NCBI GenBank assembly: GCA_026645945.1
Contig: JAPKMO010000003.1
Coordinates: 25,319 to 89,318, forward strand
Origin: Anaerolineae bacterium
GTDB taxonomy: Bacteria; Chloroflexota; Anaerolineae; Aggregatilineales; Phototrophicaceae
Reading direction: 5' to 3'
DNA: 64,000 nt
The notes beneath the pieces are model-generated. The model saw only the letters and a program-made list of their open reading frames with translations, made no database searches and was not told the DNA's origin. This document shows positions 1-64,000 of this stretch, piece by piece. The first letter of the stretch is position 1, and the number at the start of each line of letters is the position of its first letter. The translations under genes were made by a program, and so were the position numbers.

Positions 1-7
1 ACCTGGG

Positions 8-829
8 TTGAGCGGTACGGGCGATGTGATGGGGCGTTTGACTGCCTGGTTGGTAAACCGTTTTCGCGCCTGGGAACGTCCGGCGAAGATCGGCATGGCG
101 CTGGCATTGGCGCTGCTGGCACTGGCGCTGCTGGCGCTGGTTTTTGGCCCGCCGTCTATCCGCCAGCCGGTATTGATCGGGGTGTTCGGCCTGCTGATTG
201 CGGCGCAGGCGATTTTTATGTGGGCCAACCGGGGGCTGGTGACGCCCTTCACGCGGGCGCAGCGCGCCTACCTGGCCGAAGATTTTGAGGCCGCGCGGGA
301 AACGCTGGAGCGGCTGGAACAGGCCGGTAAAGCTGATGTCCGCGCGCTGACGCTGCTGGGTAATACCTACCGCCAGCTGGGCGACCTGGAAAAAAGTGAA
401 CAGGTCTTGACAAAAGCTCTATCTTTAAGACCTTCAGACCCCTTTCCTCTGTATGGATTCGGGCGTACACTGCTGATAAGAGGGTTTTATGCTGAGGCTG
501 TTGAGGCGATCAACCGGGCGCTGGCATCCGGCGCGCCGCCGGTGGTGTACCTGGATTTGGGGGAAGCCCTGTTCCGGCAGGGACAGGTGGAGGAAACACA
601 GGCTGCACTGCGTGTTTACCGCCAACAGGCAGGCGGCGAACCGCACCGGGTTTTAATGGCCGATTATCTGTTATATCAATTAGGCGCTGAACCACCCCCA
701 TCGCGCGAACGGCTGCAAGCCGGGCTGCCTTTCTGGCAGGAGAACGCCCGGCGTTTTCGGCATACCCCTTACGGCCAGTCGCTTGCCGAAGATGTTCGGC
801 AGATGCAGGCGCTAATCGAGGAGGCATGA
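8..829 (+). CDS. TPR-repeat membrane protein
   Basis: Protein of up to 273 residues with two hydrophobic helices near the N terminus (about residues 28-47 and 54-72), followed by a soluble part made of helix-turn-helix tetratricopeptide-like repeats (about residues 80-215; typical Ala/Leu/Gly spacing such as ALTLLGNTYRQLGDLEKSEQVL). TPR domains are protein-protein scaffolds, so it probably organises a complex at the membrane. The frame stays open to the window edge. The start could be TTG at 8, ATG at 29 or further upstream. It is followed 3 bases later by the next gene, which suggests an operon with the two small membrane proteins downstream. The partner is unknown. Confidence 0.75.
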   Translation: MSGTGDVMGRLTAWLVNRFRAWERPAKIGMALALALLALALLALVFGPPSIRQPVLIGVFGLLIAAQAIFMWANRGLVTPFTRAQRAYLAEDFEAARETLERLEQAGKADVRALTLLGNTYRQLGDLEKSEQVLTKALSLRPSDPFPLYGFGRTLLIRGFYAEAVEAINRALASGAPPVVYLDLGEALFRQGQVEETQAALRVYRQQAGGEPHRVLMADYLLYQLGAEPPPSRERLQAGLPFWQENARRFRHTPYGQSLAEDVRQMQALIEEA

Positions 830-832
830 CAC

Positions 833-1336
833 ATGCTAGGTCGTGATGGCAACATTTCCATTTTCCGTGTCGCCGTGATCGCTATTATTATCGGCGTGCT
901 GATTATCGTCGGCGGCGCGATTTCGTTTTTTATTGATCGCGCGTCACATCAGGTTCCGCTGGAAATCGAGACGTATCCGGGCGCGGTGTTGTGGGGGCAG
1001 CGCACGCATTCCAACACCTCGCGCACGGTGTTTTACCAGATTCCCGGCGCGACTGCCGACCAGGTAAAAGATTATTACCAGCAGAAAATGTATGAATTTT
1101 ACCCGGACAGCGCGGACAGCGATCTGCGCGAATGTGTACGAAGCCCGCTGGCCGGCAATTTCCTGGAATATGACCAGGGCAAGCCCGGCGTTGTGCCGTT
1201 CCAGTGGAGCTGTATGTTCGACCGTTCAGGTTTTCAGATCACGCAGTCCACGCGGGTGAATATCCAGCCCGGCGTCGAGGCCAACGGTACGGCAGGGATG
1301 GTAGTCGTTGAATACCAACAAACCTGGCAGCCCTAG
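833..1336 (+). CDS. membrane-anchored hypothetical protein
   Basis: 167 residues with one N-terminal transmembrane helix (about 12-33, VAVIAIIIGVLIIVGGAISF) and an extracytoplasmic domain. I do not recognise the family. The domain has two cysteines (near residues 102 and 130) and a motif region reading YPGAVLWG and VKDYYQQKM. That is reminiscent of small proteins in which a short amphipathic helix packs on a beta sheet and accumulates on the outer face of the membrane. It lies 3 bases after the TPR protein and overlaps the start of the next gene by 29 bases, so the three genes are probably co-transcribed. Confidence 0.7.
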   Translation: MLGRDGNISIFRVAVIAIIIGVLIIVGGAISFFIDRASHQVPLEIETYPGAVLWGQRTHSNTSRTVFYQIPGATADQVKDYYQQKMYEFYPDSADSDLRECVRSPLAGNFLEYDQGKPGVVPFQWSCMFDRSGFQITQSTRVNIQPGVEANGTAGMVVVEYQQTWQP

Positions 1337-1838
1337 TTCGGCGGATGATGCCGCTCGACCGGGGCGGCGGTTTTTACCCTGGCAGGTTATTCTGCTGGGC
1401 GGCGCGGCGCTGGCGCTGGCGGTGTTGATCGGGACGCAGGTGATCGGTGTTCTGTACAGCATCATCGCGCCGCCGTCCCCGCCGCTGCCGGAAGGCGCGC
1501 GTTTATTAAGCCATACCGGCTTCGATTACGGCGTGGACGACTGGTTATACGGCACAGACGAACGCGCCTGTACGGTCGCGCGGTTTTACCAGGAGCAGGG
1601 AGGCGTGTGCCGGGTATCGGTTGGCGACTGTGAAGGCGATTCGTCCATGCGGCTGGGACCCGCGCCCGCCGAGCCGCAGAACGTGGCCCGATGTGTGGGA
1701 GAGGTCTATTTTTCGATTTTCGCCATGCGGTGGGAAGTCACCATCGCCAGCGGTTACGAAAAAGACGGCCAGACCCGTTTCAGCCTCTCGCGGGAGGTGT
1801 TCTGGACGGGCAGCATCCCGCCCAGGCCGGAGTTTTGA
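1308..1838 (+). CDS. membrane-anchored hypothetical protein
   Basis: 176 residues read from a TTG start that overlaps the preceding gene by 29 bases. The N terminus is short and basic, then comes one transmembrane helix (about residues 24-48) and an extracytoplasmic domain with three or four cysteines (RACTVARF, GGVCRVSVGDCEG, ARCVGEVYF). The general plan matches the preceding protein (single helix plus small outer domain), so the two may be distant paralogues or partners. Family not recognised. An out-of-frame ORF (1621-1956) overlaps its 3' end and is regarded as a shadow. Confidence 0.65.
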   Translation: MNTNKPGSPSSADDAARPGRRFLPWQVILLGGAALALAVLIGTQVIGVLYSIIAPPSPPLPEGARLLSHTGFDYGVDDWLYGTDERACTVARFYQEQGGVCRVSVGDCEGDSSMRLGPAPAEPQNVARCVGEVYFSIFAMRWEVTIASGYEKDGQTRFSLSREVFWTGSIPPRPEF

Positions 1839-1994
1839 CCGTACCCGCGCCGGGATTTGCACCCTACCGAAAACGGCCTGTTTAAGCCATAATATCAACC
1901 AAATTCATCGTTATTCCGAAGCGGACATGATCTGGGCGCGGGAGGTGCTACCGTGATGGCGAAACAAGGCGCGTTCGCCTCGCGGCTGATTGCA

Positions 1995-2049
1995 GGTTGG
2001 AGACGAATAGCCATCCCTGGGTTTTGATTTTATCTATTCGTATCTAACC
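1995..2049 (+). promoter_or_regulatory. long hairpin in the ileS leader
   Basis: The strand GGTTGGAGACGAATAG (1995-2010) can pair with CTATTCGTATCTAACC (2034-2049). That gives 14 Watson-Crick pairs, one G-U and one mismatch, with a 23-base loop. The stem ends just before the presumed ribosome-binding site (ACGGAG) of ileS. No U-run follows, so it is not an intrinsic terminator. It may modulate translation or mRNA stability; the function is inferred. Confidence 0.55.
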
Positions 2050-2068
2050 GGAACGGAGATACACGACG

Positions 2069-5248
<3,180 letters not shown>

Positions 5249-5310
5249 CTGTATTGGGTAGGACGCGGGCTGATTCGCCCCCGTTTTGTGCATTTTTAAC
5301 GCTTTTGAGA

Positions 5311-5353
5311 GCAGGATAGGCGGAACAATGGGCGCCTATCCTGTTTGTTTTTG
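5311..5353 (+). terminator. intrinsic terminator after ileS
   Basis: CAGGATAGGCG (5312-5322) pairs perfectly with CGCCTATCCTG (5333-5343) over a 10-base loop and is followed by TTTGTTTTTG. This is a strong rho-independent terminator for ileS. It lies inside the longest version of the following ORF, which argues that the PucR gene starts later, at 5463. Confidence 0.85.
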
Positions 5354-5462
5354 TGGATATTGGCTATATGATTTAGTTATATCTCACAAGGCGCTGCCGG
5401 TTTTACTGCCTTACAATGCTGAGGCGCGGGTTAAACGGGGCGATACTTCTGGAACGGTCAAC

Positions 5463-7103
5463 ATGAGCGAGAACAATACCACGACGCTTCAGGCGCTTTT
5501 ACAGTTTGCGCTGCCGCTGGGGACGACTCTGGTCGCCGGCGCGCCGGACACCACCATCAACTGGGCGGTGACGGTGCGGGCGCAGCCCCCGGCGTTCCCT
5601 GAGCTTTACGGGGGCGAACTGGCGCTGATTTCGATGGATGTTTTAAAAAGCTACGACAGCCGCATTACGCTGGCCGAGGTACTTCAAAGCCTGGCCCAGG
5701 CCGGCGTTCATGCGGTTGCCGCCTGCGGCGATATTTCCGATACGGCAGTGGCCGTCGCCGGCGAAAGCCAGATCGGCCTGCTGGCGCTGCCGGAGGACAG
5801 CAGCCTGACTAAAATCGAGCGGGCCGTAAATACGCTGATTGCCAACTATACGGCGCAGATGACCCAACGCGCCATGGAAATCCAGCGGCAGTTGGCGCGG
5901 CTGGCGGCGGAAAACCGCGACCTGAACAGCCTGCTGCAAATCCTGGCGCGGGCGACGGCCAGGCCGGTAGTTGTGCATGACGACGCCGGGGTGCTGATGG
6001 CGCAGGTTTACCCCAACGTATCTCGCCGCCCCGGTGTCAGCGGGCGGGCGCTGTTACAAAGCCTGCCGTATGGCGCGTTTCAAAGCTGGCTGGAATCCAG
6101 CGCCCCGGACACCGAAGGCGCGATTGTCACCAGCCCGCTCGGCCATACGACGGTGCTGAAGGTCGAAAAGCGCGTGGCGGGTTATCTCTCACTGGTCGGC
6201 AAAAACGAAACGCTGGAGGAATTTGACCGCTTGGTGCTGACTTACGGCGCGGACGTGTGCGCGATTGAACTGGCGAAAAATCGCGCCATCGCCTTCGCGG
6301 TGGAGCAGGCGCGCGGCGACTGGGTGCAGATGTGGTTGAGCGGCACGCCTGCCGATGACGACCTGCTGATGACGCGCGCGCAGCAGGCCGGTTTTGACGT
6401 TAACGGCGGGTATATGGCGGTGGTTTTTCGGGCGGTGACAAAAATGGGCGCGCCGCTGCCGCTGGATTCGCTGATTTCGCTGGTGCGCGACGATATGGCG
6501 CGCCGCTCGATTAACGGCGCGGTGGGGCAGTATGTGGATGTGATCGTGGCGCTGTATCCGGTGGAAAACCCGGCGATGGTCGGGCGGGTGCGCCGCGTGG
6601 TGGAGGAAGTGCGCGACCAGCTTGCCACACGCACGCCCAGCGGCCTGGTCGGGGCGGGCATCAGTCGCCCGGCAGCCGCGCTGCCGGCGCTGCGAGAAGC
6701 CTACCGGGAAGCCAAAGATGCATTAAGCATTGCCAATCAGCTTGGCGACCGGGAAGAAACGACGTTTTACGGCGATCTGAAACTGTTCCAACTGCTGCTG
6801 GCGTTGAAGGAAAAAAACCTGGAACACCTACGCCGCTTTTACCAGGATACGCTGGGGCCGCTGGTGGAACACGATGACCGCAAGCAGGGCGAGCTGATCC
6901 GCACGTTGAACGGGTTTTTTGAGGCCAACGGCAACCTCGCCAAAGCCGCCTCCGATCTGGACGTTCACCGCAATACGCTGGTCTACCGGCTGGAACGAAT
7001 CAGCGAATTGACCGAGATGAACCTGGATGATGCCGATAACCGGCTGATTCTGCATCTGGCGCTCAAAGTGCAGCGCGTTCTGGCGACCGTTATCAGCCGG
7101 TGA
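5463..7103 (+). CDS. PucR-family transcriptional regulator
   Basis: 546 residues. The N-terminal PucR domain covers about residues 8-125 (start-region motif LPLGTTLVAGAPDTTINWAV). A middle regulatory region of GAF/GGDEF-like character follows, and a C-terminal PucR-type helix-turn-helix lies at about 480-540 (GNLAKAASDLDVHRNTLVYRLERI). The family includes activators of purine, amino-acid and nitrogen catabolism in Gram-positive bacteria and Chloroflexota; the effector here is unknown. The ORF track starts at 5286, but that would include the ileS terminator, so ATG 5463 is chosen. A close paralogue lies at 13141-14802 on the other side of gltB, which hints that both respond to nitrogen status. 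Confidence 0.88.
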   Translation: MSENNTTTLQALLQFALPLGTTLVAGAPDTTINWAVTVRAQPPAFPELYGGELALISMDVLKSYDSRITLAEVLQSLAQAGVHAVAACGDISDTAVAVAGESQIGLLALPEDSSLTKIERAVNTLIANYTAQMTQRAMEIQRQLARLAAENRDLNSLLQILARATARPVVVHDDAGVLMAQVYPNVSRRPGVSGRALLQSLPYGAFQSWLESSAPDTEGAIVTSPLGHTTVLKVEKRVAGYLSLVGKNETLEEFDRLVLTYGADVCAIELAKNRAIAFAVEQARGDWVQMWLSGTPADDDLLMTRAQQAGFDVNGGYMAVVFRAVTKMGAPLPLDSLISLVRDDMARRSINGAVGQYVDVIVALYPVENPAMVGRVRRVVEEVRDQLATRTPSGLVGAGISRPAAALPALREAYREAKDALSIANQLGDREETTFYGDLKLFQLLLALKEKNLEHLRRFYQDTLGPLVEHDDRKQGELIRTLNGFFEANGNLAKAASDLDVHRNTLVYRLERISELTEMNLDDADNRLILHLALKVQRVLATVISR

Positions 7104-7210
7104 AATTACGCTCGGCGTGACGAAAGCTGACATTCAACACTTGGCGCGGCCTGATGGCGTGGTTTTAACTGGGGATAACCGCCGAAAAGATGTGCTGGAG
7201 GAGGCGTTCG

Positions 7211-7543
7211 ATGAGTATCCGAAACGTCCCGATGCTGATCTGTGACGGCTGCGGCTCCGTAATTGACATGGATTTTTATATCCGCATCCGGCCCACGCGC
7301 CAGACTGTTGTCCAGAAAGACCCCTGCACTTCTCCCGAACGAGACTTTTGCTGCGAGGCGTGCGCCTCCTGGTGGCACGCGCAGTTCCCCGAAAGCGGGC
7401 CATGGGGGCCGGCCTGGGATGAGCGGGAGTGGTGGTGCGAACGGGTGGGCGACTGCGGTGAACGCGCCCGCGTGCGGACAACACACGATGAAATGCCGCT
7501 GGTGGATGTACGCGCCCATTTTGAAGACCCGGAGTCTTTATAG
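7211..7543 (+). CDS. small cysteine-rich protein, possible zinc ribbon
   Basis: 110 residues from ATG 7211, preceded by GGAGGAGG, which makes this start better than the ORF-track start at 7190. Cysteines occur as CDGC near the N terminus and FCCEAC about 35 residues later. This layout could bind one zinc ion. The rest is acidic and Trp-rich with no motif I recognise. It follows the PucR gene on the same strand. Function unknown. Confidence 0.6.
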   Translation: MSIRNVPMLICDGCGSVIDMDFYIRIRPTRQTVVQKDPCTSPERDFCCEACASWWHAQFPESGPWGPAWDEREWWCERVGDCGERARVRTTHDEMPLVDVRAHFEDPESL

Positions 7544-7551
7544 GTCGGGCG

Positions 7552-7675
7552 CCAGGGGGACGAGGCGCGCCTCGCCCCCAGGGATGATCGTATCAAAATG
7601 ATGTGCAGGGACGCGCTGCAGCGTGTCCGGCTTCTGCGCGTTTGGCACGGCGGACGGCCAGAAGGCCGCCCCTAC
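7552..7675. repeat. cluster of three palindromic repeats
   Basis: Three different near-perfect palindromes sit side by side just after the stop of the small cysteine-rich gene: GGGGACGAGGCGCGCCTCGCCCC (7552-7582), GGACGCGCTGCAGCGTGTCC (7609-7628) and GGCGGACGGCC-agaa-GGCCGCC (7649-7672). They would form hairpins in RNA and may act as bidirectional terminators between the convergent neighbours. They resemble dispersed REP-like elements seen elsewhere in this window. Confidence 0.6.
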
Positions 7676-7884
7676 TGTGTGTCTCGAGCCAGCAGGACAA
7701 AACCCATCCCGACATCGTTGAGGTCCTGCGCGCCCTTGCCGCCGCCCGCGCCCAGGAATGACCAGCCATCGCTCAACAATTTGGCGATTTCCCATTCTGC
7801 CTCGGAGCGGCTGAGGACATTTTCGCTTTCGTAGCCGGGGCCGCGTTCGAGGATAAAAACAATGATTTTGACTTCTTTAGTCAT
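7672..7884 (-). CDS. small hypothetical protein
   Basis: 70 residues. ATG at 7884 is preceded on the minus strand by AAGGAG at six bases spacing, which fixes the start downstream of the ORF-track start (7917). The sequence begins with a beta-strand-rich stretch (KIIVFILERG) and contains SEAEWEIAKLLSDGWSFLGAGGG, reminiscent of the short DUF4177-type fold found in many bacteria. That resemblance is weak. Function unknown; it lies alone between palindromic repeats and faces the PucR block. Confidence 0.55.
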   Translation of the reverse strand: MTKEVKIIVFILERGPGYESENVLSRSEAEWEIAKLLSDGWSFLGAGGGKGAQDLNDVGMGFVLLARDTQ

Positions 7885-8114
7885 GCGCTGCTCCTTAGTT
7901 ATGCGGTAGCTCTGCATACCTCATTCATTATATCCGGTTGCGCGCCGCAGGCATGTTAAACCCTGTGGAATCGCAGAGGCGAACCCGCCGGATTCGCCTC
8001 TGTTCCCCCACGCGCGCCCACAGATGCAGCAGGCGCTGTATGCCGAATGATGGCCTGAATGTAGTTGTAGACCCGCATCAGTGCGTGAACCGACTGAACC
8101 TGCATTCTGGCAGG

Positions 8115-8134
8115 CAGTGGGCTTAAGCCCACTG
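8115..8134. repeat. 20-bp palindrome CAGTGGGCTTAAGCCCACTG
   Basis: Perfect 20-bp palindrome directly downstream of the gltB stop codon. The same core recurs at 58804-58825 and, with one base pair changed, at 38912-38935. Degenerate copies lie around 57171-57274. At this position it may serve as a transcription stop or mRNA-end hairpin for gltB. Confidence 0.75.
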
Positions 8135-8151
8135 TCGGAGCCGAATGGCGT

Positions 8152-11100
8152 CTAATTTTTGCGGGTCGGCGGCGCGATTTTCACAAAATGCGCCTGTGGA
8201 TGCGCCAGCAGCCCGTAAAGGTGCTGGGCCGCTTCCGGCTGGTTGTTGTTTTCCAACGCCTGGATGTAATACCGCAGCAGTTCGGTCACGTCGGCCACCG
8301 CCTGTTCATCAAGCTGGAAAATATCCACCGTCGCGCCGGCAGCGATGCGCCGCCTGATGGCCTCGATGGTGAGGTTCATCTCCGGCTGCACGCGCTGGTA
8401 GATGACGCCGCCGGACATGCCGGCGCACATCCAGGGGCCGGGGTCGCCCAGGATTAACACGCGGCCAGAGGTCATGTATTCGCAGGCGTAGCCCTTAAGG
8501 TTGGCGCGCGCGCCGATGCCGCCCAGTTCGTCGTGCAGCGGCTCTTTAACTTCGCCGCCGAAGATCACATCCGCGCCGCTCAACCGAATGCAGGCGCGGG
8601 TGTCGGCGTTACCCTGAACGATGAACAGGCCGTCCTGCGCGCCGTAGGCGAAACTTTTGCCGACCGAGCCATCCAGCCGCTGGCCGTTATGGTTCAGCCC
8701 TTTGAGGATGGTCACGCGACCGCCCCGCGCGCCCTTGGCGACACCATCCTGCGCGCCGCCTTCCACCAGCACTTCAATCGGTGCGTCAATGAAGGCGGCT
8801 AACCCGTTGCCGGGGATGGCGGAGTTGCTGAAGGTGAGGTGTACGGCATCCACTAGGTCGGCGTTGGGGAAAGCGCCGCGTTTGAGCGCCCCGGCCAGGT
8901 GCGTGCCGAGCGCGCGATCCATCGCCATCACCTGTTCGTCGTCGTAGGTCAGTTCGGTGTCGCCGCGTTCGGCATGTTCGGCGATGATGGCCGTAAGCTG
9001 CTTGCTGAGGGTATTGCGCGGGCGCGTTAGGCGGCGGCCCACGCCGGGCTGAAGCCGCTGCTTCTGGTTTTGCGGCGCGCGCTGGAGAAGCGGCGTCAGG
9101 TCAACCCGATCGTGCAGGGCGATCTGCTGGAGCAGATCGGCGCGGCCCACCAGGTCTTGCGCGCGGGTGAAGCCCAACTGCGCCGTCCAGTAGCGGATGT
9201 CGTCCGCCAGCATATGAAAGACGTTGCAGATGCCCTGGACGGCGTTTTCGTAATCGCGCGGCTCGAAGTGTTTGATGCCTTTGAGCGCGGCTTCTTCTTT
9301 GGTTTTGATGTGCGTGGTGATGCCGACGTGGCAGGTACCTTCGTGGCACTTACGGCAGATGGTGCAGCCGACCGCCACCATCGCCAGCGTGCCGAAGCCG
9401 ACGCGGTTCGCGCCCAGGCATAACATTTTCACCACATCGCGCCCGCTTTTCATGCCGCCGTCGCACCACAGTTCCACGTTGTCGCGCAGGCCGCTTTCGC
9501 ACAGCGCGCGGTGGGAAAGCCAGACGCCGATTTCCGCCGGCAGGCCGACATGCCGGAGCGAGTGCATCCGCGCCGCGCCCGTGCCGCCTTCGTAGCCGGC
9601 GATGTTGATGATGTCCGCGCCGGCTTTCGCCACGCCGACGGCGATGACGCCCACACCTGGCACAACCGGGATTTTGACCGATACCTTCGCGTTGGGATTG
9701 GCAGTTTTTAGTTCGTCAATGAGCTGCGCCAGGTCTTCAATCGAATACAGGTCGTGGTTGTTGCTGGGGGAGATTAGGTCAATGCCGGGGCGGGTGTGGC
9801 GGGCGGCGGCCACCTGTTCGGTGACTTTATAACCGGGGAGCTGGCCGCCCTCGCCGGGTTTTGCGCCCTGGCCGATTTTGATTTCCAGGTAATGACACGA
9901 GTTTAAAAACGCGATGTTGACGCCAAAACGCCCCGACGCGATCTGGTTGCCCCGGTGTCGGGGGTAGCGTCCCATCACGTCCGGCAGTTCGCCGCCTTCA
10001 CCGTTGATGCAGATGATATTGAGATGGTAGGCCGCCTCGCCATAGGCTTTGTAGGCCAGTTCGCCTTGCGAGCCAAACGACATCGCGCCGATAACCACCG
10101 GCATGGCGTGGTCTTTGATGCGGATGTCCACCCGGTTGGGGTCAGGCGGGTTTTCGACGGTTTTCAGCCCGATGATGTGGCGGGCGGCCACCGGCATGGT
10201 GTTTTCCAGTTCCAGCATATCGCGGGTGTAGTCCTCAAGGGACATTTCGCCCTGGGCGATATCTTCGATTTTTTTCCACATTTTGGGGTACAGCCGGTCG
10301 GCATTAGCGAGTTTGCCGGTTCGTTCCCCGCGCATTTCGGCGGCGCGCTCCTCGGCATCCATCTTCAGCGCCTCCCAGCTTAAGCCGCGCCCTTCCGACC
10401 CGAAATAATTAGGCGTGCCGAGATAAGCGGCCACGCCGGTCGTCAGCCCGATGGAGCTGAACGAATGGCCGTAACCGCGCAGTTCGTGGCAGCCGATGGT
10501 GGAGATGATTTTCTCCAGCCCGGCGCTCATAATCCGCACCATGCCGCTGATCTGGCCGACGATTTGTTCGGAGGTCAAGGACTGGCGCGAGGGGCGGGGC
10601 GCGAGTCCCAGCCCGACAGCGTACATGGCGTAGGGCAGCAGCGCGTTCGCCCCCAATGCCAGGCATAATGCCAGATCGTGCAGGTCGCGCAGCGCGCCGG
10701 AGCGCACCACCAGCCCCACGCACCGCCGCAGATTCGGCTCGTCATCGGCCTGGCGCAGCGCCCGGTCAATCGCGGCAGTCGCCAGCAGGGGGTCCAGCCA
10801 CAGGCGCTGGCCGCTGTAAACGTCGGTGTCGTCCAGCACGATGCACTGGACGCCGCCGCGTACCGCTTCCACCGCCGCGCGCTGCAAGCGGTTGAGGGCT
10901 TCCTCGATGCCTTCGTCCAGCGCTGCGCCTAGGGAAAAGATCGCACGGCGGCTGCCGAACTGCTCCAGCAGGTCTTCGATGGTCATCGTACCCTGGCTGT
11001 CGGCGGCGGCGCGCATATCGTCGCTTTCGCCCAGAATTGGATGCCCGCCGAGCAGCAGGGGGGTCTGTAGCTGGATGAGGATGTCACCATCGGCAGGCGA

Positions 11101-12828
11101 ACGTTCTACCGGCGGGCGCGCTCCCACCAGCACGCGGGTCGAAAACTGCGCGCGTTCGCGTTCCCGGTCAATAGCGGGATTGGTGACGACAGCGACGGTT
11201 TCCTTAAAATAATCGGCCAGGTTCACCCGCGTATGGCTGAGGGCCGCCAGCGGGCCGTCCCATCCCAGTGAGCCGACTTGATCTTTGAACGATTCGGCGA
11301 TGGCTTCTACGTAAGCAACATGAAAACGCTCCCAACCCAATGCCGCCATCGTGGTGGTGTTGAGGGCTGCCGGCTGTTCCTGCCAGGGTAGGGCGGCGGC
11401 TGGCTGCGCTGCCGGCAGCGGTTCGGGCAGCATCTCGGCTACTGCCACCGGAACCGGCTCGGCAGCCGGGGCGGTATGCCCGTTGTGGCGGTAGGCGGGC
11501 GCCGATGGACTGCGAAGGTCGCCAAGCGCCCAGAAGCCGGCGGGCGCATCCGGCGCTTGAATGCCGCGTTCCCGGAAGCGCGCCAGCATGTGGCGCTGGA
11601 TAGCCGGGTAGTCCAGGACTTCGAGCGCGCGGCCGGGCGTGATTCTGACGGCGATTTTTTCGCCCGGCGCGAGCGGTTTGCTGTCCACCGACATCGAGTC
11701 CAGGGTGTAAACACCGCGTTCAGAAGTGGCAAAATATTCTTTTTCGCTTTCGCCAAACCACAGCGGGCGCAGCCCCAACGCATCCACACTGAACACGCAC
11801 AGGTCGCCGAGACGCGCGACGACCGCCGCCGGCCCCTGCGCGAACGGCCCGAACGCCTGGCGAATGTGTTCGTACAGGGCGTGAATTTCTGGCGCATTCT
11901 GGATGAGATCGTGGCCGAATGGTGGGAAGATGTATTCCATCGCCTCAATTAAATCCAGGCCGAAATTCATGCACAGCGCGCGAATCACCCGGTCTACATC
12001 CTGCGAGTCGGAATTGCCGGGGGCGAGATCAATACCGAGCATTCCGGCTTCCAGGCGCATCCGGGAGATGGTGTTAAATTCGCCGTTGTGGCCGATGGCG
12101 TTAAAGGGCTGCGCGCGTTCAAAAATCGGGTTGGTATTGGTGCTGTAGCGGGCATGTCCCAGCGTTACGCTGGAGGCATAATCTGGGTCGCGCAGTTCCG
12201 GGTAGTAACGGCGCAGGATTTCAACCGTCCCCTGCACTTTATAAACGACGCTGTGGGCCGAAAGCGACGGAAAATGCACGCCCAGGCTGCGTTCAAGCTG
12301 CGTTTGCGCGTTAAAGAGGGTTGTTTCCAGCAGGTGGCTCGGCACGTCGCCGTTCATACCGGCGATCTGCCAGAAGGCCGGTTCGTTCTTCTGGGCATTC
12401 GGGCCGAGATCGCCGCGATTGACCTCGCCGGGTTCTTCGACTAGGACATCCAGCCCGGCATCGGCAAGCCGCTGGACGATTTGCTCGACCAGGGCATAAG
12501 CGTTCCCCCGCGCCGCGACCGGAATCATCACATGGCCGACCCAGAAGCTGCGGCTGCTCGCCAGCGAAGCCCGCAGCCCGGCTTTCGCCAGCTTTTTCAT
12601 CCACAACTGGCGCGGGATGTCGGTCATGATTCCCACGCCGTCGCCCTCGCCGTCTACAAAGCCGGTGCGATGCCCCATACGGGTGAGGGCTTCAATGGTG
12701 CGTTTGACGTTGCCATGAGTGGGCTGGCCGCCTTTACGGACGGCGCATATAAGCGCGCAGGCGTCGCGCTCCTGGATGTCAATCGGGTGCAAGCCAGGGG
12801 TAGGGTTAGTACAGTCATTTTCTGGCAT
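8152..12828 (-). CDS. gltB: glutamate synthase, large (alpha) subunit
   Basis: About 1558 residues, full length for GltB. It converts glutamine plus 2-oxoglutarate into two glutamates. An N-terminal class II amidotransferase domain begins at the nucleophile Cys of DACALICAV (about residue 24, so a short propeptide must be cleaved). Glutaminase motifs ARYSTNTNP and GHNGEFNT follow. Next come the central domain, then the FMN-binding synthase domain with SPSNNHDLYSIEDL, GCDGG-like and 3Fe-4S cysteines in CTICRKCHEGTC (about residues 1153-1164), and finally the GXGXG beta-helix domain. ATG 12828 (GAGGG upstream) is preferred to the TTG at 12891. No small subunit gltD is adjacent, so the NADPH- or ferredoxin-dependent electron entry must be encoded elsewhere. 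It lies downstream of a PucR regulator on the same strand. Confidence 0.95.
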   Translation of the reverse strand: MPENDCTNPTPGLHPIDIQERDACALICAVRKGGQPTHGNVKRTIEALTRMGHRTGFVDGEGDGVGIMTDIPRQLWMKKLAKAGLRASLASSRSFWVGHVMIPVAARGNAYALVEQIVQRLADAGLDVLVEEPGEVNRGDLGPNAQKNEPAFWQIAGMNGDVPSHLLETTLFNAQTQLERSLGVHFPSLSAHSVVYKVQGTVEILRRYYPELRDPDYASSVTLGHARYSTNTNPIFERAQPFNAIGHNGEFNTISRMRLEAGMLGIDLAPGNSDSQDVDRVIRALCMNFGLDLIEAMEYIFPPFGHDLIQNAPEIHALYEHIRQAFGPFAQGPAAVVARLGDLCVFSVDALGLRPLWFGESEKEYFATSERGVYTLDSMSVDSKPLAPGEKIAVRITPGRALEVLDYPAIQRHMLARFRERGIQAPDAPAGFWALGDLRSPSAPAYRHNGHTAPAAEPVPVAVAEMLPEPLPAAQPAAALPWQEQPAALNTTTMAALGWERFHVAYVEAIAESFKDQVGSLGWDGPLAALSHTRVNLADYFKETVAVVTNPAIDRERERAQFSTRVLVGARPPVERSPADGDILIQLQTPLLLGGHPILGESDDMRAAADSQGTMTIEDLLEQFGSRRAIFSLGAALDEGIEEALNRLQRAAVEAVRGGVQCIVLDDTDVYSGQRLWLDPLLATAAIDRALRQADDEPNLRRCVGLVVRSGALRDLHDLALCLALGANALLPYAMYAVGLGLAPRPSRQSLTSEQIVGQISGMVRIMSAGLEKIISTIGCHELRGYGHSFSSIGLTTGVAAYLGTPNYFGSEGRGLSWEALKMDAEERAAEMRGERTGKLANADRLYPKMWKKIEDIAQGEMSLEDYTRDMLELENTMPVAARHIIGLKTVENPPDPNRVDIRIKDHAMPVVIGAMSFGSQGELAYKAYGEAAYHLNIICINGEGGELPDVMGRYPRHRGNQIASGRFGVNIAFLNSCHYLEIKIGQGAKPGEGGQLPGYKVTEQVAAARHTRPGIDLISPSNNHDLYSIEDLAQLIDELKTANPNAKVSVKIPVVPGVGVIAVGVAKAGADIINIAGYEGGTGAARMHSLRHVGLPAEIGVWLSHRALCESGLRDNVELWCDGGMKSGRDVVKMLCLGANRVGFGTLAMVAVGCTICRKCHEGTCHVGITTHIKTKEEAALKGIKHFEPRDYENAVQGICNVFHMLADDIRYWTAQLGFTRAQDLVGRADLLQQIALHDRVDLTPLLQRAPQNQKQRLQPGVGRRLTRPRNTLSKQLTAIIAEHAERGDTELTYDDEQVMAMDRALGTHLAGALKRGAFPNADLVDAVHLTFSNSAIPGNGLAAFIDAPIEVLVEGGAQDGVAKGARGGRVTILKGLNHNGQRLDGSVGKSFAYGAQDGLFIVQGNADTRACIRLSGADVIFGGEVKEPLHDELGGIGARANLKGYACEYMTSGRVLILGDPGPWMCAGMSGGVIYQRVQPEMNLTIEAIRRRIAAGATVDIFQLDEQAVADVTELLRYYIQALENNNQPEAAQHLYGLLAHPQAHFVKIAPPTRKN

Positions 12829-13140
12829 AGTCACGTCCCTCGTGAAACCTGGTTTGTCTGGATTCAAAAGACAAAATTCCGAGGATGGCAATTTAACTGA
12901 TGAATATCATGAATACTACCAAAAGGAAGGTTGTGTATATTGTACAATTTGGCGTCCGGCGCGGTGTGAGGGGTGGAGATGGCTGCCGCCGGCGTGATCT
13001 TTATGGGCGAATCGCCGGGGGAATGACCGAATAAAATTATACGATCTGCCCGAATCCGGCCAGCCGGAACGGTATTACGCTGTTCAAGGGTAAATTACCA
13101 GAAATTACGGGCAAAGGGTTTATGCGCCCTGCACAACAGG
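12829..13140. other. gltB upstream region
   Basis: 312 bases without a convincing gene. On the minus strand a perfect TATAAT (13041-13036) could be the -10 of the gltB promoter, giving a leader of about 200 bases, but I see no good -35. I see no recognisable riboswitch in the leader. Confidence 0.4.
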
Positions 13141-14802
13141 CTAATTCATCGCCAGCAAACGGCGGATGGTGAGCGCCAGATGCAGGGCGAGGCGCGTTTC
13201 GGGCCGGTTGAGGTCAATTTCGGCGATTTCGTTGATGCGGTTCATACGGTACAGCAGCGTATTACGGTGGACGATCAGCATATCCGCCGTCTGGCTGAGG
13301 TTGCCATGACAGGCGAAAAAGGCTTCCAGCGTTTTAATCAGGTCGGCCCGCTGGCGCATGTCGTATTCGACCAGCGCGCCTAAGGTTTTGTCGCAAAAGG
13401 CCAGCAACTTTTCACGGTCTGAAAGGCTCAAGATCAGCTGATAGACGCCCAGATCGCCGATGTACAGGGGCGTATCGGTTTGCAAACGGGCGGCCAGTTC
13501 CAACGCCTGGACGGCATCCCGGTGGCTGTTGCGCCAGGCGGAAATTTCGCGGGCGGGCTGGCCGAGGCCGATGGCGAAGCGCGTGCCGGGATACTGCCGC
13601 TGGATTTCCTGGACGAAGGCTTTCGCCAGTTTCATGCTGGTATCAATCGGGTCTTTGGTATCGGTGGCGTGGAAAACAATCAGCTCGTTTTCTTTTTCGC
13701 GCTGCCAGACCAGCGCAGCGGCGCGTTGGGCGACAACCACCTGGTTTACCAGCGTTTCCAGCCGCCGGCTGGAGGGCGTTTTGTCGCCCTGCCAGGCCAG
13801 CACGATGGCGACGTGAGGCTGAGTCATGTCATGCTCGAAGCGTTCGCCCTGGCGAACGGCTTCCTGCTGGCTGACATCCCCCAGCAGCAGGCGGTCGAGG
13901 AAAGTGCCGCGCAGGCGCTTTTCGGTGTCGCTGATGGCTTTGGCTTTTGCCATCTCCAGCGCGCAGGCCGCCGCGCCATGTTCGGCCACCAGCAGATCAA
14001 TATCGTCCAGGTCGCCTTCGCGCCCGATGATGGACAGATAACCCCGCCCGATATTGCGGGTGATGATCGGCGCGACCAGCCGCGCCAGGCCCGGTATGGG
14101 CAGGGATTGCAGCAGCGCCGGGTTTTCGACTTCGCCCACCCGGAGGCGATCCTGAAACTCAACAGGCAGGCTGTACAGATTCTTCAAAAAGTTCTCAACG
14201 TCGTCCCAACTGCCGATCAAACCGGGCTGGACGGCGCTGTCGAGCGTCTTGAGGCGTTTGTCCTGCACGACGATGGACTTGTTGGTGAGCCGTGCCATCG
14301 CGTTCACCAGTTCGGCCATGCCTTCGTTGCGCGACGAAATCTGGGTAAGCTGCCGGTAAATCTGGGTGGCACGGCGTTCAAGCTGTCCTTTGCGGTCAAC
14401 CAGCAGGCTGACGACGGTTTTTTCCACCAGGCGCACGCGGCTGCCGCCGGGAAGCACCATCACCGGCATCCCGAAAGCGTTGGCCTCGGCGATGGCAGTG
14501 GGGGAGGCGTTTTCGCTGAGGACGACGGCGCTGGCCTGCATGTCGGAAGCCCAGCGCACCACGTCCACATCGGTGATCTGGCGGATGTTATTGGTTTCCG
14601 GCGGGGCTACCAGCACCATCTCGCCGCGCTGGAGGGCTTTGGCCGGCGTTTTATTTTCCAGGTAAATAACCGTCGTCCAGGTGACCGAGCGATTCAGATG
14701 GCCGTCCCCGGCAACCACGCGCGTTCCCAGAGGAAGCGCCAGCTTGCGGACATCTTCAACGGTTATATGGTTGACCGAGTCTGCCATTTCAAACGCGCTC
14801 AT
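13141..14802 (-). CDS. PucR-family transcriptional regulator
   Basis: 553 residues with the same architecture as the regulator at 5463-7103: PucR domain at about residues 12-130 (LALPLGTRVVAGDGHLNRSVTW), middle sensory region, and C-terminal helix-turn-helix (GNLSQTADMLIVHRNTLLYRMNRI, about 495-545). It is the upstream neighbour of gltB on the same strand, about 310 bases away, and probably controls genes of nitrogen or amino-acid use; the target is inferred only from position. A 472-residue ORF on the opposite strand (13480-14898) is a GC-driven shadow. Confidence 0.88.
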   Translation of the reverse strand: MSAFEMADSVNHITVEDVRKLALPLGTRVVAGDGHLNRSVTWTTVIYLENKTPAKALQRGEMVLVAPPETNNIRQITDVDVVRWASDMQASAVVLSENASPTAIAEANAFGMPVMVLPGGSRVRLVEKTVVSLLVDRKGQLERRATQIYRQLTQISSRNEGMAELVNAMARLTNKSIVVQDKRLKTLDSAVQPGLIGSWDDVENFLKNLYSLPVEFQDRLRVGEVENPALLQSLPIPGLARLVAPIITRNIGRGYLSIIGREGDLDDIDLLVAEHGAAACALEMAKAKAISDTEKRLRGTFLDRLLLGDVSQQEAVRQGERFEHDMTQPHVAIVLAWQGDKTPSSRRLETLVNQVVVAQRAAALVWQREKENELIVFHATDTKDPIDTSMKLAKAFVQEIQRQYPGTRFAIGLGQPAREISAWRNSHRDAVQALELAARLQTDTPLYIGDLGVYQLILSLSDREKLLAFCDKTLGALVEYDMRQRADLIKTLEAFFACHGNLSQTADMLIVHRNTLLYRMNRINEIAEIDLNRPETRLALHLALTIRRLLAMN

Positions 14803-14836
14803 TTCCGTAGACGTTTATTGAGGCGGACGAATCGTA

Positions 14837-14866
14837 ATTATTTTACCACTATGTTTCGCCCGTCAA
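14837..14866 (-). promoter_or_regulatory. candidate promoter of the PucR gene
   Basis: On the minus strand TTGACG (14866-14861) and AATAAT (14842-14837) are separated by 18 bases, about 35 bases upstream of the PucR start codon. The -35 matches the sigma-70 consensus at five of six positions. Confidence 0.45.
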
Positions 14867-15244
14867 CAGGCCGATTAAAATTACCCCGGCGAAGATAATC
14901 AGCGACTCGCCCAGGAAGCTGCGTTCTTGCAGGAAGTTGATATTGATTAAGGTGAGAAAAAACAGCAGCCCCCCGGCCAGCCAGGTGACCGGGCTGACGC
15001 GCCAGTGCCGCGAGTACTGGTAAACGCCCGAACCGATTAGCACGATGGCCCCGGACAGCGGGACCAGCCAGGGCTGGATGGCGATATTATTCTGATTAAA
15101 GAGCTGTAAAACGGCAAAGATGAGAACCAGGAAAAACCAGGTCAGATGTTCCGCCCGCGCTTCGGCATGGCTTTTGCCGCGATAAGCCGTATTCCGCCCG
15201 CTGCGCCCCCGCGAGTTGGTTCGCCTTCTGCTCGATCTGCCCAT
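14849..15244 (-). CDS. small multi-pass membrane protein
   Basis: 131 residues with a strongly basic, Arg/Ser-rich N terminus (about 30 residues) followed by four hydrophobic helices (about residues 34-50, 57-75, 85-103 and 110-128). The basic N terminus predicts a cytoplasmic location by the positive-inside rule. The family is not recognised. It lies just upstream of the PucR gene on the same strand and is transcribed divergently from the first Crp/Fnr regulator. Confidence 0.65.
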   Translation of the reverse strand: MGRSSRRRTNSRGRSGRNTAYRGKSHAEARAEHLTWFFLVLIFAVLQLFNQNNIAIQPWLVPLSGAIVLIGSGVYQYSRHWRVSPVTWLAGGLLFFLTLININFLQERSFLGESLIIFAGVILIGLLTGET

Positions 15245-15334
15245 ATCATGAGATACTCCTGACAGTATGCCGTGCCAGTTTACATGGAACGGCGACCACG
15301 CGCCAGTAGCACTTCACGTTACAGCACGGTTCTG

Positions 15335-15364
15335 CTGTCACCGAGCCAGTGTTTGCGTTATACT
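15335..15364 (+). promoter_or_regulatory. candidate promoter for the first Crp/Fnr gene
   Basis: CTGTCA (15335-15340) and TATACT (15359-15364) with an 18-base spacer. The predicted start of transcription lies about 35 bases before ATG 15409. Confidence 0.45.
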
Positions 15365-15408
15365 AAAAGAAATTCTACCGTTTGTTAAGATATCTGGGTT
15401 ATCGTAAG

Positions 15409-16113
15409 ATGGTGACCGAGTCTTTAGCGGTGAAATTTGAGGAACTGCTTGAAATGCCGGCATTTCGAGATATGCCTCAGGAACAGCTTCGACGTCTGGC
15501 TGCCGTTATGACGCGCTATCATTATGCCCCAGGGCAGATCATCTTTGTCGAAGGCGAACCGGCCGGCGCGCTGTGGTTTGTCGCGCAGGGGCGGGTGAAG
15601 ATCATCAAACATTCGCTGAACGGGCGTATTCAAGGGCTGTGTTTAATGAACAGGGGCAAGTGTTTTGGAAGCTGCCCCCTGTTTAACATGGAGAAAAATC
15701 CCGCTACGGCCCAGGCGCTTGATGAGGTGACGCTTTTTGTGCTGCCGGATGAGGCGTTTCAGCAGTTAAGGGCGCGCGACCCACAGGTGGTTAAGGCGCT
15801 GCTGCACGTATACAGCCAGCGGCTGCAGCATCTCGCCCAGGTGAGCGAGGCGCTGGGCGCGTGGACGGTTGCAGATCGCATTAACGACTGCCTGCTGGTT
15901 TATGCCAACCGGGAGATGCAGCAGCCGACGGTTGAACTAACGCATGAAAAGCTGGCGGCGCTTTCTGGAACGGTGCGCGAAGTGGTAACCCGCCACCTCA
16001 ACCTGCTGGAAAGAGAGGGAATCGTGCGGAACGAAACCGGGCGCATCATCATCCTGAACTTCGATGCGCTGCTCCCTCCGTGTGCAGGCGAGATGCAAAG
16101 ATCGCCGGAGTAA
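15409..16113 (+). CDS. Crp/Fnr-family transcriptional regulator
   Basis: 234 residues from ATG 15409 (the ORF track uses TTG 15382). The cyclic-nucleotide-type effector domain covers about residues 15-130 (PGQIIFVEGEPAGALWFVAQGRVKI), then the long dimer helix, then a Crp-type winged helix (LTHEKLAALSGTVREVVTRHLNLLEREG, about 170-215). It lacks the N-terminal Fe-S cysteines of true Fnr. A Cys pair in GKCFGSCP sits in the sensor domain and could bind metal or respond to redox. It is the first gene of the block that leads into the nitrous oxide reductase cluster, so a role in sensing low oxygen or N-oxides is likely but inferred. Confidence 0.88.
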   Translation: MVTESLAVKFEELLEMPAFRDMPQEQLRRLAAVMTRYHYAPGQIIFVEGEPAGALWFVAQGRVKIIKHSLNGRIQGLCLMNRGKCFGSCPLFNMEKNPATAQALDEVTLFVLPDEAFQQLRARDPQVVKALLHVYSQRLQHLAQVSEALGAWTVADRINDCLLVYANREMQQPTVELTHEKLAALSGTVREVVTRHLNLLEREGIVRNETGRIIILNFDALLPPCAGEMQRSPE

Positions 16114-16114
16114 C

Positions 16115-16158
16115 ACGTGATTTAGGTCACATCATGCCGTCCCACTTTCCCCTATGCT
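16115..16158 (+). promoter_or_regulatory. Crp/Fnr-type operator and -10 before the second regulator gene
   Basis: ACGTGATTTAGGTCACAT (16115-16132) has the perfect core GTGA-N6-TCAC. A -10 element TATGCT starts at 16153, 29.5 bases from the site centre, which places the site at -41.5 (class II activator position). A second small palindrome, CTATGC-TGATT-GCATAG (16152-16168), overlaps the -10. Confidence 0.7.
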
Positions 16159-16191
16159 GATTGCATAGTTCCCTGTAGCGGCGGCTGTTAT

Positions 16192-16884
16192 ATGGCGGTC
16201 AGCGTAGAGTTGTTAGCCCAGATTCAGCTATTTGCTGCACTCAGCCCACGCACGCGGCGCTGCATTGCGGAAAAAGCCGTGTGGGCAGAATATGCTGCTG
16301 AGGCTGTCCTGTACCGCCAGGGCGACCCGCCGACGGCGCTGTATGTGCTGCAAACAGGCCGGGTGAAGCTGTATCGCCAATCCAAAGATAAATGCCAGAT
16401 TCTGGCGCTGCCCGTTCCGGGGGACTGTCTGGGCGCAGAGTCGCTGCCGACCGGCGCGCCCAGCCCTTACTCGGCGACCACGCTCACGCCGGTTACGGCC
16501 ATTTATTTGTCGCCGGATGTACTCCAACCCCTGCTTGACGAACACCCGGATTTCCAGGAAGTTTTTCTGAGGTTGATTACCGACCGGCTCAAACAGTTTG
16601 TCACCCTGGTGCATGATCTGGCCTTTCGGGATGTAACATCGCGGCTGGCGACCGTGCTGCTGGCGCGCGCCGAACTGGAAGGCCAGCCGCACGATGAAGG
16701 CATCGTCTTCGACCGGCTGCTTTCGCAGCAGGAATTTGCCGAGATGGTCGGTACGGCCCGTGAAGTGGTTTACCGCGTCTTCAAAAAGTTTGAAGATGAC
16801 GGCTTGATTCGGATAACCCGACGCTGCATCCTCGTCCGTGACCTCGATGCGCTGCGCGCGATTGCGCTTCAAGAGGCGCATTAG
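16192..16884 (+). CDS. Crp/Fnr-family transcriptional regulator
   Basis: 230 residues, paralogous to the preceding gene. Sensor beta-barrel at about residues 10-120 (EAVLYRQGDPPTALYVLQTGRVKLY), dimer helix, then an HTH domain (LSQQEFAEMVGTAREVVYRVFKKFEDDGLI, about 165-210). No Fe-S cysteine set is present. The gene carries a GTGA-N6-TCAC site at class II position in its own promoter, so it is probably controlled by itself or by its paralogue. nosZ starts 134 bases downstream, behind a second such site. By analogy with Dnr/NnrR regulators of denitrification it may sense NO or anoxia; this is inference from context. Confidence 0.88.
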   Translation: MAVSVELLAQIQLFAALSPRTRRCIAEKAVWAEYAAEAVLYRQGDPPTALYVLQTGRVKLYRQSKDKCQILALPVPGDCLGAESLPTGAPSPYSATTLTPVTAIYLSPDVLQPLLDEHPDFQEVFLRLITDRLKQFVTLVHDLAFRDVTSRLATVLLARAELEGQPHDEGIVFDRLLSQQEFAEMVGTAREVVYRVFKKFEDDGLIRITRRCILVRDLDALRAIALQEAH

Positions 16885-16895
16885 CTCCCTCAACG

Positions 16896-16941
16896 TGATG
16901 TGACTTGGGTCACATCAGACTTTGTTCTTTCGCCCCATGAT
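16896..16941 (+). promoter_or_regulatory. nosZ promoter with perfect Crp/Fnr-type palindrome
   Basis: TGATGTGACTTGGGTCACATCA (16896-16917) is a perfect palindrome with 8-bp arms and a TGTGA-N6-TCACA core. The -10 hexamer CATGAT starts at 16936, again 29.5 bases from the centre, giving a class II site at about -41.5. The geometry is identical to that of the upstream regulator gene. Predicted start of transcription is near 16948, about 70 bases before nosZ. Confidence 0.8.
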
Positions 16942-17017
16942 GAAGTTGAAGAAGTGCCGCAACAAGCAGCCGGCGGCGTTTTTCTCGTTTCAGTTTGGAT
17001 AAGGAGACGGAAAATAG

Positions 17018-19012
17018 ATGATCTCGCAACGATTATCCTCCAGATTGTTACTCATCGGGGCGGTTCTTGTGATTGCTGGGGTGCTGGCGGTGACGGTGTC
17101 GCCCAAAGCCATCACCAGCGCGCAGGGCAGCGACGCGGACTGGCAGACCATCGCCGAACAGCGCGGGCTGACAGAGGCCGATCTGCGCGCTGCCGTCATG
17201 ACCTATACGCCCAGCGGTGTCATGGATGAATATGTCATGTTCGCCTCGGCAGGTCAGGGAGGGCAAGTCCTGGCGATTGGTTTACCTTCCATGCGGCTGC
17301 TGCGCCTGATCGCTGTTTTCGCGCCCGAACCCTGGCAGGGGTATGGGTACGGCACGGGCAACGAGGTGCTGGAGCAGGGTTTTATTGATGGGCAGGAAAT
17401 CCTGTGGGGGGACACGCACCATCCGGCGCTGAGCGAAACCAACGGCGAATACGACGGCCAATGGCTGTTTATCGGCGACAAAGCCAACGGGCGCGTGGCC
17501 GTGATTGACCTGCGCGACTTTGAAACCAAACAGATCGTCCACAACCCAGCTTTCCTGAACGATCACGGCGGCACGTTTGTTACGCCCAATACCGAATACA
17601 TTGTGGAAGGCGGCCAGTACGGGCTGCCGTTGGGCGGCGACTACGCGCCGATTGAAGAATATCAGAACGCCTACAGCGGCATGATTACCTTCTGGAAGTT
17701 CGACCGTGAAGCCGGTCGCATTGACTATAGCCAGTCGTTTGCGATGGAACTGCCGCCGTACTGGCAGGATTTGTGCGATGCGGGCAAGGGGGTATCTGAG
17801 GGGTGGGTTTTCTGCAACTCGTTTAATGCCGAAATGGCGACGGGCGGCATTGAAAAAGGCAACCCACCATTTGAGGCGGGCGTCAGCCGAGGCGCGGTGG
17901 ATTATCTGCACATCATTAATCTGAAGGCGGCTGAAGCGGTGTTCCAGGCGGGCGGTGCAGTGGATGTTAGAGGGTTCAGCGTCATCCCGCTGGAAACCGT
18001 CATTGAGAATAACCTGCTGTACCTTGCGCCCGAACCCCGAAGCCCGCACGGCGCGGACGTGACCCCCAGGGGCGATTTCATTTCTGTCGGCGGCAAGCTC
18101 GACCCGCACGTGTCAGTTTACAGCTTCCACAAGATTCAGGACGCCGTCGCCGCCGGCCCGACCGAAAAAGACGTTTTTGGTGTGCCGGTGCTGGCGCTGG
18201 AAAGCGTGCTGGAGGCGCAGGTGGAACTGGGACTTGGCCCGCTGCATACCGTTTATGACGATCAGGGCTATGCCTATACCAGCCTGTTCCTGGACAGCGC
18301 GGTGGCGCGCTGGAGTATCGGCGCAGAGGGGTATCGCCCGCAGGACGGCTGGCAGCTCATCAGCAAGATACCGGTTCAGTACAATGTCGGGCATCTGGCC
18401 GCTGCGGAAGGCGATACCATGTCGCCGGATGGTCGTTTTCTGGTCGCGCTCAACAAATGGTCGGTAGACCGTTTCCTCAGCACCGGCCCGCTGCTGCCTC
18501 AGAACCTCCAGTTAATTGATGTAACGCGGCCTGGCGATCAGATGCAGATTCTTTACGATATGCCGATCACCGGAGCCGAGCCGCACTACGCCCAGATCAT
18601 CAAGGCCGACAAGCTGAAGGCGTGGGAAGTGTACCCTGAAGTTGGCTGGAACCCGATCACGCAGTCGGTTGATCCCAACGCTGTGATCCAGGGGACGGAA
18701 GGTGTTACCCGCGATGGTAAGAATGTCACCGTGCGGATGACCGCCGTTCGCAGCCACATGACGCCGGAACACATCGAAATCGAAGAAGGCGATCATGTGA
18801 CCTGGACGATCACCAACGTCGAACGCGCCCGCGACGCCACGCATGGATTCGCCATTCCGTTCTACAACATCAACCTGAGCATCGAGCCGGGCGAAACCAT
18901 TACCTTCGAATTTGAGGCGAAACGCCCCGGCGTCTTCAGTTTCTACTGCACCGAGTTCTGTTCCGCGCTGCACCTCGAAATGATGGGCTACATGATGGTG
19001 CAGCCGAAATAA
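17018..19012 (+). CDS. nosZ: nitrous oxide reductase, clade II (Sec-exported)
   Basis: 664 residues. Multicopper enzyme that reduces N2O to N2 outside the cytoplasmic membrane, the last step of denitrification. The N terminus is a plain Sec-type signal or anchor helix (about residues 9-28) without a twin-arginine motif, as in clade II (atypical) NosZ. The seven-bladed propeller holds the CuZ cluster; the His pair lies in GDTHHPALSET (131-141), the clade II form of DxHHxH. The cupredoxin domain at the C terminus carries the CuA ligands in CTEFCSALHLEM (Cys644, Cys648, His652, Met655). AAGGAG precedes the ATG. It heads an operon with nosB-like, nosD, nosF, nosY and a cytochrome c, under a Crp/Fnr-type site. 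Confidence 0.97.
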   Translation: MISQRLSSRLLLIGAVLVIAGVLAVTVSPKAITSAQGSDADWQTIAEQRGLTEADLRAAVMTYTPSGVMDEYVMFASAGQGGQVLAIGLPSMRLLRLIAVFAPEPWQGYGYGTGNEVLEQGFIDGQEILWGDTHHPALSETNGEYDGQWLFIGDKANGRVAVIDLRDFETKQIVHNPAFLNDHGGTFVTPNTEYIVEGGQYGLPLGGDYAPIEEYQNAYSGMITFWKFDREAGRIDYSQSFAMELPPYWQDLCDAGKGVSEGWVFCNSFNAEMATGGIEKGNPPFEAGVSRGAVDYLHIINLKAAEAVFQAGGAVDVRGFSVIPLETVIENNLLYLAPEPRSPHGADVTPRGDFISVGGKLDPHVSVYSFHKIQDAVAAGPTEKDVFGVPVLALESVLEAQVELGLGPLHTVYDDQGYAYTSLFLDSAVARWSIGAEGYRPQDGWQLISKIPVQYNVGHLAAAEGDTMSPDGRFLVALNKWSVDRFLSTGPLLPQNLQLIDVTRPGDQMQILYDMPITGAEPHYAQIIKADKLKAWEVYPEVGWNPITQSVDPNAVIQGTEGVTRDGKNVTVRMTAVRSHMTPEHIEIEEGDHVTWTITNVERARDATHGFAIPFYNINLSIEPGETITFEFEAKRPGVFSFYCTEFCSALHLEMMGYMMVQPK

Positions 19013-19029
19013 CGTACTGCCGGTGGGAT

Positions 19030-19058
19030 GGGCGGCAGGAAGGGGTTTCCTGTCGCCC
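19030..19058 (+). promoter_or_regulatory. hairpin between nosZ and the nosB-like gene
   Basis: GGGCGGCAGGAA pairs with TTCCTGTCGCCC (one G-U) over a five-base loop. No U-run follows. Such intercistronic stems often protect the upstream mRNA, which could raise nosZ expression over the accessory genes. Confidence 0.5.
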
Positions 19059-19087
19059 TCCATCTGGACGGGCATAAAGAGGTTGTT

Positions 19088-19762
19088 ATGACTATCAATG
19101 CGCTGACCCCGACAGATGCCGATATGGTTCAACGGGCCGCCCAGCCGGTTTCCCGCCGCTGGATAAAGCGGCTGCCGCCGGTGTTTTTTCTGGCGGCTGC
19201 TGTGCTGCTGGTGGTTTCGATAGCGTTCCCCTACTGGGGAATGGTGCTGGAGGCGCCGCAGTATCCCGGCGGGCTGCAAATGCGCGTATTCGTTAACGAC
19301 ATGACCGGCGACGATGATCCCCGGCTGGACGAAGTGCGCGAAATTGACGGTTTGAACCACTATATCGGTATGAAGTCGCTCTATGATGCGGCGGCCTTTG
19401 AACGTTCGATAGCTATCCCGGGCCTGATAATTATGGTTGCGGCGCTGGGTGTGGTGGCTTTCTGGCGGCGGCGCTGGACGTGGCTTCTGGCGCTGCCGGC
19501 TGTGGGTTTCCCCTTCATTTTTCTGGGCGATCTGGCCTACTGGCTGAACCATTACGGCCAGAACCTTGACCCTTACGCGCCGCTGTCCAGCGCGATTCAG
19601 CCTTTTACGCCGCCCATTCTGGGCGAAGGCGTCATCGGCCAGTTTAAAACCGTCGCTTATGTGGATACCGGATGGTATCTGGCGCTGGCCGCCGGCGTGC
19701 TGGTTGTGGCCGGGCTTCTCGTTCGTCTGGCCGGGACGGTTTCTGCCGCCAGGGAGCAGTAA
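19088..19762 (+). CDS. nosB: NosB-like integral membrane protein
   Basis: 224 residues from ATG 19088 (AGAGG six bases upstream). The ORF-track start at 19028 would run through the intercistronic hairpin. Four transmembrane helices are predicted at about residues 31-49, 109-126, 131-152 and 195-214. Between the first two is an outer loop of some 55 residues with conserved-looking VFVNDMTG and GLNHYIGMKSLYDAA motifs, followed later by FKTVAYVDTGW. Clade II nos clusters characteristically carry a membrane protein gene (nosB) directly after nosZ. Its exact role is not known. The symbol is assigned from position and topology. Confidence 0.7.
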   Translation: MTINALTPTDADMVQRAAQPVSRRWIKRLPPVFFLAAAVLLVVSIAFPYWGMVLEAPQYPGGLQMRVFVNDMTGDDDPRLDEVREIDGLNHYIGMKSLYDAAAFERSIAIPGLIIMVAALGVVAFWRRRWTWLLALPAVGFPFIFLGDLAYWLNHYGQNLDPYAPLSSAIQPFTPPILGEGVIGQFKTVAYVDTGWYLALAAGVLVVAGLLVRLAGTVSAAREQ

Positions 19763-19765
19763 ACG

Positions 19766-21217
19766 ATGGCAGCGAACCGGCCTGCTCGAAAAGGATTGGC
19801 GCTGCTGGTCGCGCTGGTGTGCTTGGGGGGGATTTGGGGCGCGCGGGCGCAGGCGGGCGAAAAACTGATCGTCGCGCCGGATGGCTACCCGACGATAGAT
19901 GCGGCGCTGGCCGCCGCTGCTTCCGGCGATGTGATCGAAGTACGCGGAGGTATTTACGGCGCGCCCCTTATCATCGAAAAAAGCGTGTCGCTGCTGGGCG
20001 TGGGGCAGCCGGTGATTGACGGCCAGGGGGCGGGCAGCCTGGTGCTGATTAACGCGCCGGATGTGGTCTTTCGCGGGTTTACCTTGCGGAGCAGCGGCCA
20101 GAGCCTGACGCACGAAGACACGGGCATCGTTATCCAGTCGCCGCGTGTTACGGTGGCGGATAACCTGCTGGATGATGTTTTGTTCGGCATCTACTTCGCC
20201 AATGCGGCGGAAGGGCTGGCGCAGAACAACATCATTCGCGGCAAACCGCTGGAAGAAAGTATGCGCGGCGACAGCATCCGCGTCTGGTACAGCGACAATG
20301 TACAACTGGTTGGCAACGACATCAGCACCGGGCGCGATACGCTCATCTGGTATGCCAACAACATCGTCATCCGCGATAACCACATTCACGACAGCCGCTA
20401 CGGCCTGCACTTCATGTATAACAAAAATGCGGTCGTCGAAAACAACCTGATTCAAAACAATGCCGTCGGCGCGTATATGATGTACTCCGCCGGTCTGGTG
20501 ATGACCGGCAACCGGTTCATTCATAACCGGGGGGCGAGCGGTTATGGGATTGCATTCAAGGATATGGATCACGCCCGCGTGACCCGGAATATTTTTGTCG
20601 GCAATATGTCGGCGGTTTACCTGGACAACTCGCCCTCGCTGTACGACGAATACAACACGTTCAGTGACAACTTTCTGGCCTACAACGATGTCGGCCTAAC
20701 CGCCCTGCCAGCCGTAAGGCGAAACATCTTCCAGCGCAACTCGTTTTTTGAAAATCACCAGCAGGTCAGCGTCCAGGGGCGCGGCAGCCTGTTGGGGAAC
20801 ATCTGGCAGCAGGATGGGGTCGGCAACTACTGGAGCGACTACGTTGGATACGATGGCAATAACGACGGCATAGGCGATATGCCGTACCGCGCCGAAAAGC
20901 TGTTCGAGAGCCTGGCCGACGGCCAGCCGGCCCTGCGGTTGTTCGCGTTCAGTCCGGCCAGCCAGGCGCTTGATTTTGCGGCGGCGGCCTTCCCGTCGCT
21001 GCGGCCCGACCCCAAAGTGATTGACGAAGCCCCCTTAATGCAGTACGCCGTACCCGCCGGTATTGCGGAACCCGGCCAGGGGGTGTCGCTGCCGTTCCTG
21101 GCGGCAGGGCTGGCGCTGCTGGGGCTGGGGACGGGCATCGGCGTTTTTGCCTGGCGCGGGGGCGGGCGGTGGCATTCAACCTTGAAGCGCCCGGACGTTG
21201 TTCAGGCGGGCGCATGA
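19766..21217 (+). CDS. nosD: NosD copper-processing beta-helix protein
   Basis: 483 residues. It has a signal peptide (about 1-30), a long right-handed parallel beta-helix with CASH-type repeats (about 40-400; repeated NNIVIRDNHIHDSRYGLHF-like units) and a hydrophobic C-terminal helix (about 441-462) that anchors it to the membrane. NosD works with NosF and NosY to assemble or mature the CuZ centre of NosZ on the outer side of the membrane. It starts 3 bases after the nosB-like gene, and nosF follows. Confidence 0.93.
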   Translation: MAANRPARKGLALLVALVCLGGIWGARAQAGEKLIVAPDGYPTIDAALAAAASGDVIEVRGGIYGAPLIIEKSVSLLGVGQPVIDGQGAGSLVLINAPDVVFRGFTLRSSGQSLTHEDTGIVIQSPRVTVADNLLDDVLFGIYFANAAEGLAQNNIIRGKPLEESMRGDSIRVWYSDNVQLVGNDISTGRDTLIWYANNIVIRDNHIHDSRYGLHFMYNKNAVVENNLIQNNAVGAYMMYSAGLVMTGNRFIHNRGASGYGIAFKDMDHARVTRNIFVGNMSAVYLDNSPSLYDEYNTFSDNFLAYNDVGLTALPAVRRNIFQRNSFFENHQQVSVQGRGSLLGNIWQQDGVGNYWSDYVGYDGNNDGIGDMPYRAEKLFESLADGQPALRLFAFSPASQALDFAAAAFPSLRPDPKVIDEAPLMQYAVPAGIAEPGQGVSLPFLAAGLALLGLGTGIGVFAWRGGGRWHSTLKRPDVVQAGA

Positions 21218-21233
21218 ACGGGGAGCGAAAAGC

Positions 21234-22118
21234 ATGATTGTGGCGAAAAACCTGACCAAACGCTACGGCAAAATTACGGCGCTGAACGATGTTTCGTTCG
21301 CCATCGCTGCTGGCGAGTCGGTGGCGCTGTGGGGCGCAAACGGCGCGGGCAAAACAACCACGCTGCGCTGTCTGCTGGGCATTCAGGGTTTTGAAGGCGA
21401 GATGACCGTTAACGGGATTGACGTGCGGCGGAACGGCAAAGCCGCGCGCGCCGCCGTTGGTTACGTGCCGCAGGAAGCGGCTTTTTATGACATGACCGTG
21501 ATGGAAACGCTGTATTTTTATGCGGCGCTCAAAAAAACCGCCCGGCAGCGCATCCATGACGTGCTGGAGCAGGTGCAGCTAACCGCTCACAGCGGTAAAC
21601 GGGTGAATATGCTTTCCGGTGGGATGAAACAGCGGCTGGCGCTGGCGGTGGCGCTGTTGGCCGACCCGCCCATACTGGTGCTGGACGAACCCACCGCCAA
21701 CCTTGACGTGCAGGCGCAGCGCGATTTTATCCAGACGGTGCGTGTGTTTAATGAAGCCGGCAAAACCATCGTATTTTCCTCGCACCGCCTGGACGAAGTT
21801 ATTGCGCTTGGCAGCCGCGTGCTGGTGCTGGAGGATGGCCGTCTGGCGCTGGAATGCCATCCGTTTGAACTGGCCGAAAGACGCGGGCTGCGCCGCTGGC
21901 TGCGAATTTGGGTTTCGCCGCAGCAGAGAGAAATTACCCTGAAAGTTCTCGATGAGCAGGGTTTTACGTATCTGCCGAACGGTCGCAGTTTTTATGTTCA
22001 GGTCAATTCCGGGGGAAAAATCGCACCCCTGCGCTCACTGGAAATGGCGAACATCCCCGTTGAGGATTTCGATTTGGTGGATGGCGAGCTGGCGCCGCCG
22101 GGAGAAAGCCATGATTGA
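21234..22118 (+). CDS. nosF: NosF ABC transporter ATP-binding protein
   Basis: 294 residues from ATG 21234 (GGGGAG upstream; the ORF track begins at 21198). ABC ATPase with Walker A GANGAGKTT, Q-loop GYVPQE, signature LSGGMKQR, Walker B ILVLDEPTANLD and H-loop SSHRLDEV. With NosY it forms the ATP-driven unit that energises NosD during CuZ maturation. A C-terminal extension of about 80 residues follows the ATPase core, as in other NosF proteins. It overlaps nosY by 8 bases, which suggests translational coupling. Confidence 0.93.
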   Translation: MIVAKNLTKRYGKITALNDVSFAIAAGESVALWGANGAGKTTTLRCLLGIQGFEGEMTVNGIDVRRNGKAARAAVGYVPQEAAFYDMTVMETLYFYAALKKTARQRIHDVLEQVQLTAHSGKRVNMLSGGMKQRLALAVALLADPPILVLDEPTANLDVQAQRDFIQTVRVFNEAGKTIVFSSHRLDEVIALGSRVLVLEDGRLALECHPFELAERRGLRRWLRIWVSPQQREITLKVLDEQGFTYLPNGRSFYVQVNSGGKIAPLRSLEMANIPVEDFDLVDGELAPPGESHD

Positions 22119-22932
22119 CCTGAGTAACCTGCGGGCGATTGCCGGGAAGGAACTGCGCGACGCGCTGCGTAACCGCTGGTTTGTCGTTTTTACGCTGGCT
22201 TTTGCCGGGCTGGCGCTGGCGCTTTCGGCGCTGATACAGCCGGGCGGAACGCAGATGCGGATGATGAGCTACAGCCGCACGGCGGCCAGCCTCGTTAATC
22301 TGGTGCTGCTGTTCGTCCCGCTGATCGGGCTGACACTGGGGGCGGCGAACCTGGCCGGCGACCGCGAGACGGGCGCACTGGTGTATTTGCTGTCGCAGCC
22401 GGTCAATCGGATGGAAGTGCTGATCGGAAAATACCTGGGCGTGGCGGGCGCGCTGCTGGCGACCTTAAGCCTGGGTTTTGGCGGAGCCGGTGTCGTTCTG
22501 GCGCTGCAAGGCAGCATTCAGGATGCCGGCGGCTATCTGTTAACGGTGCTGCTGGCTTACCTGCTGGCGCTGGCGATGTTGAGCCTCGGTTTCTGGGTAT
22601 CGGCTGCCGCCCACAAAACGGCGGCGGCGTTGGGCGGCGCGCTGTTCCTGTGGTTATTCCTGGTGTTCATCGGCGACCTGGGGATTATGGGAACGACCGC
22701 AGCGATGCAGATACCGATTGGAACGGTATTTTTAATCGCGGTGTTAAACCCGCTTCAGATGTTCAAAATCGCCGCCATCCTGACGATTCAGGCCAGTCTG
22801 GAAGTGCTTGGCCCGGCGGGGCTGTATGCGACCGACCGGTTTGGCGGGCTGCTGCTGCCGCTGCTGCTGGCGGGCGCTGTGATCCTGTTCGCACGCCAGG
22901 AAAAATTCATCCTGAAGGGAAACGCGCGATGA
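22111..22932 (+). CDS. nosY: NosY ABC transporter permease
   Basis: 273 residues from ATG 22111 (GGGAG upstream), overlapping nosF. An amphipathic N terminus (LRAIAGKELRDALRNRW) is followed by six hydrophobic helices, including a typical NosY/ABC-2 loop GDRETGALVYLLSQPVNRMEVLIGKY after the second. It pairs with NosF in the membrane. The stop codon overlaps the start of the next gene (ATGA). Confidence 0.92.
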   Translation: MIDLSNLRAIAGKELRDALRNRWFVVFTLAFAGLALALSALIQPGGTQMRMMSYSRTAASLVNLVLLFVPLIGLTLGAANLAGDRETGALVYLLSQPVNRMEVLIGKYLGVAGALLATLSLGFGGAGVVLALQGSIQDAGGYLLTVLLAYLLALAMLSLGFWVSAAAHKTAAALGGALFLWLFLVFIGDLGIMGTTAAMQIPIGTVFLIAVLNPLQMFKIAAILTIQASLEVLGPAGLYATDRFGGLLLPLLLAGAVILFARQEKFILKGNAR

Positions 22933-23338
22933 AATTCCTAAAAATGATGTTCGGTGTTCTGATGTTTGCGCTGCTGGCCGCTTGCGGCTCGCAGAGCGCC
23001 CCGCCGCCCACGCCGGTTGATGCAGACCTATCCTTGCGTGCCGAGCCTGAACCGCCGGCGGTGGGGGACACGACTTTGATCGTAACGCTGAAAGATGCTT
23101 CCGGCGCGCCGATTGATGGGGCGACCCTCAGAGTGCATGGCGATATGGATCATCAGGGCATGATGCCGGTAGATCGTGAAACGAGCGAAAGCGCCGCCGG
23201 CGAATACCGTGTGCCGTTCAAGTCGAAGCCGTTTCCGGCGAAAGCATCGTCAACCGCCAGAACCATATGAACGTCACAGCGGCCCCCGAAAACCCGATGA
23301 ATATGCCGGAAGGGGCGGACATCAACGTAACGCCGTGA
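22929..23338 (+). pseudogene. frame-broken YtkA/FixH-like lipoprotein at the nosL position
   Basis: Starts at ATG 22929, overlapping the nosY stop. The signal peptide with lipobox LLAACG puts the lipid-modified Cys at residue 19. A YtkA/FixH-like beta domain follows, with TLRVHGDMDHQGMMPV and GEYRVPF. After VPF (near 23219) the frame ends in an implausible tail and a stop at 23268-23270. The next frame instead reads VQVEAVSGESIVNRQ and a Met/His-rich tail to a stop at 23336-23338, which is the expected end of the domain. The WTMGGDW-type segment that normally follows VPF is missing. So there seems to be a small out-of-frame deletion, or a sequencing error. NosL itself is not present. Met and His residues suggest copper binding. 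Confidence 0.7.
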
Positions 23339-23404
23339 TTGATTTGCTGTAAAGCGGAACAGCCGCAGATCAGCTTGTTCCGAAGTATTTCCAGGAGAAA
23401 CACC

Positions 23405-24058
23405 GTGTCTCAGCATCATTCCAAAGAACACACACATTCGCTCAACGCTAATCTGGCTGCATTTATCCTCCTCTTTAGTTTTGTGGTCATCAGCACCCTG
23501 GTCTTTTCGAGGCTGCCGCCGCTTTCGCCGCAGCGGGACACCGGGGGCAGTGTTGAAGTTGCGCGGGCCGAACCCACAGCATCACCGCCGCCTACTGTGA
23601 CGCCTACACTCCGGCCAACCGATACGCCGCCGTCCACTATGACACCCACACCCCGGCCAACCGACACGCCACCCCCGACGGCCACACCGGCCGATCTGCC
23701 GACCGTCACCGCCCCGCCGCAGCCTGCTGCGGACAGCAGTGCAGATACCGTTCAAGTTAGTTATGATACGGCGCTTGTCGAACAAGGACAGCAGTTATTC
23801 GCGCTGTGCGCGGCCTGTCACGGCCCGGACGGGCATGGCGTCCCCAACCTGGGCAAAGACCTGGTGGAGAGCGACTTCGTTCATACGCTGAGCGACGAGG
23901 AACTGCTGGCTTTCATCAAAACCGGACGCCCGATGTGGGACCCGCTGAACACGACCGGCATTGACATGCCCCCGAAAGGCGGCAACCCGGCGCTGACCGA
24001 TGGCGACATTCTGGCGATCATCGCCTACGTTCGTACTCTGTCGGCAGGCGGCGGATAA
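23405..24058 (+). CDS. membrane-anchored class I cytochrome c
   Basis: 217 residues from GTG 23405 (CCAGGAG upstream; this start removes 22 implausible residues of the ORF-track version). It has a His-rich N terminus, one transmembrane anchor (about 17-35) and a 60-residue Thr/Pro repeat linker with duplicated RPTDTPP units. The C-terminal haem domain carries the haem-binding CAACH at 135-139 and the likely axial Met188 in GIDMPPKGG. It probably delivers electrons to NosZ from a quinol-oxidising complex, as proposed for the cytochromes of clade II nos operons. Last gene of the nos block. Confidence 0.9.
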   Translation: MSQHHSKEHTHSLNANLAAFILLFSFVVISTLVFSRLPPLSPQRDTGGSVEVARAEPTASPPPTVTPTLRPTDTPPSTMTPTPRPTDTPPPTATPADLPTVTAPPQPAADSSADTVQVSYDTALVEQGQQLFALCAACHGPDGHGVPNLGKDLVESDFVHTLSDEELLAFIKTGRPMWDPLNTTGIDMPPKGGNPALTDGDILAIIAYVRTLSAGGG

Positions 24059-24115
24059 CAGCGAGGGATTGGCAGCTTTTCGGTGTTTTGTTGGGCCGCT
24101 TTTGTACCCGATGTG

Positions 24116-24145
24116 TTGACCGGATTTTGAGCCAGGCTCTATAAT
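24116..24145 (+). promoter_or_regulatory. strong promoter giving a near-leaderless mRNA
   Basis: TTGACC (24116-24121), 18-base spacer, perfect TATAAT (24140-24145). The ATG of the next gene begins only 10 bases after the -10 hexamer, so transcription should start about at the start codon. Confidence 0.75.
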
Positions 24146-24154
24146 AAACCGGTT

Positions 24155-25033
24155 ATGGGTAGGAAAACGGCCAACAAAACGTTTTGGTTTGTCTTGGTGC
24201 TGGCACTGGCGGCGGCCTGCGGGCCGGAGCGGGACATCGCGCGCGACGGCGCCGCCGTCCTGTTGAGCGATGTAACGCTCGCGCCGGCGACTCTCGCGCC
24301 CACGCGCGTCCTCAGCCCGACGCCTTCGCCAGTTGTGATTCCGGTGCTGACCTCCGAACTGAATGTGCCGCTGAACGTCGTCACCTTTGAAGCTGATTTT
24401 GTAATGGTGACGCCCACACTGCCGCCCAGTAAAACGCCGACGTTAACCGCTACGGCCACCGCCACCTATACAGCGACCTCACCGCCGACGGCCACTTTGC
24501 CGCCGCTTCCGGCCTCGCCGACGGCACCGCCGGCTGTCGCGCTGCCGCCGTCGGCGGGGGCAGACGTTTCCATCCCGCCGACCTGCGGCATAACCTGGTT
24601 TTTTGCCCGCCCTGTCCCGGCGGTTTGCCCGCTCAACCCGCCGCTGGTCAGCGCGGCCACTTTCCAGCAGTTTGAGAAGGGTTTTATGGTGTGGGTTCAG
24701 CAGCATGGGGCGATTTACGTGCTGTACGACAGCGCCAATTTCCCGCGCTGGTCGGTATATCAGGACGCCTTTCGAGAGGGGATGCCGGAAACCGACCCGG
24801 CCTTCGGCAGCCCGCCGGCTTATACCTGGCAGCCCCGGCGCGGCTTCGGGCTGGTATGGCGCACCCTGCCAGATGTGAGGCAGCGCCTGGGCTGGGCCGT
24901 CAGCGAATGGGAACAGGCTTTCACCATCCAGATTCAAACCGGCGCGGATGGCACGATTTACATGAGCGAGCCGCGCGGCGGCGTTTTTGGCCTGTCCCCG
25001 GATGGAAGCGACTGGAAACGTTATGAGGGATGA
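24155..25033 (+). CDS. lipoprotein with Thr/Pro-rich linker, unknown function
   Basis: 292 residues. The lipoprotein signal peptide puts the acylated Cys at residue 22 (LALAAACGP). A low-complexity region rich in Thr, Pro and Ala runs to about residue 135. The C-terminal domain of about 150 residues has several Trp and aromatic residues (QQFEKGFMVWVQQHGAIYVLYD, WQPRRGFGLVW). This C-terminal pattern is common in Chloroflexota surface proteins, but I cannot name a function. The mRNA seems to be leaderless. It overlaps the downstream LCP gene by 11 bases, so the two are probably one operon at the cell envelope. Confidence 0.72.
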   Translation: MGRKTANKTFWFVLVLALAAACGPERDIARDGAAVLLSDVTLAPATLAPTRVLSPTPSPVVIPVLTSELNVPLNVVTFEADFVMVTPTLPPSKTPTLTATATATYTATSPPTATLPPLPASPTAPPAVALPPSAGADVSIPPTCGITWFFARPVPAVCPLNPPLVSAATFQQFEKGFMVWVQQHGAIYVLYDSANFPRWSVYQDAFREGMPETDPAFGSPPAYTWQPRRGFGLVWRTLPDVRQRLGWAVSEWEQAFTIQIQTGADGTIYMSEPRGGVFGLSPDGSDWKRYEG

Positions 25034-25934
25034 TTTTCTGGCCGATACTCGGCCTCATCAGCCGGTTCGACCGCGCGGCGGCTGCCGGGGGTGGGTGGCG
25101 GCGGCGCTGCTGGCGCTGGTGATGCTGCCCGTGTTCCTGTGCGGCCTGGGGCTGGTGGCCTATCTGGTGTTTCCGCCCCAGCATACGGACATCCTGATTC
25201 TGGGCGTGGATGCGCGTGAGGGCGAGGGGTTTGTTTCCCGGACGGACAGCGTTATGCTGTTGGGCATTAGCCCGTCCCGGCTGCGCGTGAGCCTGCTTTC
25301 CATCCCGCGCGATGTGTTCATCCAGACGCCGGGGTATGGTTTGCAGCGCATCAATACCATTAACGTGCTGGGGGAGCAGCAAGCGCCCGGCGGCGGGCCG
25401 CAACTGCTGGCCGAAAGCCTGGCCGCCAGCCTGGGCGTGCAGCCAGAGCGTTACGCGCGGTTAAATTTTGGCGCGTTTGTTGAACTGGTGGATGCTGTAG
25501 GAGGGGTGACGGTGGATGTGCCGCGCACGCTGGTGGATAATTACTACCCGACCGAAGACGGCGGCGTGACGACGGTGCGTTTTGAGTCCGGCCTCCAGCA
25601 TATGGACGGGGAACGCGCGCTGATTTACGCCCGGACGCGCTATGCCGATGATGATTACCGCCGCGCCGAACGCCAGCAGCAGATCGTTTCGGCGCTGGCT
25701 GGCAAGCTGGTTAATCCGGCGTACTGGCCGGCGGCGCTGGCGGTGTTAAACCGCGCCGTAGATACCGATTTAACCTTTGGGGATTTGCTGGCGCTGGCGC
25801 CGCCGGTGGTGTTAAGCGGCGGGCGCTTCGACCAGCTGGTGATAGATCGGGACTATCTGCTGGGTACGGGCGAAGGGTACGCCGTACTGAATTATGAAAA
25901 AATAGCCCCCTGGTTGCAGGGGCGCTTTGAGTAA
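25023..25934 (+). CDS. LytR-CpsA-Psr (LCP) family protein
   Basis: 303 residues from ATG 25023, inside the end of the preceding gene. A short cytoplasmic tail and one transmembrane helix (about 26-52) precede the extracytoplasmic LCP domain. Typical motifs are DILILGVDARE, RTDSVMLLGI, VSLLSIPRDVFIQTP and the Arg-rich YARTRYADDDYRRAERQQQ. LCP enzymes transfer lipid-linked glycopolymers to peptidoglycan or surface proteins, using the Asp and Arg residues of these motifs to bind pyrophosphate and Mg. It ends 8 bases before the convergent next gene. Confidence 0.9.
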   Translation: MRDDFLADTRPHQPVRPRGGCRGWVAAALLALVMLPVFLCGLGLVAYLVFPPQHTDILILGVDAREGEGFVSRTDSVMLLGISPSRLRVSLLSIPRDVFIQTPGYGLQRINTINVLGEQQAPGGGPQLLAESLAASLGVQPERYARLNFGAFVELVDAVGGVTVDVPRTLVDNYYPTEDGGVTTVRFESGLQHMDGERALIYARTRYADDDYRRAERQQQIVSALAGKLVNPAYWPAALAVLNRAVDTDLTFGDLLALAPPVVLSGGRFDQLVIDRDYLLGTGEGYAVLNYEKIAPWLQGRFE

Positions 25935-25942
25935 GGGGTAGG

Positions 25943-26371
25943 TCAGGTTACGGGCGGTTTTTCGCGCAGCAGGCGTTGGTACGCGCCCTGCCAGGCGGTT
26001 TCCTTGCGCGTGAATTTGGTGATTTTGATGTCCGCGACGTAAGGCAGCAGCTTAACCATCATCGGCGGCATCTGGCTCCAGTCATCGGCAAAGATAATGG
26101 CCTGGAGCGCGTCGGCCATTGCGCCGGCCCAGCGCCACTTCTGCCGGAGCTCCTCGGCCTTCACCCAGTAGTCGCGTTTTTCCCAGGCAGCGGCAGACTG
26201 CTCGATGCCTCCATCAATTTCGCGCAGGCAGAATACCAACGCTGCCGCCATATCCTTCGCCTGGGCATCCACTTCGGATTTCTGGCTGAGATGGCGCAAA
26301 ATTTCGGCAGCAGTACGCATAAGCTGGCTGCGCTGTTTGCCGGTGCTGTCAGGGTTGATGACGCGGCTCAT
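25943..26371 (-). CDS. conserved hypothetical protein, mostly helical
   Basis: 142 residues, predicted all-helical, with a Trp-rich centre (AAAWEKRDYWVKAEELRQKWRWAGAMADAL). No catalytic motif seen. It is the last gene of a three-gene minus-strand operon together with the two HTH-like proteins upstream and may function with them. Family not recognised. Confidence 0.65.
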   Translation of the reverse strand: MSRVINPDSTGKQRSQLMRTAAEILRHLSQKSEVDAQAKDMAAALVFCLREIDGGIEQSAAAWEKRDYWVKAEELRQKWRWAGAMADALQAIIFADDWSQMPPMMVKLLPYVADIKITKFTRKETAWQGAYQRLLREKPPVT

Positions 26372-26413
26372 GAACTGTCCTTTCCGTTTGAGAGATGGCG
26401 AACCGCCCGCCGT

Positions 26414-26854
26414 TCAGCTGCAGGGGCGGATTCCTTTATATATCTGCCCGCCGCTGAGGGTCTTAAGGATTAACGAGGCGGGGCGGCCAATACGGTCGGC
26501 CAGTTCGCGCGGGCTGAGGGCGATATTGCCATTTGCCAGAAAAACCCGGAAGATGCTGTCCACCACCGACGTATGGGGGTTGATGAAGTTTGCGTCCTGG
26601 GCGGCGGCCTGGATGGCGAGACCCAGCTCGTCAAGCTGTTTGACTTCGCCGGTTTCAGGGTCAATGTAATCAACGGTGCTGCCGGCTTCGCTCTGGCTCA
26701 GGCGGTCGCGCTGTTCGGGCAGCAGGTGGCTGAGGAGGTACTGCCGCAGGTCTTCCTGATTGCTGCGTTCCCACCACGAATAATCAATATGAAACTTGGT
26801 ATCGAGCGTGGGTTTAACGAGTGAACTGGGTTTTCCGGTCGTTACAGACATCAT
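26414..26854 (-). CDS. hypothetical protein with C-terminal winged-helix-like domain
   Basis: 146 residues from ATG 26854 (AGGGA upstream; the ORF-track start 26905 overlaps the previous gene). The N-terminal half (DTKFHIDYSWWERSNQEDLRQYLLSHL, YIDPETGEVKQLDELGLAI) looks like a small conserved domain. The last 50 residues (FRVFLANGNIALSPRELADRIGRPASLILKTLSG) have the pattern of a winged helix-turn-helix. It starts 7 bases after the stop of the 528-residue gene, which argues for co-transcription. Confidence 0.65.
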   Translation of the reverse strand: MMSVTTGKPSSLVKPTLDTKFHIDYSWWERSNQEDLRQYLLSHLLPEQRDRLSQSEAGSTVDYIDPETGEVKQLDELGLAIQAAAQDANFINPHTSVVDSIFRVFLANGNIALSPRELADRIGRPASLILKTLSGGQIYKGIRPCS

Positions 26855-26861
26855 GGTTTCC

Positions 26862-28448
26862 CTAATTAAAACGCAGCTTCCAGTAATGACCGCCCACGTT
26901 TTCAAAATCCGGGTTTGCCAGCAGGGTTGCCAGCATCGGGCCGGGCGGGCAGCGGCGCAGGATGTTCAGGGCGCTGTAGAGCGTTTTGGCATGAACTGTA
27001 CCCTGCGGCGTCAGCGCGCCCAGCGGCGGGATGAGCATTTTTAAGATTGCCAGCAGGCTGCGCCGGGACTGCTGGACGGTCTGTACGATTGTATCCACAC
27101 CGGCCAGGTCGTCCACACCCAGGATCATCAGTTCATCGTATTCTGCGCCGATAGCGCGCTTCTGATTTTCAAAGGTGATGGCATCGCCGTGCGGGACGGC
27201 CAGACGAATCCATTCGGTGCGCGGGCGGTAAGCGTTAAAATTGATGATGACTTTGCCTTCGTCATCGCTGCGTTGGGCGATGAGGGTTGCGCCAACGGGC
27301 AGTTTGTGTTTGCGATAGAACTTTGCCAGGCCGAAGATATAGGCGGCCTCGCGCACCACCCAGGCCGGATATTCCTCGCCGTCTTGGCCGTCCACCAGCG
27401 TCACCCAAACGCGCGGCGTCTGGCGGGCGGTGGGGAAGATGGCCGCCAAGCGGTGGTTAAGCGGCAGCGTCCCCAGGCGGCGGTGCGGGTACAGCAGGTT
27501 AACGCGGGCTTCCTCTAACCCGGGTTCGACCGGCTCGGCGGGCGAAAGTTCGTCGCCGATTTCGGCTTCCAGGGTCAGCATATCGGGCGTCAGCAGGCTG
27601 CGGTCATACTCTATCGGTGTATAACGCAGTGCCGCTGGCATCTGGCGAACTTCCGGCGGCTCCAGCCGGGTCAAATACCACAGAACCTCACCGGTCGGCC
27701 CCACCTCATCAAAGCGGTCATCGTCGTTGAGGGCGTAATTGAGGGAATAAACCTGGAGTTCCAGCGGCGCTTTGCCCAGGCCGCCGATCTCTTGAAGAAT
27801 CGCCTCGGTTGTCAGCGGCCCGCCGCCGGCCATATCCAGCACGGCTTCGGTCAGGTTGCGATGGCCGAGGTTGGCCTCCAGCAGCAGGTCGTAGGGGAAC
27901 CATTTCTGCGCCAGATAAACCAGATCGGGCGAGGCGGAAAGCGCTTCTTCGACCTTCCGTAAAATCTCATCCCGGTTGGCTTCCAGAATCTCGCCGGCGC
28001 TTAGGGCATCAAAACCGGTGGTGAAGGCCGTGCCGTTGCCGTTGTCCTGGCTTAACTTGTGCGGGGTGGTCAGTTCTGCCGCGAACTCGCGCGGTTTGCC
28101 GGCGTTGTTAAAGCGGTTGTCATCGAAGCGGACGGCGATCACCGAAAACGCGCCGTAGTCCGGGTTGTTGCCAGGGCGGACGCCGGTCACAACGCCGGTT
28201 TCGTAGTTAAAGGCCGAAAACACCAGTTTTTGGCCGACCTGATAGGTGTGAGATGGGTTATAGAGTTGGGTATCCTTGAAGCGTTCTTGCAGGACGGCGG
28301 CTTCCTGCCGCAAACGTTCTTCGATCAAGGCGCGCGCCAGGGCTTCCGTCTTCAGGGGAATTTCTTTTTCCAGCAGCAGGTTGGTCAGGAACTCTACGTC
28401 TTGATCGGTGATCGTTAAATTACGCGCCCAGCGGTGGGTTGGCATCAT
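26862..28448 (-). CDS. large conserved hypothetical protein with winged-helix-like segments
   Basis: 528 residues from ATG 28448. I do not recognise a named family. A beta-barrel-like segment around residues 68-130 (YQVGQKLVFSAFNYETGVVTGVRPG) resembles small nucleic-acid or protein-binding barrels. Two segments (about 215-275, TTEAILQEIGGLGKAPLELQVYSLNYALNDDDRFDEVG, and the last 50 residues, KTLYSALNILRRCPPGPMLATLLANPDFENVGGHYWKL) look like HARE-type winged helices known from RNA polymerase delta and chromatin proteins. This suggests, without proof, a DNA- or RNA-polymerase-linked role. First gene of a three-gene operon with its own promoter. Confidence 0.7.
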   Translation of the reverse strand: MMPTHRWARNLTITDQDVEFLTNLLLEKEIPLKTEALARALIEERLRQEAAVLQERFKDTQLYNPSHTYQVGQKLVFSAFNYETGVVTGVRPGNNPDYGAFSVIAVRFDDNRFNNAGKPREFAAELTTPHKLSQDNGNGTAFTTGFDALSAGEILEANRDEILRKVEEALSASPDLVYLAQKWFPYDLLLEANLGHRNLTEAVLDMAGGGPLTTEAILQEIGGLGKAPLELQVYSLNYALNDDDRFDEVGPTGEVLWYLTRLEPPEVRQMPAALRYTPIEYDRSLLTPDMLTLEAEIGDELSPAEPVEPGLEEARVNLLYPHRRLGTLPLNHRLAAIFPTARQTPRVWVTLVDGQDGEEYPAWVVREAAYIFGLAKFYRKHKLPVGATLIAQRSDDEGKVIINFNAYRPRTEWIRLAVPHGDAITFENQKRAIGAEYDELMILGVDDLAGVDTIVQTVQQSRRSLLAILKMLIPPLGALTPQGTVHAKTLYSALNILRRCPPGPMLATLLANPDFENVGGHYWKLRFN

Positions 28449-28527
28449 CAAAGTTGACTGCGCCTCCAGTTGATTGGCGGGGGGACGGCAACACGTTGTG
28501 AAACAATAAATGTTAGATCGTTTAACA

Positions 28528-28557
28528 ATTATACTTGAGCTAATAGGCAGATTGCAA
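28528..28557 (-). promoter_or_regulatory. promoter of the three-gene minus-strand operon
   Basis: On the minus strand TTGCAA (28557-28552) and a perfect TATAAT (28533-28528) with an 18-base spacer; predicted transcription start near 28521, about 70 bases before ATG 28448. Confidence 0.55.
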
Positions 28558-28565
28558 GCGTCGGG

Positions 28566-28621
28566 TTGACCACCATCGGTGTATCAGCTATACTTGCACC
28601 CCAGCATATTTTAGCTGATAC
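28566..28621 (+). promoter_or_regulatory. rpmH-operon promoter overlapped by a 10-bp inverted repeat
   Basis: TTGACC (28566-28571), 17-base spacer, TATACT (28589-28594). A perfect inverted repeat GTATCAGCTA (28581-28590) / TAGCTGATAC (28612-28621) straddles the -10 and the predicted start of transcription near 28601. This is the layout of an operator for a dimeric repressor; the regulator is unknown. Confidence 0.7.
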
Positions 28622-28695
28622 CCGTATAAAGTAAATACAAAGCGCGAACGTGAAGGGAGGTAAGGCGGCGTTGGGGAAATCGCGCCGCTGATTTT

Positions 28696-28872
28696 ATGGC
28701 AACGAAACGAACCTGGCAGCCGAAAATTCGGCGTCGCAAGCGGGTACATGGTTTCCGCCAGCGGATGCAAACGCGGGGCGGTCGTAAGGTGTTGAAGGCG
28801 CGCCGCCTGCGCGGCCGGCACGTGCTGACCGTTACGCCCAACCACGTCAAAAAAGTGAACTGGAAAGCATAA
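28696..28872 (+). CDS. rpmH: 50S ribosomal protein L34 (C-terminally extended)
   Basis: 58 residues, below the ORF-track length cut. The L34 core is clear: [21 protein letters not shown] followed by [19 protein letters not shown]. Usual L34 is 44-47 residues; this one ends with about 12 extra residues ([12 protein letters not shown]). L34 binds 23S rRNA domain III. It is immediately upstream of rnpA, as in most bacteria, and heads the rpmH-rnpA-yidD-yidC-jag operon. Confidence 0.93.
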
Positions 28873-28882
28873 TCTGGCCCGG

Positions 28883-29236
28883 ATGCAGCGGCGTTTCCGG
28901 CTGCGGGACAGCCGCGATTTTGACCGTTTAAAGCGCGAGGGGCGCACCTTTTCCAGTCGAGGTCTGGCGCTGAGTGTGATGCCTAACGGCCTGGACTGCA
29001 ACCGCTACGGTTTTGTTGTCGGCAGACGCCTGGGGAATGCCGTTGCGCGGAATCGGGTTAAGCGCCGGCTGCGCGAGGCAGTGCGGGAGCTGCATCCTCG
29101 ATTAAAACCCGGATGGGATATGGTGTTTGTGGCCCGTACAGCTCTGGTGGGAGAATCCTTTGCGGCGATTCGGCTGATGGTCGAGGCGCTAGTTCATCAG
29201 GCGCGGCTGGTAGACGAGCAGAGAGGCGCGGAGTGA
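28883..29236 (+). CDS. rnpA: ribonuclease P protein component
   Basis: 117 residues, normal length. Small basic protein that helps the RNase P RNA to process tRNA 5' ends. The RNR signature is present as [20 protein letters not shown] (about residues 51-70), and the N terminus ([18 protein letters not shown]) is typical. The stop codon overlaps the yidD start (TGATG), which suggests coupling. Confidence 0.95.
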
Positions 29237-29457
29237 TGAAGTGGTTAGCCCTGCGCGCGATCCGTCTTTATAAACGCTTTTTGTCTCCTATGCTGCCATC
29301 GGCCTGTATTTACACGCCGACCTGCTCCGAGTACACGTATCAGGCGATTGAACGTTATGGTTTGATCCGGGGCGGGTGGCTTGGCGTTAAGCGGATCGCA
29401 CGCTGCCATCCTTTTCATGAGGGTGGTTATGATCCCGTTCCCGATCTTGAGGAGTAG
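29236..29457 (+). CDS. yidD: membrane protein insertion efficiency factor YidD
   Basis: 73 residues from ATG 29236, overlapping the rnpA stop. YidD hallmarks are [22 protein letters not shown] and [17 protein letters not shown], with the three conserved cysteines. It is a small amphipathic membrane-associated protein that assists YidC-dependent insertion. Its position between rnpA and yidC is conserved, although here a lipoprotein gene separates it from yidC. Confidence 0.94.
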
Positions 29458-29461
29458 CGTC

Positions 29462-30655
29462 TTGAATATCGTGAAGTTTTTATCGCGGCACCGGCTGATC
29501 GGTGCGGCGATTTTGTCTGTTGTGCTGGCGGCGGGCTGCGGCCCGGCGCCGCTAGGCACCAGTTGGGCCGGCCTGCGCGTCATCGGCGAGGAACAGCATA
29601 TTCTGGTGGCTTTTAACGACCGGCTGGCGCTGGTGGACCCGGTGGATGGAAAAACCGTCAAACTGCGTAACCAGGAAGGCGAGATTCGCCTAGACGACCA
29701 GGGCAATCCGCGCCTGTGGGAAGTTAAGCAGAACGCCAATCAATTTTTTGCCGCGCCGGCGCCGCTGGGCGATGGCCGTCTGCTGGCCGTGACCTATAAC
29801 CAGGTTTTGTATACCATTGACCTGCCGACCGCGCGCATCGAAAACGGCAGCGGCACGCCGATTGCCAACCATAACGGCCATATCGTCGCCGACCTGCTGG
29901 AAGGCGACGGCCTGGTATATGCCGGCCTCAGTTCCAAGAACCTGCTGGCGCTGGATGCCGAAGATTTGAGCGTGGCCTGGACGGCACAGACCGAACATGG
30001 CATCTGGTCGAGGCCGCTGCTGGTGGATGACGTGCTGTATGCCGCCTCGCTCGACCATTACCTGTATGCCCTGGATGCCCGGACGGGCGATCTGCTGTGG
30101 AAGCTGGACATCGAAGGGGCAGCGCCGTCTGCGCCTGCATACGCCAATGGCCGCTTGTATATCGGCTCGTTCGCCCGCAAGATTTTCGAAATCAGCCGAC
30201 AGGGGCAAATCCTGAATACCTACGACACGGTTGATTGGGTGTGGGGCGCGCCGGCGGTGGTTGATGGTATACTATACGCGGCTGATCTGGTAGGCAACGT
30301 ATACGCGCTGGATACAACCGACGGGCTGCGTGAAATCTGGCGCGTGAAAGCCAGCGAAATGTCCATTCGTCCCACGCCGCTGGTGGTTGGGGATTACGTC
30401 CTGGTGGCGTCCCGCGATCAACGCCTGTACTGGCTCAAGCGCAGTGACGGCAGCATGGTCACGGATAATGAAGGGCGTCCGCTTTTGCGAGAGATGCAGG
30501 GGCCGATCTTTTCGGATATTCTACTGATCGAGCCGAACGAAAAAACAGACATTCCGGGGCCATACGTCATCGTCAGCACGCTGTCTCCCGGTCAGATATT
30601 GGTGGCGTATACGTTGGAACAGGGGCGTTTTCTGTGGACGTATTCGATGCAGTAG
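29462..30655 (+). CDS. PQQ-type beta-propeller lipoprotein, BamB-like
   Basis: About 397 residues from a TTG start at 29462, chosen because GAGGAG lies at correct spacing and because it gives a proper lipoprotein signal (VVLAAGCGP, Cys26). The rest consists of PQQ-like propeller blades with repeated (L)YALDARTGDLLWK and YAADLVGNVYALD units. In proteobacteria such a protein (BamB) scaffolds outer-membrane assembly. In a probable monoderm Chloroflexota cell it more likely acts outside the membrane in protein folding or quality control. It lies inside the yidD-yidC interval of the insertion operon, which suggests a link to membrane-protein biogenesis. Confidence 0.82.
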   Translation: MNIVKFLSRHRLIGAAILSVVLAAGCGPAPLGTSWAGLRVIGEEQHILVAFNDRLALVDPVDGKTVKLRNQEGEIRLDDQGNPRLWEVKQNANQFFAAPAPLGDGRLLAVTYNQVLYTIDLPTARIENGSGTPIANHNGHIVADLLEGDGLVYAGLSSKNLLALDAEDLSVAWTAQTEHGIWSRPLLVDDVLYAASLDHYLYALDARTGDLLWKLDIEGAAPSAPAYANGRLYIGSFARKIFEISRQGQILNTYDTVDWVWGAPAVVDGILYAADLVGNVYALDTTDGLREIWRVKASEMSIRPTPLVVGDYVLVASRDQRLYWLKRSDGSMVTDNEGRPLLREMQGPIFSDILLIEPNEKTDIPGPYVIVSTLSPGQILVAYTLEQGRFLWTYSMQ

Positions 30656-30682
30656 ATCGCCCGGCGATGGGAGCGTAGGTAG

Positions 30683-31576
30683 ATGTGGGATTTAATCCTT
30701 AATCCGTTTGTTACCGTCATCACGGTGTTGTACAGCGTTTTTGGCAACGTGGTGGTGGCGATTATCATCTTCACCATCCTGGTGCGCCTGCTGATGTACC
30801 CGCTGAATATCCAGCAGATGCGCTCGTCGAAGGCGATGCAGGCGCTTCAGCCGGAGCTGAAGAAACTCCAGGAAAAGTATAAAAACGACCGCGAAAAACT
30901 GGCGCAGGAGCAGATGGCGCTGTACCGCCAGCACGGCATCAATCCATTGGGCGGCTGCCTGCCGCTGCTCATTCAGTTTCCGATCTGGATTGGGCTGTAT
31001 CAGGCGATCAATCACGCGCTGGCGGCCACGCCGCTGCAATTGATTGACCTGGGTGGGCGTTTTCTGGTCGGCGGCCTTGACCATCTCGTGCCGCTGAACA
31101 ACGTCTGGTTGGGTATGGATTTGACGCAGCCGCCAACGCCGCCAACTAACCCGGTTTTTGCGCTGGCGCTGCCGCTGCTGGTGCTGGTGACGACCTGGGT
31201 GCAGTCCAAGCTGATTACGCCGCCCACCCCGTCCGGCGAAGATGGGCAGCCGAACCAGGCGGCGGCGATGACACAATCCATGACGACCATCATGCCGATT
31301 ATGATGGGCTTTTTCTCGCTGTCGTTTTCGGTCGGCCTCTCGATCTATTTTGTGGTGTCCAACCTGTTTACGATTGCACAGTATTCGCTGCAAGGGCAAG
31401 CAGATTGGCGGCGGCTGTTGAGATTGAAGAAGCCGGACGGCGAGGGTGCGGATACCGTTGCCGGCACGGCCCGACCGAAAAAGCCAGCCGACAGCCCGGC
31501 CAGGCCGGAGAAAAAGGCCGCCGATAAAACAACGCAGCCGAAGTCGAAGACGCAGCGGGCGAAACCGGCCAAGTGA
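30683..31576 (+). CDS. yidC: membrane protein insertase YidC/Oxa1
   Basis: 297 residues, the short Gram-positive/Oxa1-type form without the large periplasmic domain. It inserts membrane proteins alone or with SecYEG. Features are a first transmembrane helix (about 10-32), the amphipathic and coiled-coil loop (YPLNIQQMRSSKAMQALQPELKKLQEKYKNDREKL), the NPLGGCLPLLIQFPIWIGLYQ helix and further helices near 155-235. The tail is basic and Lys/Pro-rich, suited to ribosome binding. jag follows 43 bases later. Confidence 0.95.
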   Translation: MWDLILNPFVTVITVLYSVFGNVVVAIIIFTILVRLLMYPLNIQQMRSSKAMQALQPELKKLQEKYKNDREKLAQEQMALYRQHGINPLGGCLPLLIQFPIWIGLYQAINHALAATPLQLIDLGGRFLVGGLDHLVPLNNVWLGMDLTQPPTPPTNPVFALALPLLVLVTTWVQSKLITPPTPSGEDGQPNQAAAMTQSMTTIMPIMMGFFSLSFSVGLSIYFVVSNLFTIAQYSLQGQADWRRLLRLKKPDGEGADTVAGTARPKKPADSPARPEKKAADKTTQPKSKTQRAKPAK

Positions 31577-31619
31577 AAGCGCCGGAGCGCCCGACCGAGA
31601 AAATTGAGGTTTTTTACAC

Positions 31620-32429
31620 ATGAGTTCAGAACGTTCCATCGAGATGACCGGCGAGAACGTCGAGGAGGCAATTGCGAAAGGGCTGGCCGAACTGGGCGCT
31701 GCCCCCAGCGATGTCATCGTCGAGGTGCTGGAAGAACCCAGCCGGGGGGTCTTTGGCCTGGGTGCGAGGCCGGCGCGCGTGCGGTTGAAGACATTCCGCC
31801 CGCCCGCCCCACCGCCGGCAGCCGTTCCCGCGCTGGCGCAGCGCCCCCCCGACACCGCCGCCAAACGCGAAATCGAGATCGAACATGAAGACGACAGCGA
31901 CGCGGCTTCGCTGGTCGAAAACATGCGGGAAATCGCCGATGAGCGTCTGCTGGATGAGGATGCGCGGGTGAGCAAAGTGGTACTGTCCATTTTGCTTGAG
32001 AAGATGGATATTCCCCGCGCCGATGTCATCATCCGGCGCGCCGACACCGCCGCCGATGGCGAGGCGAACCCCTGGCTGCTGGATGTGACGGGGCCGAACC
32101 TGAGCGTTTTGATTGGCCGCCGGGGGGAAACGCTGGCGGCTTTGCAGTACATCACCCGTTTGATCGCCAGCCGGGAGCTTCAGCACCGCGCGAATATCGT
32201 GGTGGATGTGGGCGGCTACAAGATGAAACGCTCGCGGACATTACGCGATCTGGCGATCCGTATGGCCGACCAGGCTGTACAGAACAAACGGGTGATTACG
32301 TTGGAGCCGATGCCGCCTTACGAGCGTCGAATCATCCATCTGACTCTGCGTGATCGTACTGATGTGCAGACCAAGAGCATCGGCGAGGGCAGCAGCCGCA
32401 AAGTTACCATCATTCCGAAGCCGTCATGA
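31620..32429 (+). CDS. jag: KhpB/Jag RNA-binding protein
   Basis: 269 residues. The Jag_N domain lies at residues 1-55 (GENVEEAIAKGLAELGA, GVFGLGARPARVRL). An acidic/Pro linker is followed by a type II KH domain (about 115-190, with LIGRRGETLAALQYI) and an R3H domain (about 195-260, with PMPPYERRIIHLTL). Jag/KhpB binds RNA and is linked to cell-division and cell-wall control. It sits after yidC as usual. The stop overlaps the next start (ATGA). Confidence 0.93.
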   Translation: MSSERSIEMTGENVEEAIAKGLAELGAAPSDVIVEVLEEPSRGVFGLGARPARVRLKTFRPPAPPPAAVPALAQRPPDTAAKREIEIEHEDDSDAASLVENMREIADERLLDEDARVSKVVLSILLEKMDIPRADVIIRRADTAADGEANPWLLDVTGPNLSVLIGRRGETLAALQYITRLIASRELQHRANIVVDVGGYKMKRSRTLRDLAIRMADQAVQNKRVITLEPMPPYERRIIHLTLRDRTDVQTKSIGEGSSRKVTIIPKPS

Positions 32430-33268
32430 CGCCGGATTACCTGCTGATCGGCCATGTGACGGCAGACCTGACCCCCACCGGGCGTTTGTTGGGCGGCACA
32501 GTGTCTTATGCCGCACGGGTTGTTAAAGCGTTCGGACTGCGGGCCGGCGCGCTGACCAGCGCCGCCGAAAACGAGCCGCTGCTGGAGCAGCTGCGACCGT
32601 TTGTTGATGATCTGGTCGTTCTCCCCGCTGCATCTACCAGCACCTTTGAGAACATTTATGAACCTGGCGGGCGCATCCAGTATATTCGCGGGGTGGCCGC
32701 GCCGCTTGGGTTTGAGGATATTCCCGCCGCGTGGCGCGCCGCGCCGCTGGTGCATCTTGCGCCGCTGACGGGCGAAGTAGACCCGCAGATTGCGCGGCAC
32801 TTTAAAGATGCGACCGTGATGCTCACCTTGCAGGGATGGCTGCGGCAGTGGGATGGCGCGGGGCGGGTGAACTTTAAACGCTGGTTTGACCCCGACGTGT
32901 TGAGCCATATCAACATGGTGGTGTTCAGCGAGGAGGACATCCGGGAAGCGCCGGAACTGGAAGCCGAGTTCGCCGGGGTGGTGGAACACCTGTTTGTGAC
33001 GCGCGCCGAACGCGGCGGCACGTATTACCGGCGCGGCCAGGCGATACCTTATACCACGCCGCAGGTCGAACAGATTCACCCGACCGGGGCCGGGGATATT
33101 TTTGCGGCGGCTTTGCTTTCCAGCCTGGGGTTTTTGAACCATGATATGCGCCGGGCTGCCCAGGTCGCGGCGCGGCTGGCGGCGCTTTCGGTGACGCGCG
33201 TGGGCTTGGACGGCGCGCCGTCGGTCGAGGAAGTCCGGCAGGCATTGGCCGAGGTTGAGCATGATTGA
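32426..33268 (+). CDS. PfkB-family sugar kinase
   Basis: 280 residues, ribokinase fold. The N-terminal motif LGGTVSYAARVVKAFG resembles the substrate-binding GG motif. The C-terminal signature HPTGAGDIFAAALLSSLGF carries the catalytic Asp and anion hole. It phosphorylates a sugar or nucleoside-type alcohol with ATP; the substrate is not readable. It is translationally coupled to jag (ATGA) and overlaps the amidohydrolase gene, so it belongs to the tail of the insertase operon. Confidence 0.88.
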   Translation: MTPDYLLIGHVTADLTPTGRLLGGTVSYAARVVKAFGLRAGALTSAAENEPLLEQLRPFVDDLVVLPAASTSTFENIYEPGGRIQYIRGVAAPLGFEDIPAAWRAAPLVHLAPLTGEVDPQIARHFKDATVMLTLQGWLRQWDGAGRVNFKRWFDPDVLSHINMVVFSEEDIREAPELEAEFAGVVEHLFVTRAERGGTYYRRGQAIPYTTPQVEQIHPTGAGDIFAAALLSSLGFLNHDMRRAAQVAARLAALSVTRVGLDGAPSVEEVRQALAEVEHD

Positions 33269-34868
33269 CCGCATCCTGTACAACGGCAGTATCATCACGC
33301 TGAACGGGCGGCAGCCCCGCGTTTCGGCGCTGGCGATCAGCGGCGAGCGCATCGTGGCCTACGGCAGCGACGACGACGTGAAGCCGCTGGCGCTTTCCGG
33401 CGCGAAGCTGGAAAATCTGGACGGTCGCACCGTGATTCCCGGCCTGGTGGACGCGCATATTCACTGGCAGGGTACAGCGCGGGCCATGCACGAGGTCAAC
33501 GTCTTTGAAGTGCCTGACCGCCAGACGGCTGCCGATAGGGTTGCCGAACGCGCGCGGCGCACACCGCCGGGGACGTGGATTACCGGGCATGGCTGGTTTC
33601 AGGACATCTGGCCGGACAGGGCGTTCCCGACCGCCGCCGACCTGGATGCTGCCGCGCCCAATCATCCGGTGTATCTGCGCGCCAAAAGCGGCCACGCGGC
33701 CTGGGTCAACAGCGCCGCGCTGCGATTGTGCGGCATCACTGCCGGTACGCCCGACCCGGAAGGCGGCCACATCATGCGGGATGCGGTAGGGCAGCCCACC
33801 GGCGTACTGCTGGAAAACGCGATGCAACTGGTCGCGGGGCAAATTCCCGCGCCGACTGTCGAGCAGCTGGCAGACCAAATGCAGGCCGCGCAGGTGGCCG
33901 CGCTGGCGGCGGGGTTAACCGGCTTCCACGACTTTGACGAACCTTCCTGCCTGGCCGCGCTGCAAATTCTGCGCGAGCGGGGCAGCCTGCACCAACGCGC
34001 CGTGAAAAATATCAACCGGCAGTGGCTGGATGCGGCGCTGGACTCCGGGCTGCGCTGGGGGTTTGGCGACGACTGGCTTCGCATCGGCGGGCTGAAGATT
34101 TTCGCCGATGGCGCGCTGGGGCCGCGCACGGCCTATATGATCGAACCCTATGAAGGCGAGCCGGAAAATCGCGGCATCGCCACGATTGACCTGGAAGAAA
34201 TGGCCGAACTGGTCAGCCGCGCCAGCGCTGCCGGGCTGCCTTCGACCATTCACGCCATCGGCGACCGGGCGGTGCATGAGGTGCTGGACGTATACGAAGC
34301 GGTGCGCCGAGAAGAGGCGGCGTGGGGCGTCGGCCCGGAGCAGCGCCGCCACCGCATCGAACATGTGCAGCTTATTCACCCCGACGACGCCGACCGGCTG
34401 GCGAAACTGCGCGTGATCGCCTCCATGCAGCCGATTCATGCCACGTCGGATTATATAATGGCCGACCGCTACTGGGGCGCGCGCGGCCAGTGGAGCTACA
34501 ACGCCCGGCTGCAAATTGATAAAGGCGCGGTGATAGCCTTCGGCTCGGACTCGCCGGTAGAGGCGTTTGAGCCGCTTAAGGGCATCCATGCCGCCGTCAC
34601 GCGCCAGCGGGCGGACGGTTCGCCAGGGCCGGACGGCTGGTATCCGGCGCTGCGGCTGACGGTGGACGAGGCGCTGCGCGGGTATACGCTTGGCCCGGCC
34701 TATGCTGCCGGCCTGGAAGACCGCCTCGGCCAGTTGGCGCCCGGTTTTCTGGCCGATCTGGTGGTGCTTGACCGTGATTTGTACACCGTTCCGCCGCCCG
34801 AAATCCTCGCCGTTCGCGTCCTGGGGACGATGGTTGGCGGCGCGTGGCGGTTTGGCGGCGTCGAGTAA
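33261..34868 (+). CDS. YtcJ-like amidohydrolase
   Basis: 535 residues from ATG 33261, overlapping the kinase gene. Metal-dependent hydrolase of the amidohydrolase superfamily (family 3). Motifs include GLVDAHIHWQG (first HxH metal site), FADGALGPRTAYM, HAIGDRAVHEVLDVYE, RIEHVQLIHPDD and GSDSPVEAFEPLKGIHAAVTR. Such enzymes cleave C-N bonds in exocyclic or amide substrates; the real substrate is unknown. It ends 6 bases before the convergent DM13 gene. Confidence 0.9.
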   Translation: MIDRILYNGSIITLNGRQPRVSALAISGERIVAYGSDDDVKPLALSGAKLENLDGRTVIPGLVDAHIHWQGTARAMHEVNVFEVPDRQTAADRVAERARRTPPGTWITGHGWFQDIWPDRAFPTAADLDAAAPNHPVYLRAKSGHAAWVNSAALRLCGITAGTPDPEGGHIMRDAVGQPTGVLLENAMQLVAGQIPAPTVEQLADQMQAAQVAALAAGLTGFHDFDEPSCLAALQILRERGSLHQRAVKNINRQWLDAALDSGLRWGFGDDWLRIGGLKIFADGALGPRTAYMIEPYEGEPENRGIATIDLEEMAELVSRASAAGLPSTIHAIGDRAVHEVLDVYEAVRREEAAWGVGPEQRRHRIEHVQLIHPDDADRLAKLRVIASMQPIHATSDYIMADRYWGARGQWSYNARLQIDKGAVIAFGSDSPVEAFEPLKGIHAAVTRQRADGSPGPDGWYPALRLTVDEALRGYTLGPAYAAGLEDRLGQLAPGFLADLVVLDRDLYTVPPPEILAVRVLGTMVGGAWRFGGVE

Positions 34869-34874
34869 GCTGCC

Positions 34875-35516
34875 CTACCGCACCACCAGCGGGGCATTGG
34901 CGAACACCGTATCAAACTGCACGCTGTAAATGACCACGCTTTGATAAGCCTCCAGATCAACTTCGGCGGGTATATTGTAGTTCTGGCTGCCGACGTTGCC
35001 CTGTAACAGACCCAGATCAATATAATCGCTGCCGACCTCCGCACCAGTTTTGGGGTTAGCGCGCCGGGACAGAACGGCGTGCAGATCGGGGCCGTTGGTC
35101 ACGTTGAACTCATCCAGGCGCAGGATACGCCGGTTGTCGGGAAGCTGGTAGATGATAAACGTCCCGCTCACCTGGCGCAGCGTGTCCACCGCCGCGAACG
35201 TGCCGCGCGCCAGCACGACTTCGGTCGCCATTTCCGGCATGGCCTGTTGGGCTTCGGGAACCACGCGGTCAGGGCCGAAGCGCGCGCGCAGCATTTGTTC
35301 CGCCATCGTGGGGTCGGCTTCGGCCATCGCCCGGTAAGCGGCCTGCTGGTCTGCCGGAAGCTGGCGCAGGGCGGGCAGCAGGTCGGCGGGCAGCCCTGGA
35401 ATATTTTCCTCAACTGCTTCCCGGATCAAAAGCGGCTGCCACAGCGGAAAAGCATAAATGGCGATAACGATCAAACCGCCGATGCCGATGACCAGCAGGC
35501 GGAGGCGATTGCTCAT
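34875..35516 (-). CDS. membrane-anchored DM13-domain protein
   Basis: 213 residues from ATG 35516 (GAGG upstream). One N-terminal transmembrane helix (about 4-24), an outer helical region of about 70 residues, then a DM13 domain (about 100-213). Its hallmarks are RILRLDEFNVTNGPDLHAVLS, IDLGLLQGNVGSQNYNIP and VVIYSVQFDTVFANAPL. DM13 domains are proposed to bind redox cofactors in electron transfer or hydroxylation at the cell surface. No Cys is present in the domain. It is transcribed divergently from tpx, possibly a link with oxidative stress. Confidence 0.82.
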   Translation of the reverse strand: MSNRLRLLVIGIGGLIVIAIYAFPLWQPLLIREAVEENIPGLPADLLPALRQLPADQQAAYRAMAEADPTMAEQMLRARFGPDRVVPEAQQAMPEMATEVVLARGTFAAVDTLRQVSGTFIIYQLPDNRRILRLDEFNVTNGPDLHAVLSRRANPKTGAEVGSDYIDLGLLQGNVGSQNYNIPAEVDLEAYQSVVIYSVQFDTVFANAPLVVR

Positions 35517-35555
35517 AATGCAAACCTCATGCAAACCTCGTGGGTGATGAGTCCA

Positions 35556-35587
35556 TTGTTAGACGGGTTTCAAAGGTCTGTTATAAT
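35556..35587 (+). promoter_or_regulatory. candidate tpx promoter
   Basis: Perfect TATAAT (35582-35587). TTGTTA (35556-35561) lies 20 bases upstream, a rather long spacer; TTAGAC at 17 bases is an alternative. The position fits tpx transcription. Confidence 0.5.
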
Positions 35588-35649
35588 CCATTTCCGCGAT
35601 TTAATATACCCCCTGACGGCCTAAACATAAACAAGGAGTGATGCTAAGT

Positions 35650-36156
35650 ATGCGTGCCGGTATGCGGATTATGGAAGTGGAATACCCGGTTCAGGGCGAG
35701 ATGCTGGCGATTGGCAGCACTGCGCCGGATTTTGCGCTGACGGCCAACGACTGGACAATCAAAACGCTGGCGGACTACGCCGGCAAGGTGAAAATCATCA
35801 GTGTTGTGCCGTCGCTAGATACGCGCGTGTGTTCGGCGCAGACGCACCGCTTCAACAAGGAAGCCAGCGACCTGGGTGAGTCGGTGGTAATTTTGACGGT
35901 GAGCGCTGATCTGCCTTATGCGCAGCGGCGCTGGTGCGGCGCGGAAGGCGTTGAGCGGGTGGTGACACTTTCTGACCACAAAACGATGGCCTTTTCCGAT
36001 GCTTATGGCGTTCACGTCAGCGATTTACGCATCTGCCAGCGCGCCTGTTTTGTGGTGGATCAAAACAACATCGTGCGGCACGCTGAATACATCCCGGTGA
36101 TCGGGAACGAAATCAACTTTGAAGCGGCGCTGGCGAAGGCGCGCGAACTGGTATAA
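35650..36156 (+). CDS. tpx: thiol peroxidase (Tpx type)
   Basis: About 168 residues; AAGGAG (35633-35638) serves either ATG 35641 or ATG 35650, and the second has the better spacing. Atypical 2-Cys peroxiredoxin that reduces H2O2 and alkyl peroxides with electrons from thioredoxin. The peroxidatic Cys lies in VPSLDTRVCSAQT and the resolving Cys in RRWCGAEGVERVVTLSD, spaced as in Tpx. A single gene with its own promoter, divergent from the DM13 gene. Confidence 0.93.
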   Translation: MRAGMRIMEVEYPVQGEMLAIGSTAPDFALTANDWTIKTLADYAGKVKIISVVPSLDTRVCSAQTHRFNKEASDLGESVVILTVSADLPYAQRRWCGAEGVERVVTLSDHKTMAFSDAYGVHVSDLRICQRACFVVDQNNIVRHAEYIPVIGNEINFEAALAKARELV

Positions 36157-36213
36157 AGCCTTGAACCGCAAGGGCGCAAAAAACGCCGGGATTAATTTTT
36201 AGGAGAGGACAAC

Positions 36214-37317
36214 ATGACGGATATTCGTCTGGAGCGGCTGGCGAATGTGCTGGTGGATTACTGCTGCGCGGTCAAGCCGGGCATGTGGGTGGGTATCCTG
36301 GGGGATGTGGTGACGCTGCCTGCGCTGCGCGCCGTTTACCGCGAGGTGCTGCGCTACGGCGGTTATCCGACCCTGTTCATCAGCGATGAGTGGATGACGC
36401 GCACGTTTTTGCGCGAGGCCAACGACGAGCAGATCGCCTGGCTCGACCCTTCGCAGACCCTTTATTACGAAAAGGCCGATATTTATATCCGCATCGGCTC
36501 CAGTAACAATACGCGGGCGATGACCAACATCAGCCCTCAACGAGTGCAGCAGGTAGCGGCGGCGCGCCGTTACTGGCTGGATACGCGCCTGGCGCGGGCC
36601 GCCGAAGGCACGTTCGAGTGGGTCGGCACGTGGTATCCCACCGAGGCCAGCGCCCAGGAAGCCAATATGAGCCTGGAGGAATACGAGGATTTCGTCTACG
36701 GCACGATGTTCTGTGACCACGACGACCCGGCGGGCGAGTGGCGCAAGCTGTCCGCCATGCAGCAGCACAAGGTGGACTGGCTGAAGGGCAAAAAACAGGT
36801 TCGGCTGCGCGGGCCGCATATTGATTTGGAGCTTTCAATTGATGGGCGCACGTTTGTCAACAGTGACGGCCACAAAAATATGCCCAGCGGCGAAATTTTC
36901 ACCGGGCCGGTGGAAGATTCGGTCAACGGTTGGGTGCGGTTTGATTATCCGAGCATCGTTTCCGGGCGGGCGGTGTCCGGCATCGAACTGAAATTCGAGA
37001 ACGGGAAAGTGGTGCAGGCGAAGGCCGAGGCCAACGACGACCTGCTGCAAGCGCAGTTGAATACCGACGCCGGCGCGCGCTACCTGGGCGAGTTCGCCAT
37101 CGGCACGAACTTCGGCATCAACCGCTTTACCGGCAATATCCTGTTCGATGAAAAAATCGGCGGCACGATTCACATGGCGGTCGGCAAGGGCTACCCGGAA
37201 ACCGGCAGCAAAAACGACAGCGCCGTCCACTGGGACATGATCTGCGACATGCGGAACGACAGCACCATCCACGTAGACGGTGAATTGTTTTACCAGAACG
37301 GCGCGTTCGTGGTGTAG
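36214..37317 (+). CDS. M29-family metalloaminopeptidase
   Basis: 367 residues. Cytoplasmic leucyl-type aminopeptidase of family M29 (AmpS, aminopeptidase T). The dinuclear metal site motifs are in the C-terminal domain: NMPSGEIFTGP, LGEFAIGTN, DEKIGGTIHMAVGKGY and SAVHWDMI. AGGAGAGG precedes the ATG. It is a free-standing gene flanked by degenerate short repeats on both sides (near 36165 and 37341). Confidence 0.93.
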   Translation: MTDIRLERLANVLVDYCCAVKPGMWVGILGDVVTLPALRAVYREVLRYGGYPTLFISDEWMTRTFLREANDEQIAWLDPSQTLYYEKADIYIRIGSSNNTRAMTNISPQRVQQVAAARRYWLDTRLARAAEGTFEWVGTWYPTEASAQEANMSLEEYEDFVYGTMFCDHDDPAGEWRKLSAMQQHKVDWLKGKKQVRLRGPHIDLELSIDGRTFVNSDGHKNMPSGEIFTGPVEDSVNGWVRFDYPSIVSGRAVSGIELKFENGKVVQAKAEANDDLLQAQLNTDAGARYLGEFAIGTNFGINRFTGNILFDEKIGGTIHMAVGKGYPETGSKNDSAVHWDMICDMRNDSTIHVDGELFYQNGAFVV

Positions 37318-37340
37318 GAGAAAAGCGTAACACAGCGACT

Positions 37341-37403
37341 CAAAGGCGCAGAGACACAGAGAAAGCCAAATGCAAAGGCGCGAAGGGGCAAAGACGCAGA
37401 GGG
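37341..37403 (+). repeat. degenerate GCAAAGGCGCAGAGACGCAGAG-type repeats
   Basis: Two imperfect copies, caaaggcgcagagacacagagaaag (37341-37365) and gcaaaggcgcgaaggggcaaagacgcagaggg (37372-37403). A partial copy (accgcaagggcgcaaa) lies upstream of the aminopeptidase at about 36164-36180. Purine-rich intergenic repeats of this kind occur in many environmental genomes; their role is unknown. Confidence 0.55.
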
Positions 37404-37456
37404 TAGGGCAAGGTATCGCCTCGCCCGCTGCCCAGACGCCGCTAAGAGGCGAGACG

Positions 37457-37465
37457 TGGTATACT
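37457..37465 (+). promoter_or_regulatory. extended -10 promoter before the TIR-FGE gene
   Basis: TGGTATACT is an extended -10 element (TGn plus TATACT at 37460-37465), 39 bases upstream of the TIR-FGE start codon. No good -35 is seen. Confidence 0.45.
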
Positions 37466-37503
37466 GGCGGGCAGCGCCTAACCGACTCTTACGGAAGTGA
37501 ATC

Positions 37504-38781
37504 ATGCGGCTGTTCATCAGTTATGCCCACGCTGACACGGGGCAGGTGAAGCAGATTGTAGACATCCTGCGCGTTGGGGGGCATGACCCCTGGTTTGACC
37601 ACAAGCTGCTGCCGGGGCAGGATTGGCAGGCCGAACTGCTGCGGGCGATCACCGTTTGCGATGCGTTTTTGTACGCTCTGACGCCGGAGTCGGTCGCTTC
37701 AGAGTGGTGCCAGTGGGAATTTGCCCAGGCGGTGCAGATGGGCAAGCCGGTCATCCCGGTGTTGATGCAGGCTAAAACCTCGCTGCCGGAAGCCATCAGC
37801 CGCTACCAGTACGCCGACTTCACCGACGGCCCGACGCCGCGCGGCGTGGCCCGGCTGCTGGGCGGTCTGCGCCTGGTGACGGTGGTTGTGCCGCGCCAGG
37901 ATGCGCCGCCCTCGCCGCTCAACCCGCAGGGGACGCCCGCGCAGGCAGTTCAACCTTCAGCCCCGGAAACCAGGGCGGGTTTGAAACCCGCCCCTGCGGC
38001 ATCCCCGTTGGTGCCGCCTGACCTGTCGGCCATCCTGCCGCCGCCGTTTGAATGGTGCGAAATCCCGGCGGGCTGGGTGACGCTGGAGGACGCCAGCGAG
38101 TATGGTAGCACGAAAGGCGGCAAGTTCCACGTCAGACGCTTCTGGATGGCGAAATACCCGCTCACCAACGCCCAGTACCGCGTTTTTGAAAACGATGAGG
38201 ACGGCTACCTGAACCCGGCCTGGTGGGATTATTCGGAGGCCGCGAAAACCTGGCGCGAAGAAAACCCCGCCCCGGCGGATACGGCTTTCCCCGGTGACGA
38301 TCTGCCCCGTACCAACGTGTGCTGGTACGAGGCGGCGGCCTTCTGCCGGTGGTTAACGGCGCGGGCTGTAGGGGCGCAAGGCCTTGCGCCCGCACAAATC
38401 ACCCTGCCCACCGAACAGCAGTGGCAGCGGGCGGCGCAGGGCGAGGATGGCCGGGTTTATCCCTGGGGGAACAACTTCGACAGGAAGCTGTGCAATACGG
38501 ATGAGAGCGGCATCAAAAAAACCACGCCGGTCACAAAGTATCCGGACGGCGCGTCGCCGTATGGGGTGCTGGAGTTGGCCGGCAACGTGTGGGAATGGTG
38601 CCTGACTGAATGGGGGACAGACGGGACCGGCCTGGAAGGTGATGCGCCCCGGGTGTTGCGCGGGGGTTCGTGGTTCACTTATCAGTACGATGCCCGTGCC
38701 GCCTACCGTAGCAGGTACTACCCGACCGATCGTAGCGGCAACTTCGGTTTTCGGGTGGTGTTGGGGGGCGTCCCTTCTTAA
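37504..38781 (+). CDS. TIR domain - formylglycine-generating-enzyme-like (FGE) fusion protein
   Basis: 425 residues. A bacterial TIR domain occupies about residues 1-125 (MRLFISYAHAD, WFDHKLLPGQDW, PESVASEWCQWEF). The likely NADase catalytic Glu is residue 72. A Pro/Ala linker (about 130-175) leads to an FGE-sulfatase (SUMF1/C-type-lectin-like) domain at about 178-421, with WMAKYPLTNAQYRVFEN, TEQQWQRAAQGEDGRVYPWGN, GNVWEWC and RVLRGGSW. It lacks an obvious transmembrane segment. The C-terminal stretch resembles the variable region of diversity-generating retroelement targets. Two perfect palindromes (37971-37996, 38372-38391) are embedded in frame. FGE-fold proteins fused to TIR are probably ligand sensors with an NAD-cleaving output; this is inference. 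Confidence 0.88.
   Translation: MRLFISYAHADTGQVKQIVDILRVGGHDPWFDHKLLPGQDWQAELLRAITVCDAFLYALTPESVASEWCQWEFAQAVQMGKPVIPVLMQAKTSLPEAISRYQYADFTDGPTPRGVARLLGGLRLVTVVVPRQDAPPSPLNPQGTPAQAVQPSAPETRAGLKPAPAASPLVPPDLSAILPPPFEWCEIPAGWVTLEDASEYGSTKGGKFHVRRFWMAKYPLTNAQYRVFENDEDGYLNPAWWDYSEAAKTWREENPAPADTAFPGDDLPRTNVCWYEAAAFCRWLTARAVGAQGLAPAQITLPTEQQWQRAAQGEDGRVYPWGNNFDRKLCNTDESGIKKTTPVTKYPDGASPYGVLELAGNVWEWCLTEWGTDGTGLEGDAPRVLRGGSWFTYQYDARAAYRSRYYPTDRSGNFGFRVVLGGVPS
37971..37996. repeat. palindromic repeat inside the TIR-FGE coding sequence
   Basis: CAGGGCGGGTTT-g-AAACCCGCCCCTG is a near-perfect palindrome in the linker between the TIR and FGE domains. It is read in frame as TRAGLKPAPA. Its sequence class matches the dispersed palindromes elsewhere in the window. 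Confidence 0.65.
38372..38391. repeat. 20-bp palindrome inside the FGE coding sequence
   Basis: GGGCGCAAGGCCTTGCGCCC is a perfect 20-bp palindrome inside the FGE-domain part. It adds the residues VGAQGLAPAQ between the usual AFCRWLTAR and ITLPTEQQW motifs, as if a mobile palindrome had been tolerated in frame. Confidence 0.65.
38659..38760 (+). other. candidate DGR-type variable region at the 3' end of the TIR-FGE gene
   Basis: Residues 386-419 read RGGSW-FTY-Q-YD-ARAAYR-SRYY-P-TD-R-SGNF-GFRVV. The residues that differ between framework positions are encoded by TTC ACT TAT, TAC GAT, AGC AGG TAC TAC, ACC GAT and AGC GGC AAC TTC. Nearly all of these could arise from AAC or AAT by adenine mutagenesis. 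This is the pattern of FGE-fold DGR targets. No template repeat is found nearby, and the framework residues are also common in ordinary FGE proteins. Confidence 0.45.
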
Positions 38782-38911
38782 TTGTTTTTGTACTCTGTTG
38801 AATCTAGCCTCTGGTACTCTGGCTGTCTGGAATCTGTCGTGAATCTCGCGCGGAGCGCGAGTCGCGCAAAAAACCGGCGGGGCGATTCGTATAGTCAAGC
38901 GCGCGGGGATA

Positions 38912-38935
38912 GACAGCGGGCTTAAGCCCGCTGTC
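38912..38935. repeat. 24-bp palindrome GACAGCGGGCTTAAGCCCGCTGTC
   Basis: Perfect 24-bp palindrome in the 296-base gap between the TIR-FGE gene and the sigma-factor gene. Its core differs by one base pair from the copies at 8115 and 58804. A second small hairpin TCGCGC-gga-GCGCGA lies at 38846-38860. The rest of the gap holds nothing I recognise. Confidence 0.75.
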
Positions 38936-39077
38936 CAGTCAGGATCAGGCACAGTCGGATGGCTTTATCCATCAGTCCGCGCTGAAGCCGGCGCGGGCGT
39001 CTGTTCAAAATTCCCCCAAAATGGAACTTTTCCCCTTTATCCGGCAACCAATCCTGTAGAGAGTCGAAGGAGGTTGG

Positions 39078-39632
39078 ATGGCCGAACATGACCCGGATGG
39101 CGGGCTGGTGGCGGCGATGGCGCGCGGCGAAACCTGGGCGCTGGACGACCTGTATGCCCGGCATGGCCGGCGGCTGCTGGCGTATCTGGCCGGGCTGCTG
39201 GACGACCGGCAGCTTGCCGAGGAAGTGCTGCAAGATGTGATGCTGGCGGCCTGGCGCGGCGCGGCGGGTTTTCGCGGCGAAAGCCGGGTGACGACCTGGC
39301 TGCTGGCGATTGCTCGGCGGCAGGCGTTGGGCGCGCTGCGGCGGCGTGCGGCGGCGGTCGTGCCGCTGGACGAGGACGCGCCGAAGGACGACAGCGGCGT
39401 GTTCAAACGGATCGAGCGGCAGGCTTCGCAGGATGCGGTGCGCGCGGCGCTGGAGTATCTGCCCGCCGACCAGCGCGAAACGCTGGAGCTGATCTTTTAC
39501 CACGAGCTGAGCGGGGCGGAAGCCGCTGGCGTGCTGGGCGTGCCGGAAGGCACGGTCAAGAGCCGCCTCAACCGCGCCAAAACCACGCTGCGCCGCTTGC
39601 TGCGTTTGAAGGAGGTGGGCCATGAATCGTAA
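39078..39632 (+). CDS. ECF-type RNA polymerase sigma factor
   Basis: 184 residues. Sigma region 2 at about residues 20-90 (LDDLYARHGRRLLAYLAGLLDDRQLAEEVLQDVMLAAWRG) and region 4 at about 118-172 (LPADQRETLELIFYHELSGAEAAGVLGVPEGTVKSRLNRAKTTLRRLL). An extracytoplasmic-function sigma factor that would be released by the membrane anti-sigma encoded next. A strong ribosome site (AAGGAGG) precedes the ATG. It overlaps the anti-sigma gene by 11 bases. Confidence 0.92.
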   Translation: MAEHDPDGGLVAAMARGETWALDDLYARHGRRLLAYLAGLLDDRQLAEEVLQDVMLAAWRGAAGFRGESRVTTWLLAIARRQALGALRRRAAAVVPLDEDAPKDDSGVFKRIERQASQDAVRAALEYLPADQRETLELIFYHELSGAEAAGVLGVPEGTVKSRLNRAKTTLRRLLRLKEVGHES

Positions 39633-40839
39633 ATTGTGGCATGAACTACTGGCTCAGTACCTCGCCGGTACGCTGTCCCCCGATGACCGCGCCGATTTTG
39701 ACCGCTGCCTGCAAGATGACGAAACCTGCCGGGACGAACTCCGTGAATGGCGAGCCATCGCGGCGGCGGTGAAGCAGGACGCCGACGCGCGGGTGGAGCA
39801 TGTGCCGCCGCTGCCGGCAGCTTTTTACGAGCGGTTGGGCGTTCAGCCTTCCGCTAACGGCTCTCTGCGACACGCAATGACCGATATGGAGGAGAGCATG
39901 ACTTCACTGGTTGGAAGTAAGAGTAAAGAGAAACGAAAACACGCTCAGGACCGGCCCGTGACGCTGGCGGCGGCGTTGGGGGCGCTGCTGCTGGGCGGGC
40001 TGGTGCTGCTGGCGAGCGGGGGGGGGCGCCCGCCCGGTGTGCCGCTGGCGAGCGTGATGGAGCAGGACTCAACACTTATGCCTCAAGATGTGGACATGAA
40101 CGGCATATACCTTACAGCAACGGCGCTGATTGTAGGGGCGACAGAGACGAAGGCGGCTGTGGACGCCAGCCCGACCCTGACTCCAACCGATACCTTTACG
40201 CCTGCGCTGGCTGTCCCCACGTTAGTGCCGTTCGCGACCGCGACGCCGCTCGCGGTACAGGCCATTGAGGTTCAGCCGACGGTTGTGCCGCCGGTGTCGG
40301 CCATGCAGCCCATCGTGGCTGCCCCGGCGCGGCTGGCGGGCGAGGCGCAGCTTCAGGTCAACATCCAGGAGGGCGGCGTACTGCTGTCGCCGGATGGGAT
40401 GCGCCTGGTGGTGCTGAGCGTTAACGGCGCGGCGCGGCTGCTGGACGCTGCGACGCTTGAACAGATCGAGTTGATCGTGCCAGCCGCGACGACCATCACG
40501 CACATGAGCTTCAGCCCGGACGGCGCGCTGCTGGCCGTCGGGCAGGCTGACGGAGATGTGCGCCTGCTAGATGCCCGCACGGGCGCGCAGCGGGATGTCG
40601 TCGAAGGCGATGGGTTGGTGTCCGGGCTGGCCTTCAGCGCCGACGGACAGATCGCCGTCATTCGCGGCGCCGGTGCGATCAATACCCTGTGGCTGTATGA
40701 TCTGGAAACCGGACGGCAGTCGGCGGTAATGGTCTATGATGTGCCGCTGGCAGGCGCGGCCTTCAGCCTCGACGGGTCGCAGATTATCGTCGGGACGCTG
40801 GATGGCCGGGTGCTGGTGCTGGCGCTTGGCGGGGAATAA
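39622..40839 (+). CDS. anti-sigma factor with extracellular WD40-like propeller
   Basis: 405 residues. The N-terminal anti-sigma-type helical domain covers about 1-70 (HELLAQYLAGTLSPDDRADFDRCLQDDETCRDELREW); the usual zinc-binding His-x3-Cys-x2-Cys is not intact. One transmembrane helix (about 112-130) and a Thr/Pro-rich linker (about 165-230) lead to a C-terminal WD40/YVTN-like propeller (about 235-405; FSPDGALLAVGQADGDVRLLDARTG, FSLDGSQIIVGTLDGRVLVLAL). The layout is that of a membrane sensor that holds the co-transcribed ECF sigma factor. The propeller is unusually short (three to four blades), so it may be incomplete or work as part of a larger assembly. Confidence 0.8.
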   Translation: MNRKLWHELLAQYLAGTLSPDDRADFDRCLQDDETCRDELREWRAIAAAVKQDADARVEHVPPLPAAFYERLGVQPSANGSLRHAMTDMEESMTSLVGSKSKEKRKHAQDRPVTLAAALGALLLGGLVLLASGGGRPPGVPLASVMEQDSTLMPQDVDMNGIYLTATALIVGATETKAAVDASPTLTPTDTFTPALAVPTLVPFATATPLAVQAIEVQPTVVPPVSAMQPIVAAPARLAGEAQLQVNIQEGGVLLSPDGMRLVVLSVNGAARLLDAATLEQIELIVPAATTITHMSFSPDGALLAVGQADGDVRLLDARTGAQRDVVEGDGLVSGLAFSADGQIAVIRGAGAINTLWLYDLETGRQSAVMVYDVPLAGAAFSLDGSQIIVGTLDGRVLVLALGGE

Positions 40840-40852
40840 AACGGCGGTACTG

Positions 40853-40882
40853 GTAGGGGAGGGTTTCTAAACCCTCCCCTAC
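40853..40882. terminator. bidirectional palindromic terminator
   Basis: GTAGGGGAGGGTTT-ct-AAACCCTCCCCTAC, a perfect 14-bp-arm palindrome between the convergent anti-sigma and uvrB genes. The T and A runs near the centre and the position suggest a terminator for both genes. It belongs to the same class of GC-rich dispersed palindromes as others in this window. Confidence 0.6.
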
Positions 40883-40887
40883 AACAA

Positions 40888-42912
40888 TTACCCGAACAGG
40901 ATGTTTTTTTCGGCCTCCTTGTCGGCCAGCGCGCCGCGCAGATCAAGCATCTGGTCGCGCAGGGCGGCGGCTTTCTCGAACTCAAGCGCCTGGGCGGCGG
41001 CCTTCATCTCGCGTTCCAGTTCTTTAATCATGCGGTGGATTTCGTCTTTGGGCAGTTCGGCCAGGTTCACGGTCCGCCCGGCTTCGGCTTTGGCGGCTTC
41101 GTCGCTCATGGCGCGCACGCGGTCGGTCAGGTCGCGCACCTGTTTGACAATGCTGGCCGGGGTGATGTTATGTTCGATGTTGTATCGCGCCTGGATGGCT
41201 CGGCGGCGGTTGGTTTCTTCGATGGCGCGTTTCATCGAGTCGGTCATGGTGTTGGCGTACAGGATCACCTTACCCTCGATGTGCCGCGCTGCCCGCCCGA
41301 TGTTCTGGATGAGCGCCTGCTCCGAACGCAGGAAGCCTTCTTTATCGGCATCCAGGATGGCAACCAGCGAGACTTCCGGCAGGTCAATACCTTCCCGCAG
41401 CAGGTTGATGCCCACCAGCACATCGTAGACGCCCAGGCGCAGATCGCGCAGGATTTCTACTCGTTCAATTGTTTCGATTTCAGCGTGCAGGTAATGGGCG
41501 CGGATGCCCATTTCGTTGATGTAACCGGCCAGTTCTTCGGCCATGCGCTGGGTGAGGGTGGTGATGAGCGCCCGCTGGCCTTTTTTGACGCGCAGCGCGA
41601 CTTCTTGCAGCAGGTCTTCGATCTGGCCTTCGACCGGGCGAACGAACACTTCCGGGTCGAGGACGCCGGTGGGCCGGATGATCTGCTGGACGGTCTTCTG
41701 GCTGATTTCGCGTTCCCAGGGGCCGGGCGTGGCGCTGGTGTAAATCGTCTGGCCCATACGCTTCTGGAATTCCTCGAAGCTTAATGGGCGGTTATCCAGC
41801 GCGCTGGGCAGGCGGAAGCCATAATCCACCAGCGTAATTTTGCGCTGGCGGTCGCCGTTAAACATGCCGCGCACCTGCGGGATGGTCATATGGCTTTCGT
41901 CGATCACCAGCAGGTAATCGTCCGGGAAGTAATCCAGCAGCGTCCAGGGCGGCGCGCCTGCCGGGCGCTGGTCGAGATGGCGCGAGTAGTTTTCGATGCC
42001 GGAACAGTAGCCGACTTCGCGGATCATCTCCAGGTCGTAGCGCGTGCGCTGTTCGAGCCGCTGCGCTTCCAGCAGTTGGCCCTGCTGCCTAAAAAATGCC
42101 AGCCGTTCCTCTAGCTCAGCTTCGATGTCGTGCAGCGCTTTCTTCAGCTTTTCGTCGTTGGTGATATACTGCTCCGCCGGCCAGATGGTGATGGCCTGGT
42201 GATCGGCCAGGATTTCGCCGGTCAGTGGGTCGAATTCGGTGATGCGCTCGACTTCATCGCCGAACAACTGGATGCGGTAGCCGGTTTCGCTGTAAGCCGG
42301 CACGACTTCCAGCGTATCGCCGCGCGCGCGGAACGTGCCGCGTTTGAGGTCCATATCGTTGCGGGAATACTGGATATGCACAAGCTGGCGCAGGATGGTA
42401 TCGCGCCGCATGTGCCGCCCGACATCTATGCGGATGGTGGACATGCGCCACGCTTCCGGGTCGCCGATGCCGTAGATGCACGATACCGACGCGACGATGA
42501 TTGTATCGCGCCGTGACGAGAGCGAGGCCATCGCCGACAGCCGCAGGCGGTCAATCTGTTCGTTGATGTCGGTTTCTTTTTCGATGTACAGGTCGCGTTT
42601 GGGGACGTAGGCTTCCGGCTGGTAATAGTCGTAGTAGCTGACGAAATATTCAACGGCGTTGCGCGGGAAGAATTCCTTGAACTCGGCGTACAGCTGCGCG
42701 GCCAGTGTTTTGTTGTGTGCCAGCACCAGGGTCGGGCGCTGAACCTGCTCGATGACGCGGGCGATGGAGTGGGTTTTACCCGTCCCGGTCGCCCCTAAAA
42801 GAACCTGATGGCGGAGTGATTGTTTAATGCCTTCCACCAGTTCTGCAATGGCCTGGGGTTGGTCGCCGGTGGGCTGAAATGGGGCTTCAACCTGGAATGG
42901 GGGCATATTCAC
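40888..42912 (-). CDS. uvrB: excinuclease ABC subunit B
   Basis: 674 residues, normal length. DNA-damage recognition and strand-opening subunit of nucleotide excision repair, working with UvrA and UvrC. Helicase motif I GATGTGKT (about residues 41-48), the [12 protein letters not shown] beta-hairpin region, motif DESHMTIPQ, motif [30 protein letters not shown] and the C-terminal UVR domain (about 635-670). A LexA-like box lies 11-24 bases upstream of the start codon, so SOS control is likely. Confidence 0.97.
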
Positions 42913-42922
42913 GCTCGCTTTC

Positions 42923-42936
42923 GGAACGTTCGTTCG
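42923..42936 (-). promoter_or_regulatory. LexA (SOS)-like box before uvrB
   Basis: GGAACGTTCGTTCG has GAAC-N4-GTTC, matching nine of ten bases of the Gram-positive SOS box CGAAC-N4-GTTCG. It lies between a perfect minus-strand -10 (TATAAT, 42955-42950) and the uvrB start codon, where a bound repressor would block transcription. Confidence 0.6.
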
Positions 42937-43061
42937 AGTGGGTGGAGCGATTATAGTGTAAATTCGGCCTGTCGAACAGGTACAGTTTCATTGCGGTTCT
43001 GGTCGAAATTCTGTACTCTTAAATCAAACATGGGTTGGATTGTTGGAAAAGGCAGGCTCTG

Positions 43062-43970
43062 ATGGTTTTGACACAGCATACACATTTTGCGACCACCACG
43101 CGCGGTTTGCAGCGCGACATCCCACCGATGAAATTGTATGAAAAAGCTAAAAAGTTCGGTATCTGGAATCCCAGCGAGATTGATTTTTCGCAAGATGTTG
43201 AGGACTGGAAAAAATTGACCGCTGAAGAAAAGGATGCCATCCTGCGGCTGACTGCGGTTTTCCAATCCGGCGAGGAGGCCGTTACGCTCGACCTGCTGCC
43301 GCTGATTATGACGGTGGCAAAAGAGGGCCGCATCGAAGAAGAGCTGTACCTGACAACGTTTTTGTGGGAAGAAGCCAAACATACCGATTTTTTCAACCGC
43401 TGGCTGGTTGAGGTGGCCGGAAACCCCGGCGACCTGAGCCGCTACCACCTGGACAGCTACCGGGCGCTGTTTTACGAGGCGCTGCCGCAGGCGCTTAACC
43501 GGCTAAGCAGCGACGATTCACCCGCCGCCCAGGTGCAGGCATCCGTGACCTATAACATGATCGTCGAAGGCGTGCTGGCCGAAACCGGCTATCACGTTTA
43601 TTACAACGCGCTGCGCAGCCATAACCTGATGCCCGGCACGACGCGCGGTATTGACTATCTCAAGCAGGATGAGTCGCGGCATATCGCTTACGGCATCTTT
43701 CTGATTTCGCGGCTGGTATCGTTGGACGACTCGCTGTGGGGCATCGTCGAGCAGACCATGAACACGCTGCTTATGCCGGCCATCGGCGTGCTGACCGAAT
43801 CGTTCGATTGTTACGACCCCGTGCCGTTCGGTTTGCGGCCTGACGATTTTACCAGCTTCGCCATGATGCAGTTTCAGAAGCGGGCGGCGCGGCTGGAAAA
43901 AGCGCGCGGCGCGTCGTTAGAGGAAATTTACCGGGTGACGCAGGCGGCAATTGACGCGGGGGATGCGTGA
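43062..43970 (+). CDS. R2-like ligand-binding oxidase (R2lox)
   Basis: 302 residues from ATG 43062 (the ORF track begins 9 codons earlier). Ferritin-fold protein related to the ribonucleotide reductase R2 subunit but with a Mn/Fe centre and a fatty-acid ligand. Predicted metal ligands are Glu72 (GEEAVTLD), Glu104 and His107 (WEEAKH), Glu169 (NMIVEG), and Glu204 and His207 (DESRH). Val74 and Tyr164 are in the places of the Val-Tyr ether cross-link of R2lox. The R2 radical tyrosine and the C-terminal R1-binding tail are absent. It probably catalyses an oxidation of an unknown lipid-like substrate. No ribonucleotide reductase large subunit is nearby. Confidence 0.9.
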   Translation: MVLTQHTHFATTTRGLQRDIPPMKLYEKAKKFGIWNPSEIDFSQDVEDWKKLTAEEKDAILRLTAVFQSGEEAVTLDLLPLIMTVAKEGRIEEELYLTTFLWEEAKHTDFFNRWLVEVAGNPGDLSRYHLDSYRALFYEALPQALNRLSSDDSPAAQVQASVTYNMIVEGVLAETGYHVYYNALRSHNLMPGTTRGIDYLKQDESRHIAYGIFLISRLVSLDDSLWGIVEQTMNTLLMPAIGVLTESFDCYDPVPFGLRPDDFTSFAMMQFQKRAARLEKARGASLEEIYRVTQAAIDAGDA

Positions 43971-44006
43971 ACAGAAGCGCCCCGGCGGTTGGGACGGAAT
44001 TCACCA

Positions 44007-44035
44007 TTGACGCTGCCGAACAGGACTGCTAAACT
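44007..44035 (+). promoter_or_regulatory. tRNA operon promoter
   Basis: TTGACG (44007-44012), 17-base spacer, TAAACT (44030-44035). The predicted transcription start is about 5 bases before the first tRNA. Confidence 0.75.
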
Positions 44036-44046
44036 ACAGGGCATGT

Positions 44047-44118
<72 letters not shown>

Positions 44119-44126
44119 TTTTAAAT

Positions 44127-44200
44127 GGCGACGTAGCTCAGTTGGTCAGAGCGAGCGACTCATAACCGCTAGGTGGCTGGTTCGAATCCAGCCGTCGCCA
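44127..44200 (+). tRNA. tRNA-Met (CAT), elongator-like
   Basis: 74-base cloverleaf: acceptor GGCGACG/CGTCGCC, D stem GCTC/GAGC, anticodon loop CTCATAA and T arm CTGG-TTCGAAT-CCAG with flanking pairs. The top pair of the anticodon stem is an A-C mismatch. It lacks initiator features. A tRNA-Ile2 (lysidine-modified CAT) cannot be fully excluded from sequence alone, since the stem GCGACTCATAAcCGC also resembles that class. Confidence 0.9.
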
Positions 44201-44218
44201 ACTGTAACGATATTAATA

Positions 44219-44247
44219 ATAAGCTCCTGAGTGGAGCTTATTTTTTT
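44219..44247 (+). terminator. intrinsic terminator after the tRNA pair
   Basis: ATAAGCTCC (44219-44227) and GGAGCTTAT (44233-44241) form a perfect 9-bp stem with a five-base loop, followed by a run of seven T. Confidence 0.9.
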
Positions 44248-44307
44248 GCCTATGTGATGAACCAGTGATATATTCTTAATTTAACACATGATCGGAGGTT
44301 CTGTCTG

Positions 44308-44976
44308 ATGAAACAAGCAGTACGAGAGAAAGCGCGCCAGCTGCGCCTTGAAGGGATGTCGGTTCGTGATATCGCCAAAGAATTAAGCGTTTCTCGCGGC
44401 TCAGTCAGTGTGTGGGTGCGCGATGTTCAACTGACTGATGAACAAAAGGAACGTTTGAGGGCCAACCAGAAGCAGTGGGCTGCTCAGAACAATGGCGCTC
44501 AAACCAATCGGCAGTTGGGATTAGTGCGCCGCTCAGCTTTTCAACAGGAAGGAAGGGAAAAGGCAAAAGAGATGCGGCCATTACATCTGGCCGGATGTAT
44601 GTTGTATTGGGCAGAGGGTGGAAAAATACGGAATCGGCTCTATTTTGCAAACTCTGATCCCAATATGCATTTGCTGTTTATGCGATTTTTACGAGAAGAA
44701 ATGGGTGTTAGTAAAGAAGAAATCACGATTTATATCCACTGCCATACAAGTGACCCTAATGCTATAAGACAGCTAGAGGACTACTGGGTTAATCTACTGG
44801 GTTTGTCCCGGTCTAACTTGCGAAAGACTTACACCAAGAAGGGCAGCGAAATCAAACGCAGCATTCTGGAACATGGTGTCTGTGGCGTTGGAGTCCACAG
44901 CACCGAAATCGTCCAGCACATCTACGGCGCGATACAGGAGTACGGCGGGTTCGAGAACCCGGAATGGTTGTTTTAG
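44308..44976 (+). CDS. HTH protein with LAGLIDADG-like C-terminal domain
   Basis: 222 residues. The N-terminal resolvase/Mu-type helix-turn-helix covers about 5-42 (RLEGMSVRDIAKELSVSRGSVSVWVRDV). A basic linker is followed by a domain from about residue 95 with LAGCMLYWAEGGKIRNRLYFANSDPNM and a paired-helix pattern, which resembles homing-endonuclease-like LAGLIDADG folds that have become DNA-binding regulators. Codon use is less GC-rich than in the neighbours, and the gene sits directly behind two tRNA genes, a favoured insertion site. GATCGGAGG precedes the ATG. Not known to be a true endonuclease; function unknown. Confidence 0.75.
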   Translation: MKQAVREKARQLRLEGMSVRDIAKELSVSRGSVSVWVRDVQLTDEQKERLRANQKQWAAQNNGAQTNRQLGLVRRSAFQQEGREKAKEMRPLHLAGCMLYWAEGGKIRNRLYFANSDPNMHLLFMRFLREEMGVSKEEITIYIHCHTSDPNAIRQLEDYWVNLLGLSRSNLRKTYTKKGSEIKRSILEHGVCGVGVHSTEIVQHIYGAIQEYGGFENPEWLF

Positions 44977-46799
44977 CCGCGCCGGTAAACTTTCACGTCG
45001 TCGAACTGCGCGGCCAGCATAAAACCGCCCGCGTCCAGATACCCCTGCTCAAAAAGCCGCTCTAGCTGATCGTGCGTGGGCAGGCCGGGATCGTAGATGA
45101 TGATTTCTACTTCCAGATCATCCCACAGCGCGGCGGGGTTGCTGCGGTAGCGTTGGATGTCTTCTTCTGCCAGCAGATGGCTCGGCGTCAGAATGGACGC
45201 AAAACGATATTCGTGCAGCCATATAAAATACAGGTTGTCGGCCAGGATGGTCTGTTCCGGCGGGATATTTTCCTGCACCCACAGCGCCGCCGGCGCGGGC
45301 GGCAGGTGTAAAGGTTTCCCCGACCGCAGATGATCGAACGGGACGCTGAGCGTGATGCCGAGGCCGACTGCTGCGAAAAAAACGAACGCTGCTGCGCCAT
45401 GTCCGGGTGTGTCCACGCCGCGCCGGAAACCGGCGGCAAACAGCCGCGCGACCAGCACTGCGTAGATGGGCATCAGCGGCACATGATAATAATCTATGGT
45501 GATGACGGCCATCAGACTGAGCGCGGCCAGCCCCAGAACGGCTACCAGCGCCGGCATCCAATCGCGCCGGTAAAACGCCGCCGCCAGCCCGGCTGCCACC
45601 AGCACAAATTCAAAACGGGATGTTTCAGCCAGCACGCGGATATGGCCGGCGAACGTGCCGAGCAGCGCGAGAAAATTCTGCGGGCTGCGCGGGGGCAGGC
45701 GGCTTACAAACAGCGCCGTGTCCGGCAGGATTTGAACGGCTGCCACGACCGCGCCGCCGGCCAGCCCGCCCAGGCCGTACAGCCATAATCCGGCTTCCGG
45801 CCACCGGTGCCCCCGCCGCGCCTGCCGGACATAACGCGGGCCGTACAGCCCGACCAGCATGGCCGCTCCAAAGCCGCCGGCGTGGTAGTGGCTGAACATG
45901 CCCAGACCTATCGCCAGCCCGGCCAGAAAATGCAGCCACCGCCGCTCCCATTTGAGCGCCGCTGAATGCAGCCACAGTGAAACCGCCAGCGCCAGCGCCA
46001 GCCCGACATCGTGCCGGATGCGCGCTGCAACCATGTATACCGCGCTGGCGAACAGCGCCCCCGCCGTCATCCAGCCGGTCGTGCGATCATAAAGGTTGGC
46101 TGCGCCGACCGCCGCAAACGGTATAACGGCCAGCGCCACCAAAAAGGAAAACAGCCGCCCTTCCCACAAACCAACACCCACCAGAGATAACCAAGCGGCC
46201 ATCGCCTGCGGGAAACGCGGCAGGTAAAAAGCCGGGCCATGATCCACACCCAGCATAATCCAGTCCAGCGGGTAGCCGGCGCGCAGATAACTGTACGCCC
46301 AGCTGAGAATCCAGGGTTCGTCAATGATGTGAACATCGGGATAGGTGGAAAGCGCGAGGATTCGGAGCAGGGTAACGCCCGCCGCCAGCGCCGCAAGGCC
46401 GCCGACCAGCGCCGGAGTTCGGCGGAAGGGCGCGCGTTCGCCGAACAGCGTCCAGTACGCCAGGCTGAAAGCCGCCGCCAGGGCGACCGCCATATGCGCG
46501 TACACCCATTCCGGTCGCAGCCCCAAACCCAGAATGCCGAGCAGGATGACGCCAATTACAATGAAAACCGCCTGCCACCGTTGGGCGGTGCGGCGGAGGC
46601 GTTCCAGACGCTCCGGTTTAATCCAGGCGGCGAAAGCTGTTACAGCCAGCGCCAGAGCGAGGTTGGCGGCGGCCAGCACGCCAAAAGAGAGGCTGCGTCC
46701 CTGGCCGGATTGTGCCGCATAAAGGGTGATATGGAGGAGCAGGGCGGCGTAAAATGCGGCCATCCCCATCCACAGGCGGCGTACAGCGTTTCCGTTCAT
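44973..46799 (-). CDS. GT-C (GT39/ArnT-like) membrane glycosyltransferase
   Basis: 608 residues with about twelve transmembrane helices. The first outer loop carries the acidic motif IIDEPWILSWAYSYLRAGYPLDWI (around residues 155-178), typical of the catalytic Asp/Glu in dolichyl/undecaprenyl-phosphate-sugar-dependent GT-C enzymes. A soluble C-terminal part of about 90 residues follows the last helix. It probably adds a sugar from a lipid carrier to a surface lipid, polymer or protein. It overlaps the preceding convergent gene by 4 bases. A second GT-C protein occurs at 59793-61451. Confidence 0.85.
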   Translation of the reverse strand: MNGNAVRRLWMGMAAFYAALLLHITLYAAQSGQGRSLSFGVLAAANLALALAVTAFAAWIKPERLERLRRTAQRWQAVFIVIGVILLGILGLGLRPEWVYAHMAVALAAAFSLAYWTLFGERAPFRRTPALVGGLAALAAGVTLLRILALSTYPDVHIIDEPWILSWAYSYLRAGYPLDWIMLGVDHGPAFYLPRFPQAMAAWLSLVGVGLWEGRLFSFLVALAVIPFAAVGAANLYDRTTGWMTAGALFASAVYMVAARIRHDVGLALALAVSLWLHSAALKWERRWLHFLAGLAIGLGMFSHYHAGGFGAAMLVGLYGPRYVRQARRGHRWPEAGLWLYGLGGLAGGAVVAAVQILPDTALFVSRLPPRSPQNFLALLGTFAGHIRVLAETSRFEFVLVAAGLAAAFYRRDWMPALVAVLGLAALSLMAVITIDYYHVPLMPIYAVLVARLFAAGFRRGVDTPGHGAAAFVFFAAVGLGITLSVPFDHLRSGKPLHLPPAPAALWVQENIPPEQTILADNLYFIWLHEYRFASILTPSHLLAEEDIQRYRSNPAALWDDLEVEIIIYDPGLPTHDQLERLFEQGYLDAGGFMLAAQFDDVKVYRRG

Positions 46800-46825
46800 C
46801 TTCGGCCTGCCAAAAGCGGGTTATT

Positions 46826-48088
46826 TTATGCCGGGGGATGATAGCCGCTCTCCTCCAACCGCGCCAGATCATCCCAGGTTTCGCGGCGGCGGGTGACTTG
46901 CCAGGTCTGGCCGTCTTCCGAAACAATCACTTCCGGTGGGCGCGGGCGCTGGTTGTAGTTGCTTGCCATCACCCAACCATATGCTCCGGCGGTTAGCACC
47001 GCCAGCAGATCGCCGGGCCGGATGTCCGGCAGCAGACGGCTGCGCCCCAGCACATCCGCCGTTTCACAAACCGGGCCGACAACATCAACCGGGTGGCGGG
47101 CAGCGCCTTCAGCCGGTTGCAAAAGCGGCACGATTTCATGATAGGCGTCGTACAGGGCGGGGCGAATCAGTTCCGCCATGCTGCCATCGGTAATCAAGAA
47201 AGTCTGCCCAGCCTGCTGCTTGCGGTACAGCGCCGTCACCACCAGGATACCGGCATCGGCGATGATCGAGCGCCCCGGTTCGAGCAGGACGGTATAACCC
47301 ACCAGCAGCGGCTTGAGCGCAGCGGCGAAGTCCTCCGGCGGAGGCACGGTTTCATCGGGCGTGTAGGCTGTTGGCAGGCCGCCGCCGATGTTCACAGTTT
47401 GGATGGCGGGGTAGGGGGCGATCAAATTCAGCGCGGCCTCGACCGCGCTGCGCGTGGCCTGCGTGTCGTGGAGCTGGCTGCCGATGTGAATGTGGATACC
47501 CTCGAAGCGTAGATGCGGGTAATCGGTCTGATGCGCCAGCATGTCGCGTACTACGTCCGCCGGCAGGCCGAACTTAGCGCCGCTGTGTCCGGTGGCGATA
47601 TGGGGATGCGTGCTGGCGGCGATGTCCGGGTTCAAGCGCAGCGCCACCCGCGCCGTTCTGCCAGCTTCGGCGGCCAGGTGGTCGAGCAGGCGGATTTCGT
47701 CCGGGTTTTCGACATTGAACCAGCCGACATTATGTTCCAGCGCGTAGCGCAGTTCGGCGGGCGTTTTGCCCACGCCGGCAAAAACGATGGTTTCGGGGCG
47801 CGCGCCGGCCAGCAGCGCCCGGTGAATTTCGCCGCCGCTGACGGCATCCACGCCGGCCCCGGCGGCCACCAGCGCCCTGAGTATCGCCAGGCTGGCATTG
47901 GCTTTGGCGCTGTAATGAATATGGGTGTTCATGCCGGCGAAAGCCTGCTGGATGCGCCCCAGGTTGGCGAGCGCGCGGCGCTGGCTGTAGATATAAACCG
48001 GCGTACCGCAGGCAGCGGCGATGTCCGCCGCCCGCACCGAGTCCACAGACAGCGCGCCGTTCTGATATTGAATGGAGTCGTTGAACAT
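46826..48088 (-). CDS. lysA: diaminopimelate decarboxylase
   Basis: 420 residues. PLP enzyme of the alanine-racemase fold that makes L-lysine from meso-diaminopimelate, the last step of lysine synthesis. Motifs are the PLP lysine in HYSAKAN (about residue 60), HIGSQL, VNIGGGLPTAY, EPGRSIIADAG, the dimer-active-site CETADVLGRSR, and AGAYGWVMASNYNQRPRPPEV. It lies 3 bases after the cyclase gene and 26 bases before the glycosyltransferase, so the three minus-strand genes may be co-transcribed. Confidence 0.95.
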   Translation of the reverse strand: MFNDSIQYQNGALSVDSVRAADIAAACGTPVYIYSQRRALANLGRIQQAFAGMNTHIHYSAKANASLAILRALVAAGAGVDAVSGGEIHRALLAGARPETIVFAGVGKTPAELRYALEHNVGWFNVENPDEIRLLDHLAAEAGRTARVALRLNPDIAASTHPHIATGHSGAKFGLPADVVRDMLAHQTDYPHLRFEGIHIHIGSQLHDTQATRSAVEAALNLIAPYPAIQTVNIGGGLPTAYTPDETVPPPEDFAAALKPLLVGYTVLLEPGRSIIADAGILVVTALYRKQQAGQTFLITDGSMAELIRPALYDAYHEIVPLLQPAEGAARHPVDVVGPVCETADVLGRSRLLPDIRPGDLLAVLTAGAYGWVMASNYNQRPRPPEVIVSEDGQTWQVTRRRETWDDLARLEESGYHPPA

Positions 48089-48091
48089 GGT

Positions 48092-50125
48092 TTAGTGCGG
48101 CACGCCCTGCGCGTTTTTGAGTCCCAGCACACGGAAAACCCGTGAAGGCTGGTGAATGCCTTTGAGCGATACTGCTCCCAGTTCTTCCGCTACCACCAGA
48201 TTATCGAGCATCTGGTAGGTGTTCTGGCTGATGAGCGTTTGCCCCCCTTCGGCGATGCTGCACAGCCGCGCGCCCAGGTTGACGATGCGGCCCAGCGCAG
48301 TGAATTCGCTGCGGACGGGATGGCCGAACTCACCGGCGATGGCCTCGCCGGAGCTGATGCCCACCCCCATAAACGGCAGCTCGCGCCCCTGGGCGGCCAT
48401 CACGCGCTGAAGCTCCCGGTGAATGGCCTGCATTTCCATAGCGGCCTGGACGGCGCGGAAGGCGTGATCTTCCATGTGTATAGGCGTGCCGAACAGCCCG
48501 ATGACTTCATCGCCGACGAATTTATCCAGGGTTCCACCGTGTTTAAAAATCACGTCGGTCATGCGCCCCAGGAATATATTCAGCGTTTTGACCAGTTCTT
48601 CCGGCTCAATGCGTTCCGCCCATTCGGTCGAGCCGCGCAGGTCGGCGAACAGGACGCTTAAAACCACGCGCTCGCCGTCCAGCAGGTTAGTATCGGCCCG
48701 CTGGAGCAGGTGTTCCAGCACCTTCGGGTCAACCGAACGGCTGAGCAGCATTCGCATCCGGCGCTGTTCCAGGCGCTCGAAGATGGCGGTATCCACCTGG
48801 CTGGTGATGGCGGCCAGGATGCGCCGATCTTCGGCATCAAAGCCCCTGGCGCGGGTGCTGTTGAGCGCCCCAAAAACGCCGATGATCCGTTCGTTGAGGA
48901 TGAGCGGCACAGCCACCGTCGAGCGCACCGGGCCGTCGGCCTGGTTTGAAAAAACCAGCTCGCCCCGCTCGATCGCCTGGCGGGCGATCCGGTGGATGAC
49001 CTCCTGGTAGCCCGGCGTGGTGATCTGCCCGTCTACCGTTGCCGAGCGCAGTTCCAGTTCTTCTTTATCGCCGGTTTTATACAGCATGATGAAGCCGATT
49101 TCGCTGGAGATGGCCTCGCATAACTCGTTCAAAACCGCCTGGAGCAGGGCGTCGAAATCCTTTTCCCGGTCGCGGATGCGGTCTATGCGGTAAATGGTTT
49201 CCAGTTCGCGCTTCCGCAGCGAAAGCTGGTGATAAATGCGGCTGAAAACAATGGCCGAGTCCATCTGGGACATGAGCGCGTGCAGCAGGCGGTGGTCGCC
49301 GATGGAAAACGGCTGCTGACGCCCGACGACGACGGCGCCCAAGCGCGCCCCGGCGACGATAAACGGCGCGGCCAGCAGCTTCAGGTCGTCAAAACCGTCC
49401 GGCGCGGGGATCACCTGGGGGATGCTGATGTCAGTCGCATGGCGGCGAATGTGTTCCAGCGCCGGCGAGTTGAGATCGAACTTGTCCACCACGCCGCGCA
49501 CGATCATCTCGCCGCTGTCAACATGCGTCAGCAGCACCAAGCACAGTTCGGCATGGTACTGGTGCAGCAGAATGGTCGTAAAGCCGCTGATGAGTTCACC
49601 CTCGTTGGCGGTGCGGTCGCGCAGGCGGTCAATCTCAAAAATAGCTTCTAGTTCGCGGTTGCGCTGGTTGAGCTTCCAGACGGTGCGCGCCTGGATAACC
49701 GCCGAATCGATCTGGCTTTCCGCCAGGGAAAGCCGGGCGATTTCCTCCGGGCTGAAGGGCCGGCTGTCGCGCACCAGGACGATGCCGCCCAGGGGGAACT
49801 CGTCCAGGATGATCTGCACGCCCAGGGTATAGGCCCAGCGGGTATCGGCCAGCGGCGCCGGCGTGGAAAGTTCCATCGCCTGCCGGGAAAGCTGGGCGCA
49901 GACCGAGTCCGGCAGGCCGGCACTCGCCATACATTCGATGTCGTCGCTGGTTTCGGCCACCAGGACGATGGCGCAGCCTTCCGCCTCGAAGTCCTGCTTT
50001 AGCAGCTCGGCGATTTTTTCAAACATGGCCTGGGGGTCGCCGTCATCGTGCAGTGTATCGCGCGCTTGGTCGAGGGCCAGCACAAGCTGGAGCGCGCGGG
50101 CAGTATCTTGCTGGTCGGTTGGCAT
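48092..50125 (-). CDS. GAF-domain adenylate/guanylate cyclase
   Basis: 677 residues. Three GAF-type sensory domains cover about residues 20-165, 175-315 and 325-465. A class III nucleotide cyclase catalytic domain follows (about 490-660). The cyclase has both metal aspartates (SVLFADLRGSTEW and DKFVGDEVIGLFG), the purine-contact Lys of DKF, and the Asn/Arg pair in VNLGARL. The substrate-specificity position reads SEFTALG, so ATP versus GTP cannot be decided. GAF domains bind small ligands or respond to redox, so this is a soluble signal-to-cyclic-nucleotide converter. The many Crp-family proteins of the window are possible receptors. GAGGAA precedes the ATG. Confidence 0.92.
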   Translation of the reverse strand: MPTDQQDTARALQLVLALDQARDTLHDDGDPQAMFEKIAELLKQDFEAEGCAIVLVAETSDDIECMASAGLPDSVCAQLSRQAMELSTPAPLADTRWAYTLGVQIILDEFPLGGIVLVRDSRPFSPEEIARLSLAESQIDSAVIQARTVWKLNQRNRELEAIFEIDRLRDRTANEGELISGFTTILLHQYHAELCLVLLTHVDSGEMIVRGVVDKFDLNSPALEHIRRHATDISIPQVIPAPDGFDDLKLLAAPFIVAGARLGAVVVGRQQPFSIGDHRLLHALMSQMDSAIVFSRIYHQLSLRKRELETIYRIDRIRDREKDFDALLQAVLNELCEAISSEIGFIMLYKTGDKEELELRSATVDGQITTPGYQEVIHRIARQAIERGELVFSNQADGPVRSTVAVPLILNERIIGVFGALNSTRARGFDAEDRRILAAITSQVDTAIFERLEQRRMRMLLSRSVDPKVLEHLLQRADTNLLDGERVVLSVLFADLRGSTEWAERIEPEELVKTLNIFLGRMTDVIFKHGGTLDKFVGDEVIGLFGTPIHMEDHAFRAVQAAMEMQAIHRELQRVMAAQGRELPFMGVGISSGEAIAGEFGHPVRSEFTALGRIVNLGARLCSIAEGGQTLISQNTYQMLDNLVVAEELGAVSLKGIHQPSRVFRVLGLKNAQGVPH

Positions 50126-50171
50126 AATTTCCTCGTTCGTTTAAATGTCCAAACGCGGTTTTAACCCAGTA

Positions 50172-50200
50172 TTGTACACTCTGGCAAGGCGCGGTATGCT
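50172..50200 (+). promoter_or_regulatory. promoter of the dynamin operon
   Basis: TTGTAC (50172-50177), 17-base spacer, TATGCT (50195-50200), about 50 bases upstream of the first dynamin-like gene. Confidence 0.55.
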
Positions 50201-50248
50201 CATAAGTATAGCAGAGAACCTTTCGTAAGGCTTGCGGGCCACAGGTAG

Positions 50249-52105
50249 GTGATTTTGGCTGTTGAACATGTCGAAACCAAACTGGCGCTGGAATACGAGG
50301 CCATCCGGCGGCGGGAATATGAGTTAATTACGCGCCTGCTGGATGTGCTGCCGACGGTGGATAACCTGCCGGAGGAGCGGCTGGCGCAGGTGCGCGACGC
50401 GCTGTTTCATGCCGACCATCCCTTCCTGGTGGTGCTGGTCGGGCCGTTTAGCTCCGGCAAATCCAGCATCATCAATGCCTTGCTCGGCCAGCCGGATTTG
50501 CTGGCTGTTGGCCCGGTGCCGACCACCGACCGCATCAGCATCCTGCGTTGGGGCGAAAACGCTGAACGGATGACCTCCGCCGGCGAAGTGGATACGGTGT
50601 TTTATCCCTCGCCGCTGCTGCAAAAGGTCAGCCTGGTAGATACGCCGGGGCTGGAGTCCATTTTCCAGAAGCACGAGGAAACCACGCGCCGGTTTTTGCA
50701 CCGTGCCGACGTGGTGCTGCTGGTGATGCTGGCGACCCAGGCCATGACCGCGCGCAACCTGGAATACCTGCAAACGCTCAAAGAATACGGCAAGAAGGTT
50801 ATCCTCGTCATCAACCAGGCCGACCTGCTGACGGCGGAAGATGCCGAGGCCGTCCGTGAATACGTGCTTGACCAGAGCCAGGCGCAGCTTGGATACAAGC
50901 CGGATGTTTGGCTGGTATCGGCGCGGCAGGGGCTGGCGGCCTACCAAAACGGCGAACTGAACCGCGCCAACTGGAAAGCCAGCGGCCTGAGCCGGATTGA
51001 AGAATATGTGGATGACCAGTTAAACGACGTGGCGCGGCTGCGGCAGAAGCTCCAGACACCGCTGCAAATCGCCCAGAACGTGAACCAGGCTGCGCTGGAC
51101 GCTGTGCGCGCCAATCAGGCGGCGCTCGACCATTACCAGGGCATTTCCAGCAATATCGAACAGCAGTTGGCGGCGCAGAAGCGCGAACAGGAAAAAGTCA
51201 TCCGCGAAATCAGCGCAGAAGTCAGCGATCGGTTCGGCACGGCGGCCATGCGCGGCAGCGAAGCCGTTCAGGACATTTTTCGATTGGGGCAGGCGTTCCT
51301 TTCGGTGTGGCGGGGCGTGCTGGAACTGGTCGGCCTGTCCGGGCTGCTGCGGCGCGGCGGCGGGCGCTCGTACATCAAAACCGCTTTCGAGCGACGCAAG
51401 GCCTTCGAGCCAATCGGTGAACTGCCCGGTGTGGTAGACAAACTCGCGCCGCGCCTGGAAGGTAAGGACATCCAGGATATTGATGATTTAGTGAAATATG
51501 CCCGGCGCGAGATTGACGCGCTGCCGCCGGCCATTCGTGGTAAGGTGATCGGCAGCATTCAGCCGCCGCAGAAGTACGACCGTTCGGCGCTGCAAGACGT
51601 TCGCCCGGCACTGGAAGCCCTTGAAGATGAAGCGAAACGGGTCGAAACCGACCGCCTGGAGCAGACGCTCCGCAATGCGCTGATGTACCTGGCGGCTTTT
51701 GAGGCGCTTCTCATCATCCTGATCGTGTTCGTGCTGGCCGGCGGCGGCAATCTGGTCGCGCCGGAGAACCAGGGAACGCTGGTCGCTTTTATCGTGCTGG
51801 TTGGGCTGGCGCTGCTGGGGCTGCTGTTCATGCCGCTGCGTGGCCGCCTGCTGGAGTCCGCCTATACCAACCGGATGTTAAAATTACAGGCGCGGTATAT
51901 CGAAACGCTGACGAAGGCCGCCGATAAACAGATCGAATATGGGATGCGCCTGCGCCGGGATGCGATTCTGCCGCTCACCCGTTTGATCGAAGCGCAGACG
52001 CAGATACAAAGCGAACAACTATCGCAGTTACAAACCGCCCAGCAGGAGATGGTCAGCATCGAAGGGGCGCTGACGGCGCTGGGGCGCAAACGTCTACCGT
52101 TGTGA
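50249..52105 (+). CDS. bacterial dynamin-like GTPase (first of pair)
   Basis: 618 residues from GTG 50249. Large membrane-remodelling GTPase: P-loop GPFSSGKSS (about residues 71-79), switch I threonine in PVPTTDRI, DTPG (about 133-136), and NQAD as G4. Long helical stalk segments follow, plus a hydrophobic hairpin near residues 487-535 (YLAAFEALLIILIVFVLAGGG and VAFIVLVGLALLGLLFM) that can insert in the membrane. Paired bacterial dynamins (as in DynA/B) tubulate or protect membranes under stress. The stop is directly followed by the second dynamin gene. Confidence 0.88.
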   Translation: MILAVEHVETKLALEYEAIRRREYELITRLLDVLPTVDNLPEERLAQVRDALFHADHPFLVVLVGPFSSGKSSIINALLGQPDLLAVGPVPTTDRISILRWGENAERMTSAGEVDTVFYPSPLLQKVSLVDTPGLESIFQKHEETTRRFLHRADVVLLVMLATQAMTARNLEYLQTLKEYGKKVILVINQADLLTAEDAEAVREYVLDQSQAQLGYKPDVWLVSARQGLAAYQNGELNRANWKASGLSRIEEYVDDQLNDVARLRQKLQTPLQIAQNVNQAALDAVRANQAALDHYQGISSNIEQQLAAQKREQEKVIREISAEVSDRFGTAAMRGSEAVQDIFRLGQAFLSVWRGVLELVGLSGLLRRGGGRSYIKTAFERRKAFEPIGELPGVVDKLAPRLEGKDIQDIDDLVKYARREIDALPPAIRGKVIGSIQPPQKYDRSALQDVRPALEALEDEAKRVETDRLEQTLRNALMYLAAFEALLIILIVFVLAGGGNLVAPENQGTLVAFIVLVGLALLGLLFMPLRGRLLESAYTNRMLKLQARYIETLTKAADKQIEYGMRLRRDAILPLTRLIEAQTQIQSEQLSQLQTAQQEMVSIEGALTALGRKRLPL

Positions 52106-52113
52106 GGAACACC

Positions 52114-53880
52114 TTGAATACGCTTGATGGAACGCTGGCAGCACTCCGGGAATCGGAGATTCGGTTATTGATGGATGTCGGCACGACGCTGGCGGAAATG
52201 GGCGAAAGCGCCCAGGAAGACCGCCGCCGTCTGCTGGACGTGGCGCAGGACCTGCGCGATATGTTCTTCCTGGTGGTTGTCATCGGGGAGTTTAACGCCG
52301 GGAAATCCACTTTTATCAATGCCCTGGTGGGGGAGAACCTGCTGCCGGTCGGCGTCACCCCCACGACCGAAGTGATTGAACTAATCCGCTACGGCGACAC
52401 CGCCAACCGCAAGCCGCTGATGCGGGAGGACGGCATCCGGGAATGGACGCACCCCAACACCGGCGCGCCGGGCGTGGCGCTGGTGGATACACCCGGAACG
52501 GGGTCAGTTTTCCAGAAGCACGAAAAAACCGCCAAATCCTTCCTGCACCGCAGCGATCTGGTGGTATTTGTCGTTTCGGCCAAACGCGCGTTTGCCGAAA
52601 CGGAGCGCCTGTACCTGGAGCTGGCGAAAAACTACGGCAAAAAGATCATCCTGGTCATCAACCAGATTGATCTGCTGCAACCCAAAGAACAGACCGAAGT
52701 CCGCCGCTTCATCGAACGGCAGGTGGAAGAACTGCTTGATCTGCGCCCGCTGCTGTTTATGGCTTCGGCCAAAGAGGCGCTGGCTGCTGCCCAGGGCGGC
52801 CAGCCAACCGTCGGCGATCTGGGCGGAGTTGAGGCGGTGCGGGCGCACCTGCGCGGCGTGTTCAGCGAAGCACCGCCCGCCAAACAAAAACTGCTGGCGC
52901 AGCTTGACCTGGCCGAACGGCTGGTGAAAAAATACCAGGATGAGGTGCAGCGTAAAGCCGACCTGGTGAGCGCGGATACGGCCAAAGTGCGCGAAGTTGA
53001 GCGCGAGCTGGAGCAGCAGTCGTTAGGGCTGGATACGCAGTTGAAGGCCGCCCGCGCCGACGTTGACCGTGTGTTTGAAGGGATGCGCCAGCGCGGCATG
53101 GCCTTCATTGACAGCCACCTTTCGGTGAGCAAAATCGGGCGCGCGCCGAAGCGCGAAGTTTTGCAGGCCGAGTTTCAGGAAGTGGTGGTGGGCCGGGCGC
53201 TGCGGGACATCAACGAAGCGACCGGCGGCTACATCAATGCCGTCATTGATAGCAGCCGCCTGTACTGGCGCAGCGTCATTGACCGGCTGAACCAGCTCCG
53301 CGACCTGATGGCGCAGGAAGTCACCGGGCTGGACGCGGGCGTATACGCCGAACAGCGCGAAAGCCTGGAAGAAGCGATACGGATTGCGGAAACCGAACTG
53401 CGTTCGTATTCAACCGGGCGGGTGGTGGCGGAAATTCAGGATTTGTTCCAGACCAACATGAGCGGTTTCGTCAGTACGGCGGGCGTGACCGTCGTCGGCC
53501 TCATCATCATTCTGCTGGAAATCGTGACCAAAACCGCGCTGATCGCCGGCCCGGTCGGGGCGCTTGTCCCGCCGGTGACGATTGCCGTGACCGGCCTGAG
53601 CGGCTTTTTTGCCTGGCGTTATTATCGCCGCGTTTCCCGTGATGCCAAAGACAGCCTGCACGCCCGGATTGACCACCTGGAAAAGTCGTATCATGCCGCG
53701 CTGGATGACCTGACGCTGAAGGAACGCAGCCGCCTGACGCAGTACGGCAAGCAGGTACTCACGCCGATTTTCAGCCGTCTGGAGGTGCTGGCGCAGCGGT
53801 ACGCCGCGCAAAGCGCCGCCCTGCGCGCGCACCTGACGCAGATAGCTACCCTGCGCGAAGGTATCGAAAAGAGCCGATAG
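52114..53880 (+). CDS. bacterial dynamin-like GTPase (second of pair)
   Basis: 588 residues from TTG 52114, which has AGGA at proper spacing (the ORF-track GTG 52102 overlaps the first gene). The P-loop is GEFNAGKST. GVTPTTEV carries the switch I Thr, then DTPGTGSVFQKHEKT (a sequence nearly identical in its tail to the first protein) and NQID as G4. A hydrophobic segment at about 455-515 (TAGVTVVGLIIILLEIV; ALIAGPVGALVPPVTIAVTGLSGFF) is the likely membrane paddle. The two GTPases probably form hetero-oligomers on the membrane, as in other tandem bacterial dynamins. Confidence 0.88.
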   Translation: MNTLDGTLAALRESEIRLLMDVGTTLAEMGESAQEDRRRLLDVAQDLRDMFFLVVVIGEFNAGKSTFINALVGENLLPVGVTPTTEVIELIRYGDTANRKPLMREDGIREWTHPNTGAPGVALVDTPGTGSVFQKHEKTAKSFLHRSDLVVFVVSAKRAFAETERLYLELAKNYGKKIILVINQIDLLQPKEQTEVRRFIERQVEELLDLRPLLFMASAKEALAAAQGGQPTVGDLGGVEAVRAHLRGVFSEAPPAKQKLLAQLDLAERLVKKYQDEVQRKADLVSADTAKVREVERELEQQSLGLDTQLKAARADVDRVFEGMRQRGMAFIDSHLSVSKIGRAPKREVLQAEFQEVVVGRALRDINEATGGYINAVIDSSRLYWRSVIDRLNQLRDLMAQEVTGLDAGVYAEQRESLEEAIRIAETELRSYSTGRVVAEIQDLFQTNMSGFVSTAGVTVVGLIIILLEIVTKTALIAGPVGALVPPVTIAVTGLSGFFAWRYYRRVSRDAKDSLHARIDHLEKSYHAALDDLTLKERSRLTQYGKQVLTPIFSRLEVLAQRYAAQSAALRAHLTQIATLREGIEKSR

Positions 53881-53905
53881 CATCACCGCGTATCCGAATA
53901 TTGCG

Positions 53906-53934
53906 GGGCGAACCACAAGGGTTCGCCCTTTTTT
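53906..53934 (+). terminator. intrinsic terminator after the dynamin operon
   Basis: GGGCGAACC-acaag-GGTTCGCCC followed by TTTTTT; perfect 9-bp stem. Confidence 0.9.
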
Positions 53935-54003
53935 GCATTGTTGTTATAAGTCGTTATGCTAAAGACAACGCGGTGAGTATGTGGAGAGAGGTATTGATAA
54001 TTT

Positions 54004-55569
54004 ATGGCTACGTCAAGTTTTACGATTCCCAGTTTGATTTTGAAGCAGTTGTATACGTTTGGCAGTTTGAAAAATGTGGACGGCGGCGTGCAGTTTTCGA
54101 TCAAAAACCGGCTCAGCGATGCCGGGTTTGCCCGGCTGGTTAATGTCCGCATCCGTGAGCGTGACATCCCGCTCGATCAAGTCCGCATTGATATGGGCGA
54201 AGGGCGCGTGCTGACGCCGCAGCAGATCACGCCGGAAACGCCGATTGATTTTCCACTGCGAAAAACTCTGGATGTATACGTGCGGGGGGAACATCTGCCA
54301 CTCGGCAAACACGAAATCGAAGTGACGTTCGAGGCCACGCCGTTCGGCGAATTGACTCTTAAGGTCGAGGATGCCATCACCGAAGCTGACGACCATCTCA
54401 TCCGCCTGCCGCGCAGCGAACGTGACGATTATGACCTGGAAATTATTGAAGAACGGCAGCGGTTCGTCCGGGACTTCAGCGGCGCGGCGCTGGAGCATGT
54501 CGGGAAATTTTCGTTTGATCCGCATCTCGCCAAAGGCAATATCGAACACTTCACCGGCGTGGCGCAGATTCCGCTTGGTTTTGCCGGGCCGATACGCATC
54601 AACGGCGAATATGCCCTGGGCGATTTTCTCATCCCGCTGGCGACTTCCGAAGGCACGCTGGTGGCGTCGTACAATCGCGGCATCAAGGTCGTCAACCTGT
54701 GCGGCGGCGTCAAGTGTACGGTGGTGGGGGACGCCATGCAGCGCGCGCCGGTGTTCGTGATGGAGGACGCGCGCGCCGGGCGCGACCTGCTGCAATGGGT
54801 GGATGCGCACCTCGACCAGATTCGGTACGAGGCCGAGGCGACCTCGCACGTGGCGCGTTTGCAGTATATTGACCCGTATCTCGCCAACAAATTCGTTTAT
54901 CTGCGTTTCAACTTTTCCACCGGGGACGCCGCCGGGCAGAACATGGTCGGTCGGGCGACATTCGCGGCGTGCAGTTGGATACTCGACCATTACGAAGGTA
55001 AGGACAAAATCAGACATTTTTATCTGGAGTCGAACTTCGCCACCGACAAAAAAGCCTCGCAGGTGAACATCATGCGGACGCGCGGCAAGCGCGTGACGGC
55101 GGAGGTGGTGGTCAAACGCGATGTGCTGTTACAGCAGATGCGCGTGACGCCGGAAAGCCTGCACTATCATTCGATGGTGTCGAACGTCGGCGCGTTTCTC
55201 TCCGGGGCGAACAACAACGGCGCGCATTCGCCCAACGCGATCACGGCCATTTTCATCGCCACCGGTCAGGATGTGGCGAACGTGGCCGAATCGTCCGCCG
55301 GCATCCTGTACACGGAACTGACGCCGGAGGGCGACCTGTACGTTTCGCTGACCATCCCTTCGCTGATCGTGGCGACTTACGGCGGCGGGACGGGGCTGCC
55401 GACCCAGCGCGAGTGCCTGGAAGTGCTGGGCTGTTCCGGCAAGGGTAAGGTCAATAAGCTAGCGGAGATCATTGCCGGGGTGGCGCTGGCCGGTGAACTG
55501 TCGCTGGGTGCGGCCATTTCATCGTCGGACTGGGTATCCAGCCACGAAAAATACGGGCGCAACCGTTAA
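54004..55569 (+). CDS. hydroxymethylglutaryl-CoA reductase (class I-like)
   Basis: 521 residues. It reduces HMG-CoA to mevalonate, the committing step of mevalonate-route isoprenoid synthesis. An N-terminal domain of about 125 residues precedes the catalytic part. Motifs are IPLGFAGPI and ATSEGTLVASYNRG (catalytic Glu), DAAGQNMVGRAT, ATDKKASQVN (catalytic Lys), ATGQDVANVAES (catalytic Asp), a glycine-rich YGGGTGLPTQRECL and a C-terminal SSHEKYGRN with the likely catalytic His. It is a free-standing gene behind a terminator. Its presence implies that isoprenoids, and perhaps carotenoids or hopanoids, come from mevalonate in this organism, while MEP-pathway genes are not seen here. A 334-residue opposite-strand ORF is a shadow. 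Confidence 0.92.
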   Translation: MATSSFTIPSLILKQLYTFGSLKNVDGGVQFSIKNRLSDAGFARLVNVRIRERDIPLDQVRIDMGEGRVLTPQQITPETPIDFPLRKTLDVYVRGEHLPLGKHEIEVTFEATPFGELTLKVEDAITEADDHLIRLPRSERDDYDLEIIEERQRFVRDFSGAALEHVGKFSFDPHLAKGNIEHFTGVAQIPLGFAGPIRINGEYALGDFLIPLATSEGTLVASYNRGIKVVNLCGGVKCTVVGDAMQRAPVFVMEDARAGRDLLQWVDAHLDQIRYEAEATSHVARLQYIDPYLANKFVYLRFNFSTGDAAGQNMVGRATFAACSWILDHYEGKDKIRHFYLESNFATDKKASQVNIMRTRGKRVTAEVVVKRDVLLQQMRVTPESLHYHSMVSNVGAFLSGANNNGAHSPNAITAIFIATGQDVANVAESSAGILYTELTPEGDLYVSLTIPSLIVATYGGGTGLPTQRECLEVLGCSGKGKVNKLAEIIAGVALAGELSLGAAISSSDWVSSHEKYGRNR

Positions 55570-55637
55570 GTGGATTTGTGGCCGCCGGCGCGGAGCGTAT
55601 TTTCGCGCCGGCCTAATTTTAAAGAGCTGTTTAAACC

Positions 55638-56117
55638 ATGTCTCTTTATCAACAAGCTGAGGCAGTTTTTTACCTGCTGGTGGCGGCGGCGCTCAGTATG
55701 CTCATCGGGCTTGACCGCGAGCGCCATTACCAGCCCGCCGGGCTGCGAACCCATATGCTGGTGGGCTTGGGCGCGTGCCTGTTCACCATGCTTTCGGTCT
55801 GGGCGTTCCCGGAAGGCGACCCGGCGCGCATCGCGGCGCAGATCGTCAGCGGCATCGGCTTCATCGGTGCGGGGACGATTCTCCAGCGTAAGGGAAGCGT
55901 TCACCATTTAACGACGGCGGCAAGCATCTGGGCGACGGCGGCGGTCGGGATGGCCGTCGGCGCGGGCGCGTGGTTTCTGGCGCTGAGCGCGTCGGTCATC
56001 ATCTGGATTATTCTGGCGATCATCCGCGTTTTTACCAAATACAGCCGTCCGCGCCGCCGTGTGAAGCGCGAGAATATGCTCAAGGAAGCGAGTGAATCGA
56101 ACGAAGCTGAGCAATAA
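55638..56117 (+). CDS. MgtC/SapB-family membrane protein
   Basis: 159 residues with four to five transmembrane helices and the family motifs MLIGLDRERHYQPAGLRTHMLVGLGACL and IVSGIGFIGAGTILQR, then TTAASIWATAAVGMAVGAG. MgtC proteins are linked to magnesium homeostasis and to survival under low Mg or acid, often through control of ATP synthase or transport. A basic C-terminal tail of about 30 residues. The gene overlaps the convergent deacetylase gene by 38 bases. Confidence 0.92.
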   Translation: MSLYQQAEAVFYLLVAAALSMLIGLDRERHYQPAGLRTHMLVGLGACLFTMLSVWAFPEGDPARIAAQIVSGIGFIGAGTILQRKGSVHHLTTAASIWATAAVGMAVGAGAWFLALSASVIIWIILAIIRVFTKYSRPRRRVKRENMLKEASESNEAEQ

Positions 56118-57117
56118 GCGGTTCGACATCCGGTTCACGGTCAAAACGCGGCGGGCCAAGCGGGTCGCTGATTTCGTCCTCGCCCAGCAGGGCATGGGCG
56201 ATGTTCCGCACGCCGTGCGCCAGCGCCTCCAGGTTGTAGCCGCCTTCCAGCACGAAAACGATTTTTCCCCCGCAAAATTGGTCGGCCATGCGTATCAGTT
56301 CTCGTGTAAGATGGGCGTATCCGGTTAAACTCAGCCGCATCCCGGCGAGGGGGTCTGTCCAGTGGGCGTCGAAACCGGCGGAAACCATTATCAATTCCGG
56401 CTGGAAACGCGCCGCCGCCGGCCACACCACCCGCTCGAAGATAGCGGCATAACTGCGGTCGCCATGCCCGGCAGCCAGGGGGATATTGATGGTGTAACCC
56501 CTGCCCCGCCCCCGGCCAGTATCCTCGGCAGCGCCCGTGCCAGGGTAAAAGGGGTACTGGTGGGTGGAAATAAACAGCACGCCGTCGTCGTCGTAAAACA
56601 TGGCTTCCGTGCCGTTGCCATGATGCACGTCAAAGTCCAGGATCATCAGCCGTTTAATGCCGTGCTGCTGCCGGGCGTAGTAGGCTGCGATGGGGACGTT
56701 GCCCAGCAGGCAGAAACCCATGCTGTAACCCGGCATGGCGTGATGCCCCGGCGGGCGAACGGCGGCCAAGCCGCTGCGCGCCCTGCTGCTGAGGACTTCC
56801 TCGACGGCCTGCACCACGCCGCCGGCTGAAAGCCGGGCGATGGTGTAACCGTTCGGCCCAATGTAGGTATCTGGGTTCAGGTGGGTGATCTGGTCTTGAA
56901 TGCGCTCGATTTTATTCAACAGGTCTAAATAGGGGCGGGTATGCACGGCAGCGACCCATTCTTCGGCCACCGGCTGGGCTTCCAGACGGCGCAAGCGGGC
57001 GCTCAGGCCGGTTGTATCAAGCTGCTGCCAGATGGCGCGGATGCGCCCGGCGTGTTCGGGGTGTCCTGGCAGGTCGTGTTCGACATAACGGGGATGTGTG
57101 ACATAAACGGTGGTCAT
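56080..57117 (-). CDS. class II histone deacetylase/acetoin-utilisation-like amidohydrolase
   Basis: 345 residues. Zinc-dependent deacetylase of the arginase/HDAC fold. Motifs are RPPGHHAMPG (active-site His pair), LDFDVHHGNGT and SAGFDAHWTDP (zinc-binding Asp, His, Asp) and LEGGYNLEAL (catalytic region). In bacteria such enzymes remove acetyl groups from polyamines (AcuC/AphA type) or from proteins; which applies here cannot be read from the sequence. It is transcribed toward mgtC, with a 38-base overlap at the ends. Confidence 0.92.
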   Translation of the reverse strand: MTTVYVTHPRYVEHDLPGHPEHAGRIRAIWQQLDTTGLSARLRRLEAQPVAEEWVAAVHTRPYLDLLNKIERIQDQITHLNPDTYIGPNGYTIARLSAGGVVQAVEEVLSSRARSGLAAVRPPGHHAMPGYSMGFCLLGNVPIAAYYARQQHGIKRLMILDFDVHHGNGTEAMFYDDDGVLFISTHQYPFYPGTGAAEDTGRGRGRGYTINIPLAAGHGDRSYAAIFERVVWPAAARFQPELIMVSAGFDAHWTDPLAGMRLSLTGYAHLTRELIRMADQFCGGKIVFVLEGGYNLEALAHGVRNIAHALLGEDEISDPLGPPRFDREPDVEPLIAQLRSIHSLP

Positions 57118-57170
57118 AACCGGCTGAACTCCTAATAACCGGCTGCTAAAACCTGCCGGCTCATGCGCTG

Positions 57171-57274
57171 ATGGATAAATCCACCAGAGTGTGTCTGATC
57201 CTGAGTGGGATAGCAGGTTTCAACCCGCTGTCAGTGGGCTAAAGCCTCACTGTCTATCAGGCTTATTTATCCAT
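57171..57274. repeat. 104-bp element with 10-bp terminal inverted repeats
   Basis: ATGGATAAAT (57171-57180) and ATTTATCCAT (57265-57274) are perfect inverted repeats that bound a segment with two degenerate palindromes (AGCAGGTTTCAACCCGCT; CAGTGGGCTAAAGCCTCACTG). The same end sequence type (TTATCC/GGATAA) surrounds the element at 58782-58865. It looks like a small non-coding mobile element (MITE-like). It occupies the 292-base gap between the deacetylase and ATPase genes; the remainder of the gap holds nothing recognisable. Confidence 0.6.
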
Positions 57275-57409
57275 GAGATTGTGACGGCAAATGAGTAATT
57301 CAGCAAGTACCCTTTCGATTTTGAGTAAAGATTTTTATAATGAGCTTACCCCCCGGTTAGTCATCATGTGCCTGAACCAGGGTTAGAGATTTCGAGGGGA
57401 TAAAACCAT

Positions 57410-58720
57410 ATGCAGTATGAACGTCTGGTGCAGTGGGCGCGCGATACCTGGGAAAAACGCTGGCCGGGGCGCGCGTACACAACGATCTGGGCGTCAACGG
57501 AATGCAGCAACATGATCGCTCAGAATCAGATTAAATCCGGGCGCAGGCTGCGCGGAAAAGCCCGCTACGATGGTGTGGAACAACTGGAATGTCCGGTCAT
57601 CGTCCCCATCAGCGACTATGGTTCGCGGGGCAAAAAGATGGTGCTGACGGCCACCGCCGGGGCATACATATTCAAGTTTTCGGTGGAAGGTGAAGACCCC
57701 TTCGAGGTCGTTTACGCCAGTTCATATTTTGACGATGACGTGCAGGATTTAACGGCAGTGGCGCTGGTTCCTTCCGGCAAGCTGGAAACCTGGGCGGCCT
57801 TCGAGTTCGCCTGCGCGCGGGCGGTGCGCCCCCGTATCCGCCGCCGCCGGGACGTGTATATCATCGGCGGCACGGATGCCTTTTTTGACCCGACGGTGGA
57901 TTGGGAAGATGTCATCCTGCCGGACGATTTAAAAGATGACCTGCTGGACGACATGGAGGCCTTCTTTACGAAAGGCGTGTACATCTACCGGCAGCTTAAA
58001 CTGGCCCCGTTCCGCAAGCTGCTGCTGGCGGGCGTGCCGGGAACGGGCAAAACCATGCTGTGCGCGGCGATGGCGAAGCTGGCGATCAACCAGGGGCGCA
58101 TCGTCGTTTATGTGTCCGGCTCCGACCGGGACGGCGCATCGTTCGAGAAAATCCAGCGCGCGCTCCAGGCGGTGACGGCGGCGCGCTACCCGGTTTTGCT
58201 GATCGTGGAGGAACTGGACGCTTATCTCCAGGGCGATGATAAAGCGCGGATTTTGAATGTCCTGGATGGGGTGGAGTCGCCCAACAACCCGGAAGGCGCG
58301 CTGATGCTGGCGACGACCAATTATCCCGAAGTGATTGACGAACGCATCGCTAAGCGGCCTGGCCGGCTCGACCGTATTTTCGTCATTCCGACCATTCAGG
58401 ACGACCATCATGCCGAGCAAATGCTGCGCTATTACATGGCGGACCAGTGGAAAGATGAACACCTGATGGTCATCCCGGAACTCATTAACCAGCCCGGCGC
58501 GTTTGTGCGCGAGGCGGCGCTGCACGCCCGGATGCTGGCGGCCCATGAACACCGCACTGAAGTGACGCTGGAGTACCTCCAGCAGTCTATTGACAGCCTG
58601 CTGCGGCAGGTTCGCTCCGGGAACGACTTTTTTAAGGAACGCCGCCCAATGGGGCTGGTGAGCAGCAATTCCGGCAAGGTGCCGCTGAAAAAACTGCCGC
58701 GATACAATCCGTTCGGATAA
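57410..58720 (+). CDS. AAA+ ATPase with uncharacterised N-terminal domain
   Basis: 436 residues. The N-terminal part of about 180 residues has no recognisable motif; it may be a small beta/alpha domain. A classical AAA+ module lies at about 200-400: Walker A GVPGTGKTM, Walker B LLIVEELDAYL with Glu in the usual Asp position, sensor 1 ATTNYPEVIDERI and an arginine-containing RPGRLDRIFVIP. It resembles BCS1/FtsH-type single AAA modules, so it probably remodels or unfolds a protein. The gene stands alone between repeat elements. Confidence 0.82.
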   Translation: MQYERLVQWARDTWEKRWPGRAYTTIWASTECSNMIAQNQIKSGRRLRGKARYDGVEQLECPVIVPISDYGSRGKKMVLTATAGAYIFKFSVEGEDPFEVVYASSYFDDDVQDLTAVALVPSGKLETWAAFEFACARAVRPRIRRRRDVYIIGGTDAFFDPTVDWEDVILPDDLKDDLLDDMEAFFTKGVYIYRQLKLAPFRKLLLAGVPGTGKTMLCAAMAKLAINQGRIVVYVSGSDRDGASFEKIQRALQAVTAARYPVLLIVEELDAYLQGDDKARILNVLDGVESPNNPEGALMLATTNYPEVIDERIAKRPGRLDRIFVIPTIQDDHHAEQMLRYYMADQWKDEHLMVIPELINQPGAFVREAALHARMLAAHEHRTEVTLEYLQQSIDSLLRQVRSGNDFFKERRPMGLVSSNSGKVPLKKLPRYNPFG

Positions 58721-59107
58721 CCGCCCACTAGTATATAAACCAGCTTAATCTGCATCCTGACAGCGCGGCAGTGGGCTTAAGAGTTTATCCGTAAACCCAC
58801 CAGACAGTGGGCTTAAGCCCACTGTTCTGCTATCAGATCAATCGGTTTGGTTTATGGATAGGTTCTAAGCCCACTGTCGGAGGCAGGCATTCTCATCTTG
58901 TGGATGTACTAGGGCGGTTTTTTTATCCGCCGAATCCCCTGCGTTTTCCCGACTATACGGTATGAAATTTTTAACATAACCCGGCAAAAGTTTATCTTAT
59001 CTAACCCTTAGCGCGCAGGTTAGTAATATCTAACCACACACTTTCATAATTTTTATATCATAGAGATAGAGGTATTTGTCCGCAGCGATTAATCCGTGAG
59101 GATGTTT
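58721..59107. other. intergenic region with nested repeat and candidate operator
   Basis: 387 bases without a gene. The left half holds a nested palindromic element (see 58769-58876). The right half has an AT-richer stretch before the LysM gene with a perfect inverted repeat GGTTAG-TAATAT-CTAACC (59018-59035) and a further copy of ATCTAACC at about 59000-59007. This looks like a regulator-binding region, presumably for the LysM gene. Confidence 0.5.
58769..58876. repeat. nested palindromic element with 4-bp target duplication
   Basis: An outer palindrome CAGTGGGCTTAAG...TAAGCCCACTG is split by an 84-bp insert (58782-58865). TAAG is present on both sides of the insert as a target-site duplication. 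The insert has near-perfect inverted ends TTATCCGTAAACC/GGTTTATGGATA (58785-58797, 58849-58860) and an intact ACAGTGGGCTTAAGCCCACTGT (58804-58825) in its centre. That is, a palindromic element inserted into another copy of the same family. Confidence 0.65.
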
Positions 59108-59770
59108 ATGCGTAACCTTATCCGTTTACTGACCTTGACGCTCGTTCTGGCGAGCGTGCTGGCGTGGGGAATGACGCCGGTTCGCGCCGAGTGCGGCGTG
59201 TACCATACCGTTCAGGCCGGGCAAAACCTGTTTCGGATTTCCCTGCGTTACGGGGTGAGCATGGAGGCTATCGCCGCCGCCAACGGCATCGCCGATGTTC
59301 GCCGTATTTATGCCGGTCAGACGCTTTACATTCCGTGCAGCGGGGGCGCGAGTTCCGCCGCTGCGACGACGGCCACCACCGTCACCACGACCGTTACCAC
59401 CACCGTCACGACGGTAGTTGTGCCGCCGGCGGCAGCCGACCCCGCGGCGGCGGTGAACTGCGCGGGCTTCCGCGCCACGTCGCCGCTGGATGGTTTCCCG
59501 AACGGCGAGACGACTTTTTACTGGGACCCACCTCGGTCGGGCAACATCACCCATTATCAGGTCTACGTGCTGAATGAAAACGGCCAGCTTGTGACCGGGC
59601 TGGACGTACCCGGCGGCATCACCAAGACGCGCGGGAACATGGAACTGGCCGCTATCGGGCGCGGCATCAACTTCTCCTGGTATGTAGTGGCGCTGGATGA
59701 CAGCGGCGAAGTCTGCCGGTCGCAGACGGTGCGCTTGCGCCGCGAGTGGTCGGACTCGATGGGGTCGTAG
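59108..59770 (+). CDS. secreted LysM-domain protein with C-terminal Ig/Fn3-like domain
   Basis: 220 residues from ATG 59108 (GAGGA upstream). A signal peptide (about 1-26, ending VRA-E) is followed by one LysM domain (about 28-78; YHTVQAGQNLFRISLRYGVSMEAIAAANGI, RRIYAGQTLYIPC) that binds peptidoglycan or chitin-like glycans. A Thr/Val repeat linker (TTTVTTTVTT) leads to a C-terminal domain (about 120-220) with a fibronectin-type pattern (TTFYWDPPRSGNITHYQVYVLNENGQLVTG). Two Cys in the C-terminal domain may form a disulfide. It is a cell-surface protein, possibly anchored by LysM. CTAACC-type repeats in its upstream region suggest specific control. Confidence 0.85.
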   Translation: MRNLIRLLTLTLVLASVLAWGMTPVRAECGVYHTVQAGQNLFRISLRYGVSMEAIAAANGIADVRRIYAGQTLYIPCSGGASSAAATTATTVTTTVTTTVTTVVVPPAAADPAAAVNCAGFRATSPLDGFPNGETTFYWDPPRSGNITHYQVYVLNENGQLVTGLDVPGGITKTRGNMELAAIGRGINFSWYVVALDDSGEVCRSQTVRLRREWSDSMGS

Positions 59771-59792
59771 GGCAGCGGCCTCTGGTGTGTCC

Positions 59793-61451
59793 TTAATTGG
59801 GAACCAGCAGCCGGTACTCGAAGCCGTTCATGACGATGCTTTCGGCGTGCCGGTAGTGGTCGCCGACGGCGCGCAGCAGGCGCGGCGGGTAAAACTGCGC
59901 CCGGAAGATGATGAGGCCAAACGCTCGGTCTTCGATCAGCCGGATGAGTTCACCGCCGTCGTATAAACCCTTTTTGTCCAGGTTAAGCAGTTGGGTGGGG
60001 TTGGTGATGACCTGCCGCCCGGCGGCCAGACTGAAACCGGCCTCCTCGCTCATCACATGGCCGGCGGCGGCGCGCACCTGTTCGACGATCAGCCACCCGG
60101 CCTGAACATCGTCCGGGGTGGTGAAGTGGCCGATGTCGGCATAACCGGCGCTGAACTGGCCGTCTGCCGTTCGCGCCGAATCATAAAAGCCGTTCAGGGC
60201 ATTGGGGCGGATGTTTAACACGCGGGCGAAGGTATCGAAGGGCGGCTGCTGTGTGGGCAGGTGCAGGGTCGCCCGCCCGTAGCCCAAGTACAGCAGCGGG
60301 ATGATGATGAGTCCGGCGCGCAGCAGCCCCGGCCCGAAGCGGCGCAGGGGGCGCGCCAGCCGGCTGAGATAATTTTCGGTAAACGGCCACTCGCCGGCCA
60401 GCGTGCGCGCGGCAAAAAAACCGCTCAGGATGCAGGTTGCCGCGATGGCCGTAGCGAAGTAGCTGTCCCCGCCGCCCCACGTACCGGAGGCCGCGCCGTT
60501 GAGGCCTACCGCCAGCACAAACCAGATGGTATATAACGAGAGCCGGTCGAAGTACAGTTCGTAGAGTGCCAGCAGCGCCGCCGGGACGATCAAAAAGCCG
60601 TGCAGCGAAAACCACAGCCGGAATAAACCGACCGACTGCTGGATATTTAACTCGTTGATGTTGGCGACGATGGCCTGCCGCCACCATTCGCCGTTTGTTG
60701 CAGCGGTCATCCATACGAACACGCCCACGCCGACCGCCGCCGCCATGCCCCCCCAGACCAGGGCGCGGCGGGGCTGGCGAATGAGCAGAAACAGCCCGAC
60801 GGCCAGGGCGGTGACAATCGCAAGCTGTTTGGTATACCCGGCGGCGATGACTAGCAGCAGCCCGGCGGCCAGTGCCAGCCGCCGGCGCCGGACGTGGGCG
60901 ATCTCGCCGGCGTTCGCCAGAACAACGACCGCCAGCGTTTCAAACATCACCATGCTGGCGTGCTGGCGGAACAGCGGCCCGATGTGATAAACCGTGTTCG
61001 ACGCCAGATAAGCCAGGCCGGCCAGCCCCGCGACCAGCAGCTTAAGCCGCCCGCCGCCTGCCGCGCCGTCGCGGTAGACTGCGAAGCCGATGGCGGCAGC
61101 CGTCACTAACGTTGCCAGAAAGCCGAGCAGACGCCCGTACCAGTAGGCCGGCCCGACCATCCACACGAACGGCGCGGCCAGGACATGAAACAGCGGCGGG
61201 TAATTGCTGGAATAAAACGGGAAAACCTCGGTATCGCGGTACGGCCACTCCCCCCGGCTGAAGAATACGGTGTCCATCAGTTCAAAACCTTCGCCCTGGT
61301 CGTAATCGAAAGGGAAGCGCATCAGGTTGGCGGCGTAGGCCGCATAAACGGCCAGGTGGCCGAGCAGCACCAGCAGGGCGGCGGCCATCAAAACCCGGTT
61401 GGTGATACGAAAGATCGGTTTGTCCATATTATGGGTTGCGGAATTGGTCAT
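59793..61451 (-). CDS. GT-C (GT39-like) membrane glycosyltransferase
   Basis: 552 residues with about ten transmembrane helices. The first outer loop has FPFDYDQGEGFELMDTVFFSRGEWPY (around residues 46-72), where the acidic residues resemble the catalytic site of dolichyl/undecaprenyl-phosphate-mannose type transferases. A conserved YSSNYPPLFHVL follows. The C-terminal 130 residues are soluble and extracytoplasmic. It is paralogous in plan to 44973-46799. It follows the 71-residue membrane protein by 4 bases, so it is in the same operon. Confidence 0.84.
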   Translation of the reverse strand: MTNSATHNMDKPIFRITNRVLMAAALLVLLGHLAVYAAYAANLMRFPFDYDQGEGFELMDTVFFSRGEWPYRDTEVFPFYSSNYPPLFHVLAAPFVWMVGPAYWYGRLLGFLATLVTAAAIGFAVYRDGAAGGGRLKLLVAGLAGLAYLASNTVYHIGPLFRQHASMVMFETLAVVVLANAGEIAHVRRRRLALAAGLLLVIAAGYTKQLAIVTALAVGLFLLIRQPRRALVWGGMAAAVGVGVFVWMTAATNGEWWRQAIVANINELNIQQSVGLFRLWFSLHGFLIVPAALLALYELYFDRLSLYTIWFVLAVGLNGAASGTWGGGDSYFATAIAATCILSGFFAARTLAGEWPFTENYLSRLARPLRRFGPGLLRAGLIIIPLLYLGYGRATLHLPTQQPPFDTFARVLNIRPNALNGFYDSARTADGQFSAGYADIGHFTTPDDVQAGWLIVEQVRAAAGHVMSEEAGFSLAAGRQVITNPTQLLNLDKKGLYDGGELIRLIEDRAFGLIIFRAQFYPPRLLRAVGDHYRHAESIVMNGFEYRLLVPN

Positions 61452-61455
61452 AGAA

Positions 61456-61671
61456 TCAGGCGGGTTTGTCGCCCAGTGGAAGCAGGGTGAGACCGATGAA
61501 AGCTGACAGCGCGCACAGGCCGAGCGCGATCTGCTGCGCCGGGCCGATGCCGCCCTCGCGCCCGGCGTCCAGGATGTCTATGCCGAGGATGCCGATAAAA
61601 CCCAGGCTGCCGCCGATGAGCAGAATCAGCCCCAGGTGGCGTTTGGTGAGTGTAAAGTCATTGCTAAACAT
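61456..61671 (-). CDS. small membrane protein with two helices
   Basis: 71 residues with two transmembrane helices (about 12-34 and 46-65) and a short charged loop. No family recognised. It ends 4 bases before the glycosyltransferase start, so it is probably the first gene of a two-gene operon and may be a small subunit or regulator of that enzyme. Confidence 0.55.
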   Translation of the reverse strand: MFSNDFTLTKRHLGLILLIGGSLGFIGILGIDILDAGREGGIGPAQQIALGLCALSAFIGLTLLPLGDKPA

Positions 61672-61791
61672 GGGTGGCTAGTATACCATACTGCGCCGGT
61701 GCTGAAACTTATCCGCGCGCGAATCCGTATATAGAAATACTTAATGCGGATTACAAACGGATTGTTCCCAATGCTGAATGAGGGTTGGCGC

Positions 61792-62430
61792 ATGAATGAT
61801 GAAGAGCGTCAGGAGAAGATGGAGTCCGAGCGTTTTGCGCGGTTAGCGTCGTCGTCACCAGAGCCGGACGTTGTGCGAGAATACGAAGCGCGCTACTACG
61901 AGCCGCGCAAGCCGAAGGCCAGACCGCGCAGCTACAGCACGATGAACATCTCGGACGAAGAGCGGCAGTGGGCGGCCATCGCGCACGCCAGCATCTGGCT
62001 GACAATGTTAGGCGGTCTGTTCACCGCCGGGTTTGTGGTGCCAATGAGCATTTTTCTGCCGCTGGTGATCTATTTTATGTACCGCAAACGCTCCGATTAT
62101 GTGTCGTTTCATGCGCTGCAAGCCTTTGTTTTACAACTGCTGAGTACGGTTGGCGTGCTGGCGGTGCTGGTGGTGGGCGGCGCAGCCTGGGCGCTGGGTA
62201 TGGTGATCGCGCTGCTGGCGATTTTCGTGCTGGCGGGCATCGTGCTGGTGCCGCTGTGGGGGCTGCTGGGTGTGGCGCTGGCGCTGCTGATCGTGATAAC
62301 GCCGTTTGCCGCGCTCTTTTTCGGCACTGTCGCCGCCGTTCAGACCTACAACCGGACGGATTACCGCTATCCGTTCGTCGCCAAATGGGTTGACCGGCAG
62401 CTTGCCGGGGGATTTTTGAACACCCTGTAA
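61792..62430 (+). CDS. DUF4870-type membrane protein
   Basis: About 212 residues from ATG 61792 (GAGGG upstream; ATG 61771 is possible). A charged, Glu/Arg-rich N terminus of about 55 residues is followed by the DUF4870 core: ERQWAAIAHASIWLTMLGG, a first transmembrane pair, YRKRSDYVSFHALQAF, a long hydrophobic region with two further helices, and a C-terminal AAVQTYNRTDYRYPFVAKWV. Function unknown; widespread in bacteria, in some cases near stress genes. It ends with a terminator before aspS. Confidence 0.8.
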   Translation: MNDEERQEKMESERFARLASSSPEPDVVREYEARYYEPRKPKARPRSYSTMNISDEERQWAAIAHASIWLTMLGGLFTAGFVVPMSIFLPLVIYFMYRKRSDYVSFHALQAFVLQLLSTVGVLAVLVVGGAAWALGMVIALLAIFVLAGIVLVPLWGLLGVALALLIVITPFAALFFGTVAAVQTYNRTDYRYPFVAKWVDRQLAGGFLNTL

Positions 62431-62471
62431 GGCTGCAGTTCGGCCTCAAGCATCACCAGCGGAGTGATTAG

Positions 62472-62498
62472 ACGGCGCGCACGCGCCGTTTGATTTTT
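62472..62498 (+). terminator. intrinsic terminator before aspS
   Basis: ACGGCGCG-ca-CGCGCCGT followed by TTGATTTTT. Confidence 0.75.
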
Positions 62499-62514
62499 GC
62501 CGCAATCTAACTAT

Positions 62515-62542
62515 TTGTTTCTAACCGAGAACGTGTTATGCT
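62515..62542 (+). promoter_or_regulatory. candidate aspS promoter
   Basis: TTGTTT (62515-62520), 16-base spacer, TATGCT (62537-62542), about 55 bases upstream of aspS. Confidence 0.45.
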
Positions 62543-62597
62543 TTTCGCCCATATCCGCTGAGAACCTCAAACATGCTGCGTTAGGAGCGATGAGCCT

Positions 62598-64000
62598 ATG
62601 TTAAAGACGCATAACTGCGGCGAACTTCGAGTCGAGCATACCGGCCAGCAGGTGACGCTGGCAGGGTGGGTTAACCGCCAGCGCGATCAGGGCGGAGTGG
62701 TGTTCATTGATCTGCGCGACCGGTGGGGTATCACGCAGGTGGTGGTGGACGAGGCCAGTTCCCCGCACGCGCATCAGGTGGCCCGCGATGCTCGCAGCGA
62801 GTACGTGCTTCAGGTACAGGGTTTGGTGCGCGTTCGCCCGGCCGGAACGGCCAACCCGGAACTGGAGACAGGGGAAATCGAGGTCGTCGCGCAGAATATC
62901 ACGCTGCTGAATGCCTCCAAAACGCCGCCATTTTACATCAATAAAGAGGAGCGGATTGAGGAAGTCCGGCGGATGCAGTACCGCTATCTCGACCTGCGCC
63001 GCCCTTCGATGCAGCATAATATCGTTCTGCGGCATCGCATTGTCAAGTTCGTGCGCGATTACCTGGATGAACGCGGTTTTGTCGAAATCGAAACGCCCAT
63101 CCTGTTCAAAACCACGCCGGAAGGGGCGCGCGATTTTCTCGTGCCGTGCCGCTTGCAGCCGGGCAAGTTTTATGCCCTACCGCAAAGCCCGCAGCAGTTA
63201 AAACAGCTTTTGATGGTGGCCGGCTACGAACGTTATTTCCAGATTGCGCGCTGCTTCCGCGATGAAGACCTGCGCGGCGAACGCCAGCCGGAGTTCACGC
63301 AGCTTGACATGGAGCTGAGTTTCGTCGAGCGCGAGGACGTGATGCAGCTTGTTGAGGGTATGATGATCGCGCTGGTGGAGAAGGTCGGGGCGGGTAAACG
63401 GCTGCTGTGGAAGCCGTTCCCGCGTTTGACCTACGCCGAAGCGATGGAAAAATACGGTTCAGACAAGCCCGACCTGCGCTACGGCATGGCAGCGGTAGAT
63501 GTCAGCGACATCGCGGGCAAAAGCGGGTTTGGCGTGTTTCAGACTAACGTGGCGGAGGGGCGTCCGGTCAAGGCTATTCGTGTTCCGGGGGCAGGGGCGG
63601 TCAGCGGCACGCAGCTTCGGAAAGATACCGCCGAACTGGAAGACCTGGTGCGATCTGTCGGCGCAAAAGGGCTAGCCTGGATGGCGCTGCCGACCGACGA
63701 AAACGACGAGGTGAAAGGCCCGATTGGCAAGTTTTTCACCGTTGAGCAAAAGTTGGAGCTTTTTGAGCGGTTGGAAGCCCAACCCGGTGACCTGCTGCTG
63801 TTTTTGTCCGACCTGCGCGAAGTGGTCTACGACTCGGTGGATATTCTGCGCCGCACCCTGGCGGAAAAGCTGGGGCTGCTTGACCCGAACCAGTTCGCCT
63901 TCATCTGGGTGATTGATTTCCCGCTGTTTTTGTGGGATGAGGAAAACCAGCGATGGGACCCCTCGCAGCATATGTTCACCGCGCCGATGCCGGAAGACCT
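62598..64000 (+). CDS. aspS: aspartyl-tRNA synthetase, bacterial type (partial, runs off window)
   Basis: Class II synthetase charging tRNA-Asp; 467 complete codons are visible and the frame is still open at the end of the window (full-length proteins are near 590 residues). ATG 62598 follows AGGAG at 10 bases. The OB-fold anticodon-binding domain covers about 1-105 (AGWVNRQRDQGGVVFIDLRDRWG). Motif 1 region, YLDLRRP and QSPQQLKQLLMVAGYERYFQIARCFRDEDLRGERQPEFTQLD (motif 2) follow. The bacteria-specific GAD insert lies near residues 270-400. Not listed in the ORF track because it lacks a stop inside the window. In the OB-fold the residue before GG is Gln (RDQGG), so discrimination of Asp and Asn tRNAs cannot be inferred with certainty. 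Confidence 0.95.
   Translation, partial: MLKTHNCGELRVEHTGQQVTLAGWVNRQRDQGGVVFIDLRDRWGITQVVVDEASSPHAHQVARDARSEYVLQVQGLVRVRPAGTANPELETGEIEVVAQNITLLNASKTPPFYINKEERIEEVRRMQYRYLDLRRPSMQHNIVLRHRIVKFVRDYLDERGFVEIETPILFKTTPEGARDFLVPCRLQPGKFYALPQSPQQLKQLLMVAGYERYFQIARCFRDEDLRGERQPEFTQLDMELSFVEREDVMQLVEGMMIALVEKVGAGKRLLWKPFPRLTYAEAMEKYGSDKPDLRYGMAAVDVSDIAGKSGFGVFQTNVAEGRPVKAIRVPGAGAVSGTQLRKDTAELEDLVRSVGAKGLAWMALPTDENDEVKGPIGKFFTVEQKLELFERLEAQPGDLLLFLSDLREVVYDSVDILRRTLAEKLGLLDPNQFAFIWVIDFPLFLWDEENQRWDPSQHMFTAPMPED

Follow-up and report, generated by a model that had tools for sequence, protein, structure and literature searches.

The window, the whole 64,000-nucleotide stretch of DNA that was analysed, belongs to a draft MAG (G000; 4.7 Mb in 254 contigs, 92.6 % complete). 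Behind an AAA-ATPase gene (57410-58720), for which 15 further genomes of this genus have an orthologue of more than 80 % identity, the two stems of an intrinsic terminator lie about 186 bp apart, and the space between them is occupied by two MITEs, one inside the other. These features, together with two related ones elsewhere in the window, are as follows (strand given where assigned):

58719-58726, + strand: 5' stem of the AAA-ATPase gene's intrinsic terminator, overlapping the stop codon (terminator intact in relative G005)
58728-58731: left CTAG duplication of family B (one copy, CCAG, in relatives G005 and G006 versus two, CTAG, in the window)
58732-58908: family B MITE, 89 bp once the nested family A is subtracted, with ends TATATAAACCAGCTTAATCTGCAT / AGGCATTCTCATCTTGTGGATGTA that recur elsewhere; absent from G005 and G006
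58769-58780: left half of the outer palindromic core, CAGTGGGCTTAA (window sequence)
58778-58780: left copy of the TAA target duplication (trinucleotides compared over copies)
58781-58865, + strand: family A MITE copy, 85 bp (boundaries constant and flanks varied over about 60 copies)
58781-58797, + strand: left terminal inverted repeat of family A, GAGTTTATCCGTAAACC (end-motif matches)
58803-58826: inner palindromic core, GACAGTGGGCTTAAGCCCACTGTT (genome-wide core counts)
58849-58865, - strand: right terminal inverted repeat, reverse complement GAACCTATCCATAAACC (end-motif matches)
58866-58868: right copy of the TAA target duplication (same comparison as the left copy)
58866-58876: right half of the outer palindromic core, TAAGCCCACTG (window sequence)
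58909-58912: right CTAG duplication of family B (comparison with G005 and G006)
58912-58924, + strand: 3' stem of this terminator with its T-run (the base of the hairpin still pairs in the predicted fold)
8115-8134: uninterrupted outer core with similar flanks, a paralogous empty site (alignment with the joined flanks)
38914-38970: a variant of the core, CAGCGGGCTTAAGCCCGCTG, together with one end of the third MITE family, C (core and end comparison)

A nested insertion in a terminator loop

From left to right, the centre of the locus reads CAGTGGGCT (58769-58777), TAA (58778-58780), GAGTTTATCC...GGATAGGTTC (58781-58865), a second TAA (58866-58868) and GCCCACTG (58869-58876). Both flanks joined by a single TAA give CAGTGGGCTTAAGCCCACTG, a restored palindrome, and the joined flanks align to both sides of the uninterrupted core at 8115-8134. 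The insert itself, GAGTTTATCCGTAAACC...GGTTTATGGATAGGTTC with TAA on each side, contains its own intact ACAGTGGGCTTAAGCCCACTGT (58804-58825). An earlier note on this DNA had described an 84-bp insert with inverted ends that splits a palindrome and carries an intact copy of it, and both points are borne out; the length is 84 bp if the borders are read as TAAG, and 85 bp with the 3-bp duplication of the family. The note had further spoken of insertion into another copy of the same element. The insertion stands, but insert and host belong to two MITE families with unrelated ends, which have the palindromic core in common.

The sequences flanking the outer core recur round other cores (GTACATCAACAAGATGAGAATGCCT on one side, ATGCAGATTAAGCTGGTTCATGTAC on the other), and family B ends surround the same core at other loci (L173, L176, L181, L184). 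Empty sites in relatives, which the earlier note had proposed to look for, exist for the outer element in two genomes. In G005 (Chloroflexi bacterium CFX2), whose flanks are 96–97 % identical, window positions 58601-58731 and 58908-59180 correspond to adjacent bases with a 5-base overlap, and G006 has the same empty site between flanks of 83 % identity. The empty site, AACCGCCC-ACCAG-GGCGGTTTTTT, is an intrinsic terminator, which in G005 reads AACCGCCCACCAGGGCGGTT TTTT. Because both relatives run straight through and CTAG stands on both sides of 58732-58908 in the window, the comparison places family B within the terminator loop and family A subsequently within family B. The simplest timing for the entry of family B is after the lineage had separated from that of G005. 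This orthologous comparison covers the A-in-B composite. Read from these alignments, the nesting has three levels: family A in family B, and family B in the terminator loop.

The RNA of this region (58706-58930, 225 nt) has a predicted fold consisting of one nested hairpin (-102 kcal/mol, z = -8.6) in which the base of the terminator is still paired. Since each element is an inverted repeat and lies close to the axis of the inverted repeat that received it, the transcript is predicted to remain one long hairpin, and as this hairpin ends in the T-run, the fold suggests that termination may be retained despite the insertions.

Nested and hybrid structures can also be artefacts of short-read assembly, a concern for a draft MAG in which many contigs end within family A copies and the repeats are short and near-identical. 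However, the window locus lies in mid-contig and has a private 5-bp internal duplication, the duplications are concordant at both nesting levels, and the flanks follow the order found in G005. We consider an assembly origin very improbable.

Family A, its targets and its putative parent

MITEs are short (<300 bp), multi-copy elements that lack coding capacity and have terminal inverted repeats and a target duplication. Family A, with 80–85 bp, 17-bp imperfect inverted ends and no coding capacity, answers this description. A BLAST search of G000 gave 74 matches, about 40 of them high-scoring and near full length, and the end motif GNNNNTATCCRTAAAC has 173 exact matches in the same genome (79 + 94) compared with 0 for the reversed control. 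At two ends per element, these matches give an estimate of roughly 90 or more family A elements in G000. The insert is thus anything but confined to the window, which would have spoken against mobility according to the earlier note. The assembled consensus measures 80 bp, the usual length, and most 80-bp copies differ from it at 0–7 positions; the window copy reaches 85 bp through the internal duplication (GGTTTGGTTTATGG). Five outliers in the list of distances are, judging from how distant they are, probably misoriented, and they inflate the mean pairwise difference. Right ends occur in two variants, GGATAGGTTC and GGATAGATAC.

In a count across genomes, the end motif has 163 matches in G000, 109 in the sister genome G008 and 16 in G001. 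The motif is absent from G005 and G006 and abundant in G000, which indicates a lineage-specific expansion of family A. In plasmid records family A was not found, and an exact 29-bp pattern had no match in a species-genome collection that may leave out G000. In Rfam, the only matches were two to microRNAs, both below threshold, and we attribute them to chance.

The trinucleotides left and right of the element are identical in 50 of 67 readable copies (26 TTA, 24 TAA); 20,000 shuffles of the right sides gave a mean of 24.8 identical pairs and a maximum of 40. The middle base, T versus A, is discordant in only two of the 67. As the base after the right trinucleotide is variable (G in 36 of 66, A in 19) and the first base of the element is almost always G, we read the target duplication of family A as TWA (TAA or TTA) and the TAAG of the window as TAA plus G, with the G coming from the element on one side and from the target on the other. 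The TAAG duplication proposed in the earlier note accordingly gives way to a 3-bp one, the extra G reflecting the invariant first base of the element and a target bias. Its suggested TTAAG-centred target is ruled out, TAA and TTA being about equally frequent; base preferences round TWA are mild (C before, G after). Non-identical trinucleotides, seen in 9 of the first 38 copies, are as expected for ageing copies.

In a symmetric target, a 4-bp repeat round the centre could arise trivially, and the TAAG repeat might then reflect palindrome symmetry or a local duplication without transposition. We give this explanation practically no weight: at dozens of loci that are not palindromic, the element is accompanied by a duplication of this kind too, so that palindrome symmetry does not produce the repeat, and these family-wide data already refute the explanation. 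The claim that the family is or was mobile holds, given target duplications throughout the family, the paralogous empty core at 8115-8134 and two relatives whose orthologous site lacks the outer element.

A general preference of family A for palindromic targets was considered and rejected. The mean symmetry of empty sites (3.10 of 8 pairs) does not exceed that of shuffled flanks (3.06, p = 0.42), and the palindromic target in the window is thus one of a small minority of family A insertions and no rule. The first insertion sample had been ordered by its resemblance to a query containing the outer core, and an enrichment of insertions in the shared core is therefore not claimed.

Full-length IS5-type elements of about 0.94 kb with ends GTATCTATCCGTAAAC on both sides are present in G003 (Anaerolineae bacterium MGR_bin408), and in G013 (Aggregatilineales D137_maxbin.019) an intact 3' half of the transposase runs into a GTATCTATCCGTAAAC-type end. 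G008 has a relative (63–73 % identity) whose open frame is 278 aa long and whose ends are GTACCTATCCGTAAA. In G005, an internally deleted derivative of 245 bp has the same ends. Among family A copies, the sub-group that terminates in GGATAGATAC has the right end GTATCTATCCGTAAACC, and this matches the IS end GTATCTATCCGTAAAC exactly. This match to an autonomous IS5-family element points to family A as a MITE derived from the IS5 family, and from the identity of the ends we infer that an IS5-family transposase moved it. A 3-bp duplication, as in the IS1031 group, is present for family A; for the IS elements themselves, the flanks are discordant or too short, and the full-length G003 copy combines discordant flanking trinucleotides with in-frame damage.

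An autonomous partner in the genome of a MITE is usual, not strictly required, and may be lost. No matching autonomous transposase was found in the 254 contigs of G000 (92.6 % complete), and since such an element occurs in sister species, mobilisation of family A would have been in trans or in the past. The only DUF4096 element of G000 (L049, contig C228, about 68-905) adjoins the edge of a family A copy. It is a two-frame IS5-type element, whose ORFs match NCBIfam IS5 and Pfam DUF4096/DDE_Tnp_1, i.e., the same general transposase type; with ends GAGAGTAGTTGTAA and flanks TAT, unlike family A, it was rejected as the parent.

The palindromic core across families and species

The core GTGGGCTTAAGCCCAC has 166 exact copies in G000, one in G008 and 0–10 in 97 other genomes of the family, while the G008 core has 103 copies in G008 and none in G000. 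The same ends enclose an interior that depends on the species: GACAGTGGGCTTAAGCCCACTGTT in G000 (80 bp), GTAGGGGCACGGCATGCCGTGCCCCTAC in G008 (80 bp), CTTCCCCTGCGTGCGGGGGAAGG in G001 (110 bp) and CCCCTCTCCAATGGATTGGAGAGGGG in G012 (112 bp). In all four, the elements between the shared ends are MITEs with TWA duplications. Conversely, the G000 core is common to at least three MITE families, A, B and C. Family C has ends YGGATAAACGGAAAAGAATGAGCCTGAT / GATCAGGCACAGTCTAATTGGTTTATCCA and borders, read from the flanks, with a matching TNA in 5 of 6 testable copies (TTA, TTA, TAA, TAA, TGA).

Families B and C often hold arrays of core half-units (L048, L174, L179, L182 and L186 of G000, e.g., GACAGTGGGCTTAAGCT repeated), which suggests expansion of the core by slippage. 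Other repeats were seen in passing. A short dispersed repeat, approximately AACGCAAAGGCGC, flanks several MITEs in two species (L034, L036 and L185 in G000, L208 in G008). In the window, a 51-bp direct repeat (50633-50683 and 52480-52530, 78 % identical, 1.8 kb apart) possibly belongs to tandem paralogous genes.

Besides the B core in the window, family A is found within family C cores on contigs C48 and C20 (L009/L002, L015/L008) and within another A core at the end of contig C201 (L020). Moreover, three copies are chimeric, with the switch at the core or just beyond it. L124 and L148 have both C ends and, inside them, the left half of A, the core and the right half of C; L152 joins the left half of A, the core and the right half of B. 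L148 and L152 lie in mid-contig, L124 at a contig end; in a short-read MAG, these copies may instead be assembly chimeras. The simplest reading of these sequences would be an insertion followed by recombination between two copies of the core, and the three chimeras suggest exchange of half-elements at this point. We tentatively propose, as a possibility somewhat short of even, that the core is the exchange joint of modular MITEs, whose ends and cores are swapped by insertion and subsequent core-core recombination. A given set of ends would then come to enclose a core particular to each species, and a given core would spread to several families of ends. A limited search of open papers found no description of palindromic cores exchanged between end families or sister species.

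Another possibility is that the core is the true mobile unit, REP-like and moved by a Y1/RAYT transposase, and that the flanking ends are merely frequent landing sites. About 19 of 50 listed G000 core copies lack family A ends, and G008 has clean 28-bp GTAGGGGCACGGCATGCCGTGCCCCTAC copies at unrelated sites, at least seven inspected core copies of this genome being free of a recognisable MITE end. A Y1_Tnp domain in G000 lies 40 bp from a core copy and has core copies in its own reading frame, and GTAG-tagged REPs are reported in Chloroflexi (PMC3733652). However, the unit with defined boundaries and a matching duplication is the 80–85 bp element, not the core, and most of the “free” G000 cores inspected sit in families B and C or in half-unit arrays. 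As to the REP tag, the G000 core GACAGTGGGCTTAAGCCCACTGTC has neither GTAG nor CGTC, and the G008 core begins with GTAG. Overall, movement of the core as such seems unlikely to us.

This Y1_Tnp domain, which has core copies both near it and within it, sits at the end of a contig in a long methyltransferase-like ORF (L110, C19:12000-13787, about 1390-1788). It is RAYT-like and in frame with the ORF, with core copies in its coding sequence. A second Y1_Tnp match (L111, C110:19500-22500) belongs to a frame of at least 579 aa with a long acidic, proline-rich N-terminal part; it adjoins a gene resembling DNA polymerase I and may be a domesticated transposase domain.

Proposed history and relation to known systems

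We consider with considerable confidence that family A is a non-autonomous MITE, presumably mobilised in trans by an IS5-type transposase, and nested in family B at a terminator. In the proposed sequence of events, an IS5-family DDE transposase supplied in trans would cut TWA sites and join the 80–85 bp element to them, thereby duplicating three bases, and family A would have multiplied in the G000 lineage to its present roughly 90 or more copies. Family B would have inserted earlier, with a CTAG duplication, into the terminator loop behind the AAA-ATPase gene, and one family A copy would then have landed in the palindromic core of the resident family B. With the RNA still predicted as one long hairpin ending in the terminator T-run, termination may survive, which would make the insertion nearly neutral. 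More generally, a terminator may keep working when an inverted repeat inserts at the axis of its hairpin, and this would explain the persistence of such insertions.

To our knowledge, the origin of the non-transposon interiors of new MITE families is largely unexplained. The genus shows possible steps, from cores that are free or carried by families B and C, through family A in the B core and in C cores, to A/B or A/C chimeras, and four sister species show the same ends with four different cores.

Several components of this picture are already known, namely MITEs, IS5-type parents with 3-bp duplications, REPs that serve as IS targets and a REP-cored MITE into which another element has inserted. 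Family A resembles the IS5 family (IS1031 and IS427 groups) and its derived MITEs in its 3-bp duplication, its short imperfect ends starting with G and a parent of about 0.9 kb with an IS5-type transposase, and a three-nucleotide target is reported as a feature of the IS1031 group (PMC2516522). It differs in its ends, GNNNNTATCCRTAAACC, which are seen here only in this clade. Repetitive palindromes also harbour mobile DNA such as ISPsy8, ISPa11, ISPpu9/10 and ISRm19/22 (PMC1525189). Unlike family A, which lies mostly in non-palindromic TWA sites, these elements are selective for REPs. The palindrome-within-palindrome organisation recalls Anabaena variabilis and Thermomicrobium roseum, in which REP dimers lie inside long palindromes (PMC3733652); that passage of the source mentions neither transposon ends nor duplications, while the surrounding ends here belong to a transposon. 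The family B locus can also be compared with QMITE2 of Coxiella burnetii, a MITE whose repetitive extragenic palindrome core is a target of IS1111 (PMC5896051). In contrast, the insert here is itself another MITE, the core is common to several MITE families, and sister species combine the same ends with different cores.
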